In this document: one piece after another, positions 1 to 64,000 of the stretch
Position numbering within the stretch: the first letter of the stretch is position 1
Layout of the letters: each line of letters starts with the position of its first letter
DNA from: Actinomycetales bacterium
GTDB taxonomy: Bacteria > Actinomycetota > Actinomycetes > S36-B12 > UBA5976
Direction of reading: 5' to 3'
DNA: 64,000 bases
Assembly (NCBI GenBank): GCA_027484085.1
Contig: JAIXQF010000004.1
Location: forward strand, 630,162 to 694,161
The notes under the pieces: model-generated
What the model saw: only the letters and a program-made list of their open reading frames with translations
What the model was told of the DNA's origin: nothing
The model's database searches: none
Position numbers and translations under genes: made by a program

Positions 1-2
1 AT

Positions 3-3000
3 GCCACCGCCTTGACGGACTTCAACTTCTTGGGCGATGCTCCAACAAATTTGGGAGCCGACTCATTTAGCGGAATCGCCGCCGGTGCTATAGCTAACAT
101 CAGTGCTGGTGCCAGTGGATTTGGTTCTGGACCAACATGGAATGGACTAGCCATTAATCGGGAAGCCTTGATAACAAACGGAAACTACGTTTGCACTACT
201 GGAGAGCTAGACCTTGAGGGCCAGAACAGTACTTACTTCATCTTTGAGGGTGTTGTAAGTAATGGCACAGGTTGCTCTGGTGCTGTTGTGATCCCTGAAG
301 GTGTGGTCAGCATCGGTGTCAGCGCTTTTGAATCCAACCCGTCAATAACTACTGTCACAATCCCAGCAAGTGTCACAAGTATTGAGCACTCCGCGTTCTA
401 TGACACAACAGCATTAAGCGAGATTTACTTCGTCGGCAATGCGCCAGACTCCGTTGGTGTTGAGATCTTCTATGGAGTACCAATCGGAGCCAAGGCTTAC
501 ATCAAAGCCAGTGCCACTGGATTTGGTAATGAATCAACATGGAATGGCCTTACGATTCGGCGCGATTATTCCGATTTCATGGGCACCCTAAATTGTGAAA
601 CAGGTGTGCGACTTGAAGTAGGTGACACAAGTTCGTTCTACATGGTAGAAAACGGCGTTGTAACTACTGGCAATGCTTGCTCTGGCACCGTGGTAATTCC
701 AGATGGGGTAACGAGCATTGGGGGCAGTGCCTTCCGTGGGGCGACCGCACTGACGTCGATCAATATCCCAGAAGGGGTCACAAGCATTGGAAACAACGCG
801 TTCCAAGAAGCAACAGCGCTAACGAGCATCACCATCCCATCTAGCGTCACGAGCATCGGAGGCGCAGCTTTCTTCGGCGCAACTTCACTAAGTGACGTTA
901 ACTTCCAAGGAAATGCTCCAACAGTCGGGCAGATGTCAATGAGCTTTGACAACATCGCAAATGGAGCAAAAGCTCATGTCAGTGACATCGCAACAGGGTT
1001 TGGTACTGATCCAACGTGGCGAGGCTTAATTCTTGCCAGGTATCCTACAGATGGAGAATACGTTTGCACAACCGGAGTTTTGCAATCAGATGACACAAGC
1101 CCGACTTACACAATCACCAACAGGGTGGTGTCAAATGGATCTGATTGCGAACTTGCGGCAGTTATCCCAGATGGTGTCACAGGCATTGGGACCAATGCTT
1201 TTAATAATGCGTTCTCACTTACCAGCATCGCCATCCCAGCAAGCGTCACAAGAATTGGTGAATCTGGATTTGTCTCCACCACAGCTCTTCAAACTGTTTC
1301 ATTCGCCCCAGGTAGCCAGCTTCAGTTCATCGATGCTTCTGCATTTGAAGGTGCTATCGCACTTACCAGTATCACTATCCCAGCAGGAGTTATCAGCATT
1401 GGGAACTATGCATTTTACGATGCAGCCAAGCTAACGGACGTTGTCTTCTTGGGCGACGCACCAACATTTGGTGCACAAGTCTTTGATTTCATAGCCTACG
1501 ACTACGACCCCGCCCCAGAAGCTACTTTCCATATCAGTGCAGCCGCTGAGGGATTTGGAAATTTATCAACGTGGACAACTTTTAATGGTGGCGAAAATAA
1601 GCCGATTGCTTTCAAGCTCTACTTGGTTGCCCCTCCAGTCAATGGAACTTACGTTTGTACAACCGGACTGCTTCGCGCAGGCAGCGACACAAGTGAGGCA
1701 TTCACGATCATTGATGGTGTTGTAAAAGATGGCACCAGTTGCTCCGGCGCTGCAGTGATCCCAAATGGCGTGAGAGAAATCGGGGTTGAAGCCTTTGTTG
1801 GAGCATCGTTAACATCTATCTCAATTCCGTCAAGTGTCATTAGCATCGAGGACTTTGCGTTTCAGACCGCTGAATATTTACAAACTGTTACATTTGCTCA
1901 AGGTAGCCAACTTGAGAGAATTGGTAATGGTGCATTTAATTATGCCAAGGCGATTACCAGTATCGTAATCCCGGCAAGTGTCACAAGCATCGGATCACAA
2001 GCGTTCGTAAGCACTGAAAATCTTGAAACCGTTACATTTGCTCAAGGTAGCCAACTTGAGGTAATTGAGCCGTTGGCATTTTCAGGAACCCCTAAGCTTT
2101 TTAGCATCACCATTCCAGCAAGAGTCGCATATATTGGGGACGATGCGTTTAAATACTCAGCCGTTAGCGACTTCTATTTCTTGGGCAATGCACCATCCGA
2201 AGTTGGACCTAACGCATTTCGTTACGCCGGCATCGAAGCCGTAGTCCATATCAGATCTACTGCAACTGGATTTGGCACTGAACCAAGTTGGAACTTCCTT
2301 GTTATTGACCGCGCCGAGCCTCCTGCAGACGGAATATACGTCTGCGCAACGGGAATGCCATGGGTACCCTCACCCGTTTCAAGTCTGACTTACATGATTG
2401 TTGAAACTAGGGCCACATCCGGTGGTAGCTGTAATGGCACAGTGGTGATTCCAGATGGCGTTACGTCAATTGAGGATCATGCATTCTATGTCTCGGCTAT
2501 TACTTCAATCTCGATCCCAGAAAGTGTTACGTCCATTGGCGCTTTTGCATTTTCTGGCTCCTCACTTCTGAGCTCCATCACAATACCTTCGAGCGTCGCA
2601 TACATTGGAGAGAATGTGGTTCGCGACACGGCGGTCACAAGTTTCACGGTAGATAACTATAACGAAGACTATGCTGCAGTCGATGGAGTCTTGTTTAGCA
2701 AAGATCTGTCAACGCTTATCTCTTACCCATCGGGTAAGAGCGAAGTTTCATACTCAATCCCAGCAAGTGTCACAAGTATTGAGCACTATGCGTTCGATGG
2801 CGCTACCGCACTAACATCCATCACCGTTCCAGAAGGTGTCACAAGCATCGGGGTAAGTGCGTTTTATGGCGCTACCGCACTAACTTCCATCACCATCCCA
2901 GCAAGTGTCACAAGTATTGGGATGGAGGCATTTTATCGCACTACCGCACTGCGAGACATATACTTCCAAGGAGATGCACCAGAAGTAGGTATGTTCGCCT

Positions 3001-4595
3001 TTGATGGAATTGCCAATCAAGCAAAAGCCCACATCACAGCCAGCGCAACTGGGTTTGGCACGGAATCAACTTGGAATGGGTTAATCCTTCAAGCCGACAT
3101 TGTTCTTGATGGATATTACGTTTGCACAACTGGTCTACCGCGCACAAATGACGACACCAGTGCGGCCTACGCAATCACTAACAAAGTCATGTCTTCAGGA
3201 ACCGGTTGCATTGGTGACGTAGTGATCCCAGCCGGAGTGACAGAAATTGGTGCTTATGCCTTCAATTCAAGTGGAATAACTTCCATTTCACTGCCTACAA
3301 GTTTGGAAAAGATAGGCAACAATGCTTTTGAGTCTGCAACATATTTAGGTTCCATAACCGTCCCAGCGAATGTAACAAACATCGGGAATTATGCCTTCAG
3401 AGACACTTTTCTAGAATCGGTCACTTTTGCGCATGATAGTCAGTTAACAAGTATCGGATCTTACGCTTTTGCCCAAACCAATCTTGTTTCAATAACTATC
3501 CCGGAAGGTGTTACAACCATTGGGGTAAGTGCGTTCTTCAGGGCGTCCTCCCTCACTTCAATCACTATCCCTGCAAGTGTCACAAGTATCGGGAATTTTG
3601 TTTTTGATTCCACAGCTTCACTAGCCACAATTTCAGTTGATCCAAATAACGAAATTTATAGCTCGTTAAATGGCGTCCTTCTCAATAAGAGCGGAACTAC
3701 ATTAATCACATACCCAGCGGGTAAATCCGAATCCACCTACAGCATTCCAGAAGGTGTCACAAGCATTAGTGGAGGTGCGTTCTTTGGAGCAGTGTCACTG
3801 ACTTCAATCACGATCCCGGCAAGTGTGACTACGATCGAAAGTTGGGCGTTTGAGGATGCTAGTGATCTGGCAGACGTTTATTTCTTAGGTGATGCACCAG
3901 CTATCGTCGAAGAAGATGCCTTTTCCGGAATGGCTCTCGGAGCCGAAGCCCACATAAGTTTCGCAGCAACTGGGTTTGGCAATGATCCAGCGTGGAATTT
4001 CCTATTCATAGATCGCGCTGCACCAGCCATTTACGCCGTCACTTACGAGTCAACTGGTGGCACAGCCGTTAGTGCGGGCACATTCACTGAAGGTGGCTCA
4101 ATCCAAACCGCACCAGTTTCAACTCGTGCTGGTTACACACTTGTCGGCTGGGCCGCGAGAGAAAATGGCGACGTCGTTACTTTCCCTTACGCGCCAGGTG
4201 CTACTAATGACATCACGTTGCATGCGATATGGACACAGGCAACGACCCCGGTAACCCCACCAACAACTACTACGAAGAAAACTGCCATCTCAAGTTATGC
4301 CGCTAAGTTCTCGGTGGGATCTTCAGTCATTTCCCAAACTGGGAAAACTGCAATCAAAAAGATTGTCAGCAAGTCTGGTAAAGATGCAAAGTACACAGTC
4401 ACTGGCGTAGCAACCAAGGTCGCTGGAGTGTCAGATTCACGCGTAAAGGGTCTTGCAAAAGCTCGCGCTGAAAAAGTTAAGGCTTACTTAATCAAGCTCG
4501 GCGTCAAAAAGGCCAACATCACAATCAAGGTCAAGATTGTTGAGTCGGGAATAGCGTCGAAAACCAGCATTTTGGCAAAGTATCTGACGTCGTAG
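3..4595 (+). CDS. BspA-type leucine-rich-repeat surface protein (5' end outside window)
   Basis: The reading frame is open from base 3 without a start codon, so the N-terminus and signal peptide lie off the window; about 1,530 residues are visible. The protein is built of repeated blocks. Each opens with a Cys-containing motif (GxYVCTTG, then a second Cys about 30 residues on), runs through BspA-type LRR_5 repeats of the pattern IPxxVTSIGxxAF, and closes with GAKAHIxxxATGFG-xx-TWNGL. At least six blocks are present. Near the C-terminus there is one InlB-B/Flg_new-like repeat (STRAGYTLVGW...ITLHAIWT), then a Thr-rich linker and a Lys-rich last ~105 residues (KARAEKVKAYLIKLGVKKANI) resembling a degenerate OmpA-C fold. 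BspA-type LRR proteins are usually secreted adhesins; that role here is inference. It heads a tandem pair with the next gene, 56 bp away. No LPXTG sorting signal is present. Confidence 0.85.
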   Translation, partial: ATALTDFNFLGDAPTNLGADSFSGIAAGAIANISAGASGFGSGPTWNGLAINREALITNGNYVCTTGELDLEGQNSTYFIFEGVVSNGTGCSGAVVIPEGVVSIGVSAFESNPSITTVTIPASVTSIEHSAFYDTTALSEIYFVGNAPDSVGVEIFYGVPIGAKAYIKASATGFGNESTWNGLTIRRDYSDFMGTLNCETGVRLEVGDTSSFYMVENGVVTTGNACSGTVVIPDGVTSIGGSAFRGATALTSINIPEGVTSIGNNAFQEATALTSITIPSSVTSIGGAAFFGATSLSDVNFQGNAPTVGQMSMSFDNIANGAKAHVSDIATGFGTDPTWRGLILARYPTDGEYVCTTGVLQSDDTSPTYTITNRVVSNGSDCELAAVIPDGVTGIGTNAFNNAFSLTSIAIPASVTRIGESGFVSTTALQTVSFAPGSQLQFIDASAFEGAIALTSITIPAGVISIGNYAFYDAAKLTDVVFLGDAPTFGAQVFDFIAYDYDPAPEATFHISAAAEGFGNLSTWTTFNGGENKPIAFKLYLVAPPVNGTYVCTTGLLRAGSDTSEAFTIIDGVVKDGTSCSGAAVIPNGVREIGVEAFVGASLTSISIPSSVISIEDFAFQTAEYLQTVTFAQGSQLERIGNGAFNYAKAITSIVIPASVTSIGSQAFVSTENLETVTFAQGSQLEVIEPLAFSGTPKLFSITIPARVAYIGDDAFKYSAVSDFYFLGNAPSEVGPNAFRYAGIEAVVHIRSTATGFGTEPSWNFLVIDRAEPPADGIYVCATGMPWVPSPVSSLTYMIVETRATSGGSCNGTVVIPDGVTSIEDHAFYVSAITSISIPESVTSIGAFAFSGSSLLSSITIPSSVAYIGENVVRDTAVTSFTVDNYNEDYAAVDGVLFSKDLSTLISYPSGKSEVSYSIPASVTSIEHYAFDGATALTSITVPEGVTSIGVSAFYGATALTSITIPASVTSIGMEAFYRTTALRDIYFQGDAPEVGMFAFDGIANQAKAHITASATGFGTESTWNGLILQADIVLDGYYVCTTGLPRTNDDTSAAYAITNKVMSSGTGCIGDVVIPAGVTEIGAYAFNSSGITSISLPTSLEKIGNNAFESATYLGSITVPANVTNIGNYAFRDTFLESVTFAHDSQLTSIGSYAFAQTNLVSITIPEGVTTIGVSAFFRASSLTSITIPASVTSIGNFVFDSTASLATISVDPNNEIYSSLNGVLLNKSGTTLITYPAGKSESTYSIPEGVTSISGGAFFGAVSLTSITIPASVTTIESWAFEDASDLADVYFLGDAPAIVEEDAFSGMALGAEAHISFAATGFGNDPAWNFLFIDRAAPAIYAVTYESTGGTAVSAGTFTEGGSIQTAPVSTRAGYTLVGWAARENGDVVTFPYAPGATNDITLHAIWTQATTPVTPPTTTTKKTAISSYAAKFSVGSSVISQTGKTAIKKIVSKSGKDAKYTVTGVATKVAGVSDSRVKGLAKARAEKVKAYLIKLGVKKANITIKVKIVESGIASKTSILAKYLTS

Positions 4596-4651
4596 TCAGC
4601 CGAATACCTTTTCATTCAACTGGATAAACACCGAATAGAGGGCAGAGCAAG

Positions 4652-6373
4652 ATGATTCAGCTAAGGATGTCTCGCAAATCCGCAGTCGCAACAGTTTCAC
4701 TTGTGGTTTCGTTGGCGTTGTGCGGACTGGTATCGAACCCAGCTCAAGCGGCAACACCTGCGCCTGGAAATGGATACTACGGCTGTGAAACAGGTGACCT
4801 TGAATCTTTAACGCTGGTACCTGGTGCCAGAAGATTCCAAATCATTGGTGGCGTAGTAGCTAGAGCCATTGGTTGTGATGGCGCCGTAGTGGTCCCAGAT
4901 GGTGTGACTGACATCGGAGATGGATCATTTGATAGTTCCTTATTGACTTCTATTTCTATCCCGGAAAGTGTCACTCGAATCGGCCAAACTGCCTTCTATG
5001 GAACAACTCGATTAACCTCGATCTCCTTGCCATCAAGTGTGACGACTATTGGGGATCGGGCATTTTCAAATGCATCCTCTTTAGCATCAATTACTCTTCC
5101 AGTTGGCCTTACAGCCATTGGGACGTCGGCTTTTGAGGTAACGGCATTGACATCGATAACTATCCCAGAGGGCGTTACCTCTCTACCGAGCTTTGTTTTC
5201 TCCAATTCAAGGGCATTGACTTCAGTGTCTATTCCATCAAGTCTCACAAGCATCGATAAAAACTCGTTCGATGGTGCAAGCGCACTGACCAGCATCACAG
5301 TTGCTTCAAACAACCAAAGCTACAGATCAATAGACGGCGTGCTATTCAGCAAAGATGCAGAAGTGTTGCTCGACTATCCACTTGGTAAGAGCGCTACCTC
5401 TTACAACATCCCAGAGGGTGTCACAAGCATCGGGGATGGAGCGTTCGATTACGTTACGGCACTAACTTCCATCAACATTCCAAACGGTGTCACAAGTATT
5501 GGAGATAGCGCCTTTGCTGCTGCATCGTCCCTAACTTCCATCACAATCCCATCAAGCGTTACGAGTATTGGCGATTATTCTTTTTCGGGAGCCACGTCGC
5601 TAACTTCCATCACAATCCCGTCAAGCGTTACAGAAATCGGATATGCAGCATTTGAGGAGGCAAGTGGCTTAGCAGATGTATATTTTCTAGGCAATGCACC
5701 ATTTGTTGATGAAGATGCTTTCTACGGAGTAGCCAGCGGAGCCAAAGCACACATCGGCGCTAACGCGACCGGATTTGGAGCTGAGTTAACTTGGAATGGA
5801 CTGGAAATTACCCGCGGTATTTCTGTACCAACACACACCGTTTCTTATAACTCAGCGGGTGGAAGTTCAGTCAACGCAGGTTCATTCACTGAAGGCGGAA
5901 CAATCCAAAGTGCACCAGTGTCAACTCGGGCTGGTTACACACTTGCCGGCTGGTCCACTACTTCAAATGGAAGGGTAGTTACCTTCCCTTATGCGCCAAC
6001 TGCCACCAGTAACATCACGTTGTTTGCGATCTGGAATCCTGTAAAGGCGCCGGCCAAAACAGCAACAATTAGTTATTCAACTAAGTACGCTGGAAGTTCA
6101 TCAGTTCTAACAACCACTGGAAAGAATGAAATCAAAAAGATTGTCAAAAAAGCTGGCAAAAATGCAAAGTACACCGTCACAGGTGCTGCAAGCAAGTCAA
6201 GTGGCGTACCGATATCAAAGGTCAAAGCACGCGCGAATTCTAGAGCGGCCTCGGTAAAGGCTTACTTGATCAAGCTTGGCGTCAAGAAATCAAACATCAC
6301 AATAAAGATCGCGATTGTTGCATCAGGAATTACGCCAAAGACCAAGATATTGGCGAAGTATTTGACTAAGTAA
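4652..6373 (+). CDS. Secreted BspA-type LRR protein with InlB-like repeat and OmpA-C-like tail
   Basis: The 573-residue product begins with a clear signal peptide: basic start, hydrophobic stretch, and a predicted cleavage after NPAQA near residue 33. One Cys-containing entry module (GYYGCETGDL, second Cys in AIGCDGAVV) is followed by about ten LRR_5 repeats, one InlB-B-like repeat around residues 395-460, and the Lys-rich OmpA-C-like tail. It is a short paralogue of the truncated gene upstream, sharing its module order and tail sequence. The start at 4652 has a weak AGGGCAGAG upstream; the ATG at 4667 has AAGG directly against it and is less likely. A secreted cell-surface adhesin is the best guess. 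How it is retained is not shown by the sequence, but the tail is the obvious candidate for wall contact. Confidence 0.85.
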   Translation: MIQLRMSRKSAVATVSLVVSLALCGLVSNPAQAATPAPGNGYYGCETGDLESLTLVPGARRFQIIGGVVARAIGCDGAVVVPDGVTDIGDGSFDSSLLTSISIPESVTRIGQTAFYGTTRLTSISLPSSVTTIGDRAFSNASSLASITLPVGLTAIGTSAFEVTALTSITIPEGVTSLPSFVFSNSRALTSVSIPSSLTSIDKNSFDGASALTSITVASNNQSYRSIDGVLFSKDAEVLLDYPLGKSATSYNIPEGVTSIGDGAFDYVTALTSINIPNGVTSIGDSAFAAASSLTSITIPSSVTSIGDYSFSGATSLTSITIPSSVTEIGYAAFEEASGLADVYFLGNAPFVDEDAFYGVASGAKAHIGANATGFGAELTWNGLEITRGISVPTHTVSYNSAGGSSVNAGSFTEGGTIQSAPVSTRAGYTLAGWSTTSNGRVVTFPYAPTATSNITLFAIWNPVKAPAKTATISYSTKYAGSSSVLTTTGKNEIKKIVKKAGKNAKYTVTGAASKSSGVPISKVKARANSRAASVKAYLIKLGVKKSNITIKIAIVASGITPKTKILAKYLTK

Positions 6374-6476
6374 AAGGTCCTCCAGGCCGGCTGAAGAAAA
6401 CGTGCAAGATACGAATCCCTGTAATGGCAAGTGAATAGAAATGAGCGATCGATTATGTTTCGTAAGTTAACCCAAG
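6374..6476 (+). pseudogene. Remnant of a lost BspA-type gene: leader plus first codons only
   Basis: About 100 bases after the stop at 6373 match, with few changes, the spacer between the two complete BspA-type genes at 11860-11957. The match includes the GTG and ATG start positions (6431 and 6455 here; 11916 and 11940 there) and the codons for MFRKLT. Similarity then stops abruptly after 6470-6476 and the frame ends. The simplest reading is that another paralogue once stood here and was deleted, leaving its 5' leader. Confidence 0.7.
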
Positions 6477-6621
6477 ACTTTGATGTAGTTTCACTTCGGT
6501 TTGTCTTGCTTGGTATCTGAGTGTGTTGTACGTGCTTTGTCTGCCTAACCAATTGCCTAAAGTACGTAATCTGACTCAAACGTCCACAAATCTCCCAAGT
6601 GACATCTATTAAAAGGTCCAA

Positions 6622-7089
6622 ATGCCAATGATTATTTATAGTTCGATAGTTGAGAAACTTGTGCGTAAAACATTTCTAGCCGTCCAGAATCATGACTATC
6701 AAGAAGTGTTAGATGGTGTTTCGTCTAAGAACCTCACCCATCGCTTTGCAGGTTCTAACTCACTGGGTGGCATCCGACACGACAAAGAAGCGTTAGCAAG
6801 ATGGTTCAAAAGAGTCGGCACAGTTCTACCAGAACTCGAGTTTGATGTAACAAATGTTTTAGTCCACGGTGGACCAAGGAATACAACAGTTGTCGCCCGT
6901 TGGGTTGCTACCTGCAAACTTGAAAATGGAGAGCCGTATGTCAATCCTGGAATTCATGTAATCAAACTGCGGTGGGGTAAGGCATACGACTTCGATGTAT
7001 ATGAAGACACCTTTGCCGTGACAGTTGGGCTCGAAAAACAAGCAGAGTCAGGAATTGCGGAAGCCTTAGCTACCCAAATTGTGAGCTAA
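6622..7089 (+). CDS. SnoaL/NTF2-like small protein
   Basis: A 155-residue protein of the NTF2/SnoaL-like fold. It has an N-terminal helical part with the FLAVQNHDYQEVLDGVS pattern typical of ketosteroid-isomerase-like proteins, a central helix ending in PELEFDVTNVLVHG, and a strand-rich second half (TTVVARWVATCKLENGEPYVNPGIHVIKLRWGKAYDFDVYEDT). Such proteins can be small-molecule isomerases or hydrolases, or stress-linked binding proteins; the substrate cannot be told. AAAAGG five bases before the ATG supports the start. It stands alone between the BspA remnant and the first tRNA fragment, just outside the cassette array. Confidence 0.65.
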   Translation: MPMIIYSSIVEKLVRKTFLAVQNHDYQEVLDGVSSKNLTHRFAGSNSLGGIRHDKEALARWFKRVGTVLPELEFDVTNVLVHGGPRNTTVVARWVATCKLENGEPYVNPGIHVIKLRWGKAYDFDVYEDTFAVTVGLEKQAESGIAEALATQIVS

Positions 7090-7166
7090 ATAGAACTCAG
7101 TGACACCTGTAAATTTCCTTTGAAAACTAAACAACCGTGGAGCGGAGTAAATAATGCACATTATTT

Positions 7167-7202
7167 GTGGGGCGGGTCGGGCTCGAACCGACGACCCACG
7201 GA
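7167..7202 (-). repeat. tRNA(CAU) 3'-end fragment, leftmost att-like site
   Basis: This 36-bp stretch is identical to the acceptor and T-arm part of the tRNA at 15456-15532, in the same orientation, and no tRNA 5' half is attached. A perfect 18-bp palindrome, AAATAATGCACATTATTT (7149-7166), abuts it. It is read as the oldest displaced attachment site of the cassette array. Confidence 0.85.
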
Positions 7203-7290
7203 CAGTGTGGATAACTTAGGTTCCCATTAGCAATAAAAATGTAATGTTTGCAAATGCCTTTAGCGACCAGAAGAAACTTTCATTCACTTC

Positions 7291-7319
7291 TTGACTATTA
7301 TTTGTGTGGCGCATAATAT
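7291..7319 (+). promoter_or_regulatory. Near-consensus sigma-70 promoter of the toxin-antitoxin cassette
   Basis: TTGACT (7291-7296) and TAATAT (7314-7319) are separated by 17 bp. The -10 overlaps the only ATG (7318) in frame with the toxin N-terminus, so a transcript starting near 7326 would lack that start codon. Confidence 0.6.
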
Positions 7320-7564
7320 GCTGAAAAAGGAAGTCCGTTTCGCTAAGTCGGCGCGCAAGCATCGCATTGGCAAAGGCTCATGTCCTTTTTGTCCTAGAGA
7401 ATAATGAACCAGTCACCTTTCTATCAATTTACGGTGAGGATCAAAAACTTCTCTGGATTGGACAAGACGATCGTGGTTTGGAACTTGAGATAGTGGCAAT
7501 AAAACTAGTGGAACATATTCTGGTAATTCATGTGATGCCTAGGAACTTTAGAAGGAGGAGCTAA
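7318..7564 (+). pseudogene. Toxin of a CopG-linked toxin-antitoxin pair, frameshifted
   Basis: Two frames together give one recognisable small toxin-like protein. The frame from the ATG at 7318 encodes MLKKEVRFAKSARKHRIGK. The continuation AHVLFVLENNEPV...WIGQDDRGLELEIVAI...VIHVMPRNF lies one base over, from about 7376. Removing one G in the AAAGG at 7372-7376 joins them into an uninterrupted 81-residue product. From memory, related actinobacterial proteins read RKHRIGRAHA straight through, which would place the lesion exactly at this junction; this was not checked by search. The gene overlaps the antitoxin by one base (TAATG), the usual coupling. The toxin is therefore probably inactive, unless the shift is a sequencing error or ribosomal frameshifting occurs. 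The exact toxin family is not certain. Confidence 0.65.
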
Positions 7565-7857
7565 TGGGTAAATCTCAATATGTCTTGGGCAAGGACATCG
7601 ATTTAGATAGGGAAGTAATTCGCGATAGCCACGGTATGCGGATCACCAGCAAACATGCAGAAAAAATAGTAGAAGAAGTACTTGCACAAGCTGTTGGTCG
7701 TCCATCTTTAACTGGACCGTCTAAAGTTTCGCCTGAAATAAAAGCTAGGGTTCCAGAAAAATTGAAGAAAGCTCTTGTTAAGGAAGCTAAACGTCAAGGG
7801 CAAACAACTTCTGCTGTTATCCGTCAGGCTCTCGAAGAGTATTTAGACACTGCTTGA
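7564..7857 (+). CDS. CopG/ribbon-helix-helix antitoxin
   Basis: A 97-residue protein whose C-terminal 45 residues (SPEIKARVPEKLKKALVKEAKRQGQTTSAVIRQALEEYL) are a typical ribbon-helix-helix DNA-binding unit of the CopG/Arc class. The N-terminal half (VLGKDIDLDREVIRDSHGMRITSKHAEKIVEEVL) would be the toxin-binding part. A strong Shine-Dalgarno (AAGGAGG) lies seven bases before the ATG. The antitoxin is intact although its toxin is frameshifted. Its stop codon ends only two bases before the next tRNA fragment, so the cassette is packed against the attachment site. Confidence 0.8.
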   Translation: MGKSQYVLGKDIDLDREVIRDSHGMRITSKHAEKIVEEVLAQAVGRPSLTGPSKVSPEIKARVPEKLKKALVKEAKRQGQTTSAVIRQALEEYLDTA

Positions 7858-7859
7858 TT

Positions 7860-7903
7860 TGGTGGGGCGGGTCGGGCTCGAACCGACGACCCACGGATTA
7901 TGA
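7860..7903 (-). repeat. tRNA(CAU) 3'-half fragment, second att-like site
   Basis: These 44 bp are identical to the 3' end of the intact tRNA at 15456, including the encoded CCA and the CAT anticodon. Identity stops just beyond the anticodon loop. It separates the toxin-antitoxin cassette from the two-component/BspA cassette. Confidence 0.9.
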
Positions 7904-8027
7904 AGAGAGCCTTGGTGTGTAGCTCTATTTCGTTTGATGTTGGTCTATATAGTGAAAGCAAGGACTTGATTTAGTTTCATGCCGGTTTGTTTGGTCGATA
8001 TCTGCGCCACGAAGTTAAGGAGAAATC

Positions 8028-8480
8028 ATGAATATGGATTTTAAGAAAGTGCTTCCTAAGAATCCCTCGATTTTTGTTGGGTTTCGGGCCGTGAGAATAG
8101 TTACTGGACTCTTTCTGCTCATAGCCTTGGTGCGAAGTTGTATCCACTTATTTGCCTCAGATGGCGGGGCTGGCAGAATTGCAGGTGTCGACACTACTGT
8201 GTCCGGTGGAGATAACATCATTGCAATTTTCCATCAATGGGGTGCGATTCAGTTAATTCTTGCGCTACTACTTTCCCTTCTATTCTTGCGTTACCCAGGG
8301 TTTACCCCACTTATCCTTCTTACCCTCGCGCTTGATCCAATTCTGCGCTGGATAGCAGGACAGATGTTGCCATTAACAACTGTCGGCACGCCCCCAGGTG
8401 AGAGCCTTAACTGGGTAGCTTTCTTTTTGCTTGGGATTCTTTTCTTATTTTCATTGACAGGAACGAACCAAAAGAATTAG
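8028..8480 (+). CDS. Small four-helix membrane protein of unknown function
   Basis: A 150-residue integral membrane protein with about four hydrophobic segments (roughly residues 17-37, 65-86, 90-108 and 127-145) separated by short loops, and very few charged residues. An AAGGAG Shine-Dalgarno sits six bases before the ATG. The size and pattern recall DUF4345-type proteins, but no diagnostic motif was found. It converges on the histidine kinase gene (15 bp between stops) and is the first gene inside the large cassette. It may accompany the two-component system, but nothing in the sequence shows that directly. Confidence 0.6.
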   Translation: MNMDFKKVLPKNPSIFVGFRAVRIVTGLFLLIALVRSCIHLFASDGGAGRIAGVDTTVSGGDNIIAIFHQWGAIQLILALLLSLLFLRYPGFTPLILLTLALDPILRWIAGQMLPLTTVGTPPGESLNWVAFFLLGILFLFSLTGTNQKN

Positions 8481-8494
8481 AAGTTCGATACAGA

Positions 8495-9601
8495 TTACTT
8501 TGGGAATTTAACCTGAATGCGAAAGCCATGGTCAGGCATGGTGTCTATTTCTTTGACGCCCATAAGAATTGCAACCCAGGAATCGATAATGGCTGTGCCG
8601 ACGCCAGCGGTAATTTTCTCCAGTGAAGTTCCAGCACCATCGTCTGCAATTGCAAGTACAGTCGTTCCCTCATTGTCCGTTTTCGCCTCTAATTGAACTC
8701 TGCTCGCTTTTCCATGAAGCAATGAGTTCAGAACCGACTGTTCGACTATGCGAAAAATTCCCAACTTAGTATCAGGATCAAGGGATTCAGTTTTTTCATC
8801 TATCAGCACCGAAATTTCTATATCTTCTCGATACTGTTCTAAGAGAACATCCAGCGCCGAAGAAAAGCTCCCAGCCTCTAGATTTGGAGTTAATTCCTGA
8901 ATTATGCTTCTCAGATCTTCCGTTCGAGTCTTCTCGAGGCGCAGGATGGCGCGATCTAAAACATCATTTACTTCGTCTGACGATTGTCCTGAGACAGACT
9001 TCAACTTCATGCTGACGACCATTAAATCGGATTGAACACGATCATGTAAAAATTGTGATGTCTGGCGGCGCAATCTTTCATCATATTCAACAAGTTCTTT
9101 GCGTTCAGTTTCAAGTTTCTTTACTAAAACTGTGGCCGTTGAAAGTCGATCTATAATTTTTCGCTCTGCTTGGTGCATAAGCGCTAGTGCTAGCAAGGTC
9201 AAAATCAATGTCACGATAAAAATAGCAGGGGTCAAAGGAACCAGAGCGTTACTTTGGAGGTTAAGTCGTTGCTCGATAATTGAGTTAATGATTGGAAGGT
9301 AGAGGTCGTTCAAAGATAGAAAGAATGCAACCTCGAGAATGTAAAGCAAGGTGCTCTTACTCGACCAGAATCTATATCGATTAAGGAGAAATGCACCAGT
9401 GGCAAAGACCATACCTGGAATTGCCGCTAACACAATAATGAGCCCGCCAGCCCTCCAGCGCTCAGGGCCCGGTGCCACAAAGCTAACCACAGGAATAAAT
9501 CTTGAGAAAAATTGGGCAAAGAAAAAGAGAAAAATCAAATATGGGTTGTAGGGATAGGGACCGATGATTGTGCGCAGGTTCCTGATTCTTCGAGACTTCA
9601 A
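8495..9601 (-). CDS. Membrane sensor histidine kinase (NarL-type partner)
   Basis: A 368-residue kinase with four transmembrane helices within residues 21-145 and little periplasmic sequence, so it probably senses the membrane or a hydrophobic cue. A coiled-coil dimerisation helix follows, with the likely phospho-acceptor His186 in FLHDRVQSDL, the HD-x3-Q pattern of HisKA_3-like kinases. The C-terminal HATPase domain shows an N-box-like EQSVLNSLLHG and a G1 box ADDGAG. The gene overlaps the response regulator by four bases (ATGA), so the two are translated together. It lies inside the tRNA-bounded cassette next to two BspA-type surface protein genes, which makes them plausible targets; this is inference. 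Confidence 0.88.
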   Translation of the reverse strand: MKSRRIRNLRTIIGPYPYNPYLIFLFFFAQFFSRFIPVVSFVAPGPERWRAGGLIIVLAAIPGMVFATGAFLLNRYRFWSSKSTLLYILEVAFFLSLNDLYLPIINSIIEQRLNLQSNALVPLTPAIFIVTLILTLLALALMHQAERKIIDRLSTATVLVKKLETERKELVEYDERLRRQTSQFLHDRVQSDLMVVSMKLKSVSGQSSDEVNDVLDRAILRLEKTRTEDLRSIIQELTPNLEAGSFSSALDVLLEQYREDIEISVLIDEKTESLDPDTKLGIFRIVEQSVLNSLLHGKASRVQLEAKTDNEGTTVLAIADDGAGTSLEKITAGVGTAIIDSWVAILMGVKEIDTMPDHGFRIQVKFPK

Positions 9602-10278
9602 CTCATCCTCATTAAATCAATATATTTAAGGACAGCGGCGGTCTTTAAGTCATCACTTGGATTTGTCTCAGGCAATAAAACGGCGTAGGCCCGCGAAAGC
9701 TCTTTTCTTACATATGAGTAACTCAGATCTAGTTGCTCGGCAACATCTTGCGCGCTCTTCCCTTGGGCGCTCAGAGACATTATTGAACGTTGCCGCGGAG
9801 TCAATTGGAAATAGATTGATGACTGTGTTTCCTTATCTTCAACTTCGGCAGCTGAGAATTTCTCCCAATTTCCCTTTCCGGTTGAGGTTTGCTTAATAAT
9901 CTCAACGTAGTCAACTAAATCCATCTCAGCTGATTTATCAAAGAAGGACCAACCGCTTCGCATTGCCTTAGGAACTCGGCTCACCATCTGAGAGACAGAG
10001 TGCTGTGAATAAATCACAACACCTATATATTCATTGATATTTCTAAGCGCAATTCCAAGCTCAATACCATTGAGTCCATTTTGATCCAAGGCGAAGTCGA
10101 TGAGTGCGACATCTGCTTTGCGCACCAAAGAACGGTCTAACGCAGTTTCAGATTTTCCAAAGGAACCGATAATCTCAAGCTCTTTAGATTGGCCGAGCAT
10201 CTCACCTAAGATTCTTCTCAGCGCCGAATCGTTTTCCACATAAAGTAATCGAGTCGGTCGCATGTCTGATTTTCTCAT
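9598..10278 (-). CDS. NarL/LuxR-type response regulator
   Basis: A 226-residue two-domain regulator. The receiver domain carries an acidic pocket in YVENDSALRR, phospho-acceptor Asp61 in VALIDFALD and the conserved Lys115 in FFDKS. The C-terminal LuxR-type HTH (LTPRQRSIMSLSAQGKSAQDVAEQLDLSYSYVRKELSRAY) occupies roughly residues 157-200. It precedes and overlaps its kinase. Starts at 10278 or 10263 are both possible, neither with a clear Shine-Dalgarno. It is transcribed away from the BspA-type gene at 10411, and the shared 130-bp intergenic region holds two copies of a 10-bp box that could be its binding sites. Confidence 0.88.
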   Translation of the reverse strand: MRKSDMRPTRLLYVENDSALRRILGEMLGQSKELEIIGSFGKSETALDRSLVRKADVALIDFALDQNGLNGIELGIALRNINEYIGVVIYSQHSVSQMVSRVPKAMRSGWSFFDKSAEMDLVDYVEIIKQTSTGKGNWEKFSAAEVEDKETQSSIYFQLTPRQRSIMSLSAQGKSAQDVAEQLDLSYSYVRKELSRAYAVLLPETNPSDDLKTAAVLKYIDLMRMS

Positions 10279-10301
10279 GCTTGAGGTAGATCAGAGTTAG
10301 A

Positions 10302-10340
10302 ACTTGTCACATTTGTTCTCTTTTTTTCATACTTGTCACA
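10302..10340. promoter_or_regulatory. Direct repeat ACTTGTCACA x2, candidate regulator box
   Basis: ACTTGTCACA occurs at 10302-10311 and again at 10331-10340, 29 bp apart, between the divergent response-regulator and BspA-type genes. Its heptamer ACTTGTC recurs at 23288-23294 before the second response regulator of the window. A binding role is inferred from position only. Confidence 0.4.
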
Positions 10341-10410
10341 GATGTATCGGATTAGTTTGTCCAAAACATCATGTTTCCAGGGCTTAATGAAGTATGTCTA
10401 CCGTTGTTAA

Positions 10411-11859
10411 ATGGGAATAAAATCAAATTTCAGAACGACTGGCATCTCTTGTTTGTTATCAGTACTGGTAGCGCTATCTGGGATGGCCTTTAGTCCAGCG
10501 CAGGCTAACGCCTCTGTACCAACAAATGGCCAATACGTCTGTACAACCGGCGTGCTACGCGCGGACGGCGACAACAGCGCTGCTTATTTAATCAATAACG
10601 GTGTTATCTCATCAGGCTACAGTTGTGCTGGAGCCGTGGTAATTCCAGAAGGGGTCACAAGCATCGAGAGGTATGCGTTTCGAAATGCAAGCTCGCTAAG
10701 TAGCGTCAACATTCCATCGAGTGTCACGTTGATCGGGGAAGCGGCGTTCCAGCGATCGGGATTAAATTCAATCACCTTCGCCCAGGAAAGCCAGCTAACG
10801 ACCATAGACGGCTACGCATTTGCCGGAACTCCACTAACTTCCATCACCATCCCGGCAAGTCTCCAGATGCCAGATTATGAAGATTTGCCGCTTGCGTTTG
10901 GGGACGCAGCTTCACTAGCCGCAATTAACGTGGATCCAAATAACCAAACCTATAGTTCAATCGATGGCGTGCTCTTTAACGAGGGTGCAACGACTTTAGT
11001 AATGTACCCATTTGGTAAAACAGAAACTTCTTACACGATTCCATCAAGTGTCACAACCATCTCTGCGGGTGCCTTTTACGCTGTAGAAGCACTAACCTCC
11101 ATCACCATCCCAGCAAGTGTCACGACTATTGGGGAGTATGCGTTTGAGGAAGCCTATGCCTTGATCGATTTTAACTTCTTGGGAAATGCGCCAACTGACG
11201 TTGATGTGGACGCCTTTGAGGGAATCTCCAGCGGAGCCAAAGCCCACATCAAATCCAGCGCAACTGGCTTTGGAGCACCGGGTAATCCATGGACATGGAA
11301 TGGGCTAATCGTTCAAGCGGACCTAAAAGAAGTCACTTACAACTCAGCCGGCGGCTCAGCCGTAACCCCGGGTGTAGTAACGCAAGGTGGCTCGATCCAA
11401 ACTGCGCCAGTATCAACCCGCGCCGGTTACACACTTACCGGCTGGTCAACTACTGCCAATGGAAGCGCACTTACCTTCCCTTACACACCAACTGCTGACA
11501 TCACGTTGTTTGCGATCTGGACAGGGGCAAATACTTCGAAAAAAACTGCGATCTCAAGTTACGCCGCTAAGTTCTCGGCAGGATCATCAGTTGTTACCCA
11601 GACTGGCAAAGGCGCAATCAAAAAGATTGTTAGTAAGTCCGGAAAAGATGCCAAGTACACAGTCACAGGTGTTGCAACCAAGGTCGCTGGAGTGTCAGAT
11701 TCACGCGTTAAAGGTCTTGCAAAAGCTCGAGCTGAAAAAGTAAAGGCTTACTTAATCACACTTGGCGTCAAGAAATCCAACATCACGATCAAAGTAATGA
11801 TTGTTGAATCGGGCATCACGCCAAAGACCGCCATCTTGGCAAAGTATTTGACTAAGTAA
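10411..11859 (+). CDS. Secreted BspA-type LRR protein (cassette copy 1)
   Basis: A 482-residue secreted protein. The signal peptide runs to about residue 34 (hydrophobic core LLSVLVALSGMAF, cleavage after SPAQANA). One Cys-containing YVCTTG module precedes about seven LRR_5 repeats, then GAKAHI/TWNGL, one InlB-B-like repeat and the OmpA-C-like tail. The tail is almost identical at DNA level to that of the 5'-truncated gene at the window edge. A 105-bp block (11092-11196) is identical to 12744-12848 in the next gene, a sign of recent duplication or gene conversion. No Shine-Dalgarno is visible before the ATG, so leaderless translation is possible. Its product probably sits on the cell surface and may be controlled by the adjacent two-component system. 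Confidence 0.85.
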   Translation: MGIKSNFRTTGISCLLSVLVALSGMAFSPAQANASVPTNGQYVCTTGVLRADGDNSAAYLINNGVISSGYSCAGAVVIPEGVTSIERYAFRNASSLSSVNIPSSVTLIGEAAFQRSGLNSITFAQESQLTTIDGYAFAGTPLTSITIPASLQMPDYEDLPLAFGDAASLAAINVDPNNQTYSSIDGVLFNEGATTLVMYPFGKTETSYTIPSSVTTISAGAFYAVEALTSITIPASVTTIGEYAFEEAYALIDFNFLGNAPTDVDVDAFEGISSGAKAHIKSSATGFGAPGNPWTWNGLIVQADLKEVTYNSAGGSAVTPGVVTQGGSIQTAPVSTRAGYTLTGWSTTANGSALTFPYTPTADITLFAIWTGANTSKKTAISSYAAKFSAGSSVVTQTGKGAIKKIVSKSGKDAKYTVTGVATKVAGVSDSRVKGLAKARAEKVKAYLITLGVKKSNITIKVMIVESGITPKTAILAKYLTK

Positions 11860-11939
11860 AGGCCCTCTGGGCCGGCTGAAGAAAACGTACAAGATACAAA
11901 TTCTCGTAATGGCAAGTGAATAGAAATGAGCGATTGATT

Positions 11940-13526
11940 ATGTTTCGTAAGTTAACTCGTGGCGTAGCGTTGCTGACAGCTCTTTCTATTTCGCTCTCAG
12001 GGCTGGGCTTTAGTCCAGCGCAAGCTAATGTCCCTGTACCAACCGATGGTGATTACGTCTGTACAACCGGCGCGCTACGCGCGGGCGGCGATGAAACAAC
12101 TCCGACTTACACAATCTCCGCTGGTGTTGTCACATCCGGCGGCAATTGCGCTGGCGCCTTGGTAATTCCGGATGGCGTAACAAGCATTGGGAACGACGCG
12201 TTCATATACGCACAGGGCCTAACGTCGATCAATATCCCATCAGGGGTCACAAGTATTGGGGACTTCGCGTTCTATGGCACGACGGGCCTGTCGGCTCTTT
12301 CAATCCCAGCAAGTGTCACATCAATCGGTATTTACGCAATCTCTGAAACTGCCGTTGCAATTATCACGGTAGACAGCGCTAACCCTAACTACGCATCGCA
12401 AGCTGGTGTCTTATTCAACAAAGCTTTAACGACATTAATTGCCTATCCATCTGGGAATACGGCGACTTCGTATGTAGTTCCATCCTCTGTCACAACTATC
12501 GAAAATTCTTCTTTTTACAGGTCCCTATTTCTAAAATCAATAGCTATCCCTAATTCAGTTACTTCTATCCTTGGCTATGCATTTAGCAGCAGTCCCAACC
12601 TAGAAACAGTTACGTTTGCATCTGGAAGCCCGATCACAGAGATCAATAGTGAAACTTTTGCTGCTCTGCCAAAGTTGAGCTCAATCGAACTTCCTTCAAA
12701 CATAGTAAGAATCGGGGATCTTGCGTTCTTGAGGGCATCTGCCCTAACCTCCATCACCATCCCAGCAAGTGTCACGACTATTGGGGAGTATGCGTTTGAG
12801 GAAGCCTATGCCTTGATCGATTTTAACTTCTTGGGAAATGCGCCAACTACTATTGCGGCGAACGGCTTTGCTAGCATCGCCAGCGGAGCCAAAGCCCACA
12901 TCAAAGCAAGCGCAACAGGCTTTGGAGCACCGAGTGCTCCACCGTGGACATGGAACGGGCTAATCGTTCAAGCGGACCTAAAAGAAGTTTCTTACAACTC
13001 AGCCAGCGGCTCAGCTGTAGCTTCGGGTGTATTAATCCAAGGTGGTTCAATCCAAGCTGCGCCAGTATCAACGCGCGCTGGTTACACACTTGCTGGCTGG
13101 TCAGCTACTGCCAATGGAAGCGTACTTACCTTCCCTTACACACCAACTGCTGACATCACGTTGCATGCAATCTGGACACGGACAACCACCCCGTTAACCA
13201 CGCCGCCAAAAACTGCAATTGCTAGCTACTCAGCTAAGTTCCCTGCAGGTTCATCGTCCCTCACAAAGGATGGGAAAGCTGCAATCAAAAAGATTGTTCG
13301 CAAGTCCGGTAAGGATGCGAAGTACACAGTCACTGGCGTTGCCAGCAAGATGATTGGAGTGTCAGATTCACGCGTAAAGGGCCTTGCCAAAGCTCGAGCT
13401 GAAAAGGTGAAGGCTTACTTAATCAAGCTTGGTGTCAAGAAATCAAACATCAAGATAAAGGTAAAGATCCTTGAATCTGGAATAACGCCAAAGACCAAAA
13501 TCTTGGCAAAATATTTGACTATGTAG
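11940..13526 (+). CDS. Secreted BspA-type LRR protein (cassette copy 2)
   Basis: The 528-residue product starts at the ATG at 11940 (MFRKLTRGVALLTALSISLSGLGF, cleavage after SPAQA). An in-frame GTG at 11916 would add eight charged and polar residues ahead of the signal peptide and is less likely. The module order is the same as in the neighbour: YVCTTG module, LRR_5 repeats, TWNGL, InlB-B-like repeat, Pro/Thr linker, and OmpA-C-like tail ending KTKILAKYL. It lies 80 bp after the preceding paralogue, probably in one transcript. The stop is 19 bp before the third tRNA fragment, so the gene fills the right end of the cassette. Confidence 0.85.
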   Translation: MFRKLTRGVALLTALSISLSGLGFSPAQANVPVPTDGDYVCTTGALRAGGDETTPTYTISAGVVTSGGNCAGALVIPDGVTSIGNDAFIYAQGLTSINIPSGVTSIGDFAFYGTTGLSALSIPASVTSIGIYAISETAVAIITVDSANPNYASQAGVLFNKALTTLIAYPSGNTATSYVVPSSVTTIENSSFYRSLFLKSIAIPNSVTSILGYAFSSSPNLETVTFASGSPITEINSETFAALPKLSSIELPSNIVRIGDLAFLRASALTSITIPASVTTIGEYAFEEAYALIDFNFLGNAPTTIAANGFASIASGAKAHIKASATGFGAPSAPPWTWNGLIVQADLKEVSYNSASGSAVASGVLIQGGSIQAAPVSTRAGYTLAGWSATANGSVLTFPYTPTADITLHAIWTRTTTPLTTPPKTAIASYSAKFPAGSSSLTKDGKAAIKKIVRKSGKDAKYTVTGVASKMIGVSDSRVKGLAKARAEKVKAYLIKLGVKKSNIKIKVKILESGITPKTKILAKYLTM

Positions 13527-13545
13527 TCAAAGCCTCAAGACTTCA

Positions 13546-13589
13546 GTGGGGCGGGTCGGGCTCGAACCGACGACCCACGGATTATGAGT
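13546..13589 (-). repeat. tRNA(CAU) 3'-half fragment, third att-like site
   Basis: 44 bp identical to the 3' half of the tRNA at 15456-15532 (without its last two bases), extending two bases past the anticodon. It divides the BspA/two-component cassette from the MFS cassette. Confidence 0.9.
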
Positions 13590-14044
13590 TCGGCGTCGAC
13601 GACTGGGAGTAGCGCGACCTATACAGGTTTATCAAGTAAACAAAAGATAATAAGAATAGTGATGCCGGTCTAAGTTTCTCTAATTTGGGGTGTGATGTGC
13701 ACAAATTGTGCACTTGATTGGCAAGCGAGCGGGGCAGTTGGTGGAGTCATTTTTTTGATTAACAACTTTCAAGAACGACAATCATCGGGATGGCAATAAT
13801 TATCTTCGGCTTGGTAATTATGACTCTTTGTGGGGCAAGCCACTAATAAGACCAAACATTGGGACTAAATTTACAACGTAATTCTGGCAATTGTTTTAGG
13901 TTGCATTTTTGGGCGACAATAAATTTCTCTAGATCTTATAATTATGTATAGTTTTTCGAAATGATGCTGACTCCAATGTGAGATTTTGGAATTTGTCATT
14001 CTTTCCAACTCGAACAAATTCGTAGATTTAAAGGTTTATAAAAA
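13590..14044. other. Non-coding stretch with palindrome and -10 element
   Basis: No convincing gene is present. The stretch holds a perfect 17-bp palindrome, GTGCACAAATTGTGCAC (13697-13713), and a consensus -10 TATAAT (13937-13942) without a good -35; the latter probably starts the MFS transporter mRNA with a ~95-nt leader. An 18-codon hydrophobic frame at 13790 may be a gene remnant. Confidence 0.45.
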
Positions 14045-15280
14045 ATGTCATTGAGTTCTTTGAGAATTGATGTTTCTCCATTACGTCAGCTCCCAGCTTT
14101 TCGAAATTTGTGGTTTAGTTCACTCATCACTCGTTTTGGGTCAATGATCACCTATGTTGCTGCGCCATATCAGATTAAGGAACTTACCGGTTCCTATTTA
14201 GCTGTCGGACTAGTTGGTGTTCTAGAAATAATTCCGTTGGTCATTTTTGGTTTGTACGGCGGAACCCTTGCAGATCGAATTGATAGAAGAAGGATTATTT
14301 TAGTAACTGAATTCGGATTGATGGCAAGCGTTTTGTTGCTAGCCCTCAATAGTCGCTTATCATCTCCTCAGACGTGGATTATCTATGTTGTTGCGATGCT
14401 TGTTGCTTCTTTTGATGGATTGCAAAGTCCATCTTTGAACTCAATTGTGCCTCGAATTGTGCCTGTGGAAAAGTTAGCGGCTTCAAGTGCACTAATGAGC
14501 CTGACTCGTAACCTGGGTTTTATTTTTGGCACAATGCTCGGTGGATTCCTTGTAGCAAGGGTTGGATTTTCAACTTCATACCTTATTGATGCGGCAACCT
14601 TTGGATTGTCGTTGGTATTTCTTTGGTTCCTTCCGACCGTTAGTCCCGATCAAACTTTACGAGAAAATCCAATTTCAGCAATTGTTGAAAGCGCACAGTA
14701 CGCATGGTCTCGCAAAGACTTACTAGGCACCTATCTCATAGATACTGCTGCAATGATTTTTGCTTACCCAGTTGCACTATTTCCTTTTCTCGCTGATGAA
14801 TTGGATTCACCGCAGTCTTTGGGCTTGTTGTACGCAGCTGGTGCTGTGGGTGCTGCGATTGCTGGTTTGACCAGCGGTTGGACTGCTCGCGTCACACGAC
14901 ACGGAATGGCTGTGGTGTATTCGGCAATGGTGTGGGGTTTGGGAATAGCATTTGTCGGCGTAAGCGATACTTTGCCGATGGCTTTACTTGGTTTAACAAT
15001 TGCTGGGGCGGCTGATATGGTTAGTGGTCTCTTCCGAAGTGTTATCTGGAATACAACTATCCCTGATCATTTACGTGGACGAATGGCGGGCATAGAAATG
15101 CTTTCATATTCAATCGGACCTCAACTAGGTCAGGTTCGTTCCAGTTTTTCAGCACAGCTTTTTGGACTTCAAAAAGCTTTTGTTTCTGGTGGCCTCTTGT
15201 GTACAGCCGTGGTTGGTTTATGCGCCACAACGTTACCCTCATTAAGAAACTATCGATCATCGGATCAGATCGTCTCCTGA
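14045..15280 (+). CDS. MFS exporter (EntS/MFS_3-like)
   Basis: A 411-residue, about 12-helix major facilitator transporter. The loop after the second helix reads GGTLADRIDRRRII, the MFS signature. The N-terminus (LRQLPAFRNLWFSSLITRFGSMITYVAAPYQI) and the VPREKLAA-like segment (IVPVEKLAASSALMSLTRNLGFIFG) are typical of the EntS-like MFS_3 group that exports siderophores or drugs. The substrate is unknown. It is the only gene of the 1.9-kb segment between the third tRNA fragment and the intact tRNA, so it is probably acquired cargo. The start at 14045 has no strong Shine-Dalgarno. Confidence 0.85.
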   Translation: MSLSSLRIDVSPLRQLPAFRNLWFSSLITRFGSMITYVAAPYQIKELTGSYLAVGLVGVLEIIPLVIFGLYGGTLADRIDRRRIILVTEFGLMASVLLLALNSRLSSPQTWIIYVVAMLVASFDGLQSPSLNSIVPRIVPVEKLAASSALMSLTRNLGFIFGTMLGGFLVARVGFSTSYLIDAATFGLSLVFLWFLPTVSPDQTLRENPISAIVESAQYAWSRKDLLGTYLIDTAAMIFAYPVALFPFLADELDSPQSLGLLYAAGAVGAAIAGLTSGWTARVTRHGMAVVYSAMVWGLGIAFVGVSDTLPMALLGLTIAGAADMVSGLFRSVIWNTTIPDHLRGRMAGIEMLSYSIGPQLGQVRSSFSAQLFGLQKAFVSGGLLCTAVVGLCATTLPSLRNYRSSDQIVS

Positions 15281-15455
15281 ATATTTTGTGTTGGTAACTC
15301 GGATTACAAACACTAAATCTTGAATTTCAAGTCAATTTTTCTCAGAGAATGAAGATAAATATCGAATAATGTTCGCGCATTGTTCGCGTTCATTAGATAG
15401 TCAATGCGATGAAAGAAACTAAATCCAAATAACACCCTGTTTCAATGGGAATTCC

Positions 15456-15532
15456 TGGTGGGGCGGGTCGGGCTCGAACCGACGACCCACGGATTATGAG
15501 TCCGATGCTCTGACCAACTGAGCTACCGCCCC
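15456..15532 (-). tRNA. tRNA with CAT anticodon (Met, or Ile2 if lysidine-modified)
   Basis: A complete 77-nt cloverleaf can be folded on the minus strand: acceptor stem GGGGCGG/CCGCCCC, D-arm GCTCAGTTGGTCAGAGC, anticodon loop CTCATAA, T-arm GTCGGTTCGAGCCCGAC, and encoded CCA. The lack of initiator features makes elongator Met most likely. Ile2, read after lysidine modification by TilS, cannot be excluded by eye. Three truncated copies of its 3' half lie downstream on the same strand, which marks it as an integration target. Confidence 0.93.
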
Positions 15533-15545
15533 CAGAAACACCAGT

Positions 15546-16106
15546 CTATTGGGTGGGAGTTGCAATTGGAATTTGGATTTCATTCCGTCTCATAAACCAA
15601 GGAGTCCACGGCGGATCAAATCTTGCAAATCTTGGTGACCCACTCTGAGTCAGTCCATTTTCAACTATTTCGCTCTCAAGATCAGCAAGTTGCTTCTCGA
15701 CGGTTGCCTTGGTCCAACGCCCACTAAAGCGCGAAACTGCCATAAGTTGCTCTGGCACTTCACGCAACACAACTTTCGAGCTATTTGGGATTGGTAAAAT
15801 CTCTAATGTCATCCCAGCTGGCATAACAAAACTAATTATGTTTTCTTGGCCTGCACTTTCCTGCAGAACTGGAGATGTCATTGCAATTTTTGACACTGGT
15901 TCTTGAACAACTGGGGAAGTCATAGCGATTTTGGTATTTGGATTGTTATTGCCGCTGATGTAACCAATTAATGAAGTGAAACCAATACTCCCAGCGGACT
16001 CAAAACTCGCTGCAACCGTTACATCTGCAAACACACAGGCGTCATACCGGCGAACTTCAAACTTAGGGAATTTACGTTCCAATGTGTATTTCTGTTCTTC
16101 AGTCAT
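15546..16106 (-). CDS. SOUL-type heme-binding protein
   Basis: A 186-residue SOUL/HEBP family protein. Hallmarks are the start EQKYTLERKFPKFEVRRYDACVFADVTV, the repeated KIAMTSPV segments (around residues 60-82), and the later FVMPAGMTLEILPIPNSSKVVLREVPEQLMAVSRFSGRWT. The C-terminus ends in the conserved pattern ARFDPPWTPWFMRRNEI. Bacterial SOUL proteins are thought to bind heme or porphyrins in the cytoplasm; the physiological role is poorly defined. There is no signal peptide. It is the first gene on the chromosome side of the tRNA and appears to be a stand-alone gene. Confidence 0.92.
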   Translation of the reverse strand: MTEEQKYTLERKFPKFEVRRYDACVFADVTVAASFESAGSIGFTSLIGYISGNNNPNTKIAMTSPVVQEPVSKIAMTSPVLQESAGQENIISFVMPAGMTLEILPIPNSSKVVLREVPEQLMAVSRFSGRWTKATVEKQLADLESEIVENGLTQSGSPRFARFDPPWTPWFMRRNEIQIPIATPTQ

Positions 16107-16147
16107 ACTTTCAATCTAGGTTAAGAACCGTGATTCAGAAACCAAAT

Positions 16148-16855
16148 CTAGTTTTTGATTGAACTTATGACCCTAAAGTCATCGGTTACGAGGCCATGAA
16201 CGCCAAGTTCTAGCAATCTTGTTGCCTCAAATGAGTCGTTAACTACCCAAACGTGGATCTCGATCCCGGCGCGAATGCAGGTTCGAACAAATCGGGGAGT
16301 GACTACTTCTATTCCGTACTGGCTCCGGGGAACCATGGCGTTTAGCTTGTGGGATTTTGCGTCGCGCGGCGCAACCCCGGACATAACTTGAATTACCTCG
16401 GACGGAGTTAACGCAGATCTAAAGTAGGGGAGTTCTTTTCGAATCGTTAAGGTGCGAGATCGCGAGAATGATCCGTTGACAATATCCAGATTCGGATAAT
16501 TCCTTAGTACCTCGATTCCTGGATACAGCACATCATCTGACTTAAAGTCAATTGAAATCTTGGCTTTCGGATAATTAGATAGGAACTGATCCAAGGTCAC
16601 CCACGGGTGCAAGCCATCTATGGGATGCTCCTGAAGTTCACTTAGCGTTAAGTCCGCAATCTGAAAATCAACACCTGAGATTCGCTTAATGTCTGCGTCG
16701 TGTGTCAGCACGACGTAATCATCCTTGGTTTTGCGTATGTCAATTTCGAAGTTTGTAATTCCAGACATCCAAGCAATGTCAAAAGCGCGCTCGCAGTGCT
16801 CAGGTTCTGGGCGACCACGATGAGTCCAAATTGTGAAATTGGAGTTTTTGATCAC
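16148..16855 (-). CDS. Glycerophosphodiester phosphodiesterase family protein
   Basis: About 235 residues of the GDPD TIM-barrel family: WTHRG near the start, the metal/active-site pair in NFEIDIRKTKDDYVVLTHD, then ISIDFKS and a C-terminal IHVWVVND...GVHGLVTD. These residues match glycerophosphodiesterases that release glycerol-3-phosphate from deacylated lipids. A GTG at 16855 overlaps the TGA of the upstream HAD gene (GTGA) and is the preferred start; the ATG at 16879 would create a 28-bp overlap. The pair is cotranscribed opposite a glycosyltransferase cluster, consistent with phospholipid or glycolipid turnover. Confidence 0.88.
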   Translation of the reverse strand: MIKNSNFTIWTHRGRPEPEHCERAFDIAWMSGITNFEIDIRKTKDDYVVLTHDADIKRISGVDFQIADLTLSELQEHPIDGLHPWVTLDQFLSNYPKAKISIDFKSDDVLYPGIEVLRNYPNLDIVNGSFSRSRTLTIRKELPYFRSALTPSEVIQVMSGVAPRDAKSHKLNAMVPRSQYGIEVVTPRFVRTCIRAGIEIHVWVVNDSFEATRLLELGVHGLVTDDFRVISSIKN

Positions 16856-17532
16856 GCCGCTGGTAACAATTCTTGCCACGCATTCTTGCGAGCAATGCGA
16901 GCTAATTCTGAATTTGGATTAACTACAAATGGCTTGCCAACAGATGCCAGCAGAGGCAAATCGTCGAGCGAATCACTGTAAGCAAATGACTGTGTTAAAT
17001 CGTAGGCGCGAATTGAGGCCAAATTCTTTGCAGCTTGGGCTTTGTAAGGACCTTTAAGCAACTCACCATCAAGCTGTCCAGAGTATGTGCCTTCCAGGAT
17101 TTCACTCTTTGTTCCCAGCGCACCGGTCATGCCAATCTTCTGCGCCAATGTGGTCGCAATCTCAATTGGGGCATCAGTTAGGAGCCAGGTGTCATGACCA
17201 TTGCGTTGATGAGCCTGAATCTGGCTAAGAACCTGAGGATTAACTTTAAAGTTGAGTAATCGGTTTGCGATTGCTTCACATTCCTCGAGGAATTGTGATT
17301 GGCGACTACCTTGCAAGAATTGAAACGCCTTATGAATCTGCTGTTCAAGGGCAAATTCAGATTTAGCCTTTTTTCGATTGAGTCGCGAACTTTTCAACTT
17401 GAAACTCGAAAGATTTCGCCACGAAAGCTGGCCGCACTCCGCAAGACTGTGAATGAAGTGAACTAGAGAGTTACCTTGAATTAGCGTGTTATCAAGGTTG
17501 AAAAATGCTACTGGCTTAGTTTCGGTTGTCAC
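16852..17532 (-). CDS. HAD-IB family hydrolase with Asn in place of the nucleophile Asp
   Basis: A 226-residue HAD-IB (SerB-like) protein with motif I FNLDNTL (residues 11-17), motif II WLLTDAP, motif III Lys in LLKGPYKAQ, and motif IV YSDSLDDLPLL. The first Asp of the DxD motif, the nucleophile in active phosphatases, is Asn12 here (codon AAC); the second Asp is kept. Either this member is catalytically weak or dead, or it belongs to a lineage where Asn is accepted. It starts with GTG and is coupled to the GDPD gene. Related HAD-IB proteins in actinobacteria have been linked to phospholipid metabolism; that role is inferred. Confidence 0.85.
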   Translation of the reverse strand: MTTETKPVAFFNLDNTLIQGNSLVHFIHSLAECGQLSWRNLSSFKLKSSRLNRKKAKSEFALEQQIHKAFQFLQGSRQSQFLEECEAIANRLLNFKVNPQVLSQIQAHQRNGHDTWLLTDAPIEIATTLAQKIGMTGALGTKSEILEGTYSGQLDGELLKGPYKAQAAKNLASIRAYDLTQSFAYSDSLDDLPLLASVGKPFVVNPNSELARIARKNAWQELLPAA

Positions 17533-17689
17533 ACCGATAGCGTCTCCTACGCATTAAAACGAACCGCCAAATCAGCGTAAATGTCCTGTGAACAAATGGC
17601 GAACGTGATTCTAGATAGTAATCAGGAGTTAAGGCGACATTAACCAAGGTAAACCCTAAGTGCTCACTTAACTTCAATATAAAGAGAGC

Positions 17690-18841
17690 GTGAGAATTCT
17701 TATTGCCACTGAATCATTTTTACCCCGCTCTAATGGCGTTACCAACTCTGTCTTGAAGGTCGGCACGAACCTTAAGAACTTGGGGCATGAAGTGCAGATT
17801 TTGGCACCGGGTAAAGGTCCCCTTGAAATCCAGGGGTTAAATGTGGATCGAGTTCCTTCAATTGCGATTGATTCTCTAGCTCAAGTAGATTTCCCAACGA
17901 TTCGCTCAAAGGAAATTGCAAACCGAATCAATAGATTTCAGCCAGATGTAATCCACCTAGCTTCACCTTTTCTATTGGGGGATCAAGCTCGAAAAGTTGC
18001 CAAACAGTATCAAATTCCAACCGTCGCTATTTTCCAAACTGATGTTGCTGGCTTCGTAAATCACTACGGACTTTCAAAGATCAGCGCGCTAGTGGAACGT
18101 CGAATTCGAAAGATACATTCCACGGTTGATTTGAATCTCGCCCCCTCAACGCACTCCCTGTCCTACTTGGAAAACCTTGGCATTAGAAATATCAAGATTT
18201 GGGGCCGCGGTGTTGACACTGGCCAATTCAATAACTCATACCGAAGCGAAGCGTTGCGCCAAAGCTGGGGAGCCGATGGAAACACAATTGTTGTTGGCTT
18301 TGCTGGTCGACTAGCACCAGAAAAGTGCGTGGAGAACTTGCGCATCCTTCACAACTTGGAATCTAAAGCGGGCAAGAAAGTGCAGCTTGTAATTATTGGT
18401 GATGGGCCAAGTCGGGAGCGACTAGGCAATCACCTTCCATATGCGACATTCACTGGGCACTTGAGTGGTGAGGAATTAGGTCAGGCTATGGCTTCGCTTG
18501 ATGTCATGGTAACTACCGGTGAAAAAGAAACGTTCTGCCAAGTAATTCAAGAAGCCATGGCCTGTCAGTTGCCAGTTGTTGCGCCCGCCACAGGCGGACC
18601 ATTAGATCTAGTAGAACCAGGCTTCAACGGCTATTTGTATCAGCCTGGCTCATTACCTGACCTGCGAACTGCAGTGCAAACTTTGATCGACAATCCAAAT
18701 CAGATTCTTGAGTTTGGTCAGAATGGTGAAAACATGGTTCGAAGTCGCACTTGGCTATCGTTAACTGAATCAATAATTGGTCACTACGAAACTGCAATTT
18801 CAAACTTCCAAGAAAACGCTCGCATCTCTTTGGCTGCTTAA
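17690..18841 (+). CDS. mgtA: GT4 alpha-mannosyltransferase, MgtA-like
   Basis: A 383-residue GT-B glycosyltransferase of family 4. The N-terminal acceptor domain (IATESFLPRSNGVTNSVLKV...GHEVQILAPG) strongly resembles the mycobacterial/corynebacterial GDP-mannose-dependent MgtA group. The C-terminal donor domain shows GFAGRLAPEKCVENL, IIGDGPSRERL, and the EX7E motif in KETFCQVIQEAMAC. In that group the enzyme mannosylates a glycolipid anchor (glucuronosyl diacylglycerol or PIM-type) on the cytoplasmic face of the membrane. The start is a GTG. The next gene begins two bases after the stop, so the two transferases form an operon. Confidence 0.82.
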   Translation: MRILIATESFLPRSNGVTNSVLKVGTNLKNLGHEVQILAPGKGPLEIQGLNVDRVPSIAIDSLAQVDFPTIRSKEIANRINRFQPDVIHLASPFLLGDQARKVAKQYQIPTVAIFQTDVAGFVNHYGLSKISALVERRIRKIHSTVDLNLAPSTHSLSYLENLGIRNIKIWGRGVDTGQFNNSYRSEALRQSWGADGNTIVVGFAGRLAPEKCVENLRILHNLESKAGKKVQLVIIGDGPSRERLGNHLPYATFTGHLSGEELGQAMASLDVMVTTGEKETFCQVIQEAMACQLPVVAPATGGPLDLVEPGFNGYLYQPGSLPDLRTAVQTLIDNPNQILEFGQNGENMVRSRTWLSLTESIIGHYETAISNFQENARISLAA

Positions 18842-18843
18842 CT

Positions 18844-19974
18844 ATGCGTATCGCTCACATTGCCAACATGTATGGGCCAAAAAGTGGTGGCCTGCGAACG
18901 ACAGTAGATGCCCTTGCTTCCCAATATGCAATCTTGGGACATCAAGTTTTGACCGTAGTTCCAGGCAAGGACTACTCGGTACAGCAGGTAGGGGACTGGA
19001 CTCAAATCACTGTTCCCGGCGTAGTTGTTCCATTCTCTGGCGGTTACCGCATAATTCTGCGTCGTGACGTGGTGCGAAATGAATTGGCTAAATTCAATCC
19101 TGACGTACTTGAATTATCAGATCGCACTACTTTGCTAAAGGTTGCCCGTTGGGCACGCAGTCGGGGAGTTCAAACAATCTTCTTTGCCCATGAGCGAGTT
19201 GATGGTGTTATCAACGCCTTTGCGCCTCGACTACCTTGGAAAACTAAATTGATCTGGTACTGGAATACAAAAACTCTTAACTCCGTTGACTGCATAGTTG
19301 CCACCACAGATTTTGCTGCCCACGAGTTTCGGGAATTGCTAGCAAATGATTCCAGTGCCGAAAGCCGATTAGTTAAAGTGCCGCTTGGCGTTGATCTACT
19401 TAGGTTCCAGTCCGTTGAGGTAAACGCAGGTAACGCGACCGACAAAACGGAAGCAAATTACATCCTTGCTTGCACCAGATTTTCAAAAGAAAAAGACCCA
19501 GAGTTTCTCCTTGATATTGCAAGAGAATTAAAAGCATCTGACGCAAATTGCCAAATGGTGCTTGCTGGCGATGGACCGCTACGTGCCAGCCTGGAATCAC
19601 AAGCCGAAACCGAAAATCTTCCAATTGAATTCCTTGGTTTCGTAACTGACAAGGCCGCGCTTGCAAACTTGATGGCTAATGCCAGTTGCTTTTTGGCCGT
19701 TGGGCCAATTGAAACATTTGGTTTAGCAGCCCTTGAGTCATTGGCTTGCGGAACATATGTACTGTGTCGAGACTCATCGGCAATTTCTGAAGTGATCTCG
19801 AAAACTTGTGGAGAGGCTTTGCCAAGAGATGCGAAATTGTGGAGCCAAGCAATTGAATCTGTTCTCGAAATGGATTCAACAGCCGTTTCAAATCAAGCCA
19901 GATTGCGTGCTGAAGAATTTAGCTGGGATAAGTGCGCATCCAATATGTTGAAGATACACATGAGGGCGGCATGA
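18844..19974 (+). CDS. GT4 glycosyltransferase, PimC-like
   Basis: A 376-residue GT4 enzyme. The start RIAHIANMYGPKSGGLRTTVDAL resembles PimC-type mannosyltransferases. The donor-site half contains YILACTRFSKEKDPEFLLD, LAGDGPLRASLE, and the EX7E motif in IETFGLAALESLACG. It follows the MgtA-like gene by two bases and overlaps the SGNH hydrolase start (ATGA), so all three are translationally linked. A second mannose transfer in a glycolipid or lipoglycan pathway fits, but neither donor nor acceptor can be read from the sequence. Confidence 0.82.
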   Translation: MRIAHIANMYGPKSGGLRTTVDALASQYAILGHQVLTVVPGKDYSVQQVGDWTQITVPGVVVPFSGGYRIILRRDVVRNELAKFNPDVLELSDRTTLLKVARWARSRGVQTIFFAHERVDGVINAFAPRLPWKTKLIWYWNTKTLNSVDCIVATTDFAAHEFRELLANDSSAESRLVKVPLGVDLLRFQSVEVNAGNATDKTEANYILACTRFSKEKDPEFLLDIARELKASDANCQMVLAGDGPLRASLESQAETENLPIEFLGFVTDKAALANLMANASCFLAVGPIETFGLAALESLACGTYVLCRDSSAISEVISKTCGEALPRDAKLWSQAIESVLEMDSTAVSNQARLRAEEFSWDKCASNMLKIHMRAA

Positions 19975-20870
19975 AAAGCAAAAACGAGGAAGCGCGGAAT
20001 AAGTTGCAGGATAAAGCGGTGCCAAAGTTGCCTGAATACTTATTCGAAGTTGCTCCAAAGTCACTCAGTGAAAAACTTCTCGCGCTACGACACATAAATG
20101 AACTAAGAATTGCAGCACTGGGCGACAGTTCAGTGTTTGGCGTTGGTGACACTTCAATAGATGGCAATCCTGATGGGCCAGGCTGGGTAGGGCGAGTAGC
20201 TCATGATTTGGCTGCCAAGCAATACATAAATTTAAGCAAGAATGGCGTCCGCGCTCACACTGTGGTCAGTACCCAATTAGTTTCAACTCAATTCTTCAAC
20301 CCTGATCTTGTCTGCGTATGTGTCGGCATGAACGATGTGATGCGCGGCAATTATTCACCAGTTCAAATCCGAGATTCCATTCGAGTTTTGATTCAGGAAT
20401 TGAATAATCTTGGGGCTGTCGTAGTTCTGCTTGGGTTACCCGATCCATCAAAAGTTGCATTTGCGCCAAAGCGAGTTAAGCGAGTGCTTAGCCGCAGAGT
20501 GTTAAACCTTAATGAAATCTTGGAAGATGTTGCCGCGAAAGAAGGGGCATTGTTTATTGCCGGCTGGGAACAAAAGGAAGTTTATGAACGAAGCTTCTGG
20601 CACATAGACCGAATGCATCCGTCTTCACTAGGTCATCAGTTGATCGCAGATCTGATTCGCACCGAATTAAACCTTCCACTTAGAGCAAAGAGCACACTTT
20701 CAACTCATTCCATCCGCACCAAGCGCGATGACCTGATATGGCTGCTTACTAGTGGTACCAAATGGCTACTAAAGCGAAGCATTGATTTGATCCCAACTTT
20801 GATCTACTTGATTTTGATTGAAGGCAGGGAAATTCGAGCGATTGAAGCTAGTAAGAGCTTGAACTCCTGA
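19971..20870 (+). CDS. SGNH/GDSL-family hydrolase
   Basis: A roughly 299-residue protein with the SGNH blocks in order: AALGDSSVFGVGD (block I Ser), NLSKNGVRA (block II), VGMNDVM (block III Gly-x-Asn) and DRMHPSSLGH (block V Asp/His). The catalytic Ser, Asp and His are therefore present. The ATG at 19971 overlaps the preceding TGA and is preferred over an in-frame GTG at 19932, which lies inside the glycosyltransferase. No signal peptide is seen, although the C-terminus holds a hydrophobic stretch (LIPTLIYLILIEG). A lipid- or glycan-deacylating role in the same pathway as the two glycosyltransferases is inferred. Confidence 0.85.
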   Translation: MKSKNEEARNKLQDKAVPKLPEYLFEVAPKSLSEKLLALRHINELRIAALGDSSVFGVGDTSIDGNPDGPGWVGRVAHDLAAKQYINLSKNGVRAHTVVSTQLVSTQFFNPDLVCVCVGMNDVMRGNYSPVQIRDSIRVLIQELNNLGAVVVLLGLPDPSKVAFAPKRVKRVLSRRVLNLNEILEDVAAKEGALFIAGWEQKEVYERSFWHIDRMHPSSLGHQLIADLIRTELNLPLRAKSTLSTHSIRTKRDDLIWLLTSGTKWLLKRSIDLIPTLIYLILIEGREIRAIEASKSLNS

Positions 20871-20896
20871 ACTCTAAAGCCAGGTTGGGCTGTTTC

Positions 20897-22618
20897 CTAC
20901 TTAGAAATCTGCAACTTCAGTTGTGTCCCAATACCTTCAGGACCTCTGTCTATAGACCAATTACTTCCTGCGATTGAGTTAAAAAGGGACGAGCCTAACC
21001 CAGGTAGCCCAGAGCGGGGCCCAATTCCGTTATCAATGATTCTCAATGAAATCGCATCGGATTCCGACTTTAGAATTACTTTTGCCTCAGTTGCTAGCCC
21101 ATGTCGCAAAGCATTAGAAAATGCTTCCTCGAGGACATGCAAAATGTTTCTAGTTTCTATGTTCGAAACATTTTCATCATCACCCGAAAAGTCAATCTCA
21201 GTTGTTAAAACGCCCTCCCACAACCTGATTAAATTCGAAATCTCTTGCGAAACCGAACCTAAATTGTGGGATGTGAATTGGTCAAAAGGTGTCGTAACAC
21301 TTTTCCTAGCTTTCTCAATTTCAATCGAGAGAGTTTCTGAATCATGGGAGTTACCTGCCAACTCGATAGCAAATGCAGACGCCATTAAACGTGATTGCAA
21401 ATTTCCGTGCAGATATTTAGCCATTTCGTTGCTCAGACGTATAGCTTCGTTGTTCTCAGATATGGTGCGAACTCGACTCTTGTCAATACGCGCCTGCAGG
21501 TTATCCAATATTTCTTGGCTTTGCTTGAGTGAAGTGTCGATCAATCCACAAGTAACGGTGAGCAGGGGTAACCAAACTGCAATAGTAATTGTGACCCCTA
21601 TGAAATGACCATCGACTTTATCGCCAAAGATTAGTGCCGTGTAGGCGGCAGGGATTAAGGCTGCCAGTAGGAGAGCAGATACGTAAATTTGATGTTTAAA
21701 TTTCCTCCATCGCTGTATCGCTAGTTCGGCACTCCAATATATCGCTGAAGTACTCAGAGCTAATGCAAAAAGGCGAACAGGCAAGGCCCCACTGCCGTGA
21801 TCATTCAGATTTACGGGGATTGCAGATACAAGAAAGATTGGAAGAATCAATTTCAGCGGGAACGCACTTGTGGTGATCATCGCCTTTGATATATCGACCA
21901 ACGTTATATCAGCAATCGCGCTAGAAGGTCGCCCCCAGAGTCGATGACTTATTTCCCGAACAGACTCCCTGGCATTAGTTCGAAGGTCATCGGCAATTTG
22001 TTGCCAGGAATCTGAAAATCTTGGTTTCTCCTCAAGAGTCTTCTTTAGATCAACCAATAAAGCGCCAAGCTCTTTTTCTATTGTGGATCGCAGTCTACTG
22101 CTCATTACTGCTATAACTTCATTACTTTGGAATTCCTTGGATTCAATCAAGATTTGTTCGGCAATAAGTTCAGTACGTTTGACGCGATAATCCTCCAGGG
22201 AATTCATTACGAGAGCGGCTGCAGGCACGCCTACAAGTCCAAGAAATCCTGCCGTAACGAATCGTGTTGAAATTGCTTGTGCGCCTTCCTGTTCTATGTT
22301 AAGCAGAACACTCAGAGATCCTGTTGTTATGCCTTTTATCGCGCCAGTTGTAAAACCTAATATGAAGATCCAAGCGATCGGCACAGGCCGCATTGCTCGA
22401 TTTCGAAAAACTGTAATGTGCGCGACATAAAGCAATGCGCAAAAAACCAGGTAGCCGCCGGCAGATGCAATAAGCCAACCACCTAGCTCTGATGGATCAA
22501 ACGATGTTGACTCAACCAACACGACTGATGCAATCGTGGTGGGCGCGACCAAGAGGTAAGGAACTCTTGATATAGCCCAACGACCTGTCAGCGCCTCCCT
22601 CGCGCTAATCGAAATCAC
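20897..22618 (-). CDS. Large membrane histidine kinase with two membrane blocks
   Basis: A 573-residue kinase. About four hydrophobic helices (residues 17-140) are followed by a cytoplasmic alpha-helical section (150-240, including REISHRLWG, which looks like a degenerate second dimerisation helix). A second membrane block (250-360) precedes a DHp helix with likely phospho-acceptor His404 in YLHGNLQSRL. The C-terminal HATPase (EEAFSNALRHG, DNGIGPRSGLPGLGSSL) is complete. The double membrane block is unusual. It shares the HD/HG-N-x-Q type DHp with the cassette kinase at 8495. It starts with a GTG that overlaps the response-regulator stop by one base. Confidence 0.87.
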   Translation of the reverse strand: MISISAREALTGRWAISRVPYLLVAPTTIASVVLVESTSFDPSELGGWLIASAGGYLVFCALLYVAHITVFRNRAMRPVPIAWIFILGFTTGAIKGITTGSLSVLLNIEQEGAQAISTRFVTAGFLGLVGVPAAALVMNSLEDYRVKRTELIAEQILIESKEFQSNEVIAVMSSRLRSTIEKELGALLVDLKKTLEEKPRFSDSWQQIADDLRTNARESVREISHRLWGRPSSAIADITLVDISKAMITTSAFPLKLILPIFLVSAIPVNLNDHGSGALPVRLFALALSTSAIYWSAELAIQRWRKFKHQIYVSALLLAALIPAAYTALIFGDKVDGHFIGVTITIAVWLPLLTVTCGLIDTSLKQSQEILDNLQARIDKSRVRTISENNEAIRLSNEMAKYLHGNLQSRLMASAFAIELAGNSHDSETLSIEIEKARKSVTTPFDQFTSHNLGSVSQEISNLIRLWEGVLTTEIDFSGDDENVSNIETRNILHVLEEAFSNALRHGLATEAKVILKSESDAISLRIIDNGIGPRSGLPGLGSSLFNSIAGSNWSIDRGPEGIGTQLKLQISK

Positions 22619-23274
22619 TACAAATTTCCTTGACCAGTGAGCCTGAAGTAAACCCGGGCAATGTGAACTCTTTGATTCTGATTTGTGGCTGCTGGAATTT
22701 CTAACGCTTTAGCAATCTTTGCAATGGTCTGCTCAACGGCTTTTTCGCTGACAAATCTTTGCTTGGCAATTTCGCTATTAGTATGCCCTTGTGCAACCAT
22801 GCGCAATGTTTCTATTTGAATATCAGTAAAGCCCTGCATGTCTCTTGGCATACCGCTGCCAGATTGCGCTGGCTTAGTATCGGAAGCTGCAGCGTTTTGG
22901 ACTGCAAGTTTTATGGCTCGCCCGACAGTCGCAATTTCACTCACATCACTCTTAATCAAATACTCTGTTCCCGACGGTATGTTCGGGAGGTTAGCCCGAA
23001 GTAATCTTGGATCGGAGTATGACGTGAGCATGACAAGTCCAACATTAGGATTTCGAATCCTAAAGGCGCGCGCAAGATCTAATCCAGTTGGTCCGTAACC
23101 AAGATCCAAATCCAGTAGAACCGCATTTGGTTTGTGCTTCTCAAACGAGATCACCGCTTGTGCTGAGGTTCCGACTGAATCAACAACCTCAATCCCGCAT
23201 GCTGCAAGTGCACCGGCTATCGACGTACGTGTAAATGCGTCATCTTCAACAATTAGGAGTCGGGGAAATTTCAC
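22618..23274 (-). CDS. NarL/FixJ-type response regulator
   Basis: A 218-residue regulator: acidic pocket VEDDAFTR, phospho-acceptor Asp55 in AVLLDLDLGYGPTG, conserved Lys108 in YLIKSD, and a LuxR-type HTH around residues 147-195 (FTDIQIETLRMVAQGHTNSEIAKQRFVSEKAVEQTIAKI). It precedes and overlaps its kinase, the same order as the cassette two-component pair. It is probably expressed from the region after 23274, where an ACTTGTC heptamer (23288-23294) and an inverted repeat (23408-23427) occur. Targets are unknown. Confidence 0.9.
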   Translation of the reverse strand: MKFPRLLIVEDDAFTRTSIAGALAACGIEVVDSVGTSAQAVISFEKHKPNAVLLDLDLGYGPTGLDLARAFRIRNPNVGLVMLTSYSDPRLLRANLPNIPSGTEYLIKSDVSEIATVGRAIKLAVQNAAASDTKPAQSGSGMPRDMQGFTDIQIETLRMVAQGHTNSEIAKQRFVSEKAVEQTIAKIAKALEIPAATNQNQRVHIARVYFRLTGQGNL

Positions 23275-23407
23275 AAGAATAAGTATGACTTGTCCGCGGT
23301 AGATAGGGTCGGAAATTTCCAGACATTCGTAGAAATCCGTTAACTGCTAGGGCTATCCCTAGGTTTGGCTTTTGGCCAGATCAAATAGCGGGCAAATCGC
23401 CTGCATG

Positions 23408-23427
23408 AACTGTGACACATCACAGTT
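23408..23427. promoter_or_regulatory. Inverted repeat AACTGTGA-CACA-TCACAGTT
   Basis: A perfect 8-bp inverted repeat with a 4-nt centre lies 134 bp upstream of the response-regulator start and 120 bp before the DUF2237 gene. A T-run follows on the plus strand, so a weak terminator is an alternative to an operator. It contains TGTGACA, the complement of the box seen at 10302-10340. Confidence 0.4.
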
Positions 23428-23547
23428 GTTTTTTGATATTCAATCTAATGCGCATAGCTAGAAGCAGTTAGAGCGCGCTCTAATGCGGCGAAGCAGCACC
23501 AGTCTGCTTTCCAATGATTTTTAGGCGTGATGTGGGAAGATATGGGT

Positions 23548-23934
23548 ATGCAAAAAAATGTTTTTGGTGAGCCATTGGAGTTGTGCGGATTGGATCCAGT
23601 TACTGGATTTTTTCGGGATGGTTTCACGACCACAGATGAATCCGACTATGGAAGTCACACTGTGTGTGCAGTTGTTTCAGCAGAATTCTTAGCGCACCAA
23701 AAATCAGTCGGTAATGATCTATCCACTCCCGCACCACAGTTTGGATTCGCTGGGCTTAAGCCCGGGGATCGCTGGGCAGTGTGTGCGCCGCGTTGGCAGC
23801 AAGCTTTTGAGGATGGAGCTGCCTGCGGAGTAGTTCTAGCTGCGACGAACGAGGCAGCCCTGGAATACATCAATTCTGAGGATTTGATTGCTCACAGCGT
23901 CGACGTACCACCCGATCTAAGTGAGTTAGTTTAA
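23548..23934 (+). CDS. DUF2237 family protein
   Basis: A 128-residue protein of the DUF2237 family, recognised by NVFGEPLELCGLDPVTGFFRDGFTTT near the start and the KPGDRWAVCAPRWQQAFEDGAACGVVLAATNEAALEYI core. The function of the family is unknown. Conserved Cys residues (CGLDP, WAVCAPRW, AACGV) could bind a metal or nucleotide, which is only speculation. The ATG at 23548 has GGGAAG eight bases upstream and matches the usual family N-terminus; in-frame starts at 23527 and 23542 would only add a few residues. It appears monocistronic. Confidence 0.85.
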   Translation: MQKNVFGEPLELCGLDPVTGFFRDGFTTTDESDYGSHTVCAVVSAEFLAHQKSVGNDLSTPAPQFGFAGLKPGDRWAVCAPRWQQAFEDGAACGVVLAATNEAALEYINSEDLIAHSVDVPPDLSELV

Positions 23935-24076
23935 AGCTCATCAGTAAGCTTTCGTCCCTACTCCTAGCGTTGTTGTTGCAAATTGAACTAGGGGTAACCC
24001 CACTTTTCCTTTGATGACTCACCTTTATTGGTTCATGTCACGGTCATTGCAGTAGGTTGAAGAGAACAAATATAAG

Positions 24077-27000
24077 GTGAGTGTTTCGATTTTACGGAGT
24101 TGTAAGTTGCCGAATCAGGTTCAGCCAAAAAAAAATAAAGGTTATCTACCCCGAGCGTTGGCAACAAACCTTGCACTTGCCCTTTCGGTCTCATTGCTCC
24201 AGGTAACGCCAGCAGTGGCTGAGGATGCGCCACCACCTGCAGCCATTGATTTGGTGGCTCGGTACGTATCAGAATCTAACGTCCCGCAAAGCCTGCTCGA
24301 TGAGTCTACGTTTCGGGAAATGACCCCAACTTCTATCTATCGACTCGACCTTCAGGCAACCTGTGGACACTTCTCATTCATAGATTCAAATGGCGCTGGA
24401 AGCGCAGACAATCAAGATGTTGATTTCAATTCACAACCAAGCCATGCCAAATTTTTTGGTGACCAAGCTTATTTAGATGGCGTTTTAGATAATTTAAGAA
24501 TTTTACGTCCCGAAGTTCCATTTTTTGAGGGTGGAACCATTCCTGAAGACTGTCCAGCTACTTCCACCGTAAAGGCTTGGGTGCAAGACAGCGCTGACTC
24601 ATGGAATGCCAATTTGATTCCTTCAGATCAGGCAAATTACCAGCTTGCAAACTCTGTCGAGTTTCCAAATGTTGAAACTCCCGCACTTGAGACTTACAAC
24701 AATGGGTTTAAAGTTTCTTGGCCTGAATATTTAGGAATTCAAAATTACACTCCAGCAGGATTCACGCTGCGATATCGTGAAGTAACTGGTGGAACTCAGG
24801 GGCCATGGACTTATGTAAATGTTGCGGATAATGCTCTAAGCGCAGTCGTAGAACTGCCCGTTGATCCAGACACCCTGATGGGCGACATGGGCAAATCCTA
24901 CGAGGCCTACGTTGCGGCAAATGTTTATGACTGCAATGGGAATTCACACTTTGGTCCGTACGTCAGCCTCTTTATGGTTTCCCAATTTGGGCTCAATCCT
25001 GATCCTGCTGCAGGAAATGTTGGTGCCGCTACAACCACGGGAAACAATGTTGCGTCCCAATGTTCTGGTACTCCGCCAAGCTCTGAACTCTTTGAAGCCA
25101 CTGCAGATTTCACAAGATTCGATTGGTTGGGCGCTGGCACAGGAATCAGCAATGTCGTAATTCGCCCACAAGAAGGAGTGCAACCGCCTGTACTGCTTGG
25201 AGCTGAATCAATGCGGGCATATTGGATACCAAATGTCGATGCTGATCCACTTACCCAAGGCATTGAGATTAAGTGCAAAAACGTTACTGGATCAAACTTT
25301 GGTTACGATTCACATGCGGCAGTACTTGAATGTCCAGAATTCGATCTTTCGGATGTGCAACCAGGCCTGACGGCCCAGATTAAGCGCTACTTTGCCAATA
25401 GCGACCCTTGGCATCAAATTTCAATAAAGCTCGTCAGCAATGTAGACGGCCTAGCAATTAATGGCGCGATCGCGTATCGGATAGATCTGGCAAGTGGCCA
25501 AGGCACAGAACTTGAAATGACCAGTGATGGCGATCTTGTTTTAGAAAATTCTGATACGTGGTTTATTGCCTCGGACTCCAATGACATCACTAAGCCCGCA
25601 AGTTTGCACTACTTTGGGGATTTTGGTGGAACTGTGACTCGGGACGACTTATCGACAGGTGCTGGCAAGTTCTGGTTGAAGAAGCCAGTAATGATTGATC
25701 CGCTGACAAATCAGACCCATCGTTTTGTTGATGGATTTACCGACCTTGTTACAGGTACAGCCGGCGAGGCGATTATCGTAGCTATGAAGGCTGCCGATCA
25801 GCTTGAATATCAGCAAAGGCAAGATGAAGGCTGGCCTGGAATATTAAATGCTGAACTACCTGACGTAATTAATGTGAGTGAATCTGGTTCGGTTCGAACT
25901 TTGCCAGCGCTCAGAATCCAATATGAATGTCGTGATTTTGGTCGAAATTCGATTTACCCAGTGGTTGTTCAGAACGATGGAAAACCAATTGGATGCAACA
26001 TTGGCAATATCGATTACGGCAGCACTGACACCTCAAGTGCACTAGACAGGGGCCTTTACCCAAGTGCTGATGAGGAGCAATGGAAAAAATCTGACTGGAT
26101 TTCAACCTTCACGAGTGCATTTCCGAATGCAACTCCAAGATTGGGTTGGGCTTGCAATGATTGCATCGTAACCTCTGTTGGGCCCGAATCCCAAAATACA
26201 ACTCTGGCAGATGGTCTACCGCTTGGATTTACTACTGAAGTTGCACAAGCAAGCGGACTCGATCGAATCCGCATTTTCCCGCAAGGAGTAGTTCAGCTAC
26301 ATTCCAGTGGCAGTACCGATCTCCTTAGTGGAGCCAGTGTTGCTGCTTTTGGAAATGTCAACTTAGGTAATGGAAGTTTGCAAGGTCCTTGGAATGAATT
26401 GCCGGACTACGACTTCTTTTACTGGGGAAGAACTTCATATCAAGGGCGACTGGCCTTTGTAATCACTTGGGTAAAGATCCCCACCCTTGATAATGGCAAT
26501 CTAATTGATGCCACGCCAACTACCGTGCAGTTAATGCTCGTGAGCGGTGCTAGTCCAGATTCGCTTAATAATTATTTCAGCAATCCAGATCAACAACCCC
26601 CTACAGAGGTTGATGTGATTTGGAACTTTGATTCAATTCAAAGCCAGGGTGCCGCACCTTTATTTGTAACAGTGAACAATGACGATCCAAATGATTTGTA
26701 TTCAGGCATTGCTACGTATAGCAACGGAAACACATCTCTCATTAGTGATGCGTTTACTACTGGTGATCAAACTGCCACGGTCGGACTTGGAAATGAGTCC
26801 TGTGACAGTGGATGTGTATCTGCTCGCCTGATCGGTAATAAGCTGCAAAGCACAGCAAACGGTCGATATGTCCTTGGGATTCGAACTTACGAGACCACGC
26901 AAACACTAACTGGATTTCCCGCTCCCGCAGCACCACGTGACGTTGAATTTTCGAGAACTGTCATAGAAACGGCCATTGTTTCTTGGAGTAAACCCCTGCC

Positions 27001-30000
27001 ATGGGTACTGCGCGCCTTTGCGGGATTAACCGACGACGATACGGTTCCGATCTACGGGTATCGCATTGAATACGCGAGAAATACTCGCGGCGAGGATTTT
27101 AGTTGCCAAAATGGTGGCCCTGACCCAGCCCCATGTTTCTCGGTATTTCCAGCGATGGATTCTCCTCCGCTAACTATGGACAGTCCAGGCGTTACGGTTT
27201 CTGGAGGTGGGGACACCGAGCGGTTCTCTGTTTCAATACCTGATCTTCTGAAAAATGAGCAATACACATTCCGGGTTTACGCAACGTACGCAGGTCTGAA
27301 CCTCTCCCAAGATCCCTCATATCCCTCCAGCGAAGATTTTGTATTCACCAACGAGGTTCGTAGCTCACCAGCAACAGCAAATGAATTTCACGAAGGTAAC
27401 CTCCAAATCACTACAGTTGGCAGTGAACCGAATCCGCTGGCATCGGGTGCTCAAGCAATTGCAAGCACTATTGCAGGAACAGTTACCGTTACAAATGCAA
27501 CGATTAATGGATCGCCATATGCATATGGGAATACTGCAGAGAGTGTTGGATATTTTCAGGGTGGTGAAAACTCAATTGGGTTCGATCAAGGAATAGCGCT
27601 CACGCCATTAATGGATTCGCGCACCTTTGAGCGAGGAAGTGGAATCGCTGCGACTGATTCACGTGGACAATTCCCAAGTTACTTCGCAAATCCAAATCAT
27701 CGCTCAAAATACTTTGACTTAGCCAATAGTTTTGCTGAAGTCATGAGCACTCAAGAAAGTTGGAGATTAAACAATGGCTTCAGTCCTGTTTGTGACGTAA
27801 ATTCACCGCCGATTGACTGTATTAATGGCGCAACCGTGTTGCAGTTCGATGTTGAAAATCCAGACGTTGATTCGTATTTGAAATTTGAGTATGCCATTGC
27901 TGGTCTTGAGGATGCCTCAGGCCAAAATGCAGGCTATGTATACGACTACCCAGATGGTTTTGGACTATTTGTTGGCGGAATCAGCCAAGAGAATTCTTGC
28001 GCATTGGTACCACAGGTTGCCGATGAAACGTTGAGTCAGCGTTACATGTCTATGGGTAATGCACTTAATGCCCGACTTGCGATGGAAGTCCCAATTGACT
28101 CTGACCTAAATTCACGAACTGTTTCCGCAATCATGAGCTGTGTTGTTGATACCTCCACGATTGGATCCGAGTCGATTACCATCACTATGGCAATTGCGAA
28201 CGCTCGAGATGGAGCGCTTTCAACGGGTGTATTTATCAAATCAAATTCGATACGTTTTGAACCAACTGCGATCACATTGATTGATGTGCCGGCAGCAAAT
28301 GAAGGAGAAACCTATCCAGAATTACAGTTCCTATCCACAGGAACTGTACCAGCCAGTTGGTCAGCAACTGGCTTGCCGAATGGAATGTCCTTATCTTCAT
28401 CTGGCCTGCTTACTGGTGTACCGACTGAATCAGGCAACTTTAACTTCACAGTTAATGCGCTGAATCAAAACGAAGAAGTTTTGGCATCGCAAGCTTTCAC
28501 AATTCAGGTGTCTAGATCTCAAAATGGAAACCTAGTAGTTCATGACAGATTCCTGCAGGGTCGCTACGTCGAAGTAGGCATTGGAGGCAATGGTCACTTT
28601 GGAAGCTCTGGTGATGCCCCTGAAGGATATCACTCGCGAGATACAAGTATGGATGACGATGACGTTCAACAACGACGAATTGGATTCGTGTCGGATCGAG
28701 ATCGTGACGGTTGGGGAGTCGGTAAAGATGATGGTGACTTCTTCGTCCCAGGGACTCCATTTGAAGGATTCGGCATTGATGTTGGTGGCGTTTCCTACTT
28801 CAACGATCACAACACTACGGACATCAGACGTCTGAGTGAACTTACCGAAGTTGATGCGATGATTCAAAAGAGCACCTGGACATCAGAGGTAATGACTAAT
28901 GGACTTCAGGTAACTCAAGTTGCATCGGTTCCGGTAAATGATCAGCGCCTCGATGTAACAGTAACTCTGACCAATAATTCAGATGTCAATTTGAATGACG
29001 TTTACTACGCAAGACAGGTAGATAACGATGCCAACGTATATGCCTGCCAGGAAACTGGAGGCGGATGGAAAAGCCTAAATACGGTAGTTGCTCAAGCTGG
29101 AGGAAATGACGGAGTTTCGCTGGTTTCCTCAATCATGATGGACGACTGCAATGACTTTGAAACGCCAACTGACCTAAGCGAGCCTCATTCTTACCTTGGA
29201 ATGATTTCAACGGATCCATCATCTGTAGCTGCACTTCAAGGTTTCGATGATTTTGGTTCACAGCGAGCAACTGATTTTGTAACTGGAATTACTGAAACAG
29301 AATGTGCTCTACGTGGAAATGGAGACGGAGAGGAAGACGAAGGTCCTAGATGTTTACCGGTCATGGTAACCCCTGGCTCTCAAGTCTTTGGTGATTCTGG
29401 CATTGGTCTTGGCTTTAACTTGGGTACGTTTGCCCCAGGCGCAAGCCGAACAATATCGTTTACATATATATTGTCGCTAGAGCAAGCTCAAGAGATCATC
29501 GAAGATCACAACGGCCAAAATGGTATTTCGGCGCCAGCTATTACCGCTATGAGGTCAAATTTTGTTGCGGCCGTTAGTACGAGTTTCTCTTTGAGCAAAT
29601 CTGATTGGATTAATTCTCAGGCTGGTGGTGAGGTTTCTTATTACACAGTCACACCCACCCTGCCCGCTGGACTAAGTCTGAACCCATCAACGGGTGAGAT
29701 TTCAGGCACTCCAACGCAAACTATTGGTACATCCAGCTTTTCGTTGACCGCGCATAACCTTGCTGGCTCATCGACTGTTGACTTCCTGTTGGCGGTTGTT
29801 GAAGGACCTTATCTATACAACGATGGCGGACAATTAAAGGCCAGCTGGCCTTCAGTTGACCCAGGCGGCGTTCCTGAATACGAGTATTCGCTTCAACGCA
29901 ACGGCGTGAGTTGGTCAGATGCAACTGTTGTTGCAAATGATTCATCACCGTTGATAACCGTTTCTCCACAGGTCGAATTTGGATCGTACAAAGTGAGAGT

Positions 30001-32212
30001 GAGGATTGCTGGAGCAGGAGATGAATCCTGGATTGAATCTCAACCATTCTTCTATGGCGTTACAGGATGCAACTCTACGTCTGCAGAGTTAAACGTTTTG
30101 ATGTTGAGTGCGGAGCCGGGTGGTGAATTACAGGGGACCAATCCAACCGGAATTGACGCAAACATCTTGGAAGACATCTGCAGTAGTCCTTGGGTTAATG
30201 TTGAAGTTTTTGATGGTCAAGGGTTTACTGGTGAAGCAAAGGGATCGCGAGATGCCTGGGAAGAAGCGCTTGAGGGCGTCGATGTCCTAGTCGTCCCATC
30301 ATTTAACTTTGGCAGCCTTCGCGGTTCAGATTTAATGAGTGATGGTGCGTTTGACTTAGTTGATAACTGGGTTTCTAGAGGTGGACGCCTGATTTTTACT
30401 GGCGCCGCTGAGCGTGTTGATGAGTTGAATTACTTTGCCAGACTTGAGCCAGGTGACATTGATGTAGTTCAAGTAACCGAGGAGAGAGGCTGGAGACGTG
30501 AGGAAACCACAAACACCTCGCTGCCACTTAACCTTCAAACTTATGGTCAGCCAGGATTAAATCTATGGGGAATTGCGACAAACTCTTATCTTGATTTTTA
30601 TGGCGAGACACAAAGTTTCATGTCAGCATCACTTGCCTCATCGTTCTTTGTTGGTTACGGATCTGTAGTTGCGTTATCAAATAATTTCGAAACTACTGAT
30701 TCGAACTGGAGAAAAGTACTAACTCAATCGATTCATAGCACTTTGAAAAATGGAATTACCGTGATCGAAAACGAATCGTATTGGTACTTAGAGCGTGGCG
30801 AGCTTTACGGTGGGATGTCTGATTCAACACCAAGCTCGATGGTTCGACTTGGATCGGTTTCATCTCAAACCACGATTTCTTGCGTGAATACACCGGCAAA
30901 TCCGGCGATCATAAGTAGAACGGATGCTGGCACCACGGTTAAATGTGGATCTATGTTGGTAAACGATGGAATCGTAGAAACTCCTGTCCGCGCGCGCCTG
31001 ACTAGGTTCTTTGCCAGTGGCGCGCCTTGGGTAAAGACTTCGGTTTCGATTACAAATGAAGACCCTACAAACTGGTATGACAATGAACTCTGGTTTGGTG
31101 GCCGCTTGGGACTTGGCGATGAGCCTTTACTTGAGATAGAAGGTCGACAAATAACGTCAGGAGAGGACTTGGAATCCGAAACCCAAGTTCTTGTTGCAAG
31201 CTCTGGCGCAGCAATTGGCAACGCACCAGAAGACGGCTCTGGTTTTATGGTTGTTCGCGTTAGCGGACGTGAACCAAGCCGGGTTTACGGTGGTGCAGCC
31301 CTAGATGGAGATCCAGCGTTCACCAGAAATCAACTCTGGAGCGTACACCGAATTAACAATCTGGAGGATGAAGAAACCTTCACTTACAGCTGGTTTGAAG
31401 GTTTTGCCGATTATGACCCAGGTTGCGATCGCCTTGCGTCTCTTAATGCTTGGAATCGCAGCGGAGAGTTCCTTCTCAATTCTGAGAATGAGTATTCAGC
31501 AGATGGGTTTGAATCAAACAACCAACTCGACTTACCAAACTTATTCAGTTTGGATTGTGATCTGTATGGACAGCAGGCAACTGATATTGAAGTTCGTCAG
31601 AATAATGGGCGAGTGGACTTGGAGTGGTCGAAACCAATTGGCGCAACCAGATATCACATTCAATATCGCATTGAAGGCTCAACTACTTGGGGAAACACCA
31701 ATGTCGTTGATTCAGGACGCGGTGACCGCGATTCTTACACGATCAACGGCCTACAGGATGGCCAAACTTACGAGTTTAGGATCCGCCCACTCCAGGAGAA
31801 TCGCACAATTGCTGGTGACACCGGCAAGGGTTTCTGGACGATTACTTCGCCAGTGACAGTAAGTGTTGATCCAACGCCATCTCCAACGCCAACGCCATCG
31901 GTATCGCCAACGCCGGTTCCACTGAAGGCTCAAGCAACTCCAGCGGTTCCAAAAACAATTAAGAACAAAAAGACCATTAAGTTCACCATGAAAACAAAGG
32001 CCGGGCTTCCACTCGTTGTTACTTCGAGCGGAAAGTGCAAAACCTCCAAGATTCTGGTGAAGAAAAAGGTTGGAAAGAAGACTGTGACAACCCAAACTGG
32101 CTGGCTGGTTACCGCTAACGGTGTGGGCAATTGTTCAGTCAAGTTATCCGCCAAGGGGAATACTGTTTGGAAGCCACTAAAGGTAACCAAGGTAGTAAAG
32201 GTTCTTAAGTAA
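24077..32212 (+). CDS. Giant secreted multidomain protein (FN3, Ig-like, Lys-rich tail)
   Basis: A 2,711-residue secreted protein with a GTG start. A long basic N-region leads to a signal peptide (ALATNLALALSVSLLQVTPAVA, to about residue 49). FN3-like domains lie near residues 205-305, 950-1080 and 2498-2594. Two He_PIG-type Ig-like domains (PNGMSLSSSGLLTGVPTESG; LPAGLSLNPSTGEISGTPT) lie near 1394-1481 and 1834-1911. Several DPW/SxV/TNxD modules, typical of large actinobacterial surface proteins, occur near 420, 1600 and 2315. A Pro/Thr/Ser linker (2598-2616) precedes a Lys-rich beta-type tail with two Cys. It is probably exported and surface-associated or released. There is no LPXTG and no catalytic motif. 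It is by far the largest gene here and stands alone. Confidence 0.85.
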   Translation: MSVSILRSCKLPNQVQPKKNKGYLPRALATNLALALSVSLLQVTPAVAEDAPPPAAIDLVARYVSESNVPQSLLDESTFREMTPTSIYRLDLQATCGHFSFIDSNGAGSADNQDVDFNSQPSHAKFFGDQAYLDGVLDNLRILRPEVPFFEGGTIPEDCPATSTVKAWVQDSADSWNANLIPSDQANYQLANSVEFPNVETPALETYNNGFKVSWPEYLGIQNYTPAGFTLRYREVTGGTQGPWTYVNVADNALSAVVELPVDPDTLMGDMGKSYEAYVAANVYDCNGNSHFGPYVSLFMVSQFGLNPDPAAGNVGAATTTGNNVASQCSGTPPSSELFEATADFTRFDWLGAGTGISNVVIRPQEGVQPPVLLGAESMRAYWIPNVDADPLTQGIEIKCKNVTGSNFGYDSHAAVLECPEFDLSDVQPGLTAQIKRYFANSDPWHQISIKLVSNVDGLAINGAIAYRIDLASGQGTELEMTSDGDLVLENSDTWFIASDSNDITKPASLHYFGDFGGTVTRDDLSTGAGKFWLKKPVMIDPLTNQTHRFVDGFTDLVTGTAGEAIIVAMKAADQLEYQQRQDEGWPGILNAELPDVINVSESGSVRTLPALRIQYECRDFGRNSIYPVVVQNDGKPIGCNIGNIDYGSTDTSSALDRGLYPSADEEQWKKSDWISTFTSAFPNATPRLGWACNDCIVTSVGPESQNTTLADGLPLGFTTEVAQASGLDRIRIFPQGVVQLHSSGSTDLLSGASVAAFGNVNLGNGSLQGPWNELPDYDFFYWGRTSYQGRLAFVITWVKIPTLDNGNLIDATPTTVQLMLVSGASPDSLNNYFSNPDQQPPTEVDVIWNFDSIQSQGAAPLFVTVNNDDPNDLYSGIATYSNGNTSLISDAFTTGDQTATVGLGNESCDSGCVSARLIGNKLQSTANGRYVLGIRTYETTQTLTGFPAPAAPRDVEFSRTVIETAIVSWSKPLPWVLRAFAGLTDDDTVPIYGYRIEYARNTRGEDFSCQNGGPDPAPCFSVFPAMDSPPLTMDSPGVTVSGGGDTERFSVSIPDLLKNEQYTFRVYATYAGLNLSQDPSYPSSEDFVFTNEVRSSPATANEFHEGNLQITTVGSEPNPLASGAQAIASTIAGTVTVTNATINGSPYAYGNTAESVGYFQGGENSIGFDQGIALTPLMDSRTFERGSGIAATDSRGQFPSYFANPNHRSKYFDLANSFAEVMSTQESWRLNNGFSPVCDVNSPPIDCINGATVLQFDVENPDVDSYLKFEYAIAGLEDASGQNAGYVYDYPDGFGLFVGGISQENSCALVPQVADETLSQRYMSMGNALNARLAMEVPIDSDLNSRTVSAIMSCVVDTSTIGSESITITMAIANARDGALSTGVFIKSNSIRFEPTAITLIDVPAANEGETYPELQFLSTGTVPASWSATGLPNGMSLSSSGLLTGVPTESGNFNFTVNALNQNEEVLASQAFTIQVSRSQNGNLVVHDRFLQGRYVEVGIGGNGHFGSSGDAPEGYHSRDTSMDDDDVQQRRIGFVSDRDRDGWGVGKDDGDFFVPGTPFEGFGIDVGGVSYFNDHNTTDIRRLSELTEVDAMIQKSTWTSEVMTNGLQVTQVASVPVNDQRLDVTVTLTNNSDVNLNDVYYARQVDNDANVYACQETGGGWKSLNTVVAQAGGNDGVSLVSSIMMDDCNDFETPTDLSEPHSYLGMISTDPSSVAALQGFDDFGSQRATDFVTGITETECALRGNGDGEEDEGPRCLPVMVTPGSQVFGDSGIGLGFNLGTFAPGASRTISFTYILSLEQAQEIIEDHNGQNGISAPAITAMRSNFVAAVSTSFSLSKSDWINSQAGGEVSYYTVTPTLPAGLSLNPSTGEISGTPTQTIGTSSFSLTAHNLAGSSTVDFLLAVVEGPYLYNDGGQLKASWPSVDPGGVPEYEYSLQRNGVSWSDATVVANDSSPLITVSPQVEFGSYKVRVRIAGAGDESWIESQPFFYGVTGCNSTSAELNVLMLSAEPGGELQGTNPTGIDANILEDICSSPWVNVEVFDGQGFTGEAKGSRDAWEEALEGVDVLVVPSFNFGSLRGSDLMSDGAFDLVDNWVSRGGRLIFTGAAERVDELNYFARLEPGDIDVVQVTEERGWRREETTNTSLPLNLQTYGQPGLNLWGIATNSYLDFYGETQSFMSASLASSFFVGYGSVVALSNNFETTDSNWRKVLTQSIHSTLKNGITVIENESYWYLERGELYGGMSDSTPSSMVRLGSVSSQTTISCVNTPANPAIISRTDAGTTVKCGSMLVNDGIVETPVRARLTRFFASGAPWVKTSVSITNEDPTNWYDNELWFGGRLGLGDEPLLEIEGRQITSGEDLESETQVLVASSGAAIGNAPEDGSGFMVVRVSGREPSRVYGGAALDGDPAFTRNQLWSVHRINNLEDEETFTYSWFEGFADYDPGCDRLASLNAWNRSGEFLLNSENEYSADGFESNNQLDLPNLFSLDCDLYGQQATDIEVRQNNGRVDLEWSKPIGATRYHIQYRIEGSTTWGNTNVVDSGRGDRDSYTINGLQDGQTYEFRIRPLQENRTIAGDTGKGFWTITSPVTVSVDPTPSPTPTPSVSPTPVPLKAQATPAVPKTIKNKKTIKFTMKTKAGLPLVVTSSGKCKTSKILVKKKVGKKTVTTQTGWLVTANGVGNCSVKLSAKGNTVWKPLKVTKVVKVLK

Positions 32213-32271
32213 ACAGCGACTTCTCCCCGGTTTAGGTAGCATTTCTGCAAGGCCTAGATTTGGAGAGCTCG

Positions 32272-34695
32272 TTGGCAAACTTAAAGATCGTCATTGTTGG
32301 TGCTGGCATTGCAGGCACAGGACTTGCTGACGAGTTAACCCAGCTCGGCCAGCGCGATGTCACTGTCGTTGATCAGGGACCGATATGGAAAACTGGCGGC
32401 GCTACCTCGCATGCTCCTGGGCTGATGACTCGAACCAGTGCTTCAAAGATGATGCACCAGTTTGCGGACTACACCATTTCAAAACTAATGACCATGGACG
32501 TTGCGGGATTGCCTTGCTTCTATCCAGTTGGATCGATCGAAGTTGCCTTAACTCAAGAGCGCCTGGATTATTTAGTGCGTCGCACTGAGTTCGCTGCGTC
32601 TTGGAGTTTCAGTGCTGAGATGCTGTCTCCAGAAGAATGTGCCAACTTAAATCCGTTACTTGATCCAAATACTTTCATTGGCGGATTTCACACAACCGGT
32701 GAGGGCATCGGCAAGGCGCTTCGCAGCGCCCAGGCCCAAGGTGAGCGCGCGCAATCATTGGGAGCAACATTTATCGGCAACACAACGGTGACAGGCATTG
32801 AAACTGTTGGCTCAAAAGTTGCTGGAGTACGAACCGAAACCGGAGTCATTCCAGCGGACTTAGTTGTTATCGCTGCAGGTGGCTGGGGTAACTCGATTGC
32901 AGCAACAGCTGGCGTCACATTGCCACTGGTTTCGATGGAGCATCAGTACGCGGTAACTGAGCCAGTTTCGGTGTTAGCAAAGGGTCGCAACGGCGATGCC
33001 AGCGTTCCATTTGTTCGGATTTATGAAGCGGGAACTTATGTTCGCGACGAAGGCGATAAAGCAGGCATTGGTTCGTTTAACCATCGCGCATTACCCGTTA
33101 CTGATGCTGACATGGTCAAGAATGCTGCGAACCTAGCGGATCCTTCGATGTTGCCATTCACGCAAGTTGACTGGGATCAGGCGTGGGTAGAAACGCTCGA
33201 AGTAATGCCAGTGTTATCTGGCTTGAAATACGAACAGGCCTATAACGGTGTCTTCCCATACTCATCTGATGGCTTACCTCTGATGGGCCCAGCACCTAGT
33301 GTTGATGGGCTCTGGGTTTTGGAATGCGTTTGGGCTACCCACTCGGTCGGCGCTGCGCGATCCTTGGCCCAGGCAATTTGCGGTATCGCACCTGACATTG
33401 ACTTTGCACCAGCTGATCTAACTCGCTTCGATACTCCTGAGTTGGTGAAGGCTGACTACGAACAGCGTTGCGACAATGCGTACATCGACACTTATGCAAT
33501 CCACCACCCAGCTGAACCATCGACTAGCCCACGTGGCGTTCGGCTGTCACCGTTCTACTCTGAACAAGAAAAACTTGGTGCGGCATTTTTCGATACTGCA
33601 GGCTGGGAGCGACCGCGTTGGTTTGAATCCAATGCCGGCTTACTCGCTGGACTTAGTGTGCCCGCACGTGATTCCTGGTCGAGTAAGTTCTGGTCACCGA
33701 TTGCCGGTGCTGAGCATTTAAGGACCCGCGAAATTGCTGGTGTTTTTGACATGACTTCACTGCGGCGAATTCAGGTATCTGGTCCAGATTCAGGAAAATT
33801 CTTGAACTACGCAGCTGCCAGGAATGTGGCACGCGGAATTGGATCAGTTACTTACACGATGCTGTTGGATCACAATGGCGGAATCGTTTCTGACGTGACA
33901 ATTAGCCAACTTGCAGATGATCGATTCTTGATCGGGGGCAATAGTCCGCGCGATGTGGTTTGGCTGAACTCGATTGCTGTTGGCTTTGACGTTCAGATCT
34001 CCGATGTCACTAACGAAACTACGTGTATTGCAGTCTGGGGACCGCAAGCGCGGGAAATCCTGGCCCCGATAACGGATACCGATTTAACAAACGAGTCATT
34101 TAAGTACTTCACCGCTAAAGAATCATCGGTGGCTGGCGTATCGACCACGGCGGTTCGAGTTTCCTATGTTGGTGAACTTGGCTGGGAGCTTGCTTGTGAT
34201 GCCTCTGAAGGCTTAAAGCTTTGGAATTCCGTGATGAGTCAAGCAAGCCAAGTTGGCGCAATTCCCGCTGGGCGGAGTGCGCTGACTAGCTTGCGCTTGG
34301 AAAAGGGATATCGAGCCTGGGGAAGTGACATGAGCCGGGAAGATACCCCTGCAAGTGCTGGTCTAGATTTTGCAGTCCGCTCAGATGGGGACCACTTAGG
34401 TTTAGCTACTGCAGCATCTAAAGTTTCAACTCGACGTTTGCGCACCTTAAGCCTTACTGATATCGAGATTGTGCCAACTGCTGGACAGCCCATTTCCATC
34501 GATGGCAAAACCGTTGGCTACGTAACTAGCGCTGAGTTTGGCTGGTCAGTTGGTCACCCGGTTGCACTTGGCTGGTTGCCAAATGGTGTAACTGAAGGTG
34601 AATTAGTGCAGATTTCGTGTGGCGGTGAATTGGCAAATGCAGTTGTAGCGCCAGATGCAGTCTTTGATCCAACAGGATCAAAGATCAGGGTTTAA
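32272..34695 (+). CDS. FAD-dependent oxidoreductase fused to GcvT-type domain (dimethylglycine/sarcosine dehydrogenase-like)
   Basis: About 807 residues. The N-terminal DAO-type FAD domain has IVIVGAGIAGTGLADEL and TSHAPGL; the His of the latter aligns with the flavin-linked His of dimethylglycine and sarcosine dehydrogenases. A FAO_M-like central part is followed by a C-terminal folate-binding GcvT domain (YTMLLDHNGGIVSDVTISQL, YVGELGWEL, SLRLEKGYRAWGSDM). The likely reaction is oxidative N-demethylation of a methylated glycine, passing the methylene to tetrahydrofolate. The TTG at 32272 has GGAG six bases upstream and is preferred to the TTG at 32260. It is a paralogue of the gene at 55170. 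The stop overlaps the convergent DUF5302 gene by four bases. Confidence 0.85.
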   Translation: MANLKIVIVGAGIAGTGLADELTQLGQRDVTVVDQGPIWKTGGATSHAPGLMTRTSASKMMHQFADYTISKLMTMDVAGLPCFYPVGSIEVALTQERLDYLVRRTEFAASWSFSAEMLSPEECANLNPLLDPNTFIGGFHTTGEGIGKALRSAQAQGERAQSLGATFIGNTTVTGIETVGSKVAGVRTETGVIPADLVVIAAGGWGNSIAATAGVTLPLVSMEHQYAVTEPVSVLAKGRNGDASVPFVRIYEAGTYVRDEGDKAGIGSFNHRALPVTDADMVKNAANLADPSMLPFTQVDWDQAWVETLEVMPVLSGLKYEQAYNGVFPYSSDGLPLMGPAPSVDGLWVLECVWATHSVGAARSLAQAICGIAPDIDFAPADLTRFDTPELVKADYEQRCDNAYIDTYAIHHPAEPSTSPRGVRLSPFYSEQEKLGAAFFDTAGWERPRWFESNAGLLAGLSVPARDSWSSKFWSPIAGAEHLRTREIAGVFDMTSLRRIQVSGPDSGKFLNYAAARNVARGIGSVTYTMLLDHNGGIVSDVTISQLADDRFLIGGNSPRDVVWLNSIAVGFDVQISDVTNETTCIAVWGPQAREILAPITDTDLTNESFKYFTAKESSVAGVSTTAVRVSYVGELGWELACDASEGLKLWNSVMSQASQVGAIPAGRSALTSLRLEKGYRAWGSDMSREDTPASAGLDFAVRSDGDHLGLATAASKVSTRRLRTLSLTDIEIVPTAGQPISIDGKTVGYVTSAEFGWSVGHPVALGWLPNGVTEGELVQISCGGELANAVVAPDAVFDPTGSKIRV

Positions 34696-34871
34696 GAACT
34701 TCCGCTGCGGCGACGTTCGATACGTCGAGCTGCTGGCCCAGAAGTTTTGGCCTTTGCATTTTCAGAAGTTGTACCTGAAGAGGCGCCCTTAGCGCTTTGT
34801 GACTTCTTCTTTTCCAAGGCTGCTAGGAACGCTGCCTTGTTGGGGTCTTCTGCTTTAGGTGAATTAGCCAT
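34692..34871 (-). CDS. DUF5302-like small basic protein (59 aa)
   Basis: A 59-residue protein encoded convergently with the dehydrogenase: MANSPKAEDPNKAAFLAALE, then a Lys/Ser/Ala-rich middle and an Arg-rich end (PAARRIERRRSGSS). The start (PxxxxKAAFLAALEKKK) and the basic, disordered remainder match short DUF5302 proteins of actinobacteria, whose role is unknown. No membrane segment is present. Its 59 codons run without interruption from ATG to TAA, but no strong Shine-Dalgarno is visible. Confidence 0.7.
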   Translation of the reverse strand: MANSPKAEDPNKAAFLAALEKKKSQSAKGASSGTTSENAKAKTSGPAARRIERRRSGSS

Positions 34872-34957
34872 GTCCTAATTCAACCACATGCCCATCGGGT
34901 GTAGCGTGAGGTTGAAAGTTCAAATGAAAATCTCTGCCTTCCGATTAAGGAACCCTT

Positions 34958-36565
34958 GTGACTTCCCAGACTCCAAATCCAACAAGCCAAGCTACGCATA
35001 AAGAAATCATGGTAGTCCTCAGCGGACTTATGGTCGGCATGCTGTTGGCCGCACTTGATCAGACCATTGTTTCGACTGCCTTGAAAAGCATCGTTGAAGA
35101 CTTCAATGGTCTCTCTCACTACACCTGGGTGGTGACCGCCTACCTTTTGACGTCGACTGCTTCAACACCACTTTATGGAAAGATCTCGGATCTATATGGA
35201 CGCCGACCAGTCTTTCAATTCGCAATTGTTACATTCTTAATTGGGTCATTTTTGGCTGGAGCTTCGCAGAGCATGGCGCAACTGATTGCCTTTAGAGCGA
35301 TCCAGGGCCTAGGTGCAGGTGGCTTAATGGCACTCACATTTGTCATTATTGGCGACTTGGTTTCGCCACGTGAGCGTGGAAAATATCAGGGATACTTTGG
35401 CGCAGTTTGGGGATTGTCAGCAGTTGCCGGCCCTTTGCTTGGCGGATTCTTTTCGGATGCAAACTCGATCTTGGGTGTTGCCGGCTGGCGCTGGATTTTT
35501 TACATCAACTTGCCGTTCGGAATTCTGGCGTTAATTCTTACGTCCGCTTCACTAAAGGTCTCGTCAGCGCGCCGGGAACAAAGCATCGATTACTTAGGCG
35601 CCTTCTTGATGGTTTCTTCTGTTACCGCACTACTTATCGGAATCTCAGTCTTTGGCCCTGAATCAGGCTGGATGTCCACAAAGACTTTGGGAGTGATTGC
35701 CTTAGCAATTGTTCTGGCAATTGTTTTCTTGCTGCAGGAACGACGGGCTACCGAACCAATTTTGCCGCTTGACCTGTTTAAGAATCACACTTTCTCATTG
35801 ACGTCTGCACTTGGTTTCATTATCGGAGCAGGAATGTTCGGGGCGATAGTTATGCTTCCGCTTTATCTGCAGGTAGTTCAAAGTGATTCTGCGACAGTTG
35901 CTGGTTTGAAACTAATTCCATTTATGTTGGGTATTGTCTCGATGTCGATTGTCAGTGGAAAGCTGATCAGTAAACATGGACACTACAAGCGCTACCCAGT
36001 TATGGGACTTGCGATTATGACGGTTGGAATTGCGCTATTAGCAACTTTGACTGAAACAACTCCGTTTTGGCAGCTTTCAATCTACGCCGTGCTAATTGGA
36101 GCGGGCCTTGGACTTTCTATGCAAACAATCGTTATCGCACTTCAAAACTCCGTTGAAATGAAAGATCTAGGAATTGCAACAAGTGCGAACACATTCTTTA
36201 GATCAGTTGGAAGCACAATTGGTGTAGCACTATTTGGCTCGCTATATGCCAGTCGTCTTGCGGTCAATCTGCCTAAAGGTGTTGAGGAGTTAGCGGCAAG
36301 CAATCCAGGTGCACTAGCGGGTGCCACGCCAGATGCATTTGAGCAGCTAAAGAACAACACTTCGGTGATCGCAGAATTCACACCTGAATTGCAGGCGGTT
36401 GTTTATCATGCATTCGTCCAGTCATTCCAGGTGGTATTCCTGGCTGCAGTTCCACTTACTGCGGCCGGTTTCGTAATGGCTTTGTTCTTGCGCGAGGTTC
36501 CACTAAGAACTGGCGCCGAGCATCACGCGGCAAAGCAGGAAGCAGCCGGGGAGTCAATCGGCTAG
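34958..36565 (+). CDS. DHA2-family (EmrB/QacA-type) MFS drug exporter
   Basis: A 535-residue, about 14-helix transporter of the DHA2 group. Motif A is YGKISDLYGRRP, motif C-like VWGLSAVAGPLLGGFF follows the fifth helix, and the N-terminal AALDQTIVSTALKSIV is diagnostic of the family. Such proteins export amphiphilic drugs, dyes or lipids with proton antiport. The GTG start has AAGGAA upstream. The stop codon abuts the stop of the convergent TlpA-like gene with no spacer. The natural substrate is unknown. Confidence 0.92.
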   Translation: MTSQTPNPTSQATHKEIMVVLSGLMVGMLLAALDQTIVSTALKSIVEDFNGLSHYTWVVTAYLLTSTASTPLYGKISDLYGRRPVFQFAIVTFLIGSFLAGASQSMAQLIAFRAIQGLGAGGLMALTFVIIGDLVSPRERGKYQGYFGAVWGLSAVAGPLLGGFFSDANSILGVAGWRWIFYINLPFGILALILTSASLKVSSARREQSIDYLGAFLMVSSVTALLIGISVFGPESGWMSTKTLGVIALAIVLAIVFLLQERRATEPILPLDLFKNHTFSLTSALGFIIGAGMFGAIVMLPLYLQVVQSDSATVAGLKLIPFMLGIVSMSIVSGKLISKHGHYKRYPVMGLAIMTVGIALLATLTETTPFWQLSIYAVLIGAGLGLSMQTIVIALQNSVEMKDLGIATSANTFFRSVGSTIGVALFGSLYASRLAVNLPKGVEELAASNPGALAGATPDAFEQLKNNTSVIAEFTPELQAVVYHAFVQSFQVVFLAAVPLTAAGFVMALFLREVPLRTGAEHHAAKQEAAGESIG

Positions 36566-37114
36566 TTATTCGGCTAAAAGCTGAGTAACGATTCGTTGTA
36601 AATCAGATTTGTTGACTGGGCCAATGAATTTGGCTGCGACGCGGTGTTGCCTGTCCAGCACGATAGTGCCTGGTAGGTAACTGCCTTGGACTACATCAGC
36701 CTCAGCAGCTATGGATTGATTTGGGTCCGTTATGTGAGGCCATTCACCCGCTTGGGAAGCAAGAAAATCCGCTGCTGTATTAGCGTCATCTGCTTCATTT
36801 AAGCCCAGCAGATTCACTGTTGGATTCACGGTTTGGATCTGAGCCAATATTGGCCATTCTTCACGACACGGCGCACACCATGATGCCCAGGCATTAATGA
36901 TCACGACTCCGGTCATGTCCGCAGTGGAGACTTGACCACCATTTAGTCCGGGCCCAGATATCTCAATCGGGGCACTTCTGTCACTGACTGCAATTTCTAC
37001 CAGTGAAGCGTTTGGCACCATGCTTTCGGAGGGCCGATAACCGGAAGGAATCTTTATCCCACACCCAGTAACTAGTGCTGTCAGACAAAGAGCGGCTAAA
37101 AGTTTGTTCCTCAC
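36566..37114 (-). CDS. TlpA/ResA-like thioredoxin-fold lipoprotein
   Basis: A 182-residue exported lipoprotein: basic N-terminus, hydrophobic core and lipobox LVTGC (Cys at residue 18). The mature part is a thioredoxin fold with active site WASWCAPCREEW. The family (ResA/TlpA) reduces disulfides of apocytochromes or other exported proteins outside the membrane. It starts with GTG. No cytochrome-maturation genes are adjacent, so the partner is not evident. Confidence 0.9.
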   Translation of the reverse strand: MRNKLLAALCLTALVTGCGIKIPSGYRPSESMVPNASLVEIAVSDRSAPIEISGPGLNGGQVSTADMTGVVIINAWASWCAPCREEWPILAQIQTVNPTVNLLGLNEADDANTAADFLASQAGEWPHITDPNQSIAAEADVVQGSYLPGTIVLDRQHRVAAKFIGPVNKSDLQRIVTQLLAE

Positions 37115-37150
37115 ACATAGAGGTTAGCGCGGATCTATGAAGGGTAGAAT

Positions 37151-37621
37151 TTGTACATGGATGATTTGCAAAAAGGTCGGATGTTAGTTTTTCTTCAGTT
37201 CGGCTTGATCATCATTTTGGCGATGTATCCCGACAGTACAAATGTGGATTCGCGACTCAACATCTTCGGCACCGTGGTGATTGCTATTGGGCTCGTGCTA
37301 CTTTTTGCAGGCTTTAGGGGACTGGGTAAGTCACTGAATGCCAACCCTGTTCCAAACCAGGATGGTGTTTTGGTGACAACTGGCATCTATAGCGTCGTGC
37401 GCCATCCGATTTATCTTGGACTATTGATAATCACACTAGGACTTGTTGTATCCAGCGGCGTTTGGGGACAGGCCTTACCTTGGTTGGCGTTAGCTATCTT
37501 GTTGACTTACAAGATGCGGTGGGAAGAGGTGCTCTTGATGGCCAAGTACAAAGGATATGCCGACTACGCCAAACGTGTTCCAGCAATCATCCCTGGCCTA
37601 AAGCCAAGAAATAAAAAGTAG
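37151..37621 (+). CDS. Isoprenylcysteine/phospholipid methyltransferase-family membrane protein
   Basis: A 156-residue integral membrane protein with about four helices and the ICMT/PEMT-family signature: LVTTGIYSVVRHPIYLGLLIITLG around residues 76-100, then MRWEEVLLMAKYKGYADYAKRVPAIIPGL. Proteins of this group bind SAM through the RHP and EE motifs, both present, and methylate lipids or membrane-bound thiols or acids. The bacterial substrate is unknown. TTG at 37151 has AAGGG at good spacing, while ATG at 37157 is only slightly less well placed, so the start is uncertain by two codons. The stop meets the convergent enolase-superfamily gene with no gap. Confidence 0.85.
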   Translation: MYMDDLQKGRMLVFLQFGLIIILAMYPDSTNVDSRLNIFGTVVIAIGLVLLFAGFRGLGKSLNANPVPNQDGVLVTTGIYSVVRHPIYLGLLIITLGLVVSSGVWGQALPWLALAILLTYKMRWEEVLLMAKYKGYADYAKRVPAIIPGLKPRNKK

Positions 37622-38728
37622 TTACTTAACCCATTCGGTCGAAACCGTAAACCGATCAACAATTTCGCGTATCGGGTCAACGCCGATTCCTGGTCCGGTT
37701 GGGACATCAATGTGTCCATCAACCAAAACAAATGGTTCGGTCGTATCAGTTTCAAAGTATCGAGCAGATGCAGAAGTATCACCAGGCAAGGTGAAGTTTG
37801 GCAATGCTGCCAAAGCCAAGTTAGCGGCTCTGCCAATGCCGGTTTCTAACATCCCGCCACACCAAACTGGAATCCCAGCCGCCTGAGCGACATTGTGAAT
37901 CTTTACCGCTTCGATGTATCCGCCAACTCTGGCTGGCTTGATGTTGATTATCGAAGTTGCGCCAATTTCAATGGCATCCCGCGCAACTCCTGCCGAAACT
38001 ATTGACTCATCAAGGCAAACAGGAGTTTGTATGTATTCAGCGAGTCGAGCATGACCGAGAATGTCTTCTTCTTCGATTGGCTGCTCAATCAACAAAAGAT
38101 TGAATTCATCCAAACGCTTAAGCAGATCAAAGTCATCACGTGTGTACGCTGTGTTTGCGTCAACCTGCAACATCAAGTCTTCGCCAAACGTTTCGCGCAC
38201 AAGTTTCACTGGTTCATAGTCCCAGCCAGGTTCAATCTTTAGCTTGATTCGCAAGTACCCGTCAGCTAGATAGCCTTCGACTGCTTTCATAAGTTCTGGC
38301 AAAGTGTCCATGATTCCAACGGAAACTCCGGCAGGCACTTTTGTTTTGGTCGCACCAAGGTAGGTTGCAAATGAAGTTCCACTGGCACGCAATTGCGCAT
38401 CTAGAACAGCAGTCTCCAAGGCAGCTTTAGCCATGCGATGACCTTTGGCCCAGTGCAGTGCTGGTGCAATTGCTTCAGCCGTTAACTCGTTACCAAGTTT
38501 CATCGCCTCCGGAATGAAAAACTCACGAAGCACCCCAGCGGCTGCGGTGTGGTACTCACTCGAGTAGTCCGGTAAACCATTTGCGGCACATTCAGCCCAA
38601 CCATCACCAACATCGGTAATCGCATGTACCCAAACAACTTCGTGGATGCTGACGGATCCTTCGGAAGTGCGAAACGCCGACTTCAAGGGAACATCAAGGC
38701 GAATTAGTTCTACTGCTTCAAGTTTCAT
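37622..38728 (-). CDS. MenC/N-succinylamino-acid racemase family enzyme (enolase superfamily)
   Basis: A 368-residue enolase-superfamily protein of the OSBS/NSAR branch. The KxK catalytic pair is in RIKLKIEPG. Metal ligands are in QVDANTAYT, IEQPIEEED and CLDESI, and the second catalytic Lys is in NIKPARVGG. Members make o-succinylbenzoate (menaquinone pathway), racemise N-succinylamino acids, or do both. There are no other men genes nearby, and the gene lies 11 bp after a GNAT acyltransferase. That pairing favours the racemase role in a D- to L-amino-acid conversion, but the sequence alone does not separate the activities. Confidence 0.85.
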   Translation of the reverse strand: MKLEAVELIRLDVPLKSAFRTSEGSVSIHEVVWVHAITDVGDGWAECAANGLPDYSSEYHTAAAGVLREFFIPEAMKLGNELTAEAIAPALHWAKGHRMAKAALETAVLDAQLRASGTSFATYLGATKTKVPAGVSVGIMDTLPELMKAVEGYLADGYLRIKLKIEPGWDYEPVKLVRETFGEDLMLQVDANTAYTRDDFDLLKRLDEFNLLLIEQPIEEEDILGHARLAEYIQTPVCLDESIVSAGVARDAIEIGATSIINIKPARVGGYIEAVKIHNVAQAAGIPVWCGGMLETGIGRAANLALAALPNFTLPGDTSASARYFETDTTEPFVLVDGHIDVPTGPGIGVDPIREIVDRFTVSTEWVK

Positions 38729-38739
38729 TTCAATTCCCT

Positions 38740-39426
38740 TTACTTTGGTGGCTCTACTAATAAGTGGGTGCGATCTTGCATGCGCTTTACAGTCCAGCCA
38801 TCGGCCATCAATGGTTCTAATTTTTGTCTAGTCTTAGATCGCCATTCTTTTGCAGCATTGAGGTCGGACTTCCGTAATGCTTCGATGTCCTCTGGAACTT
38901 CAATCGATACAGCATTGGGGGATACTTCTGAAGTTTCAGATTTTTGAGTGAGATCCCAGTAAACGAATAGGCGATCAGAGTCATCACCGGCATTTATCTC
39001 ATCGGTCATCGTTCCATAAAAATTTGGAAGGTATTCAACTGCGGTCGCACCAAGCTTGTCGAAGTTGAAAACGCAATTGCGGCGAACTAGTGGATCGAAT
39101 GACCAGGTGATTCCGGATAGCCCTTCAGACTTAGCCCAGGCGTATTGATGCTGCTTTAATGCATACCCAGCGCCTGCCTGAAACGAGCCGGTTACATGTG
39201 AATGTAGAACTTGCTTGTTGTTATAAACCCCACGAAATCCAAATGAAGCAGCCACCATTTCGTCACCGGCATATGCAGCGCTGCAATACGCGCCAACGTG
39301 AATCACCGCGATACCTAGATCAAACGGCACGACTTCAGGTCCGCCAGCCCAAACTTTGCAAAGAAAAGCGCTGACCGCTTCCATTTCTTCGATTTCTGAA
39401 ACTTGGCTGATTCGAAGGGACGACAT
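38740..39426 (-). CDS. GNAT-family N-acyltransferase (COG3375-like)
   Basis: A 228-residue GNAT-like protein. The core GDEMVAASFGFRGVYNNKQVLHSHVTGSFQAGAGYALKQHQYAWAKSEGLSGITWSFDPLVRRNCVFNFDKLGA resembles COG3375 predicted acetyltransferases, including the conserved FDPL.RRN..FN.xKLG pattern. Relatives encoded beside N-succinylamino-acid racemases act as succinyl-CoA:D-amino-acid N-succinyltransferases. An ATG at 39426 is chosen because the upstream in-frame ATG at 39486 adds a Gly/Gln-rich stretch unlike the family; no well-spaced Shine-Dalgarno supports either. It forms an operon with the racemase-like gene downstream. Confidence 0.8.
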   Translation of the reverse strand: MSSLRISQVSEIEEMEAVSAFLCKVWAGGPEVVPFDLGIAVIHVGAYCSAAYAGDEMVAASFGFRGVYNNKQVLHSHVTGSFQAGAGYALKQHQYAWAKSEGLSGITWSFDPLVRRNCVFNFDKLGATAVEYLPNFYGTMTDEINAGDDSDRLFVYWDLTQKSETSEVSPNAVSIEVPEDIEALRKSDLNAAKEWRSKTRQKLEPLMADGWTVKRMQDRTHLLVEPPK

Positions 39427-39580
39427 CCCCCTATTCTGCCCGAGCCCAAGGTCGGAGCCTTGTTTACCCAACTCAGATTGATCCAAATATGTTGAATATT
39501 CGGGAAAAAAGGCACTTTTCCATCTGATTTGGGACTTTGGATTTAATGATCAGAACATTGGGTTATTCTCTACCTAGGTA

Positions 39581-39635
39581 CTCCTAGGAGCGCTACAACA
39601 TGTCGGGGAAGGCAGTTTGTAGTTGGCGCTAGGAG
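39581..39635 (+). promoter_or_regulatory. Hairpin that would sequester the DUF3145 ribosome binding site
   Basis: CTCCT (39581-39585) can pair with AGGAG (39631-39635), AGCGC (39589-39593) with GCGCT (39626-39630), and TACAA (39594-39598) with TTGTA (39617-39621): 15 pairs around an 18-nt loop. The paired AGGAG is the Shine-Dalgarno of the gene at 39644, so the fold would hide it. Confidence 0.5.
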
Positions 39636-39643
39636 GTAAGAAA

Positions 39644-40150
39644 ATGGCGCATTCGCCAACCACTCGTGGAGTTGTGTTCGTTCACAGTTCTCCGCGAGCT
39701 TTAACGATCCATATTGAATGGGCTCTTGGCGGCCTTTTGGGCACTCAAGTCAATCTTGATTGGCTGGACCAGCCCGTAGCCCCGAGCACCGTGCGCAGTG
39801 AAATGTCCTGGATCGGCGCTCCTGACTTGTCCGCGAAGATGGCCTCTGCCTTACGGGCCTTCCCAAACATACGTTTTGAGATCACTGAAGAACCAAGCAC
39901 TGGATTTGATGGACAACGAATAGTTTCTACGCCTTCACTTGGCATTTGGCGCAGTTCAATGGGTGTATTTGGCGAGACTTTCGTTTCGGATGACAAACTC
40001 CGCTCTGCGATCGCTAATGCGAATGCCGTTGGCAGGTCACTAGTTGATGCAGTTGACGAAGTCATGGGTGGTCCATGGGATCGCGAACTAGAGCCATTTA
40101 GATTTGCCGGCGAAGGTGCTCCCGTTAGATGGTTGCACCAAGTTAGTTAA
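39644..40150 (+). CDS. DUF3145 family protein
   Basis: A 168-residue actinobacterial DUF3145 protein (TTRGVVFVHSSPRALTIHIEWALGG..., TPSLGIWRSSMGVFGE, GGPWDRELEPFRFAGEGAPVRWLHQV). The family has no known function but commonly neighbours the FASII/accD cluster, as here, where it converges on accD with a four-base overlap of stops. The ATG at 39644 follows AGGAGG by seven bases. That ribosome site lies in a potential hairpin, suggesting translational control. Confidence 0.9.
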   Translation: MAHSPTTRGVVFVHSSPRALTIHIEWALGGLLGTQVNLDWLDQPVAPSTVRSEMSWIGAPDLSAKMASALRAFPNIRFEITEEPSTGFDGQRIVSTPSLGIWRSSMGVFGETFVSDDKLRSAIANANAVGRSLVDAVDEVMGGPWDRELEPFRFAGEGAPVRWLHQVS

Positions 40151-41556
40151 AGCGGAATGTTTCCGTGATCACCGCGAGGGAATGACCCATCCGGATTAGC
40201 TGCTGCCTTTAGTGCTGCAGCAATTGCGGTCCGAGTTTTTGTCGGATCAACAATTTCATCTACGGCGCCAAGCTCAATGCACTTCGGCAATCCACCTGCA
40301 GTGATTTTGTGCTCTTCGGCTAATTCGGCCTCGACAGCATCTTTCTGATCTGGTGGAACTTCAGCTAACCGCCTGCGGTGCAAGATGCGAATTGCAGCAA
40401 GTGGTCCCATAACAGCCACCTCAGCACCTTCCCAAGCCATAACACGAGTCGCGCCAAGTGCCTTAGAGTTCATTGCGATATATGCGCCGCCGTAGGACTT
40501 TCGGGTTACGCAGGTAATGCGAGGTACAACACATTCGGCAAAAGCATGAAGCAACTTTGCGCCGCGACGGACAACGCCATCCCATTCTTGGCCAACGCCA
40601 GGTAAGTAACCTGGCACATCAACCATGACAATCATTGGAATACCGAGGGCATCACACATGCGAACGAAGCGTGCGCTCTTTTCCGCTGAGGTTGCATCTA
40701 AACAGCCACCCAACCGAAGTGGATTATTTGCGACCACACCAACTGTGCGACCACCAAAGCGACCCAGGGTTGTAATGATGTTTGGAGCCCAGCGCGGATG
40801 AAGTTCGACGCCGGTACCAGCGTCAATCACTGAATCCACAATTGGATGTGCGTCGTATGCGCGATTGTTTTGCTCTGGCAATAGTGCGCCCATGTCAACG
40901 TCAGAAATTTTGGAAGTATCAAGTAGACCTTGATTACCCAGTAGGTCCGTGATATTTCTGGTGTCGGCAATTGCACGCTCTTCAGTTTCGCTGACGACGT
41001 GAACTACACCGCTGCGACGACCGTGAGGTTCTGGACCACCAAGGCGCAACATGTCTACGTCTTCACCGGTAACGGAGCGAACTACGTCAGGGCCGGTAAC
41101 AAAGATTCGACCTTCAGGTCCCAGGATTACGATGTCTGTTAGAGCAGGACCGTAAGCACCACCACCGGCTGCTGGACCAAGCACAACTGAAACCTGAGGG
41201 ATTTTGCCCGAAGCTTGGGTCATTACCCGGAAGATGTCGCCGAATGGCTTGAGTGCACCGATACCTTCTTGTAGGCGGGCACCACCTGAGTGCCAGATGC
41301 CAACGATTGGGCACTGTTCCTTCATTGCAATTGCGTACGCGTCAACGATCACAGCGCCTTCAGCGGCTCCAAGTGCACCACCTTGAAAGGATGGATCGTT
41401 AGCGAAAGCAACTACTGTGCGGCCGTTAATTTTTCCGGTAGCTGATACGGCTCCGATGCCATCGACTTGACTGGCAACATACTCCAGACTTCCTTCATCA
41501 AACAGAGCAGTTAGGCGAGCATTCGCCATTAACTTCTTGTCAACGACAGCGGTCAT
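40147..41556 (-). CDS. accD: Acyl-CoA carboxylase carboxyltransferase subunit (AccD type)
   Basis: A 469-residue carboxyltransferase with both crotonase-like halves. Visible signatures include GRTVVAFANDPSFQGGALG, GIWHSGGARLQEGI, GPAAGGGAYGPALTDIVILG and MVDVPGYLPGVGQEWDGVVRRGAKLL...RKSYGGAYIAM. It transfers carboxyl from carboxybiotin to acetyl- or propionyl-CoA, supplying malonyl-CoA for the fab genes it follows; the position equals that of AccD6 in mycobacteria. It overlaps fabF by four bases (ATGA), so it is the last gene of the operon. The biotin carboxylase/BCCP partner is not in this window. Confidence 0.93.
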   Translation of the reverse strand: MTAVVDKKLMANARLTALFDEGSLEYVASQVDGIGAVSATGKINGRTVVAFANDPSFQGGALGAAEGAVIVDAYAIAMKEQCPIVGIWHSGGARLQEGIGALKPFGDIFRVMTQASGKIPQVSVVLGPAAGGGAYGPALTDIVILGPEGRIFVTGPDVVRSVTGEDVDMLRLGGPEPHGRRSGVVHVVSETEERAIADTRNITDLLGNQGLLDTSKISDVDMGALLPEQNNRAYDAHPIVDSVIDAGTGVELHPRWAPNIITTLGRFGGRTVGVVANNPLRLGGCLDATSAEKSARFVRMCDALGIPMIVMVDVPGYLPGVGQEWDGVVRRGAKLLHAFAECVVPRITCVTRKSYGGAYIAMNSKALGATRVMAWEGAEVAVMGPLAAIRILHRRRLAEVPPDQKDAVEAELAEEHKITAGGLPKCIELGAVDEIVDPTKTRTAIAAALKAAANPDGSFPRGDHGNIPL

Positions 41557-42788
41557 GAGTGGTTCCGGAATGCCAGAACGATGTCGTGGCCACCGAAGCC
41601 AAATGAGTTACTTAGTGCTGCGATGTCACCGGCCGGTAGTTCACGAGGTGAACCCATAACTACGTCGACATCAACACCATCGGCTAGGTTCGCCAAGTTA
41701 CCAACCGGTGGAATAACCCGATTCTTGATGGACAAAATTGATGCGAGTGCAGCTAAGGAACCTGCGCCACCTAGTAGGTGACCTGCAACGCCTTTGACAG
41801 CAGTAACAGGAGCATGATCGGTATCAGCACCCAAAACCTTGCGAATGGCTTTTGCTTCAGCAACGTCACCAGCTGGGGTGCTCGTTGCATGGGCATTCAC
41901 ATGGAAAATGTCTTTGGTTGATAGGTCAGCATCAGCAAGGGCGCGAGTCATGGCAAGAATTACGCCACGGCCTTCAGGTTCTGGCTGCGCGATGTGATGT
42001 GCGTCAGCGGCGATTCCTTGTCCACCATAAGTTGCATAGATTTTGGCGCCACGGGCCTTAGCAAAATCTTCAGATTCCAAAACTACGATCGCAGCGCCTT
42101 CGGCCATTACGAAACCATCGCGATCGCGGTCGAATGGACGCGATGCACTAGCAGGGTCGTCATGTCGCGTGGAAAGCGCGCGCATTGCTGCGAAGGCAGC
42201 AATTGTTAGCGGGTGGATACATCCTTCAGTGCCACCGCAAACAACAACGTCAGCACGACCAGTGCGAATCATTTCGGCGCCGTAGCCGATTGCTTCCGCG
42301 CCTGAGGCACATGCTGAAACCGGCGTGTGAACGCCAGCCATTGCGCCAATTTCAAGACCGATCACTGCAGCAGGACCGTTAGGCATCAGCATTGGAACGG
42401 TCATTGGCGAAACGCGTGATGCTCCTCGTTCCTTTAGTACGTCGTACTGCTCCATCAACGAAATTGCACCACCAACGCCCGAGCCAACTGCAACTCCTAG
42501 ACGAGCCTGATCAACTTCTGGTGCGCCAGCATCGGCCCAAGCTTCGCGGGCTGCAATTAGTGCAAGTTGCTGGGAGCGATCCATGCGTCGCACTTCATGT
42601 GGTTCCAAAATGCTTTCTGGATCAACTTTTGCCGTCGCGGCAATGCGAACAGGTAAATCAGCAAAACGTGGATCTTCAAGTAAGTGAATTCCGGAACGAG
42701 CTGCAAGCAGCGCATCCCAGGTTGAGGCAACGTCTCCACCCAGTGGGGTAGTGGCGCCAAGCCCTGTAACGACAACCGTACGGCTCAT
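41553..42788 (-). CDS. fabF: 3-oxoacyl-ACP synthase II
   Basis: A 411-residue elongation ketosynthase. Active-site Cys lies in VSACASGAEAIGYG; the two His lie in VNAHATSTPAGD and VAGHLLGGAGSL; the C-terminal SNSFGFGGHD is typical. It condenses malonyl-ACP with acyl-ACP in the FASII cycle in the cytoplasm. The ATG follows a 107-bp spacer from acpP that contains a hairpin. The length is normal for FabF/KasA. Confidence 0.95.
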   Translation of the reverse strand: MSRTVVVTGLGATTPLGGDVASTWDALLAARSGIHLLEDPRFADLPVRIAATAKVDPESILEPHEVRRMDRSQQLALIAAREAWADAGAPEVDQARLGVAVGSGVGGAISLMEQYDVLKERGASRVSPMTVPMLMPNGPAAVIGLEIGAMAGVHTPVSACASGAEAIGYGAEMIRTGRADVVVCGGTEGCIHPLTIAAFAAMRALSTRHDDPASASRPFDRDRDGFVMAEGAAIVVLESEDFAKARGAKIYATYGGQGIAADAHHIAQPEPEGRGVILAMTRALADADLSTKDIFHVNAHATSTPAGDVAEAKAIRKVLGADTDHAPVTAVKGVAGHLLGGAGSLAALASILSIKNRVIPPVGNLANLADGVDVDVVMGSPRELPAGDIAALSNSFGFGGHDIVLAFRNHS

Positions 42789-42854
42789 TGTTGTCGACCT
42801 TTCGAGTTGATTATTGCTAATGGATATCAGTAGTGCGGTACAACAAGTTCTATG

Positions 42855-42882
42855 TGGCGGGCAACATCTAAGTCACCCGCCA
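42855..42882 (-). other. Hairpin between acpP and fabF
   Basis: TGGCGGG and CCCGCCA pair around a 14-nt loop within the acpP-fabF spacer. No T-run follows on the minus strand, so it is more likely a processing or mRNA-stability element favouring high acpP expression than a terminator. Confidence 0.4.
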
Positions 42883-42895
42883 ACATCAAAACTAG

Positions 42896-43135
42896 TTATG
42901 CCTTGTTTGCGGCGATGTAGTTAACTGCATCGGCAACAGTGTTTAGGTTCTTAACTTCGGTGTCTGGAATTGTTACGCCAAACTTGTCTTCGCAAGCCAT
43001 GACAACTTCAACCATTGACAATGAGTCAACGTCTAGGTCATCTACGAACGACTTTTCCATCTGAACAGATTCAGCTGGGATGCCGGCAACTTCGTTTACG
43101 ATTTCGGCTAGTCCAGCGAGGATGTCCTGGGACAT
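42896..43135 (-). CDS. acpP: Acyl carrier protein
   Basis: A 79-residue acidic protein with the phosphopantetheine attachment Ser in DDLDVDSLSMVEVVMACED (about residue 39) and the usual helix pattern to PDTEVKNLNTVADAVNYI. It carries the growing acyl chain between the Fab enzymes encoded around it. GGAGATAAC precedes the ATG. The length is typical. Confidence 0.96.
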   Translation of the reverse strand: MSQDILAGLAEIVNEVAGIPAESVQMEKSFVDDLDVDSLSMVEVVMACEDKFGVTIPDTEVKNLNTVADAVNYIAANKA

Positions 43136-43206
43136 AGTTATCTCCTTTAGTAATTACTTACCGCGGTGTGCGGGTCTTACTTCGAAAATCTTTCGACTTT
43201 CGAAAC

Positions 43207-44202
43207 TTATGGGACGAGTGCTACTTGCGCAGCGTGGACTAAGCCGGCTCCAAAGCCGACCATCAAAACTAAGTCGCCACTTTTAACTTCGCCATTTTCG
43301 CGAAGGCGATCAAGACCAAGCGGCACAGAAGCAGCGGAAGTATTACCTGAATACTGAATGTCTCGTGCAATAACAACATGCTCGGGAAGTTCAAGTTGCT
43401 TTACTAGCGCATCTGTAATTCGGTTATTCGCTTGGTGAGGAACGAAGGCAGCTAGATCATTTGCGGTTACTCCAGCCGCAGCCATAGCCTGCGCACAAAC
43501 ATCTCCCATTTGACCAACGGCCCAACGGAAAACTTGCTGCCCTTGCATCGTTAGTACTGATGGTGTGCCAGCGTGTTCCGCAGTGAAGATATCTGGATCC
43601 ATGATGATTGCATCGCGCTGCGTACCATCTGCGCCCCAAATCGTTGGGCCGATTCCTTGCGCTTCGGTTGGGCCAACTACAACTGCGCCCGCACCGTCAG
43701 CAAACAAAAATGCGGTGCCACGATCTTCGAAGTTCACGATCTCGGAAAGCTTTTCAGCGCCAATCAAAAGGATGTACTTTGCTGATCCGGAGCGAATCAT
43801 GCCATCTGCAATGCCAAGCCCGTAGCAAAAACCAGCACAAGCTGCTGATGTATCAGTAGCGGCTGCGTTTACTGCGCCAAGTGCTGCGGCAACTTCAACA
43901 GCTGCTGAAGGAGTTTGATAGCGATGAGTAACAGTTGCAACCATCACTAGATCTAATTGCTCAGCAGTGATACCAGCATCAGCGAGTGCTTTCCGAGATG
44001 CAGCAGTAGCCATGGAAACTACGTGCTCGTCTGCATTCGCGTGACGACGCTCAATAATTCCCGACCGTTCGCGAATCCATTCGTCATTTGAGTCAATGCG
44101 AAGGCAGATCTCATCATTTGTTACAACACGTTCTGGTCGAAACGTGCCAAGTCCAAGAATTCCAGCATGCGCAATTGGTGCTGGAGTATTTAGCGTGATC
44201 AT
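43207..44202 (-). CDS. fabH: 3-oxoacyl-ACP synthase III
   Basis: A 331-residue initiating ketosynthase with Cys in DTSAACAGFCYGL, His in FVPHQANNRITDAL and Asn in YSGNTSAASVPLGL. It starts fatty acid synthesis from an acyl-CoA primer and malonyl-ACP. The ATG overlaps the fabD stop (ATGA), so the two are coupled. The C-terminal GDLVLMVGFGAGL motif is complete. Primer preference (straight or branched) cannot be told. Confidence 0.95.
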   Translation of the reverse strand: MITLNTPAPIAHAGILGLGTFRPERVVTNDEICLRIDSNDEWIRERSGIIERRHANADEHVVSMATAASRKALADAGITAEQLDLVMVATVTHRYQTPSAAVEVAAALGAVNAAATDTSAACAGFCYGLGIADGMIRSGSAKYILLIGAEKLSEIVNFEDRGTAFLFADGAGAVVVGPTEAQGIGPTIWGADGTQRDAIIMDPDIFTAEHAGTPSVLTMQGQQVFRWAVGQMGDVCAQAMAAAGVTANDLAAFVPHQANNRITDALVKQLELPEHVVIARDIQYSGNTSAASVPLGLDRLRENGEVKSGDLVLMVGFGAGLVHAAQVALVP

Positions 44203-45383
44203 GAACCAGCCTTTGGATGCAAGCGAAGAAGTGGCTGTCCTGGATTTACTGGATCTCCATCAGTAACTAGCCATTCAACGATGGTTCCGCCGTGTGGCGC
44301 TTCCACTTCATACTCATCGCGCAGGGTTCGAATAGTTGCAACTTTGGTTTTGCCATCAAGCACAGTGCCTGGTTCTTCACTGACATTAAATTCGATGATG
44401 CCCTTGAATGGGGCAACCACTAAACGCCAGGTAGGTGAGTCAGTCACTGCTGTCTCAGTTCCATGGCGAGCAATCAGGTCGAGTGCCGCTGGCATGTCAT
44501 CTGGAGTCTTCAGAGAAACACATTCAACGCCTGGCATCGCGCGCTTTGCAAGCCCAACAAGAGTTCCGGCTGGTGGCAGTTCAATCAGACCGGTTACGCC
44601 AAGATCGAGCATGGTTTGCATGCATAGATCCCAACGCACTGGATTGCTGACTTGAGTAACTAGACGCTTTAGAACTTCGCGACCATCTTGAACAACTGTG
44701 CCGTCAGCATTCGAAAGAATTCGACTGCGAGCATCGTGAGTAGAAATTGCTTTGGCGTGCTGCGCCAAAATGCCAACTGCTGGTGCCATGTGCTTGGTGT
44801 GAAATGCACCAGCAACTGAAAGTGGGCGAACCCGTGCGCCGGCTGGGGGATCAGCTTCTAAAGCGGCCAGTTGCTCTAAAGTTCCAGCAGCAACAATTTG
44901 TCCTGCGCCATTTTCATTTGCAGCAGTAAGGCCGTGCTGAGCTAATTTCGCAATTACTTCCTCGCGATCGCCACCAAGTACAGCGGACATTCCAGTTGGG
45001 GTTACTGCTGAGGCAGCAGCCATTGCATTTCCTCGTTCGCGAACTAGAACCATAGCTTGTTCGGCAGAAATAACATTTGCTGCGGCAGCCGCTGTAATTT
45101 CGCCAACGCTATGGCCAGCGCCGATTCCGACCTTGGCATAAGCCTCACCTGGATGCGGAAACAGGCTAAGGAGCGAAACCATTCCGGCACTAACGATCAA
45201 AGGTTGAGCAACTGCAGTGTCACGAATTGTGTCTTCGTCACTTGTGGTTCCGTGGGCAATTAAGTCGATTCCGGCGACAGTGCCCAACCACTTCATGCGG
45301 TCTTCAAAATTTGGAAGCTCTAACCATGGGGTTAAAAAGCCGGGGACTTGGGAACCTTGACCTGGGGCAACTACTGCAAGCAC
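44199..45383 (-). CDS. fabD: Malonyl-CoA:ACP transacylase fused to a biotinyl-like domain lacking the lysine
   Basis: The first ~305 residues are FabD: LAVVAPGQGSQVPGFL, GHSVGEITAAAAA (catalytic Ser), SVAGAFHTKHM (His). The protein is 394 residues, not the usual ~310. From about residue 318 it continues as a biotinyl/lipoyl-attachment-like barrel: LVVAPFKGIIEF, then TLRDEYEVEAP, GGTIVEWLVTDGDPV, GQPLLRLHP. The segment aligning with the biotinylation loop EAMKM reads RTLRD, so the acceptor Lys is Arg (about residue 355) and the domain cannot be biotinylated in the normal way. A GTG at 45383 with GGGAG nine bases upstream is the best start; the TTG at 45407 would add eight unrelated residues. 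It is first in the fab operon. Confidence 0.88.
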   Translation of the reverse strand: MLAVVAPGQGSQVPGFLTPWLELPNFEDRMKWLGTVAGIDLIAHGTTSDEDTIRDTAVAQPLIVSAGMVSLLSLFPHPGEAYAKVGIGAGHSVGEITAAAAANVISAEQAMVLVRERGNAMAAASAVTPTGMSAVLGGDREEVIAKLAQHGLTAANENGAGQIVAAGTLEQLAALEADPPAGARVRPLSVAGAFHTKHMAPAVGILAQHAKAISTHDARSRILSNADGTVVQDGREVLKRLVTQVSNPVRWDLCMQTMLDLGVTGLIELPPAGTLVGLAKRAMPGVECVSLKTPDDMPAALDLIARHGTETAVTDSPTWRLVVAPFKGIIEFNVSEEPGTVLDGKTKVATIRTLRDEYEVEAPHGGTIVEWLVTDGDPVNPGQPLLRLHPKAGS

Positions 45384-45434
45384 TTTTATAGTCTCCCGTA
45401 TAGGCAACCGCTAAATATGACAACGATCCACTAA

Positions 45435-45468
45435 ATTCTATGCCTATATTTTGTAGGTTACCTACAAA
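45435..45468 (-). promoter_or_regulatory. Palindromic operator and -10 of the fab operon
   Basis: A perfect 19-bp palindrome, TTTGTAGGTTACCTACAAA (45450-45468), lies at the end of the regulator gene and 67 bp before fabD. On the minus strand a -10-like TAGAAT (45440-45435) begins nine bp after it, so the palindrome covers the poor -35 region. This fits a site for an activator such as the FasR-like protein next door. Confidence 0.5.
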
Positions 45469-46670
45469 TCAGGGGTGTTTCGCTCAATCATTAGGGCAAT
45501 TCGAAGCGTTAGTGCATCTGAGGGTTCAAATGGGTCCAATCCAGTGGCCTCGAGAACTCTACGAAGGCGATACCTAACGGTATTCACATGGACGAATAGG
45601 GTGCGAGCGCAACTCTCAATCGTTGGTGAAACCTCCAGATAACAAGCCAAGGTTTGGCGCACATCGCTACTCAAATCCTGGCGTAGCTTCGCCACTACTG
45701 GTTCGATCGCAGTTGAGTCACCTGCAATGACTCTTGCGGCAATCATGTCTACGGATGCAACTAACCGCGGACTTGTTGAAACGAAACTCAAGGCTCGATA
45801 ACCAGAGAGTGCATCGAGGGCAGATTGGTGGGCCTCTTGCAACGTAGAAACGACCGGACCAGTGACAACCGTGCCAGGACCAAAGTGACCGACAAATGGT
45901 TTAGCAACGGCTTCCGGATTTGCACTTTCCGAGACGCCACCAACGATTGTGATCATTCGATCGTTATGAATGCCAACCATCACATCTAGCGATGAAGCTT
46001 TTGCGGTTCGCCGGATCTGTTCCATGTGCACTTCGATTGCTACTTGATTTGAAGGAACTGGACCAACAATTGCCAAGACGTGTTTGTTAACGTCCCAGCC
46101 AGCTGCAGCAGCTCGCGCAAGTAGAGCATCGTCGGAACTTCCAGCCAAAATTGCATCGAGTACCAAGTCTTGTAACCGCGCATCCCAAGCGCCACGGTTC
46201 TCGGCGGCCCTGGCATAAAACTCGGCGGCCGCAAATGCAATCTCACTTGAGTAGCGAAGTAAAGATTCGCGTAGGTAGGACTGTCGGTATTCGTTGGAGC
46301 CAGCAATCTGCTCGACCATTTCCTCAACAACTGCCATAGATGTTCGAACGAGCTCCACGGTTTGTTGCAAAGTAAGTGCCCGTGCAAGTTCCCGCGGCGC
46401 ACTCGAAAAAATGTCACCAACGTGGTCCTTCGAAGTCAGACCAGCCGAAAACCATTCAACGAAGTTTGTAATACCGCTCTGAGCCACCAAGCTCACTGAC
46501 GCCCGTTCGTTAGCTGGCAGAGCAGAAAACCACGGCAAGGTATCTTCCATCCGAGTTGTAGCCGCCGTTGTGAGTTCACCAGTCATCCGCTGCACTCGTC
46601 GCGCCAGCACAGCGTGTTCGGCGGCAATACGTTCTGGCGTTGACTCGCTGGAACGAATTGAACGTGGCAT
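45462..46670 (-). CDS. PucR/FasR-type transcriptional regulator of the fab operon
   Basis: A 402-residue regulator. The N-terminal two-thirds forms a sensor of the kind seen in PucR/CdaR proteins (SLVAQSGITNFVEWF, the helical ALTLQQTVELVRTSMAVVEE, and a GGDEF-like remnant LDVMVGIHNDRMITIVGG). The C-terminal HTH_30 (SCARTLFVHVNTVRYRLRRVLEATGLDPFEPSDALTLRIAL) binds DNA. The equivalent gene in Streptomyces, FasR, sits before fabD and activates fabD-fabH-acpP-fabF; identical placement here supports the same role. A palindrome overlaps its stop codon and is a good candidate binding site. The effector is unknown, perhaps an acyl-CoA or acyl-ACP. Confidence 0.85.
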   Translation of the reverse strand: MPRSIRSSESTPERIAAEHAVLARRVQRMTGELTTAATTRMEDTLPWFSALPANERASVSLVAQSGITNFVEWFSAGLTSKDHVGDIFSSAPRELARALTLQQTVELVRTSMAVVEEMVEQIAGSNEYRQSYLRESLLRYSSEIAFAAAEFYARAAENRGAWDARLQDLVLDAILAGSSDDALLARAAAAGWDVNKHVLAIVGPVPSNQVAIEVHMEQIRRTAKASSLDVMVGIHNDRMITIVGGVSESANPEAVAKPFVGHFGPGTVVTGPVVSTLQEAHQSALDALSGYRALSFVSTSPRLVASVDMIAARVIAGDSTAIEPVVAKLRQDLSSDVRQTLACYLEVSPTIESCARTLFVHVNTVRYRLRRVLEATGLDPFEPSDALTLRIALMIERNTPDL

Positions 46671-46720
46671 AGGTCTAAGTGTGCCATTAGCCCTTGCGTG
46701 AGTGGACTTAGTGCAGGTAG

Positions 46721-47644
46721 TTAGAGCGCGTTAACTTTTGCTACTTGCTCATCCGAAAGTTCAACCACAGGGAGTATCTGCGCCAGTTGTTCAGGTGTGC
46801 GAGCGCTGGCAATCGGAGTAATAACGCCCGGTTGAGCTCGTAACCAACCAAGTGCTGCGGCAGCAATCGAGGTGCCTTCTCCATTTGCAATCTCGGTTAG
46901 CGCATTGAGAATCGCCCACCCACGATCATTCATGTAGTCGGGCATATCTCCAGCTCGCACACTGTCGACTTCAATGCCTGGCTGATACTTACCAGTCAAG
47001 AATCCTGCAGCCAGTGAGAAGTAGGGAAGTACTGGAACCTCTTCCTTGACAGCCGTTGCCATTAAGTCGCCTTCGTATTCATCGCGAACTATTGCGTTGT
47101 AATTGGGTTGCAATAAAAGGTATTCGCTGATGCCTAGCTCGCGAGAAATGCTTAAGGCTTCTTCTAGGCGAGACGCAGAATAGTTTGATGCCGCCAAGTA
47201 GCGAACCTTGCCAGCGGTTACTAGGGAATGAAAAGCAGTAAGAGATTCTTCGAGTGGAATTGATTCATCGTCGTGGTGTGCGTAGTAAATGTCGATGTAG
47301 TCAGTACCCAGGCGACGCAGTGAATCCTCGGCCGCCGCAGCAATGTTTGCTGCGCTAAGACCTGGGCGAGTTCCCAGTTTTGCCACTTTTGTTGCGATAA
47401 CCATTTCTCTTCGATTACCGCGGGCGCGCATCCAGTCACCAATTATGGTTTCGCTTTCGCCACCAACGTTGCCGGTATGCCAACGGGAATACATATCGGC
47501 GGTGTCGATGAAGTTTCCACCTGCAGTTTCGTATGCGGTTAGGACGTCGAAAGATTGCTCTGCGTTTGCACTCCAACCGAATACGTTTCCACCCAAACAA
47601 AGTGGGTGGACTTGTAAATCAGTTTTACCGAGGGCAAGGCGCAT
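46721..47644 (-). CDS. Aldo/keto reductase
   Basis: A 307-residue TIM-barrel aldo/keto reductase. Catalytic residues are in DTADMYSRW (Asp, Tyr), VIATKVAKLG (Lys) and IYYAHHDDESI (His). NADPH-binding features near the C-terminus include TPIASARTPEQLAQILP. The substrate is unknown; such enzymes reduce carbonyl groups of sugars or toxic aldehydes. The ATG shares one base with the aceE stop (TGATG), so it is translated with pyruvate dehydrogenase. Confidence 0.9.
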   Translation of the reverse strand: MRLALGKTDLQVHPLCLGGNVFGWSANAEQSFDVLTAYETAGGNFIDTADMYSRWHTGNVGGESETIIGDWMRARGNRREMVIATKVAKLGTRPGLSAANIAAAAEDSLRRLGTDYIDIYYAHHDDESIPLEESLTAFHSLVTAGKVRYLAASNYSASRLEEALSISRELGISEYLLLQPNYNAIVRDEYEGDLMATAVKEEVPVLPYFSLAAGFLTGKYQPGIEVDSVRAGDMPDYMNDRGWAILNALTEIANGEGTSIAAAALGWLRAQPGVITPIASARTPEQLAQILPVVELSDEQVAKVNAL

Positions 47645-50379
47645 CAGCCGCCACCTTCTGTGTTTCCAGCTGACGCAGACTTTGGATTACTCAAGTCGTA
47701 GCGATCAATTGCTTCCTGGACGCGTTCGGCAGGTATCTCGCCGCGCTTTGCCAGCATGGCTAGGGCTTGAACCGTGATGCTTTGGGCATCCACTAAGAAG
47801 TGACGGCGAAGTGCGCCACGAGTGTCCGACATACCCCAACCATCTGTACCAAGTGAAACGAAATCATTAGGAACCCAGTCGCGAATTTGATCTTGAACTG
47901 CACGCATGAAGTCAGAAACTGCAATAACCGGGCCTTGAGTTCCGGCAAGTTTCTCGGTGACCCAACTTGTTTTCGGAGTTGCAGACGGATTCAAGAAGTT
48001 GTGACGATCAACTTCCAGCCCGTCACGACGAAGTTCATTCCAAGAAGTAACTGACCAAACGTCCGCGCTAACTCCCCAGTCATTGCGCAACAAGTTCTGC
48101 GCTTCCAGAGCCCAAGGAACAGAAACTCCTGATGCCAAAAGTTGAGCACGCGGCCCCTTTGCATCTGAATCTGGAGCCAGTAAGTACATGCCTCGCAAGA
48201 TTCCTGCTGTATCAACACCAACAGGTTCCGCTGGCTGCACGTAAGGCTCGTTATAAACCGTTAGGTAGTAATAGATGTCTTCTGGATTCTCGCCATACAT
48301 TCTTCGCAAGCCATCACGAACGATGTGACCAATTTCGAAGGCATATGCCGGGTCATAGCTAACTACTGCCGGATTGGTCGCTGCAAGTAAATGCGAGTGC
48401 CCATCTTCGTGTTGCAAACCTTCACCGTTAAGTGTTGTGCGTCCTGCGGTTGCGCCGAGGACAAATCCTCGAGCCATCTGATCGCCGGCTAACCAGAATG
48501 AATCGCCAGTGCGCTGGAATCCAAACATGGAATAGAAGATGTAGATCGGAATCATTGGCTCGTTGTGCGTTGCATATGAAGTTGCAACTGCGGTCCAAGA
48601 GGCAACCGACCCTGCTTCGTTGATTCCTTCATGCAGAATCTGTCCGATTTCAGATTCCTTGTAAGAGAGCATCAAGTCACGGTCAACCGACATGTATTGC
48701 TGACCATGCGGCGAGTAAATCTTGAGAGTTGGGAAGAAGCTGTCCATACCGAAAGTTCTTGCTTCATCCGGAATGATCGGAACAATTCGCTTCCCAATGT
48801 TTTCGTCGCGAAGTAACTCACGAAGTAAGCGAACGAATGCCATTGTGGTTGCAACTGCCTGGTTACCTGAACCTGCGCTCATATCTTTATATGTTTCAAC
48901 CGGTGGCAGGGTTAAAGCTTTTGACTTTGTTGGGCGCGATGGAATGTATCCACCAAGAGCGCGACGACGCTCATGTAGATACTCAATGTGTTCGTGGTTG
49001 TCGCCAGGGTGGTAATACGGAGGCAGCTTGTCATCAAGTTGCTCATCGGTAAATGGAATCTGCAGACGATCGCGGAATTCCTTCAAGTCTTCATGTGTCA
49101 GTTTCTTCATCTGGTGCGTGGCATTTCGACCTTCGAAGTGCGAACCTAATGTCCAGCCCTTAATAGTCTTGGCCAAAATCACTGTTGGTTGGCCAGTGTG
49201 AGCCTCGGCGGCGGCGTAGGCGGCATACATCTTCTTGTAATCATGACCACCGCGTTTTAAGTTCCAAACCTTTTCGTCAGACCAGTTTTCGACCATAGCT
49301 TTAGTGCGAGGATCGCGACCAAAGAAGTTGTCACGAACGAATCCACCGTTTTCGGTTTTGTAAGTTTGGAAATCGCCATCAGGGGTGCGGTTCATCAAGT
49401 TGACGAGTGCACCTTCATTGTCGATGCCAAGTAGTTCATCCCACTCGCGCCCCCAAACAACCTTGATGACATTCCAGCCAGCACCACGGAAGTGTGATTC
49501 AAGTTCCTGAATAATTTTTCCGTTGCCTCGAACCGGACCATCAAGTCGCTGCAAGTTGCAATTGATTACGAAAGTTAAGTTGTCGAGTTCTTCGCGAGCT
49601 GCGATTCCAATTGCGCCCAATGATTCAGGCTCATCCATTTCGCCGTCGCCTAAGAATGCCCAGACGCGCTGCTGTGAAGTGTCTTTAATTCCGCGATGGT
49701 GCAGGTAGCGATTAAAGCGGGCTTGATAAATCGCGTTCATTGGGCCAAGTCCCATTGACACAGTTGGGAATTGCCAAAAATCTGGCATCAAACGCGGGTG
49801 CGGATAGCTCGGTAACCCATGTGGCGCAGCCGATAGTTCCTGACGGAAGCCATCCAGACGTTCAGAACTTAAGCGCCCTTCAAGAAAAGCGCGCGCATAC
49901 ATACCAGGGGAGGCATGACCCTGGAAGAAAACTTGATCGCCACCGCCTTCATGCTCTGGGCCGCGGAAGAAATGGTTGAAGCCAACTTCGTAGAGCGAAG
50001 CACTCGAGGCGTACGTTGAAATGTGTCCACCGACACCGATACCTGGACGTTGCGCGCGATGCACCAACATGGCCGCATTCCATCTGATGTAGGCGCGGAT
50101 CCGTCGTTCGATCGATTCGTCGCCAGGAAAATCTGGTTCGCGGTCTGGCGAAATTGTGTTTATGTAATCGGTGCTGCGCAGGCTTGGGACACCAACATTT
50201 TTCTCAGAAGAGTGACGCAACAGTGACAACATAATGTGGCGCGCACGTTGCTCGCCGTGGGTTGCAATCAGGGCATCTAGCGACTCGATCCATTCCCGAG
50301 TTTCTTCAGGATTTACGTCTACATACTGGGTAGGTAGGCCGCCAGCTATCAGCGAATCCCGATCTGGTGTGGTGGTCAC
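47644..50379 (-). CDS. aceE: Pyruvate dehydrogenase E1 component
   Basis: A 911-residue homodimeric-type E1. The thiamine-diphosphate motif runs from [12 protein letters not shown] to [11 protein letters not shown]. Other signatures are [22 protein letters not shown], the long central KTIKGWTLG...ATHQMKKLT stretch and [14 protein letters not shown]. It decarboxylates pyruvate and reductively acetylates the E2 lipoyl group; E2 and E3 genes are not in this window. The GTG start has AAGGCAGG upstream. A separate AGGAGGTGA, an excellent ribosome-binding sequence, lies about 35 bp upstream without a start codon. The length is normal for AceE. Confidence 0.96.
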
Positions 50380-50537
50380 AGTATTTACCTGCCTTGTTAT
50401 GGATCGGCTATTTCACCTCCTATTGTGTCTGATGCTGGAGAAATAGGGTTAGTCGAGTCCGACTTCGCAGAAAATGATTTTTTGGCAATTCGGTGGTTGC
50501 AGTTGCCTTTTGCGCATTACTCGGGTGGACTAAGACT

Positions 50538-50951
50538 GTGAGTTCACAAGAAAGCGCCCTCGCAGGGCTGGCTGGCAAGTTTGGGTTGGGCGAAGGGCTT
50601 GTAGTCCAAGAGCTCGGGTTCGATGTCGATTGCGATCAGATGGTTTCAGATGCAATTGCATCTGTTGCTGAATTAGTAGATGAAACATATGACGACGTCG
50701 TAGATGCTGTGCTGCTTTGGTGGCGCGATGATGACGGAGATTTAGTCGATGCCTTAGTTGATGCTCTGGGTCCACTGGCCGACAGTGGCGTGATTTGGCT
50801 TATGACTCCAAAGCCAGGACGCGATGGACACGTTGAACCAGAAGATATTGCAGATGCGGCGCCGACATCGGGCCTACAGGCAACTAGCCACATAAATGCT
50901 GCGCCGGACTGGCAAGGCACTCGTTTAGTTGCACCAAAATCACGCCGCTAA
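50538..50951 (+). CDS. DUF3052 family protein
   Basis: A 137-residue acidic protein of the actinobacterial DUF3052 family (SALAGLAGKFGLGEGLVVQELGFDVDCD..., DVVDAVLLWWRDDDGDLVDALVDALGPLADSGVIWLMTPKPGRDGHVEPEDIADAAPTSGLQ). The function is unknown. It commonly lies divergent from aceE and before a peroxiredoxin, as here. The GTG at 50538 is preferred because the earlier in-frame start at 50493 adds 15 residues not seen in the family. Confidence 0.88.
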   Translation: MSSQESALAGLAGKFGLGEGLVVQELGFDVDCDQMVSDAIASVAELVDETYDDVVDAVLLWWRDDDGDLVDALVDALGPLADSGVIWLMTPKPGRDGHVEPEDIADAAPTSGLQATSHINAAPDWQGTRLVAPKSRR

Positions 50952-51006
50952 TTATTTTAAATCCAATTAAGAAACCCAGAAATACCAATCAGGAAATGAG
51001 AAAAGT

Positions 51007-51465
51007 ATGTCCTTAGTAGTCGGCCAAGAAGCTCCAGACTTCACCTTGCAAAATCAGTTTGGTGAAGACGTAAAACTTTCTGATTTCCGCGGCAATAAGA
51101 ATGTCGTTCTAGTTTTCTACCCAATGGCGTTTACTGGAATTTGTACAGGCGAACTTTGCGAGATTCGCGATCAGCGCCCAGCCTTTGTCAGCGACGACGT
51201 TCAGGTCCTAGGTATTTCTTGCGATACTTCTGCAGCATTGAAGGTTTTTGCTGAGCAGGAGAACTTGGACTACCCGTTGCTATCTGACTTCTGGCCACAC
51301 GGCGAAGTCTCAAAGGCTTACGGTTCATTCTTTGAGCCAAGAGGATTCTCAATGCGCGGAACCTTTGTTATTGATAAGGCTGGAATCTTGCGCTGGTCGG
51401 TCGTTAACGGCCCAGGCGATGCTCGGAATACTGATGAATACAAGCAGGCCCTAGCAGCTCTCTAA
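51007..51465 (+). CDS. ahpE: AhpE-type peroxiredoxin
   Basis: A 152-residue thioredoxin-fold peroxidase. The peroxidatic Cys lies in [17 protein letters not shown] (about residue 45), with a second Cys five residues later; the conserved Arg is in [13 protein letters not shown]. The length and motif fit AhpE, a one-Cys type in mycobacteria that reduces peroxides and peroxynitrite, recycled by mycothiol/mycoredoxin. It follows DUF3052 by 55 bp, probably in one transcript ending at the hairpin after the stop. Confidence 0.9.
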
Positions 51466-51520
51466 ATTCGGACAGTTCGCCAAAAGATGCGGACTTGTTG
51501 AACTAGGTGTGAAATTGGAA

Positions 51521-51565
51521 GGCCACGGCCGGTGTAGACCCGAGACTCACCGGCCGTGGTTCTTT
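51521..51565 (+). terminator. Terminator-like hairpin after ahpE
   Basis: CCACGGCCGGTG (51523-51534) pairs perfectly with CACCGGCCGTGG (51548-51559), with a 13-nt loop and a TTCTTT tail. It lies 56 bp after the ahpE stop. Its right arm begins the repeat family that follows. Confidence 0.65.
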
Positions 51566-51570
51566 ACGCT

Positions 51571-51712
51571 CTCGGGTCATTGCTTCGCAATACAGACCTA
51601 GGGCTCACTGGCCGTGGTTCCTTTTTGCCAAACAACCATCGGCGTCTCGGGTCATTGCTTCGCAATACAGACCTAGGGCTCACCGGCCGTGGTTCGTTAC
51701 GCACTCGGGTCA
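51571..51712 (+). repeat. Palindromic REP-like repeat cluster
   Basis: Two 50-bp copies (51571-51620 and 51646-51695) differ at one base. Each contains a small hairpin ATTGC-TTC-GCAAT and ends in CACCGGCCGTGG or CACTGGCCGTGG. A partial third copy starts at 51704, and the right arm of the preceding hairpin is a half copy. It fills the ~310-bp gap between ahpE and tRNA-Val. No gene is present. Confidence 0.75.
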
Positions 51713-51776
51713 CCACCCACCATCCACATTGGATTTCTAACTTTCCCCATCCTCAGATAAGGTAGGGAATCACGTA

Positions 51777-51850
51777 GGGCGCTTAGCTCAGTTGGCTAGA
51801 GCATCTCGTTTACACCGAGAGGGTCAGGGGTTCGAGTCCCTTAGCGCCCA
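51777..51850 (+). tRNA. tRNA-Val (TAC anticodon)
   Basis: A full cloverleaf: acceptor GGGCGCT/AGCGCCC, D-arm GCTCAGTTGGCTAGAGC, anticodon stem TCTCG/CGAGA with loop TTTACAC (anticodon TAC), T-arm AGGGGTTCGAGTCCCTT. The 3' CCA is not encoded, unlike in the tRNA at 15456. Confidence 0.95.
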
Positions 51851-51860
51851 CTGCGATTGA

Positions 51861-51887
51861 AATACCCCCGCAAGGGGGTATTTTTTT
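51861..51887 (+). terminator. Rho-independent terminator of tRNA-Val
   Basis: AATACCCCC pairs with GGGGGTATT around a GCAA tetraloop, followed by a T-run. It lies 10 bp after the tRNA. Confidence 0.93.
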
Positions 51888-51964
51888 ATGCCCAAAATGG
51901 ATGTTGACTTATCTGCCAACCGGTATAGAATCTAGTTGAAAATTAAACTACTTTCGAGGTCGCG

Positions 51965-52756
51965 ATGATTCAGGCTCAAGATCTAAAGATGCCAGCGCTC
52001 TACATTGGTCACGGCGCACCGCCACTTCTCGATGATCCAATTTGGAGTGGCCAGCTAGCCAACTTGGCAAGTGAATTTGCAACCCCTAAAGCAATTCTCA
52101 TTGTGTCGGCACACTGGGAGAGTGCGCCGCTAACTTTAGGTGCTACAGATTTTGGTACACCACTGGTTTATGACTTTGGTGGCTTTGATCCAAAGTATTA
52201 CCAATTGCAATATCGAACACCTGATGCGCACGCCCTTGCTGAACTTGTTAAGAGTGTTTTGCCAGACCACCAATCGGTTGCGGATCAACCAAAGCGAGGT
52301 CTCGATCACGGTGCGTTCGTGCCAATGATGGTGATGTATCCGGAGGCTAATGTGCCGGTTTTGCAGATGTCGATTCCAACGCATGATCCGGCAACTCTTT
52401 TCGAACTGGGCAAAAGACTTTCACCACTTCGCGATCATGGCGTTTTAATCGTCGGAAGTGGATTTCTCACGCACGGACTTCCGTACCTTCGCGATTTCCG
52501 GATCGAAGCAACCGCTCCATCCTGGAGTGTGGAGTTTGACCGTTGGGCGCAGGAAGCAATTTCTCGTAATGACATTGATGCATTGATGAATTTCAAAGAA
52601 CTTGCACCAGGGATGCCATACGCCCACCCAACGGTTGAACATCTTTCACCGATGTTCGTCACCCTTGGAGCGGCATCGAACGAAACAGTTGCACCTGAGG
52701 TTGTAATTGACGGCTACTGGATGGGTCTTGCAAAGACCTCGTTGGCAGTTGCTTAA
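51965..52756 (+). CDS. DODA-type (LigB fold) extradiol dioxygenase
   Basis: A 263-residue class III extradiol ring-cleavage dioxygenase of the 4,5-DOPA dioxygenase/YgiD group. Metal-binding His residues lie in YIGHGAPPLLDD and VSAHWESAP; further conserved His are in GLDHGAFVPMMVMYPEANVPVLQMSI and SGFLTHGL, with the C-terminal YAHPTVEHLSPMFVTLGAA. It probably cleaves a catechol-type compound with O2; the natural substrate is unknown. The start at 51965 follows GAGGTCGCG. Confidence 0.9.
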   Translation: MIQAQDLKMPALYIGHGAPPLLDDPIWSGQLANLASEFATPKAILIVSAHWESAPLTLGATDFGTPLVYDFGGFDPKYYQLQYRTPDAHALAELVKSVLPDHQSVADQPKRGLDHGAFVPMMVMYPEANVPVLQMSIPTHDPATLFELGKRLSPLRDHGVLIVGSGFLTHGLPYLRDFRIEATAPSWSVEFDRWAQEAISRNDIDALMNFKELAPGMPYAHPTVEHLSPMFVTLGAASNETVAPEVVIDGYWMGLAKTSLAVA

Positions 52757-52821
52757 CGCAATGCCCGCAAGGGGTAGTCTTGGAGAAATAGTTGATCGAC
52801 TATTGATCTCTGGGAGCAAAA

Positions 52822-53571
52822 ATGGCCGTAACCGCAAGTGCAGACCAGCAGAAGTTATTGCTGGACTTGCAGGCCTTTGATACGAAGCTAATTCAACTCG
52901 CTCACAAACGAGCCGGATTGCCAGAGATTGTCGCGGCGCAAGATCTTGAAGTTGAACTCGGCGCCATAAAAATGCGTCTGGTTGCAGCCCAAACTGAAGC
53001 ATCTGATTTGAAGCTAAATCAATTGAAAGCTGAATCAGACGTTGAGCAAGTTGTAGCCAGGGCCAAGCGCGATCAAGATCGATTAGATTCTGGAGCGGTT
53101 TCGGCAGCAAAAGAACTTGAAAGTTTGCAGCATGAAATCGGCACCTTGGCCAAGCGACAAATCGAACTAGAAGATATCGAACTTGAAATCATGCAGGCAT
53201 ATGAGAATGCCCAACAAGCAGTTGCCGAACTGACGGCAAGTGAAATTGAAACGGCTGAAAAACTTGCAACTGTGGCGCAAAGCCGAGATGAACTCTTTAC
53301 CGACATAGATTTTGAAGTTGATTCCGTCACACAGCAACGAAATGAGATTGCCAAGGATCTGCCAGCAGACTTGATTTCGCTTTACGACAAGATTCGTGCG
53401 GATCAAGGTGGCGTAGGCGCAGCATTGATTCATCGTGGCTCTTGTCAGGGGTGCCATATCACGATTGATGCGCAAGAACTTGATCAAATTCGAAAGTTGC
53501 CCGCAGAGGCAATCGCCCGCTGTGACCAATGTCGCCGGATTTTAGTTCGCACCGCGGAGTCGGGTCTGTGA
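52822..53571 (+). CDS. Coiled-coil protein with C4 zinc ribbon (CdsZ/zf-RING_7 type)
   Basis: 249 residues. Residues 1-190 form an antiparallel helical coiled coil rich in Glu, Ala and Lys. The C-terminal zinc ribbon has CQGC and CDQC pairs (GSCQGCHITIDAQELDQIRKLPAEAIARCDQCRRILVR). The family is conserved in actinobacteria next to an RNase H domain gene, as here, but its molecular function is uncertain; nucleic-acid binding is likely. The stop overlaps the next start (GTGA). Confidence 0.9.
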   Translation: MAVTASADQQKLLLDLQAFDTKLIQLAHKRAGLPEIVAAQDLEVELGAIKMRLVAAQTEASDLKLNQLKAESDVEQVVARAKRDQDRLDSGAVSAAKELESLQHEIGTLAKRQIELEDIELEIMQAYENAQQAVAELTASEIETAEKLATVAQSRDELFTDIDFEVDSVTQQRNEIAKDLPADLISLYDKIRADQGGVGAALIHRGSCQGCHITIDAQELDQIRKLPAEAIARCDQCRRILVRTAESGL

Positions 53572-54005
53572 CGCACTTTGTTATGGAAGCCGATGGGGCA
53601 TCCAGAGGCAATCCAGGTCACGCGTCATACGGAACTGTAATTCGCAATGCCAACACCGGGGAAGTGGTTGCAGAGCGAGCCGCAGTTTTGGGTCACGCGA
53701 CCAACAATGTGGCGGAATACAGCGGACTAGTTGCAGGTCTGACCGCGATTGCCGAAATTGATCCACAAGCTTTGGTTGAAGTTCGAATGGATAGCAAATT
53801 AGTTGTTGAGCAAATGTCTGGAAGATGGAAGATCAAGAGTCCGGAAATGCAAAAACTAGCGCTGGAAGCACGAGAAATTCTGCCTTACGGAAATGTGACC
53901 TACACCTGGATTCCTCGCGAGGACAACAAGCACGCTGACGCATTGGCAAACGAAGCACTGGACACACACCTTGCTGGTGGCTCTGGAATCATCGTTAGGC
54001 CCTAG
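53568..54005 (+). CDS. RNase H-like protein (RNase HI domain only)
   Basis: A 145-residue RNase HI domain with the acidic active site in MEADGASRGNPG, NNVAEYSGLVAGL, VRMDSKLVVEQMSGRW and EDNKHADALA. In many actinobacteria this gene is a fusion of RNase H with a C-terminal acid phosphatase (CobC-like) domain. Here only the RNase H part is present, so it is the short form. The GTG at 53568 overlaps the zinc-ribbon stop and gives the proper N-terminus; the earlier start at 53529 lies inside the upstream gene. Confidence 0.9.
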   Translation: MTHFVMEADGASRGNPGHASYGTVIRNANTGEVVAERAAVLGHATNNVAEYSGLVAGLTAIAEIDPQALVEVRMDSKLVVEQMSGRWKIKSPEMQKLALEAREILPYGNVTYTWIPREDNKHADALANEALDTHLAGGSGIIVRP

Positions 54006-54025
54006 CTCAGGTTGGCTAACCACAA

Positions 54026-54811
54026 ATGACCATGATTTTATTGCCACCCTCTGAAGGCAAAACTGATGCCGCAGGTAGACAAAAACTAGATTTTAAAAAA
54101 CTTTCCTTTTTGGAACTCTCAGAACAACGTAAAGAATTGGTTGCAGCGGTTATCGCCATGGCAAATGGCCCAGTTGCTAAAACTCGAACTGCACTAGCTA
54201 TCAGCGCCAAACAAGACTTTGAAATAGAGCGCGACCAGAAGTTGTTAACTGCGTCAACGGGTCCGGCATGGTCGGTCTATACCGGAGTTTTGTACGACGC
54301 GATTGACATTGCTTCACTTAGCGCAAAAGCGAAATCAAAATTTGAATCTGAAAACTTTGTTGTGTCTGCCTTATTTGGTTTGATCAATGTCACTGATCGA
54401 ATCCCGTCATATCGACTTTCGGGGGACACGGTAGTTCCAAAGATCGGATCACTAACCAAGTTTTGGAGTGAATCTGTCTCGCAACTAATTGCCGATCAAG
54501 GGCAATTCGTTATCGATCTTCGCTCTGGCAATTACGTGAAGTTAGGTCCAATCCGAAAAGACTTGGCAGACCAAGTTGTAGTGCCCAGAATTATGCAAAA
54601 AATGCCCAAGGGTGCTCCGAAAGTTGTAAGCCACTCAAACAAGGCGACGAAGGGCCGCTTGGTTAGAGCCATGGCGGAATCTGCGAAGTCCGTTATTTGT
54701 GTTGAGCAATTAGCTAACTTGGCCGCGAAAGTGGCGCTAGATGTGGAAATTGTTAAGCCTGCAAAACCTGGCGTTCCGTGGGGCATAGACGTAATTGTTG
54801 AGGTTTTGTAG
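54026..54811 (+). CDS. yaaA: YaaA-family peroxide stress protein
   Basis: A 261-residue DUF328/YaaA protein identified by the N-terminal ILLPPSEGKT, by YTGVLYDAID and by IIDLRSGNYVKLGP-like FVIDLRSGNYVKLG. In E. coli YaaA limits intracellular iron and DNA damage under peroxide stress. It lies 20 bp after the RNase H gene, and katG and ahpE are both in this window. ATG at 54032 is an alternative start two codons in. Confidence 0.88.
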   Translation: MTMILLPPSEGKTDAAGRQKLDFKKLSFLELSEQRKELVAAVIAMANGPVAKTRTALAISAKQDFEIERDQKLLTASTGPAWSVYTGVLYDAIDIASLSAKAKSKFESENFVVSALFGLINVTDRIPSYRLSGDTVVPKIGSLTKFWSESVSQLIADQGQFVIDLRSGNYVKLGPIRKDLADQVVVPRIMQKMPKGAPKVVSHSNKATKGRLVRAMAESAKSVICVEQLANLAAKVALDVEIVKPAKPGVPWGIDVIVEVL

Positions 54812-54872
54812 GCAATTTAGCCATAAAGACCTCGGCCCTCTAGAGCGGTAATAAGAATTTTTAATAAACCCC

Positions 54873-54901
54873 TTGCAACAGATAGTTCACAGGCGTAGGA
54901 A
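54873..54901 (+). promoter_or_regulatory. Candidate promoter of the structured RNA
   Basis: TTGCAA (54873-54878) and TAGGAA (54896-54901) are 17 bp apart. A start near 54908 would coincide with the first base of the folded RNA that follows. Confidence 0.45.
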
Positions 54902-54907
54902 TGGACT

Positions 54908-55036
54908 AGTTAGAAATTGTTGCCCCGGTTCGATCATTGCTAGCCATCGTCGATGACTGGCAAGAGTGTCACCGCAGGGCGCAAGCAATTTCTAGCAAAG
55001 ATAGGCCCCGCAGTAACTCATACTTATTGCGGGGCC
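54908..55036 (+). ncRNA. Unidentified structured RNA upstream of the FAD/GcvT dehydrogenase
   Basis: Nested helices are visible. TAGAAATTG (54911-54919) pairs with CAATTTCTA (54986-54994). GCCC and CGGT (54922-54929) pair with ACCG and GGGC (54971-54980, CA bulge). Inside lies a ~12-bp hairpin from TTGCTAGCCATCG (54937-54949) and CGATGACTGGCAA (54951-54963). A strong GC-rich hairpin follows at 55004-55036. No known riboswitch signature was recognised. It could be a small RNA or a cis-regulatory leader of the gene at 55170. The rest of the 54812-55169 gap shows nothing else clear. Confidence 0.55.
55004..55036 (+). terminator. Strong hairpin, probable terminator or 3' end of the RNA
   Basis: GGCCCCGCAGTAA pairs with TTATTGCGGGGCC around the 7-nt loop CTCATAC, giving 13 pairs. 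The T-run after it (TTCTCC) is weak, so termination may be partial or regulated. Confidence 0.55.
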
Positions 55037-55169
55037 TTCTCCATATCCTTGCAAATCTTTCAAAGATCGCATCTTGGTGTGCGCTAAGTCATCTCAGGTT
55101 TCATCGATTCTTATTGGCTATCTCCAATAAAGTTGGGCTAAGCGCTACAACCTAAAGGAAACCTCTGTC

Positions 55170-57641
55170 GTGGATAACTTGCTTGAAAAAGACCTCACTG
55201 CATCCGAGTTTGATGATCAAGTAAAAACTAGAGCGCTACCAGCTCGCGCACAGACCGTAGTAGTGGGTGCAGGTGTTGTTGGTAGCAGTATCGCGTATCA
55301 CTTAGCTGAACTTGGCCATAAAGATGTACTACTCATTGATAGGGCTTCAGTAGCTGCAGGCACGAGTTGGCACGCGGCCGGGTTAGTAGTTCGCTCCCGC
55401 GCAACTCATGCGATGACAAAACTTTCTTACTACGGAATCGATGCCTACCGCGCAATCGAAAAAGAAACCGGCATCAATGTTTCGTTGCAGCAAAACGGCT
55501 CACTTTCACTAGCCAGAACACCTGGGCGCCTTGATGAACTGCGCTACAGCGATATGGTGGCCCGACACAATGGAATTGCAACCGAACTAGTTTCACCACA
55601 ACGAGTAGCGGAACTGCACCCACTGGCAACTTCAGAAGGATTGCTTGGTGGTATGCATCATGCCGAAGACGGTCATGTCAATCCAGGTCGCGCCGCGCTT
55701 GCATTTGCTAAAGGCGCTCACACTCGAGGTGTAACAATTCGCGAAGGTGTCACAGTTACGGGCGTCCAAAAAGTTAATGGTCGCATCACAGCGGTTGAAA
55801 CAGACCTAGGTGTCGTGGAGTGCGAAAACTTAGTTCTGGCTGCCGGACTGTGGACGAGGGAGCTTGCCGAAATTTGTGGTGCAATGGTGCCGCTTCATCC
55901 TGCAGCACACGTCCACGTAACAACGGATCCAATTGAGGGTGCCGATGTGCCATTGCCGGTGCTTCGAGATCTTGATGGATATCTGTATGTCCGCGGCCAT
56001 AACGGTTCACTTGTCGTGGGTGCATTTGAGCCAGATGGCATTCCAGTCGACCCACGCTCACTGGCTAAAGATTTTGCATTCGGAGAATTTGATCCCGATT
56101 GGGAGCACTTCGCAGCGATCAAGGGATTTGCAGAAGATCGCATCCCAGCACTTAAGACAGCGAATTACTCACGATTCCTTAATGCTCCAGAATCCTTCAC
56201 GCCAGATGCAAGTTTTTGCCTAGGGGAGACCGCGGAAGTTGATGGTCTTTGGATCGCGGCTGGCTTTAACAGCCAAGGAATCATTTATGCCCCAGGTGCC
56301 GGTCGGGCATTAGCTGAATGGATCGTTGCGGGCACTCCTACAACTGACGTATCAGCGGTTGATGTTCAGCGCTTCTCTAAGTATCAATCCAATCGGCCTT
56401 ATCTATTTGAAAGAACTAAAGAAGGTTTAGGTCGCCTTTATGCAATGCACTGGCCATTCCTGCAGCCATACACGGCTCGAAACATTCGCCGTTCACCATT
56501 GCATGAACGTTTGGACGCAGCCGGCGCAGTGTTCGGAGAATTAGTAGGTTACGAGCGCGCGAATTGGTTTGCTCCAGCTGGCGTCAAGCGCGAATACGAA
56601 TACAGCTACCAGCGCCAGAATTGGTTTGAACATTCTGCAACAGAACATAAAGCTGCACGTGAAGCGGTGGCTGTTTTCGATCTCTCAACATTTACCAAAG
56701 TTGAAGTTGCCGGCCCTGATGCCCTGAAGGTTGTGCAGTCTGTTACGACTTCGAATCTGGATGTAAAGATCGGGCGAGTTGTTTACACCCTCATGCTCAA
56801 CAAGGGTGGTGGCATTGAGTTGGATGGCACAATTACGCGACTTGCCGAAGATCGATTCATGGTAGTTACACCAACTGCATCACAGACCAAGACTTTGGCA
56901 ATGTTTCGCCGCGCTACTCGTGGACATGGAGCTGCAGTGTTTGATGCCAGCGCAGGACTAGCAACTATCGGAATCATGGGACCTAACTCGCGGGAGTTGC
57001 TGTCGCGCATTAGCCCGGCTGATTTCTCCACTGAAAACCAGCCATGGGGAACAGCTCGCGAAATTGAAGTTGGAAATGGTTCGGCTATGTGCCTGCGTGT
57101 TAGTTTCGTGGGTGAACTTGGTTACGAGCTTTATCCAACGAATGATATTGCGGTCTCCATCTATGACTCTGTGATTGAAGCAGGTGAAGGTCTAGGACTT
57201 CGACGTGCTGGATATCACGCATTGGATAGCTTGCGAGTTGAAAAGGGTTACCGCCACTTAGGTCACGACATTGGCCCGATTGATGATCCTTACCAAGCCT
57301 CACTTGGATTCGCTGTGAATCTAAAGAAGGGTGACTTCGTAGGTCGCAGCGCGATTGAAGGAAAGCAAAATCCAGATCGTCGCCAGGTTTACATCAAGTT
57401 GGACAATCCTGAGCCGCTATTTGTGCACGACGAATCGATCTTGCTTGACGGAAAGGTCATTGGTCATGTGACTTCTGGTTCTTACGGTCACACCATTGGG
57501 GGAGCATGTGGGCTGGGGAACATTCCAGCAGATGTGCCAGCGGGTTCAAACTTTGTTGTTGATTGCGCCGGAGTATTAACGCCAGCAACCATCAGTGATG
57601 TTCCGTTCTATGACCCAGAGAACTTGCGTCTCAAGGCTTAA
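55170..57641 (+). CDS. FAD-dependent dimethylglycine/sarcosine dehydrogenase-like enzyme with GcvT domain
   Basis: An 823-residue protein: DAO-type FAD domain with VVVGAGVVGSSIAYHLAELGH and TSWHAAGLVVRSR (His of the covalent flavin site), a middle FAO_M-like part (RRSPLHERLDAAGAVFGELVGYERANWFAP), and a C-terminal folate-binding GcvT domain (YTLMLNKGGGIELDGTITRL, SFVGELGYELYP, SLRVEKGYRHLGHDIGP). It resembles dimethylglycine dehydrogenase more closely than the paralogue at 32272 does. The GTG has AAAGGA nine bases upstream. The long 5' region carries a structured RNA and hairpin, so expression may be regulated by the transcript itself. Confidence 0.88.
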   Translation: MDNLLEKDLTASEFDDQVKTRALPARAQTVVVGAGVVGSSIAYHLAELGHKDVLLIDRASVAAGTSWHAAGLVVRSRATHAMTKLSYYGIDAYRAIEKETGINVSLQQNGSLSLARTPGRLDELRYSDMVARHNGIATELVSPQRVAELHPLATSEGLLGGMHHAEDGHVNPGRAALAFAKGAHTRGVTIREGVTVTGVQKVNGRITAVETDLGVVECENLVLAAGLWTRELAEICGAMVPLHPAAHVHVTTDPIEGADVPLPVLRDLDGYLYVRGHNGSLVVGAFEPDGIPVDPRSLAKDFAFGEFDPDWEHFAAIKGFAEDRIPALKTANYSRFLNAPESFTPDASFCLGETAEVDGLWIAAGFNSQGIIYAPGAGRALAEWIVAGTPTTDVSAVDVQRFSKYQSNRPYLFERTKEGLGRLYAMHWPFLQPYTARNIRRSPLHERLDAAGAVFGELVGYERANWFAPAGVKREYEYSYQRQNWFEHSATEHKAAREAVAVFDLSTFTKVEVAGPDALKVVQSVTTSNLDVKIGRVVYTLMLNKGGGIELDGTITRLAEDRFMVVTPTASQTKTLAMFRRATRGHGAAVFDASAGLATIGIMGPNSRELLSRISPADFSTENQPWGTAREIEVGNGSAMCLRVSFVGELGYELYPTNDIAVSIYDSVIEAGEGLGLRRAGYHALDSLRVEKGYRHLGHDIGPIDDPYQASLGFAVNLKKGDFVGRSAIEGKQNPDRRQVYIKLDNPEPLFVHDESILLDGKVIGHVTSGSYGHTIGGACGLGNIPADVPAGSNFVVDCAGVLTPATISDVPFYDPENLRLKA

Positions 57642-57687
57642 GTAATCGCAGTTTTCATTGCACTGAAATAGATCTATCCTTAGAAAA

Positions 57688-58029
57688 GACGAGTCGGTCG
57701 GATGATCGCGGGCAGCAATGTTCGAGGAAAGTCCGGACTCCATAGGGCAAGAGTGGTGGATAACGTCCACCTGGGGTGACCCACGGGAAAGTGCAACAGA
57801 AAGTAAACCGCCTAGCAATAGGTAAGGGTGAAACGGTGAGGTAAGAGCTCACCAGTACTTATGGCGACATAGGTAGCTAGGTAAACCCCACTCGGAGCAA
57901 GACCAAGTAGCAGGTGACTGCCCGTCACACGCCTGCAGGTAGGTTGCAACAGGTTGTTGGTAACAACAATCGCAGATGGATGATCATCGCGCGCAAGCGT
58001 ACAGAATCCGGCTTACAGACCGACTCGTC
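57688..58029 (+). ncRNA. rnpB: RNase P RNA, type A
   Basis: The P1 stem pairs GACGAGTCGGTC at the 5' end with GACCGACTCGTC at the 3' end. Conserved parts are GAGGAAAGTCCGGACTCC (CR I), ACAGAAAGTAAACCGCC, GGTAAGGGTGAAACGGTG, and the 3' ACAGAATCCGGCTTACAGACC. It is the catalytic RNA that matures tRNA 5' ends. A T-rich tail (CCTTTTTCTT) follows. It sits between the dehydrogenase and the convergent decarboxylase gene. Confidence 0.97.
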
Positions 58030-58055
58030 CTTTTTCTTGAAATCCCCAAAAGCCT

Positions 58056-59489
58056 TCATTCGATTACTCGGTAAGTTTTCAGAGTTGAATCGCTGGCATA
58101 TGCAATGCGCACGCCAGCAGCCTTGTTGGCAGCCAGCCCATGCACAATTTGCTCTGTTAACACTTCTCCCGGTGCGACCACAGCGACGCCAGGGGGGTAC
58201 GGAGCAATCAGGTCCGCACTAATTCGACCAATGGCGTCTTGCGCTGAAACAAATTCAGTATCAGCAAAGAACGCATCGCGAATCGAAGTACCGAAGGTAG
58301 GAGTAATTGACCAACTCAGAGAGGTTTGAGTTTCACGTGTAGGTCCTTGCATCGATTTCAAGATAGGAACGAGTTTGTTTTCTAGCTCCTTAAACTCTTC
58401 TGCGCTATCTGCAATCGTGGCCAAGAAAACCAAGGTGTCCTGATCTGCCATTTCAACCCGGATGTTTACTTTCTGCAATTCTGTTTCAAGGTCTATTCCT
58501 GAAAGCCCTAAGGTATTTGCTTTCAAAATAATCTTTGCAGGATCAAACCGGCCTGTAGGGAAATCGTTTGCCTCAATGAACACCTGAACATCAAAGTTCG
58601 ATTGAACGGCTGATTTGAATTCAACGATGTTATGAAGCAGCGCATCAAGTAATTCATTACCTCTGGTTTCGAGCAAGGCGCGCGATCCGTCGATTGAGGC
58701 AAGTGGAGCACCAGCAGGCGAAGTGGTGTGAGTGGTTTCAAAACTTTGTTCGATTCGCTCCAGATTCAGCCACTTTCCTCGAGCCAGGAGAATTGCTGAT
58801 GCACTGTAACCAGGCAGAGTTTTGTGAATACTTGTGATTAATGCATCAGCGCCAAGCTGTATTGCGTTGCGCGGAAGGTCTTTGTGAAAACCAAAGTGCG
58901 CCCCCCAAGCTGCATCAATGGCGACAGGAATTGAGTGCTCATGTGCCTTGGCAATTAACGTCGGCAAATCGGACAGGGTTCCTAAGTAACCAGGCTCAGT
59001 CAAGAAAACCGCAACAGGATCTTGGGCTAAGGCACGCTCAAGTTCGACAACTGCAATCCCCAGCGGAAATCCAGTTGCACTATCTATGTCGGGCGTTAGC
59101 CAAATAGGTTCCAACCCCGATAAAACGAGGGCACTTAACACCGAGCGATGCGCAGTTCGAGAAACCGCAATCTTGTCACCAGGTTTTCCTAGAGAAAGTA
59201 TCAAGGCTTGGTTTGCGTGAGTAGAGCCTCCGGTTGAAAAGCGCGCGTAATCCGCGCCCCAAAATTCGGCAGCCAAGTTTTCGGCCGCCTTTAAGGTTCC
59301 ATTGGACAGTTTGATCTCGTCTAATCCGCCATAAAGGGGCGTGTCCCCGTCGACCGCCGCTCCAAGCCCAGGGTCTAGTCGATGAGCCTTTTGCTTGTGT
59401 CCCGGAATAGTGAAAGGGGTGCGTGAGTTTTCAAAATATGACAAATAGGCATTCAGGAGTGGGGCACTAAGCCTTAACTCGGAAGTCAC
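58056..59489 (-). CDS. Orn/Lys/Arg decarboxylase-like PLP enzyme
   Basis: A 477-residue fold-type I PLP enzyme of the Orn/Lys/Arg decarboxylase major-domain family: FTIPGHKQKAHRLDPG, FSTGGSTHANQALIL, DAAWGAHFGFH and the PLP Lys in TSIHKTLPGYSASAILL. It lacks the N-terminal wing domain of large decarboxylases, as in the short SpeA/YaaO-type forms. The substrate (Arg, Lys or Orn) cannot be told. It diverges from katG with a 55-bp shared promoter region. Confidence 0.9.
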   Translation of the reverse strand: MTSELRLSAPLLNAYLSYFENSRTPFTIPGHKQKAHRLDPGLGAAVDGDTPLYGGLDEIKLSNGTLKAAENLAAEFWGADYARFSTGGSTHANQALILSLGKPGDKIAVSRTAHRSVLSALVLSGLEPIWLTPDIDSATGFPLGIAVVELERALAQDPVAVFLTEPGYLGTLSDLPTLIAKAHEHSIPVAIDAAWGAHFGFHKDLPRNAIQLGADALITSIHKTLPGYSASAILLARGKWLNLERIEQSFETTHTTSPAGAPLASIDGSRALLETRGNELLDALLHNIVEFKSAVQSNFDVQVFIEANDFPTGRFDPAKIILKANTLGLSGIDLETELQKVNIRVEMADQDTLVFLATIADSAEEFKELENKLVPILKSMQGPTRETQTSLSWSITPTFGTSIRDAFFADTEFVSAQDAIGRISADLIAPYPPGVAVVAPGEVLTEQIVHGLAANKAAGVRIAYASDSTLKTYRVIE

Positions 59490-59502
59490 TGTGTAAGCGT
59501 AA

Positions 59503-61695
<2,193 letters not shown>

Positions 61696-61704
61696 ACATT
61701 TAGT

Positions 61705-61746
61705 AACAATAAGAGGCGTCCAGAAATGGGCGCCTCTTATTGTTTT
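61705..61746 (+). terminator. Rho-independent terminator of katG
   Basis: AACAATAAGAGGCG pairs perfectly with CGCCTCTTATTGTT, and three more pairs (TCC/GGG, one wobble) close a 6-nt loop AGAAAT. T residues follow. Confidence 0.92.
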
Positions 61747-61791
61747 GTAAACCTACAAGAAAAGTTGCACTTGTTATCGGATACTTAGGAC

Positions 61792-62205
61792 ATGACTAAA
61801 TACACTGCAGGCCGAGGACTTGGAATCATGTTGCTCGTTGCTGGAATTGCACACTTCGCTGCGCCAGCTGGTTTCGACAAGATAGTCCCACCAGTACTTC
61901 CATTTGAGCCAAGAGTCTGGACTTATCTAAGTGGAGTTGCAGAGCTAACAATTGGCGCGATGATGCTTGCTCCAATTTCTAAATCTCTTTTTGGAAAACC
62001 AGTAAGACAGTTAGCAGTTTGGGCAGCCTTCGCACTGTTTGTTTTGGTGTACCCGGCAAACATCTATATGGCCATTGACTGGATGGATCACGAGATGCCA
62101 GATCCGCTCATCGCTCTAGCGCGACTGCCGTTGCAATTTGGCTTGTTCTACTGGTGCTGGGCACTCAACAAAGATATGAATCGACACTTGTTAACCTTGC
62201 GTTAA
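61792..62205 (+). CDS. DoxX-family membrane protein
   Basis: A 137-residue protein with four hydrophobic helices: GRGLGIMLLVAGIAHFAAP, VWTYLSGVAELTIGAMML, LAVWAAFALFVLVYPANIYMA and LIALARLPLQFGLFYWCW. The GIAHF...FDKIVPPVLP start is typical of DoxX-like proteins of the DUF/SURF-interacting kind. In some actinobacteria DoxX proteins associate with redox defence systems; the nearby katG fits this loosely. The function is not established. Confidence 0.8.
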   Translation: MTKYTAGRGLGIMLLVAGIAHFAAPAGFDKIVPPVLPFEPRVWTYLSGVAELTIGAMMLAPISKSLFGKPVRQLAVWAAFALFVLVYPANIYMAIDWMDHEMPDPLIALARLPLQFGLFYWCWALNKDMNRHLLTLR

Positions 62206-62336
62206 TCAAATTGCTAGGACTGACGAAACTTATTTCTTAAATGTCCGATTCAAATTAGATACATGTGTATCAAACGCATGCGTAAAGCCCGTCGTTATGC
62301 CATGCTTTTATCAACATTTTCCATTGTGGGGTGCAC

Positions 62337-63632
62337 ATGTCGCAAGAGGCACGTAACGAGGCAAAGCGCCTTAGAAGACTTAAGCGCAAGCAAAATTCAG
62401 ATAATGGCGCAGCTTCGAATTCGTTCGGTGCAACTGGCATTACCGTCGTCGGTGGCGGAACACTTGCTGCCATTGCAATTGCGTTGGGTGTGAACGCACT
62501 TTCTCCTGGTTCGCCAAATGCCTCTAATGAAGACGAGTCTCCTGCGCCCGCAGACTCCTCGCAGTCGCCAAGTTCTTCGGTGGATCAAAGCATAGAGCCA
62601 TCACCGGAACCAACTACGGGTAGTTCCAGTGCACTCAAAATTTCAATCACCGCTTCACCGTCTGCCACGCCGAGTCCGTCGACAACGTCAGGCATCCAGG
62701 GAAGTTATTTTGCGGAAGGTCGCTACGGAGCTGGTTACTATTCAACGGCATATGACGTTGCGTTCAGTTCACCAATGTTCCAAGCTGGTAGTGGGTTCTA
62801 TTACGGACCAAGTGGCTACAGTCAAGCCATAGAGTCTCCGCAAGGCTACTTCAGCCAGAGCGGTTGGAACGGTTCTGGATTTTATTCAACCGGATACTTT
62901 GACTACTCAGCGAATTACGCCGGATCATGGGATGGATCAGGAATCACATATCCTTACGGGACGGGCGCCTACTACGGTTCATCTGGTTTCTCAGATGCAA
63001 CTCATGAAATACGAGGCTCTTACTACGCGAGTGGAATTGCAGGAGCTGGTCATTACGCAAGTTTGTTCACTGGAAATTATGGTCGCTATTCCTTAGGTGA
63101 ATACACAACTGTAGAGGTAGAAGTTGGTATTGGTACCTATTACGGTCTAAGTGGAATTAGCGAACCGGTCGAAGCTCCATCCGGGAGTTACTACATAACA
63201 GGATTTGCCGGTGGTGGCTATTATTCAAATGGTTACTATGCCTGTGGATATGGTTACGTTACTGGAGCCACCGAATACTCCGCGTATTACGGAGCTGTTG
63301 GTCGACAAACTTTTTATGGATTAAACGCCAACTCCACTCCGATTGCAGGACCAGAGGGCGTATACAAGCGCGATGGGTTTAGCGGCACTGGATACTACGA
63401 ACCGTTTGATCTTTTTGACAGTGAATGGCGTTTTGGAACTGGGTCCTACTACGGACTGTCTGGATATGAAACACCGATTGCCCCACCAACAGGTATGCAG
63501 TGGTACTACACCGGTTGGGTCGGCTCCGGTTTTTATTCAACTGGCCAAATGGGATCCTATTGGCACGAAGGAATAGGAACGGGTGCCTATTACGGCCCGA
63601 GAGGCACCGATTCACCACTAACGCCAGTATAA
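62337..63632 (+). CDS. Membrane-anchored Gly/Tyr-rich repeat protein, unknown function
   Basis: About 431 residues. A short, very basic cytoplasmic N-terminus (EAKRLRRLKRKQ) leads to one transmembrane helix (TVVGGGTLAAIAIALGVNAL, about residues 37-56) and a Pro/Ser/Glu-rich stalk to about residue 118. Then follow six tandem repeats of 45-58 residues running to the C-terminus. Each opens GxYxxxGxxGxGYYSxG and closes with GxGxYYGxSGxxxPIxxP, rich in Gly, Tyr and Ser. It would display the repeats outside the cell. I do not recognise the family; a structural or adhesive role is a guess. The ATG at 62337 has GGGGTG upstream; the GTG at 62331 is an alternative. Confidence 0.75.
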   Translation: MSQEARNEAKRLRRLKRKQNSDNGAASNSFGATGITVVGGGTLAAIAIALGVNALSPGSPNASNEDESPAPADSSQSPSSSVDQSIEPSPEPTTGSSSALKISITASPSATPSPSTTSGIQGSYFAEGRYGAGYYSTAYDVAFSSPMFQAGSGFYYGPSGYSQAIESPQGYFSQSGWNGSGFYSTGYFDYSANYAGSWDGSGITYPYGTGAYYGSSGFSDATHEIRGSYYASGIAGAGHYASLFTGNYGRYSLGEYTTVEVEVGIGTYYGLSGISEPVEAPSGSYYITGFAGGGYYSNGYYACGYGYVTGATEYSAYYGAVGRQTFYGLNANSTPIAGPEGVYKRDGFSGTGYYEPFDLFDSEWRFGTGSYYGLSGYETPIAPPTGMQWYYTGWVGSGFYSTGQMGSYWHEGIGTGAYYGPRGTDSPLTPV

Positions 63633-63643
63633 GTAGTAATTAA

Positions 63644-64000
63644 ATGCCCAAAGTAGCCGTTTATACGATCGCGCTAAACGAAGAGAAGCACGTTCAACGT
63701 TGGTATGACTCAATTAAAGAAGCCGACTTACTTTTAATTGCTGACACTGGCTCCACTGACAAAACAAAAGAGCTCGCCGAATCCCTTGGAATTACAGTCA
63801 TGGATATCTCCGTGAAACCATGGCGCTTTGATGTTGCGCGAAATGCTTCGCTTGCTTTACTTCCTGGAGACATAGACATCTGCATCCAGCTCGACATGGA
63901 TGAAGTTTTGACCCCAGGTTGGCGCCCAATCGTTGAGCAAGCATTTGCAGATGGAAACAACTGGCCACTCTACAAGCATGTAAATGGCCGCAAAGAAGAT
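63644..64000 (+). CDS. GT2 family glycosyltransferase (3' end outside window)
   Basis: 119 codons are visible. VAVYTIALNEEKHVQRWYDSI, then LLLIADTGSTDKTKELAESLG, ISVKPWRFDVARNASLALLP and CIQLDMDEVLTPGW give the GT-A fold of family 2, with the nucleotide-binding Asp and the DxD-type motif DMDE. It resembles SunS/WaaE-like glycosyltransferases. It begins 11 bp after the Gly/Tyr-repeat gene, so it may be in the same transcript and might glycosylate that Ser/Tyr-rich protein; this is inference. Confidence 0.88.
   Translation, partial: MPKVAVYTIALNEEKHVQRWYDSIKEADLLLIADTGSTDKTKELAESLGITVMDISVKPWRFDVARNASLALLPGDIDICIQLDMDEVLTPGWRPIVEQAFADGNNWPLYKHVNGRKED

Follow-up and report, generated by a model that had tools for sequence, protein, structure and literature searches.

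A structured small RNA located between yaaA and the gene for RNase P RNA in freshwater Nanopelagicales-type actinobacteria, with a probable role in trans

The window analyzed here (64,000 nucleotides of an actinobacterial contig) encodes the peroxide stress protein YaaA (yaaA, 54026–54811) on its plus strand, followed on the same strand by a dimethylglycine/sarcosine dehydrogenase-type gene with the domains DAO-FAO_M-GCV_T-GCV_T_C (55170–57641). The RNase P RNA gene (class A, 57690–58031) is located directly downstream of the dehydrogenase gene. The stretch between the two protein genes (54873–55169) had been reported in a preliminary description as an unidentified structured RNA, consisting of a promoter-like pair, a closing helix, inner helices, an internal hairpin, and a GC-rich hairpin ahead of a GTG codon. 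All of these elements were located within 54873–55170, with the GC-rich hairpin measuring 14 bp. The GTG is the start codon of the dehydrogenase gene (55170) and lies 130 bp from this terminal hairpin. The RNA itself is ~135 nt in length and is predicted to span 54905–55043 of the plus strand, with the dehydrogenase gene as a neighbor outside it.

The predicted fold is composed of a long irregular hairpin (54909–54996) and the GC-rich terminal hairpin (55003–55037). The long hairpin contains the closing helix, the short inner helices, and the apical hairpin, which is capped by a triloop (54949–54951), and its internal loops are no larger than ~4 nt per strand. Both of its arms carry conserved sequence, the 5′ arm CCGGUU-GAUCAU and the 3′ arm AGYGUCACCGCAGGGC. 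The terminal hairpin presents a 7-nt loop, CUCAUAC (55017–55023), which is the most accessible 7-mer in the RNA. The minimum free energy (MFE) of 54900–55045 is -69.1 kcal/mol, as compared with -38.1 ± 4.0 kcal/mol for shuffled sequences (z = -7.8; 0 of 200 shuffles as good), and four homologues likewise folded with z-scores of -4.9, -6.0, -5.9, and -5.2. The minus strand was considered as the RNA and rejected, as its fold is weaker (-59.9 kcal/mol versus -67.2 kcal/mol on the plus strand, over an identical 139-nt stretch) and the G-U pairs seen in the pair analysis suit the plus strand.

A blastn search over 60 relatives identified ten same-genus copies beyond that of the window. A covariance model built from 11 sequences detected the RNA in 11 of the 23 genus genomes examined, the same 11 as found by blastn, and detected no copy among the family's other genomes or in the samples from the order and the phylum. 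Fast filters were used in these genome screens, through which very diverged copies could escape; full scoring of the yaaA loci in genomes lacking a match revealed no diverged copies. The class sample was searched by exact-match pattern only, and its single match outside the genus scored nothing with the covariance model. The 106 pattern matches on genome contigs were mostly due to chance, and among those tested with the model, only genus members scored. Searches of plasmid and phage records and of viral contigs yielded no copy of the RNA. The RNA is single-copy in each genome, barring low-scoring antisense or overlapping echoes. The assemblies carrying homologues are actinobacterial, with one named Candidatus Nanopelagicales and several, to judge from isolate names, originating from lakes or reservoirs. 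Across the family, order, and phylum samples searched, the RNA is on this evidence restricted to one genus of freshwater Nanopelagicales-type actinobacteria.

The consensus structure calculated by RNAalifold from the 11 homologues has 48 pairs, and in the pair count 96% of cells are paired. Two-sided changes that maintain pairing occur at 15 of the 48 pairs, against a mean of 5.8 for shuffled alignments, and 0 of 500 shuffles matched the observed paired percentage, number of two-sided changes, or covariation score. When the structure was slid along the alignment, three or four two-sided pairs were found, and never more than four. Several genomes contribute to the changes in helices 1, 3, and 5; those in the terminal hairpin owe largely to the diverged copy in genome G020. 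Mean pairwise conservation is greatest for the RNA (0.84), compared with 0.73 for the promoter block, 0.78 for the start of the dehydrogenase gene, and 0.71 for the end of yaaA. It falls to 0.38 in the interval between yaaA and the promoter and to just 0.44 in the 130-bp spacer from the terminal hairpin to the GTG, and the spacer is not counted as part of the element. A small protein gene or a set of chance inverted repeats has next to no prospect of accounting for these observations. Any 139-nt stretch has short reading frames, but those present here are broken across the homologues by 1-nt indels and stops, such that no frame is conserved, and the compensatory changes and level of conservation speak against chance repeats. 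That the locus encodes a real structured RNA is close to certain.

No Rfam 15 family was matched in the window at the gathering score, and relaxed searches gave chance-level matches only, the best in the window being isrJ (17.1 bits versus a cutoff of 37). Together with the clear compensatory changes, this result bears out the initial designation as an unidentified structured RNA, which a match to a known family or a lack of compensatory changes would have refuted. In G020, the best relaxed match was Ms_IGR-8 (RF02470; 24.9 bits versus a cutoff of 44). This is a weak match of the terminal hairpin that occurs on both strands and reflects a plain hairpin; the loop is different, and no such match was found for the copy in the window. 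We also considered an RNA polymerase-binding RNA of the 6S (RF00013) or Ms1 type, or some other housekeeping RNA missed by Rfam. Like these, the RNA is a stable, single-copy hairpin RNA ending in a terminator-like hairpin, and the genome has no Rfam match to 6S RNA. However, no large central bubble occurs in the window fold, the consensus, or the four homologues, the RNA is undetected in about half of the genus and confined to it, and Ms1 is larger than ~135 nt. SRP RNA, tmRNA, and RNase P RNA are all encoded elsewhere. Ms1 is itself poorly conserved across actinobacteria and has been located through a flanking HAD-hydrolase/oxidoreductase gene pair (PMC9130861), but this pair does not flank the RNA described here. 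Overall, a polymerase-binding or other housekeeping role is very improbable.

A putative promoter (54873–54901) precedes the RNA, with TTGCAA (54873–54878) and TAGGAA (54896–54901) separated by exactly 17 bp. TTGC, the spacing, and GGCGTA are invariant in 11 of 11 genomes and fit the layout of -35 and -10 elements 17 bp apart. A generic sigma-70 scan and a scan for U-tract terminators returned no match at the locus. The former missed the promoter because the -10 element lacks the final T, and the latter was negative because CUUCUCC rather than a U run follows the terminal hairpin. The promoter assignment thus rests on conservation in 11 genomes and not on a match to consensus. Actinobacterial terminators without a U run are reported, and the terminal hairpin is probably an intrinsic terminator of this type. 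By these signals, the RNA would start at ~54905 and end at ~55040.

The gene order yaaA, RNA, dehydrogenase, with the dehydrogenase gene on the strand of the RNA, is found in 10 of the 11 genomes. This arrangement, along with the terminator-like hairpin in between, would fit a cis-acting leader, either a riboswitch or an attenuator, with the long hairpin serving as aptamer and the GC-rich hairpin as a terminator under regulation; glycine, dimethylglycine, or folate had been named as a possible ligand. The RNA indeed resembles the glycine, THF, THF-II, and other one-carbon riboswitches in lying upstream of a gene for a folate-binding GCV_T domain in 10 genomes, but it differs from them in having no Rfam match, in being separable from the gene, and in that no alternative fold for switching was found. 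G020 has kept the RNA together with the promoter, and the order there is yaaA, an RNB-type (RNase II-type) exonuclease gene, the RNA, a convergent amidohydrolase gene, and the RNase P RNA gene. The dehydrogenase gene is 24 kb away in this genome, and no same-strand gene lies directly downstream of the RNA. Conversely, no RNA was detectable upstream of a dehydrogenase relative in G002 (69% identity). The MFE structure accommodates the two hairpins together, and a forced antiterminator was less favorable by 29, 16, and 19 kcal/mol in three homologues; the fourth, L009, is uninformative as the forced constraint fell on the wrong arm. The poor conservation of the spacer also argues against a leader, as does a separate promoter-like block, CAATAAAGTTG (55126–55136), which is kept ahead of the dehydrogenase start in 8 of the 10 RNA-dehydrogenase spacers and is possibly a promoter element belonging to that gene. 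The context in G020, the G002 relative without the RNA, and the costly antiterminator make a leader unlikely, and the ligand-sensing role first proposed was not sustained. The other initial suggestion, a small RNA, is supported: the promoter and presumptive terminator are conserved with the RNA independently of the adjoining genes. From these comparisons, the RNA is very probably autonomous rather than a leader, and read-through regulation of the same-strand downstream gene is possible in the 10 genomes that have one. Judged by its adjacency to the dehydrogenase gene alone, which holds in 10 of 11 genomes, the RNA would have been wrongly assigned as a riboswitch.

In the genomes compared, the RNA goes with a genomic slot, bounded by yaaA on one side and the RNase P RNA gene on the other, and not with the dehydrogenase gene. 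This slot is nearly empty in G003, in which no RNA was detected. In three other genomes without detected RNA (G002, G008, and G022), two genes convergent to yaaA occupy the slot, one for an AsnC-like regulator (identified by eye) and the other amidohydrolase-like. The interval is thus variable within the genus, being empty or containing the RNA and dehydrogenase gene, the RNB gene, RNA, and amidohydrolase gene, or the AsnC-like regulator and amidohydrolase genes. At a further locus (L284 of G009, 7590–8522), a gap of ~930 bp between the RNase P RNA gene and yaaA has a short ORF that looks Doc/Fic-like by eye, judging from the N-terminus, and no copy of the small RNA was found in this gap.

The gene yaaA is upstream of the RNA at all 11 loci, and directly so at 10. 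As a same-strand gene ends ahead of the RNA in every case, the RNA might be a 3′-end element or 3′-UTR-derived RNA that stabilizes or terminates the upstream transcript (yaaA, or RNB in G020). We consider this quite unlikely, since a conserved separate promoter block is found just upstream of the RNA, the interval between yaaA and this block is poorly conserved, and the upstream gene differs in G020.

The reading that best fits the observations as a whole, to which we assign a probability of roughly 0.7, is that of a small RNA, autonomous and limited to one genus, that acts in trans, probably by way of its exposed loop, its conserved internal loop, or both. A free-standing RNA of ~135 nt would be transcribed from its own conserved promoter, and transcription would end at its own GC-rich hairpin. 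As a general kind, trans-acting small RNAs with a terminator hairpin, such as OxyS, are known, and the RNA shares with them its own promoter, a length of ~135 nt, stem-loops, a GC-rich terminal hairpin, and an exposed conserved loop. It differs in lacking an Rfam match and a U run after the terminator. OxyS is an autonomous trans-acting small RNA that sits next to oxyR, and the particular likeness to OxyS is one of neighborhood alone, the RNA here being beside the peroxide stress gene yaaA. A peroxiredoxin (AhpC/TSA) gene (51007–51465), yaaA, and a katG-like catalase-peroxidase gene (59545–61695) all occur within 11 kb around the RNA. These neighbors make peroxide induction of the RNA conceivable, as a candidate for which no operator was recognized.

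The loop CUCAUAC is unchanged even in G020, where the surrounding stem is rewritten. Its invariance and accessibility point naturally to a role in pairing in trans. The exposed loop, for which the complementary word GUAUGAG can span a start codon, would most likely pair with other RNAs. Potential targets were sought among 1,570 genes of G000, called with a simple script for ORFs, and among 561 pairs of orthologues covering ~0.7 Mb of G014. With the loop and the accessible segments as queries, the top matches fell at start codons, at the level expected by chance for words containing ATG. GUAUGAG was not enriched at start codons of the 1,570 G000 genes (6 observed versus 3.9 expected), and in the 561 orthologue pairs, which cover part of one second genome, its conservation ranked 136th of 256 ATG-centered 7-mers. 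A grpE-like gene was the sole case having an exact loop complement in both G000 and G014, which is not significant. Base pairing through the loop is thus proposed tentatively, at somewhat below even odds. The conserved internal loop of the long hairpin may bind a protein or stabilize the RNA, and GAUCAU facing AGYGUCACCGCAGGGC could form a protein site; protein binding as the main job is a possibility that we hold a little more loosely still. CAU within a 7-nt loop is the anticodon of tRNA-Met/Ile2. A more speculative idea is that CUCAUAC is anticodon-like and serves as a recognition site for a factor in translation or tRNA handling, or that it pairs with the start codons of many mRNAs, which would make the RNA a global translation regulator and a new class of small RNA in streamlined freshwater actinobacteria. 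We regard this as improbable.

On the sequence evidence, the RNA is a genuine, previously uncatalogued small RNA family whose general kind is already known. Among the papers searched, none dealt with small RNAs of Nanopelagicales, and next to nothing has been described of regulatory RNAs in freshwater actinobacteria of the Nanopelagicales type. With its strong covariation and its presence in about half of a genus, the RNA offers a model that can be applied directly to lake metatranscriptomes and a single well-defined subject for initial functional work.

The motif TTGC-N15/16-GGCGTAG occurs at five sites genome-wide, as compared with ~1.6 expected from base counts, a difference that is not interpretable. 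A second TTGC-N15-GGCGTAG site (G000:C3:171707-171750), with the same spacing as in the promoter of the RNA, perhaps by chance, is located just before a gene starting AATATGAGC. This gene is apparently leaderless and encodes a protein of 147 amino acids with an N-terminal membrane-like segment.
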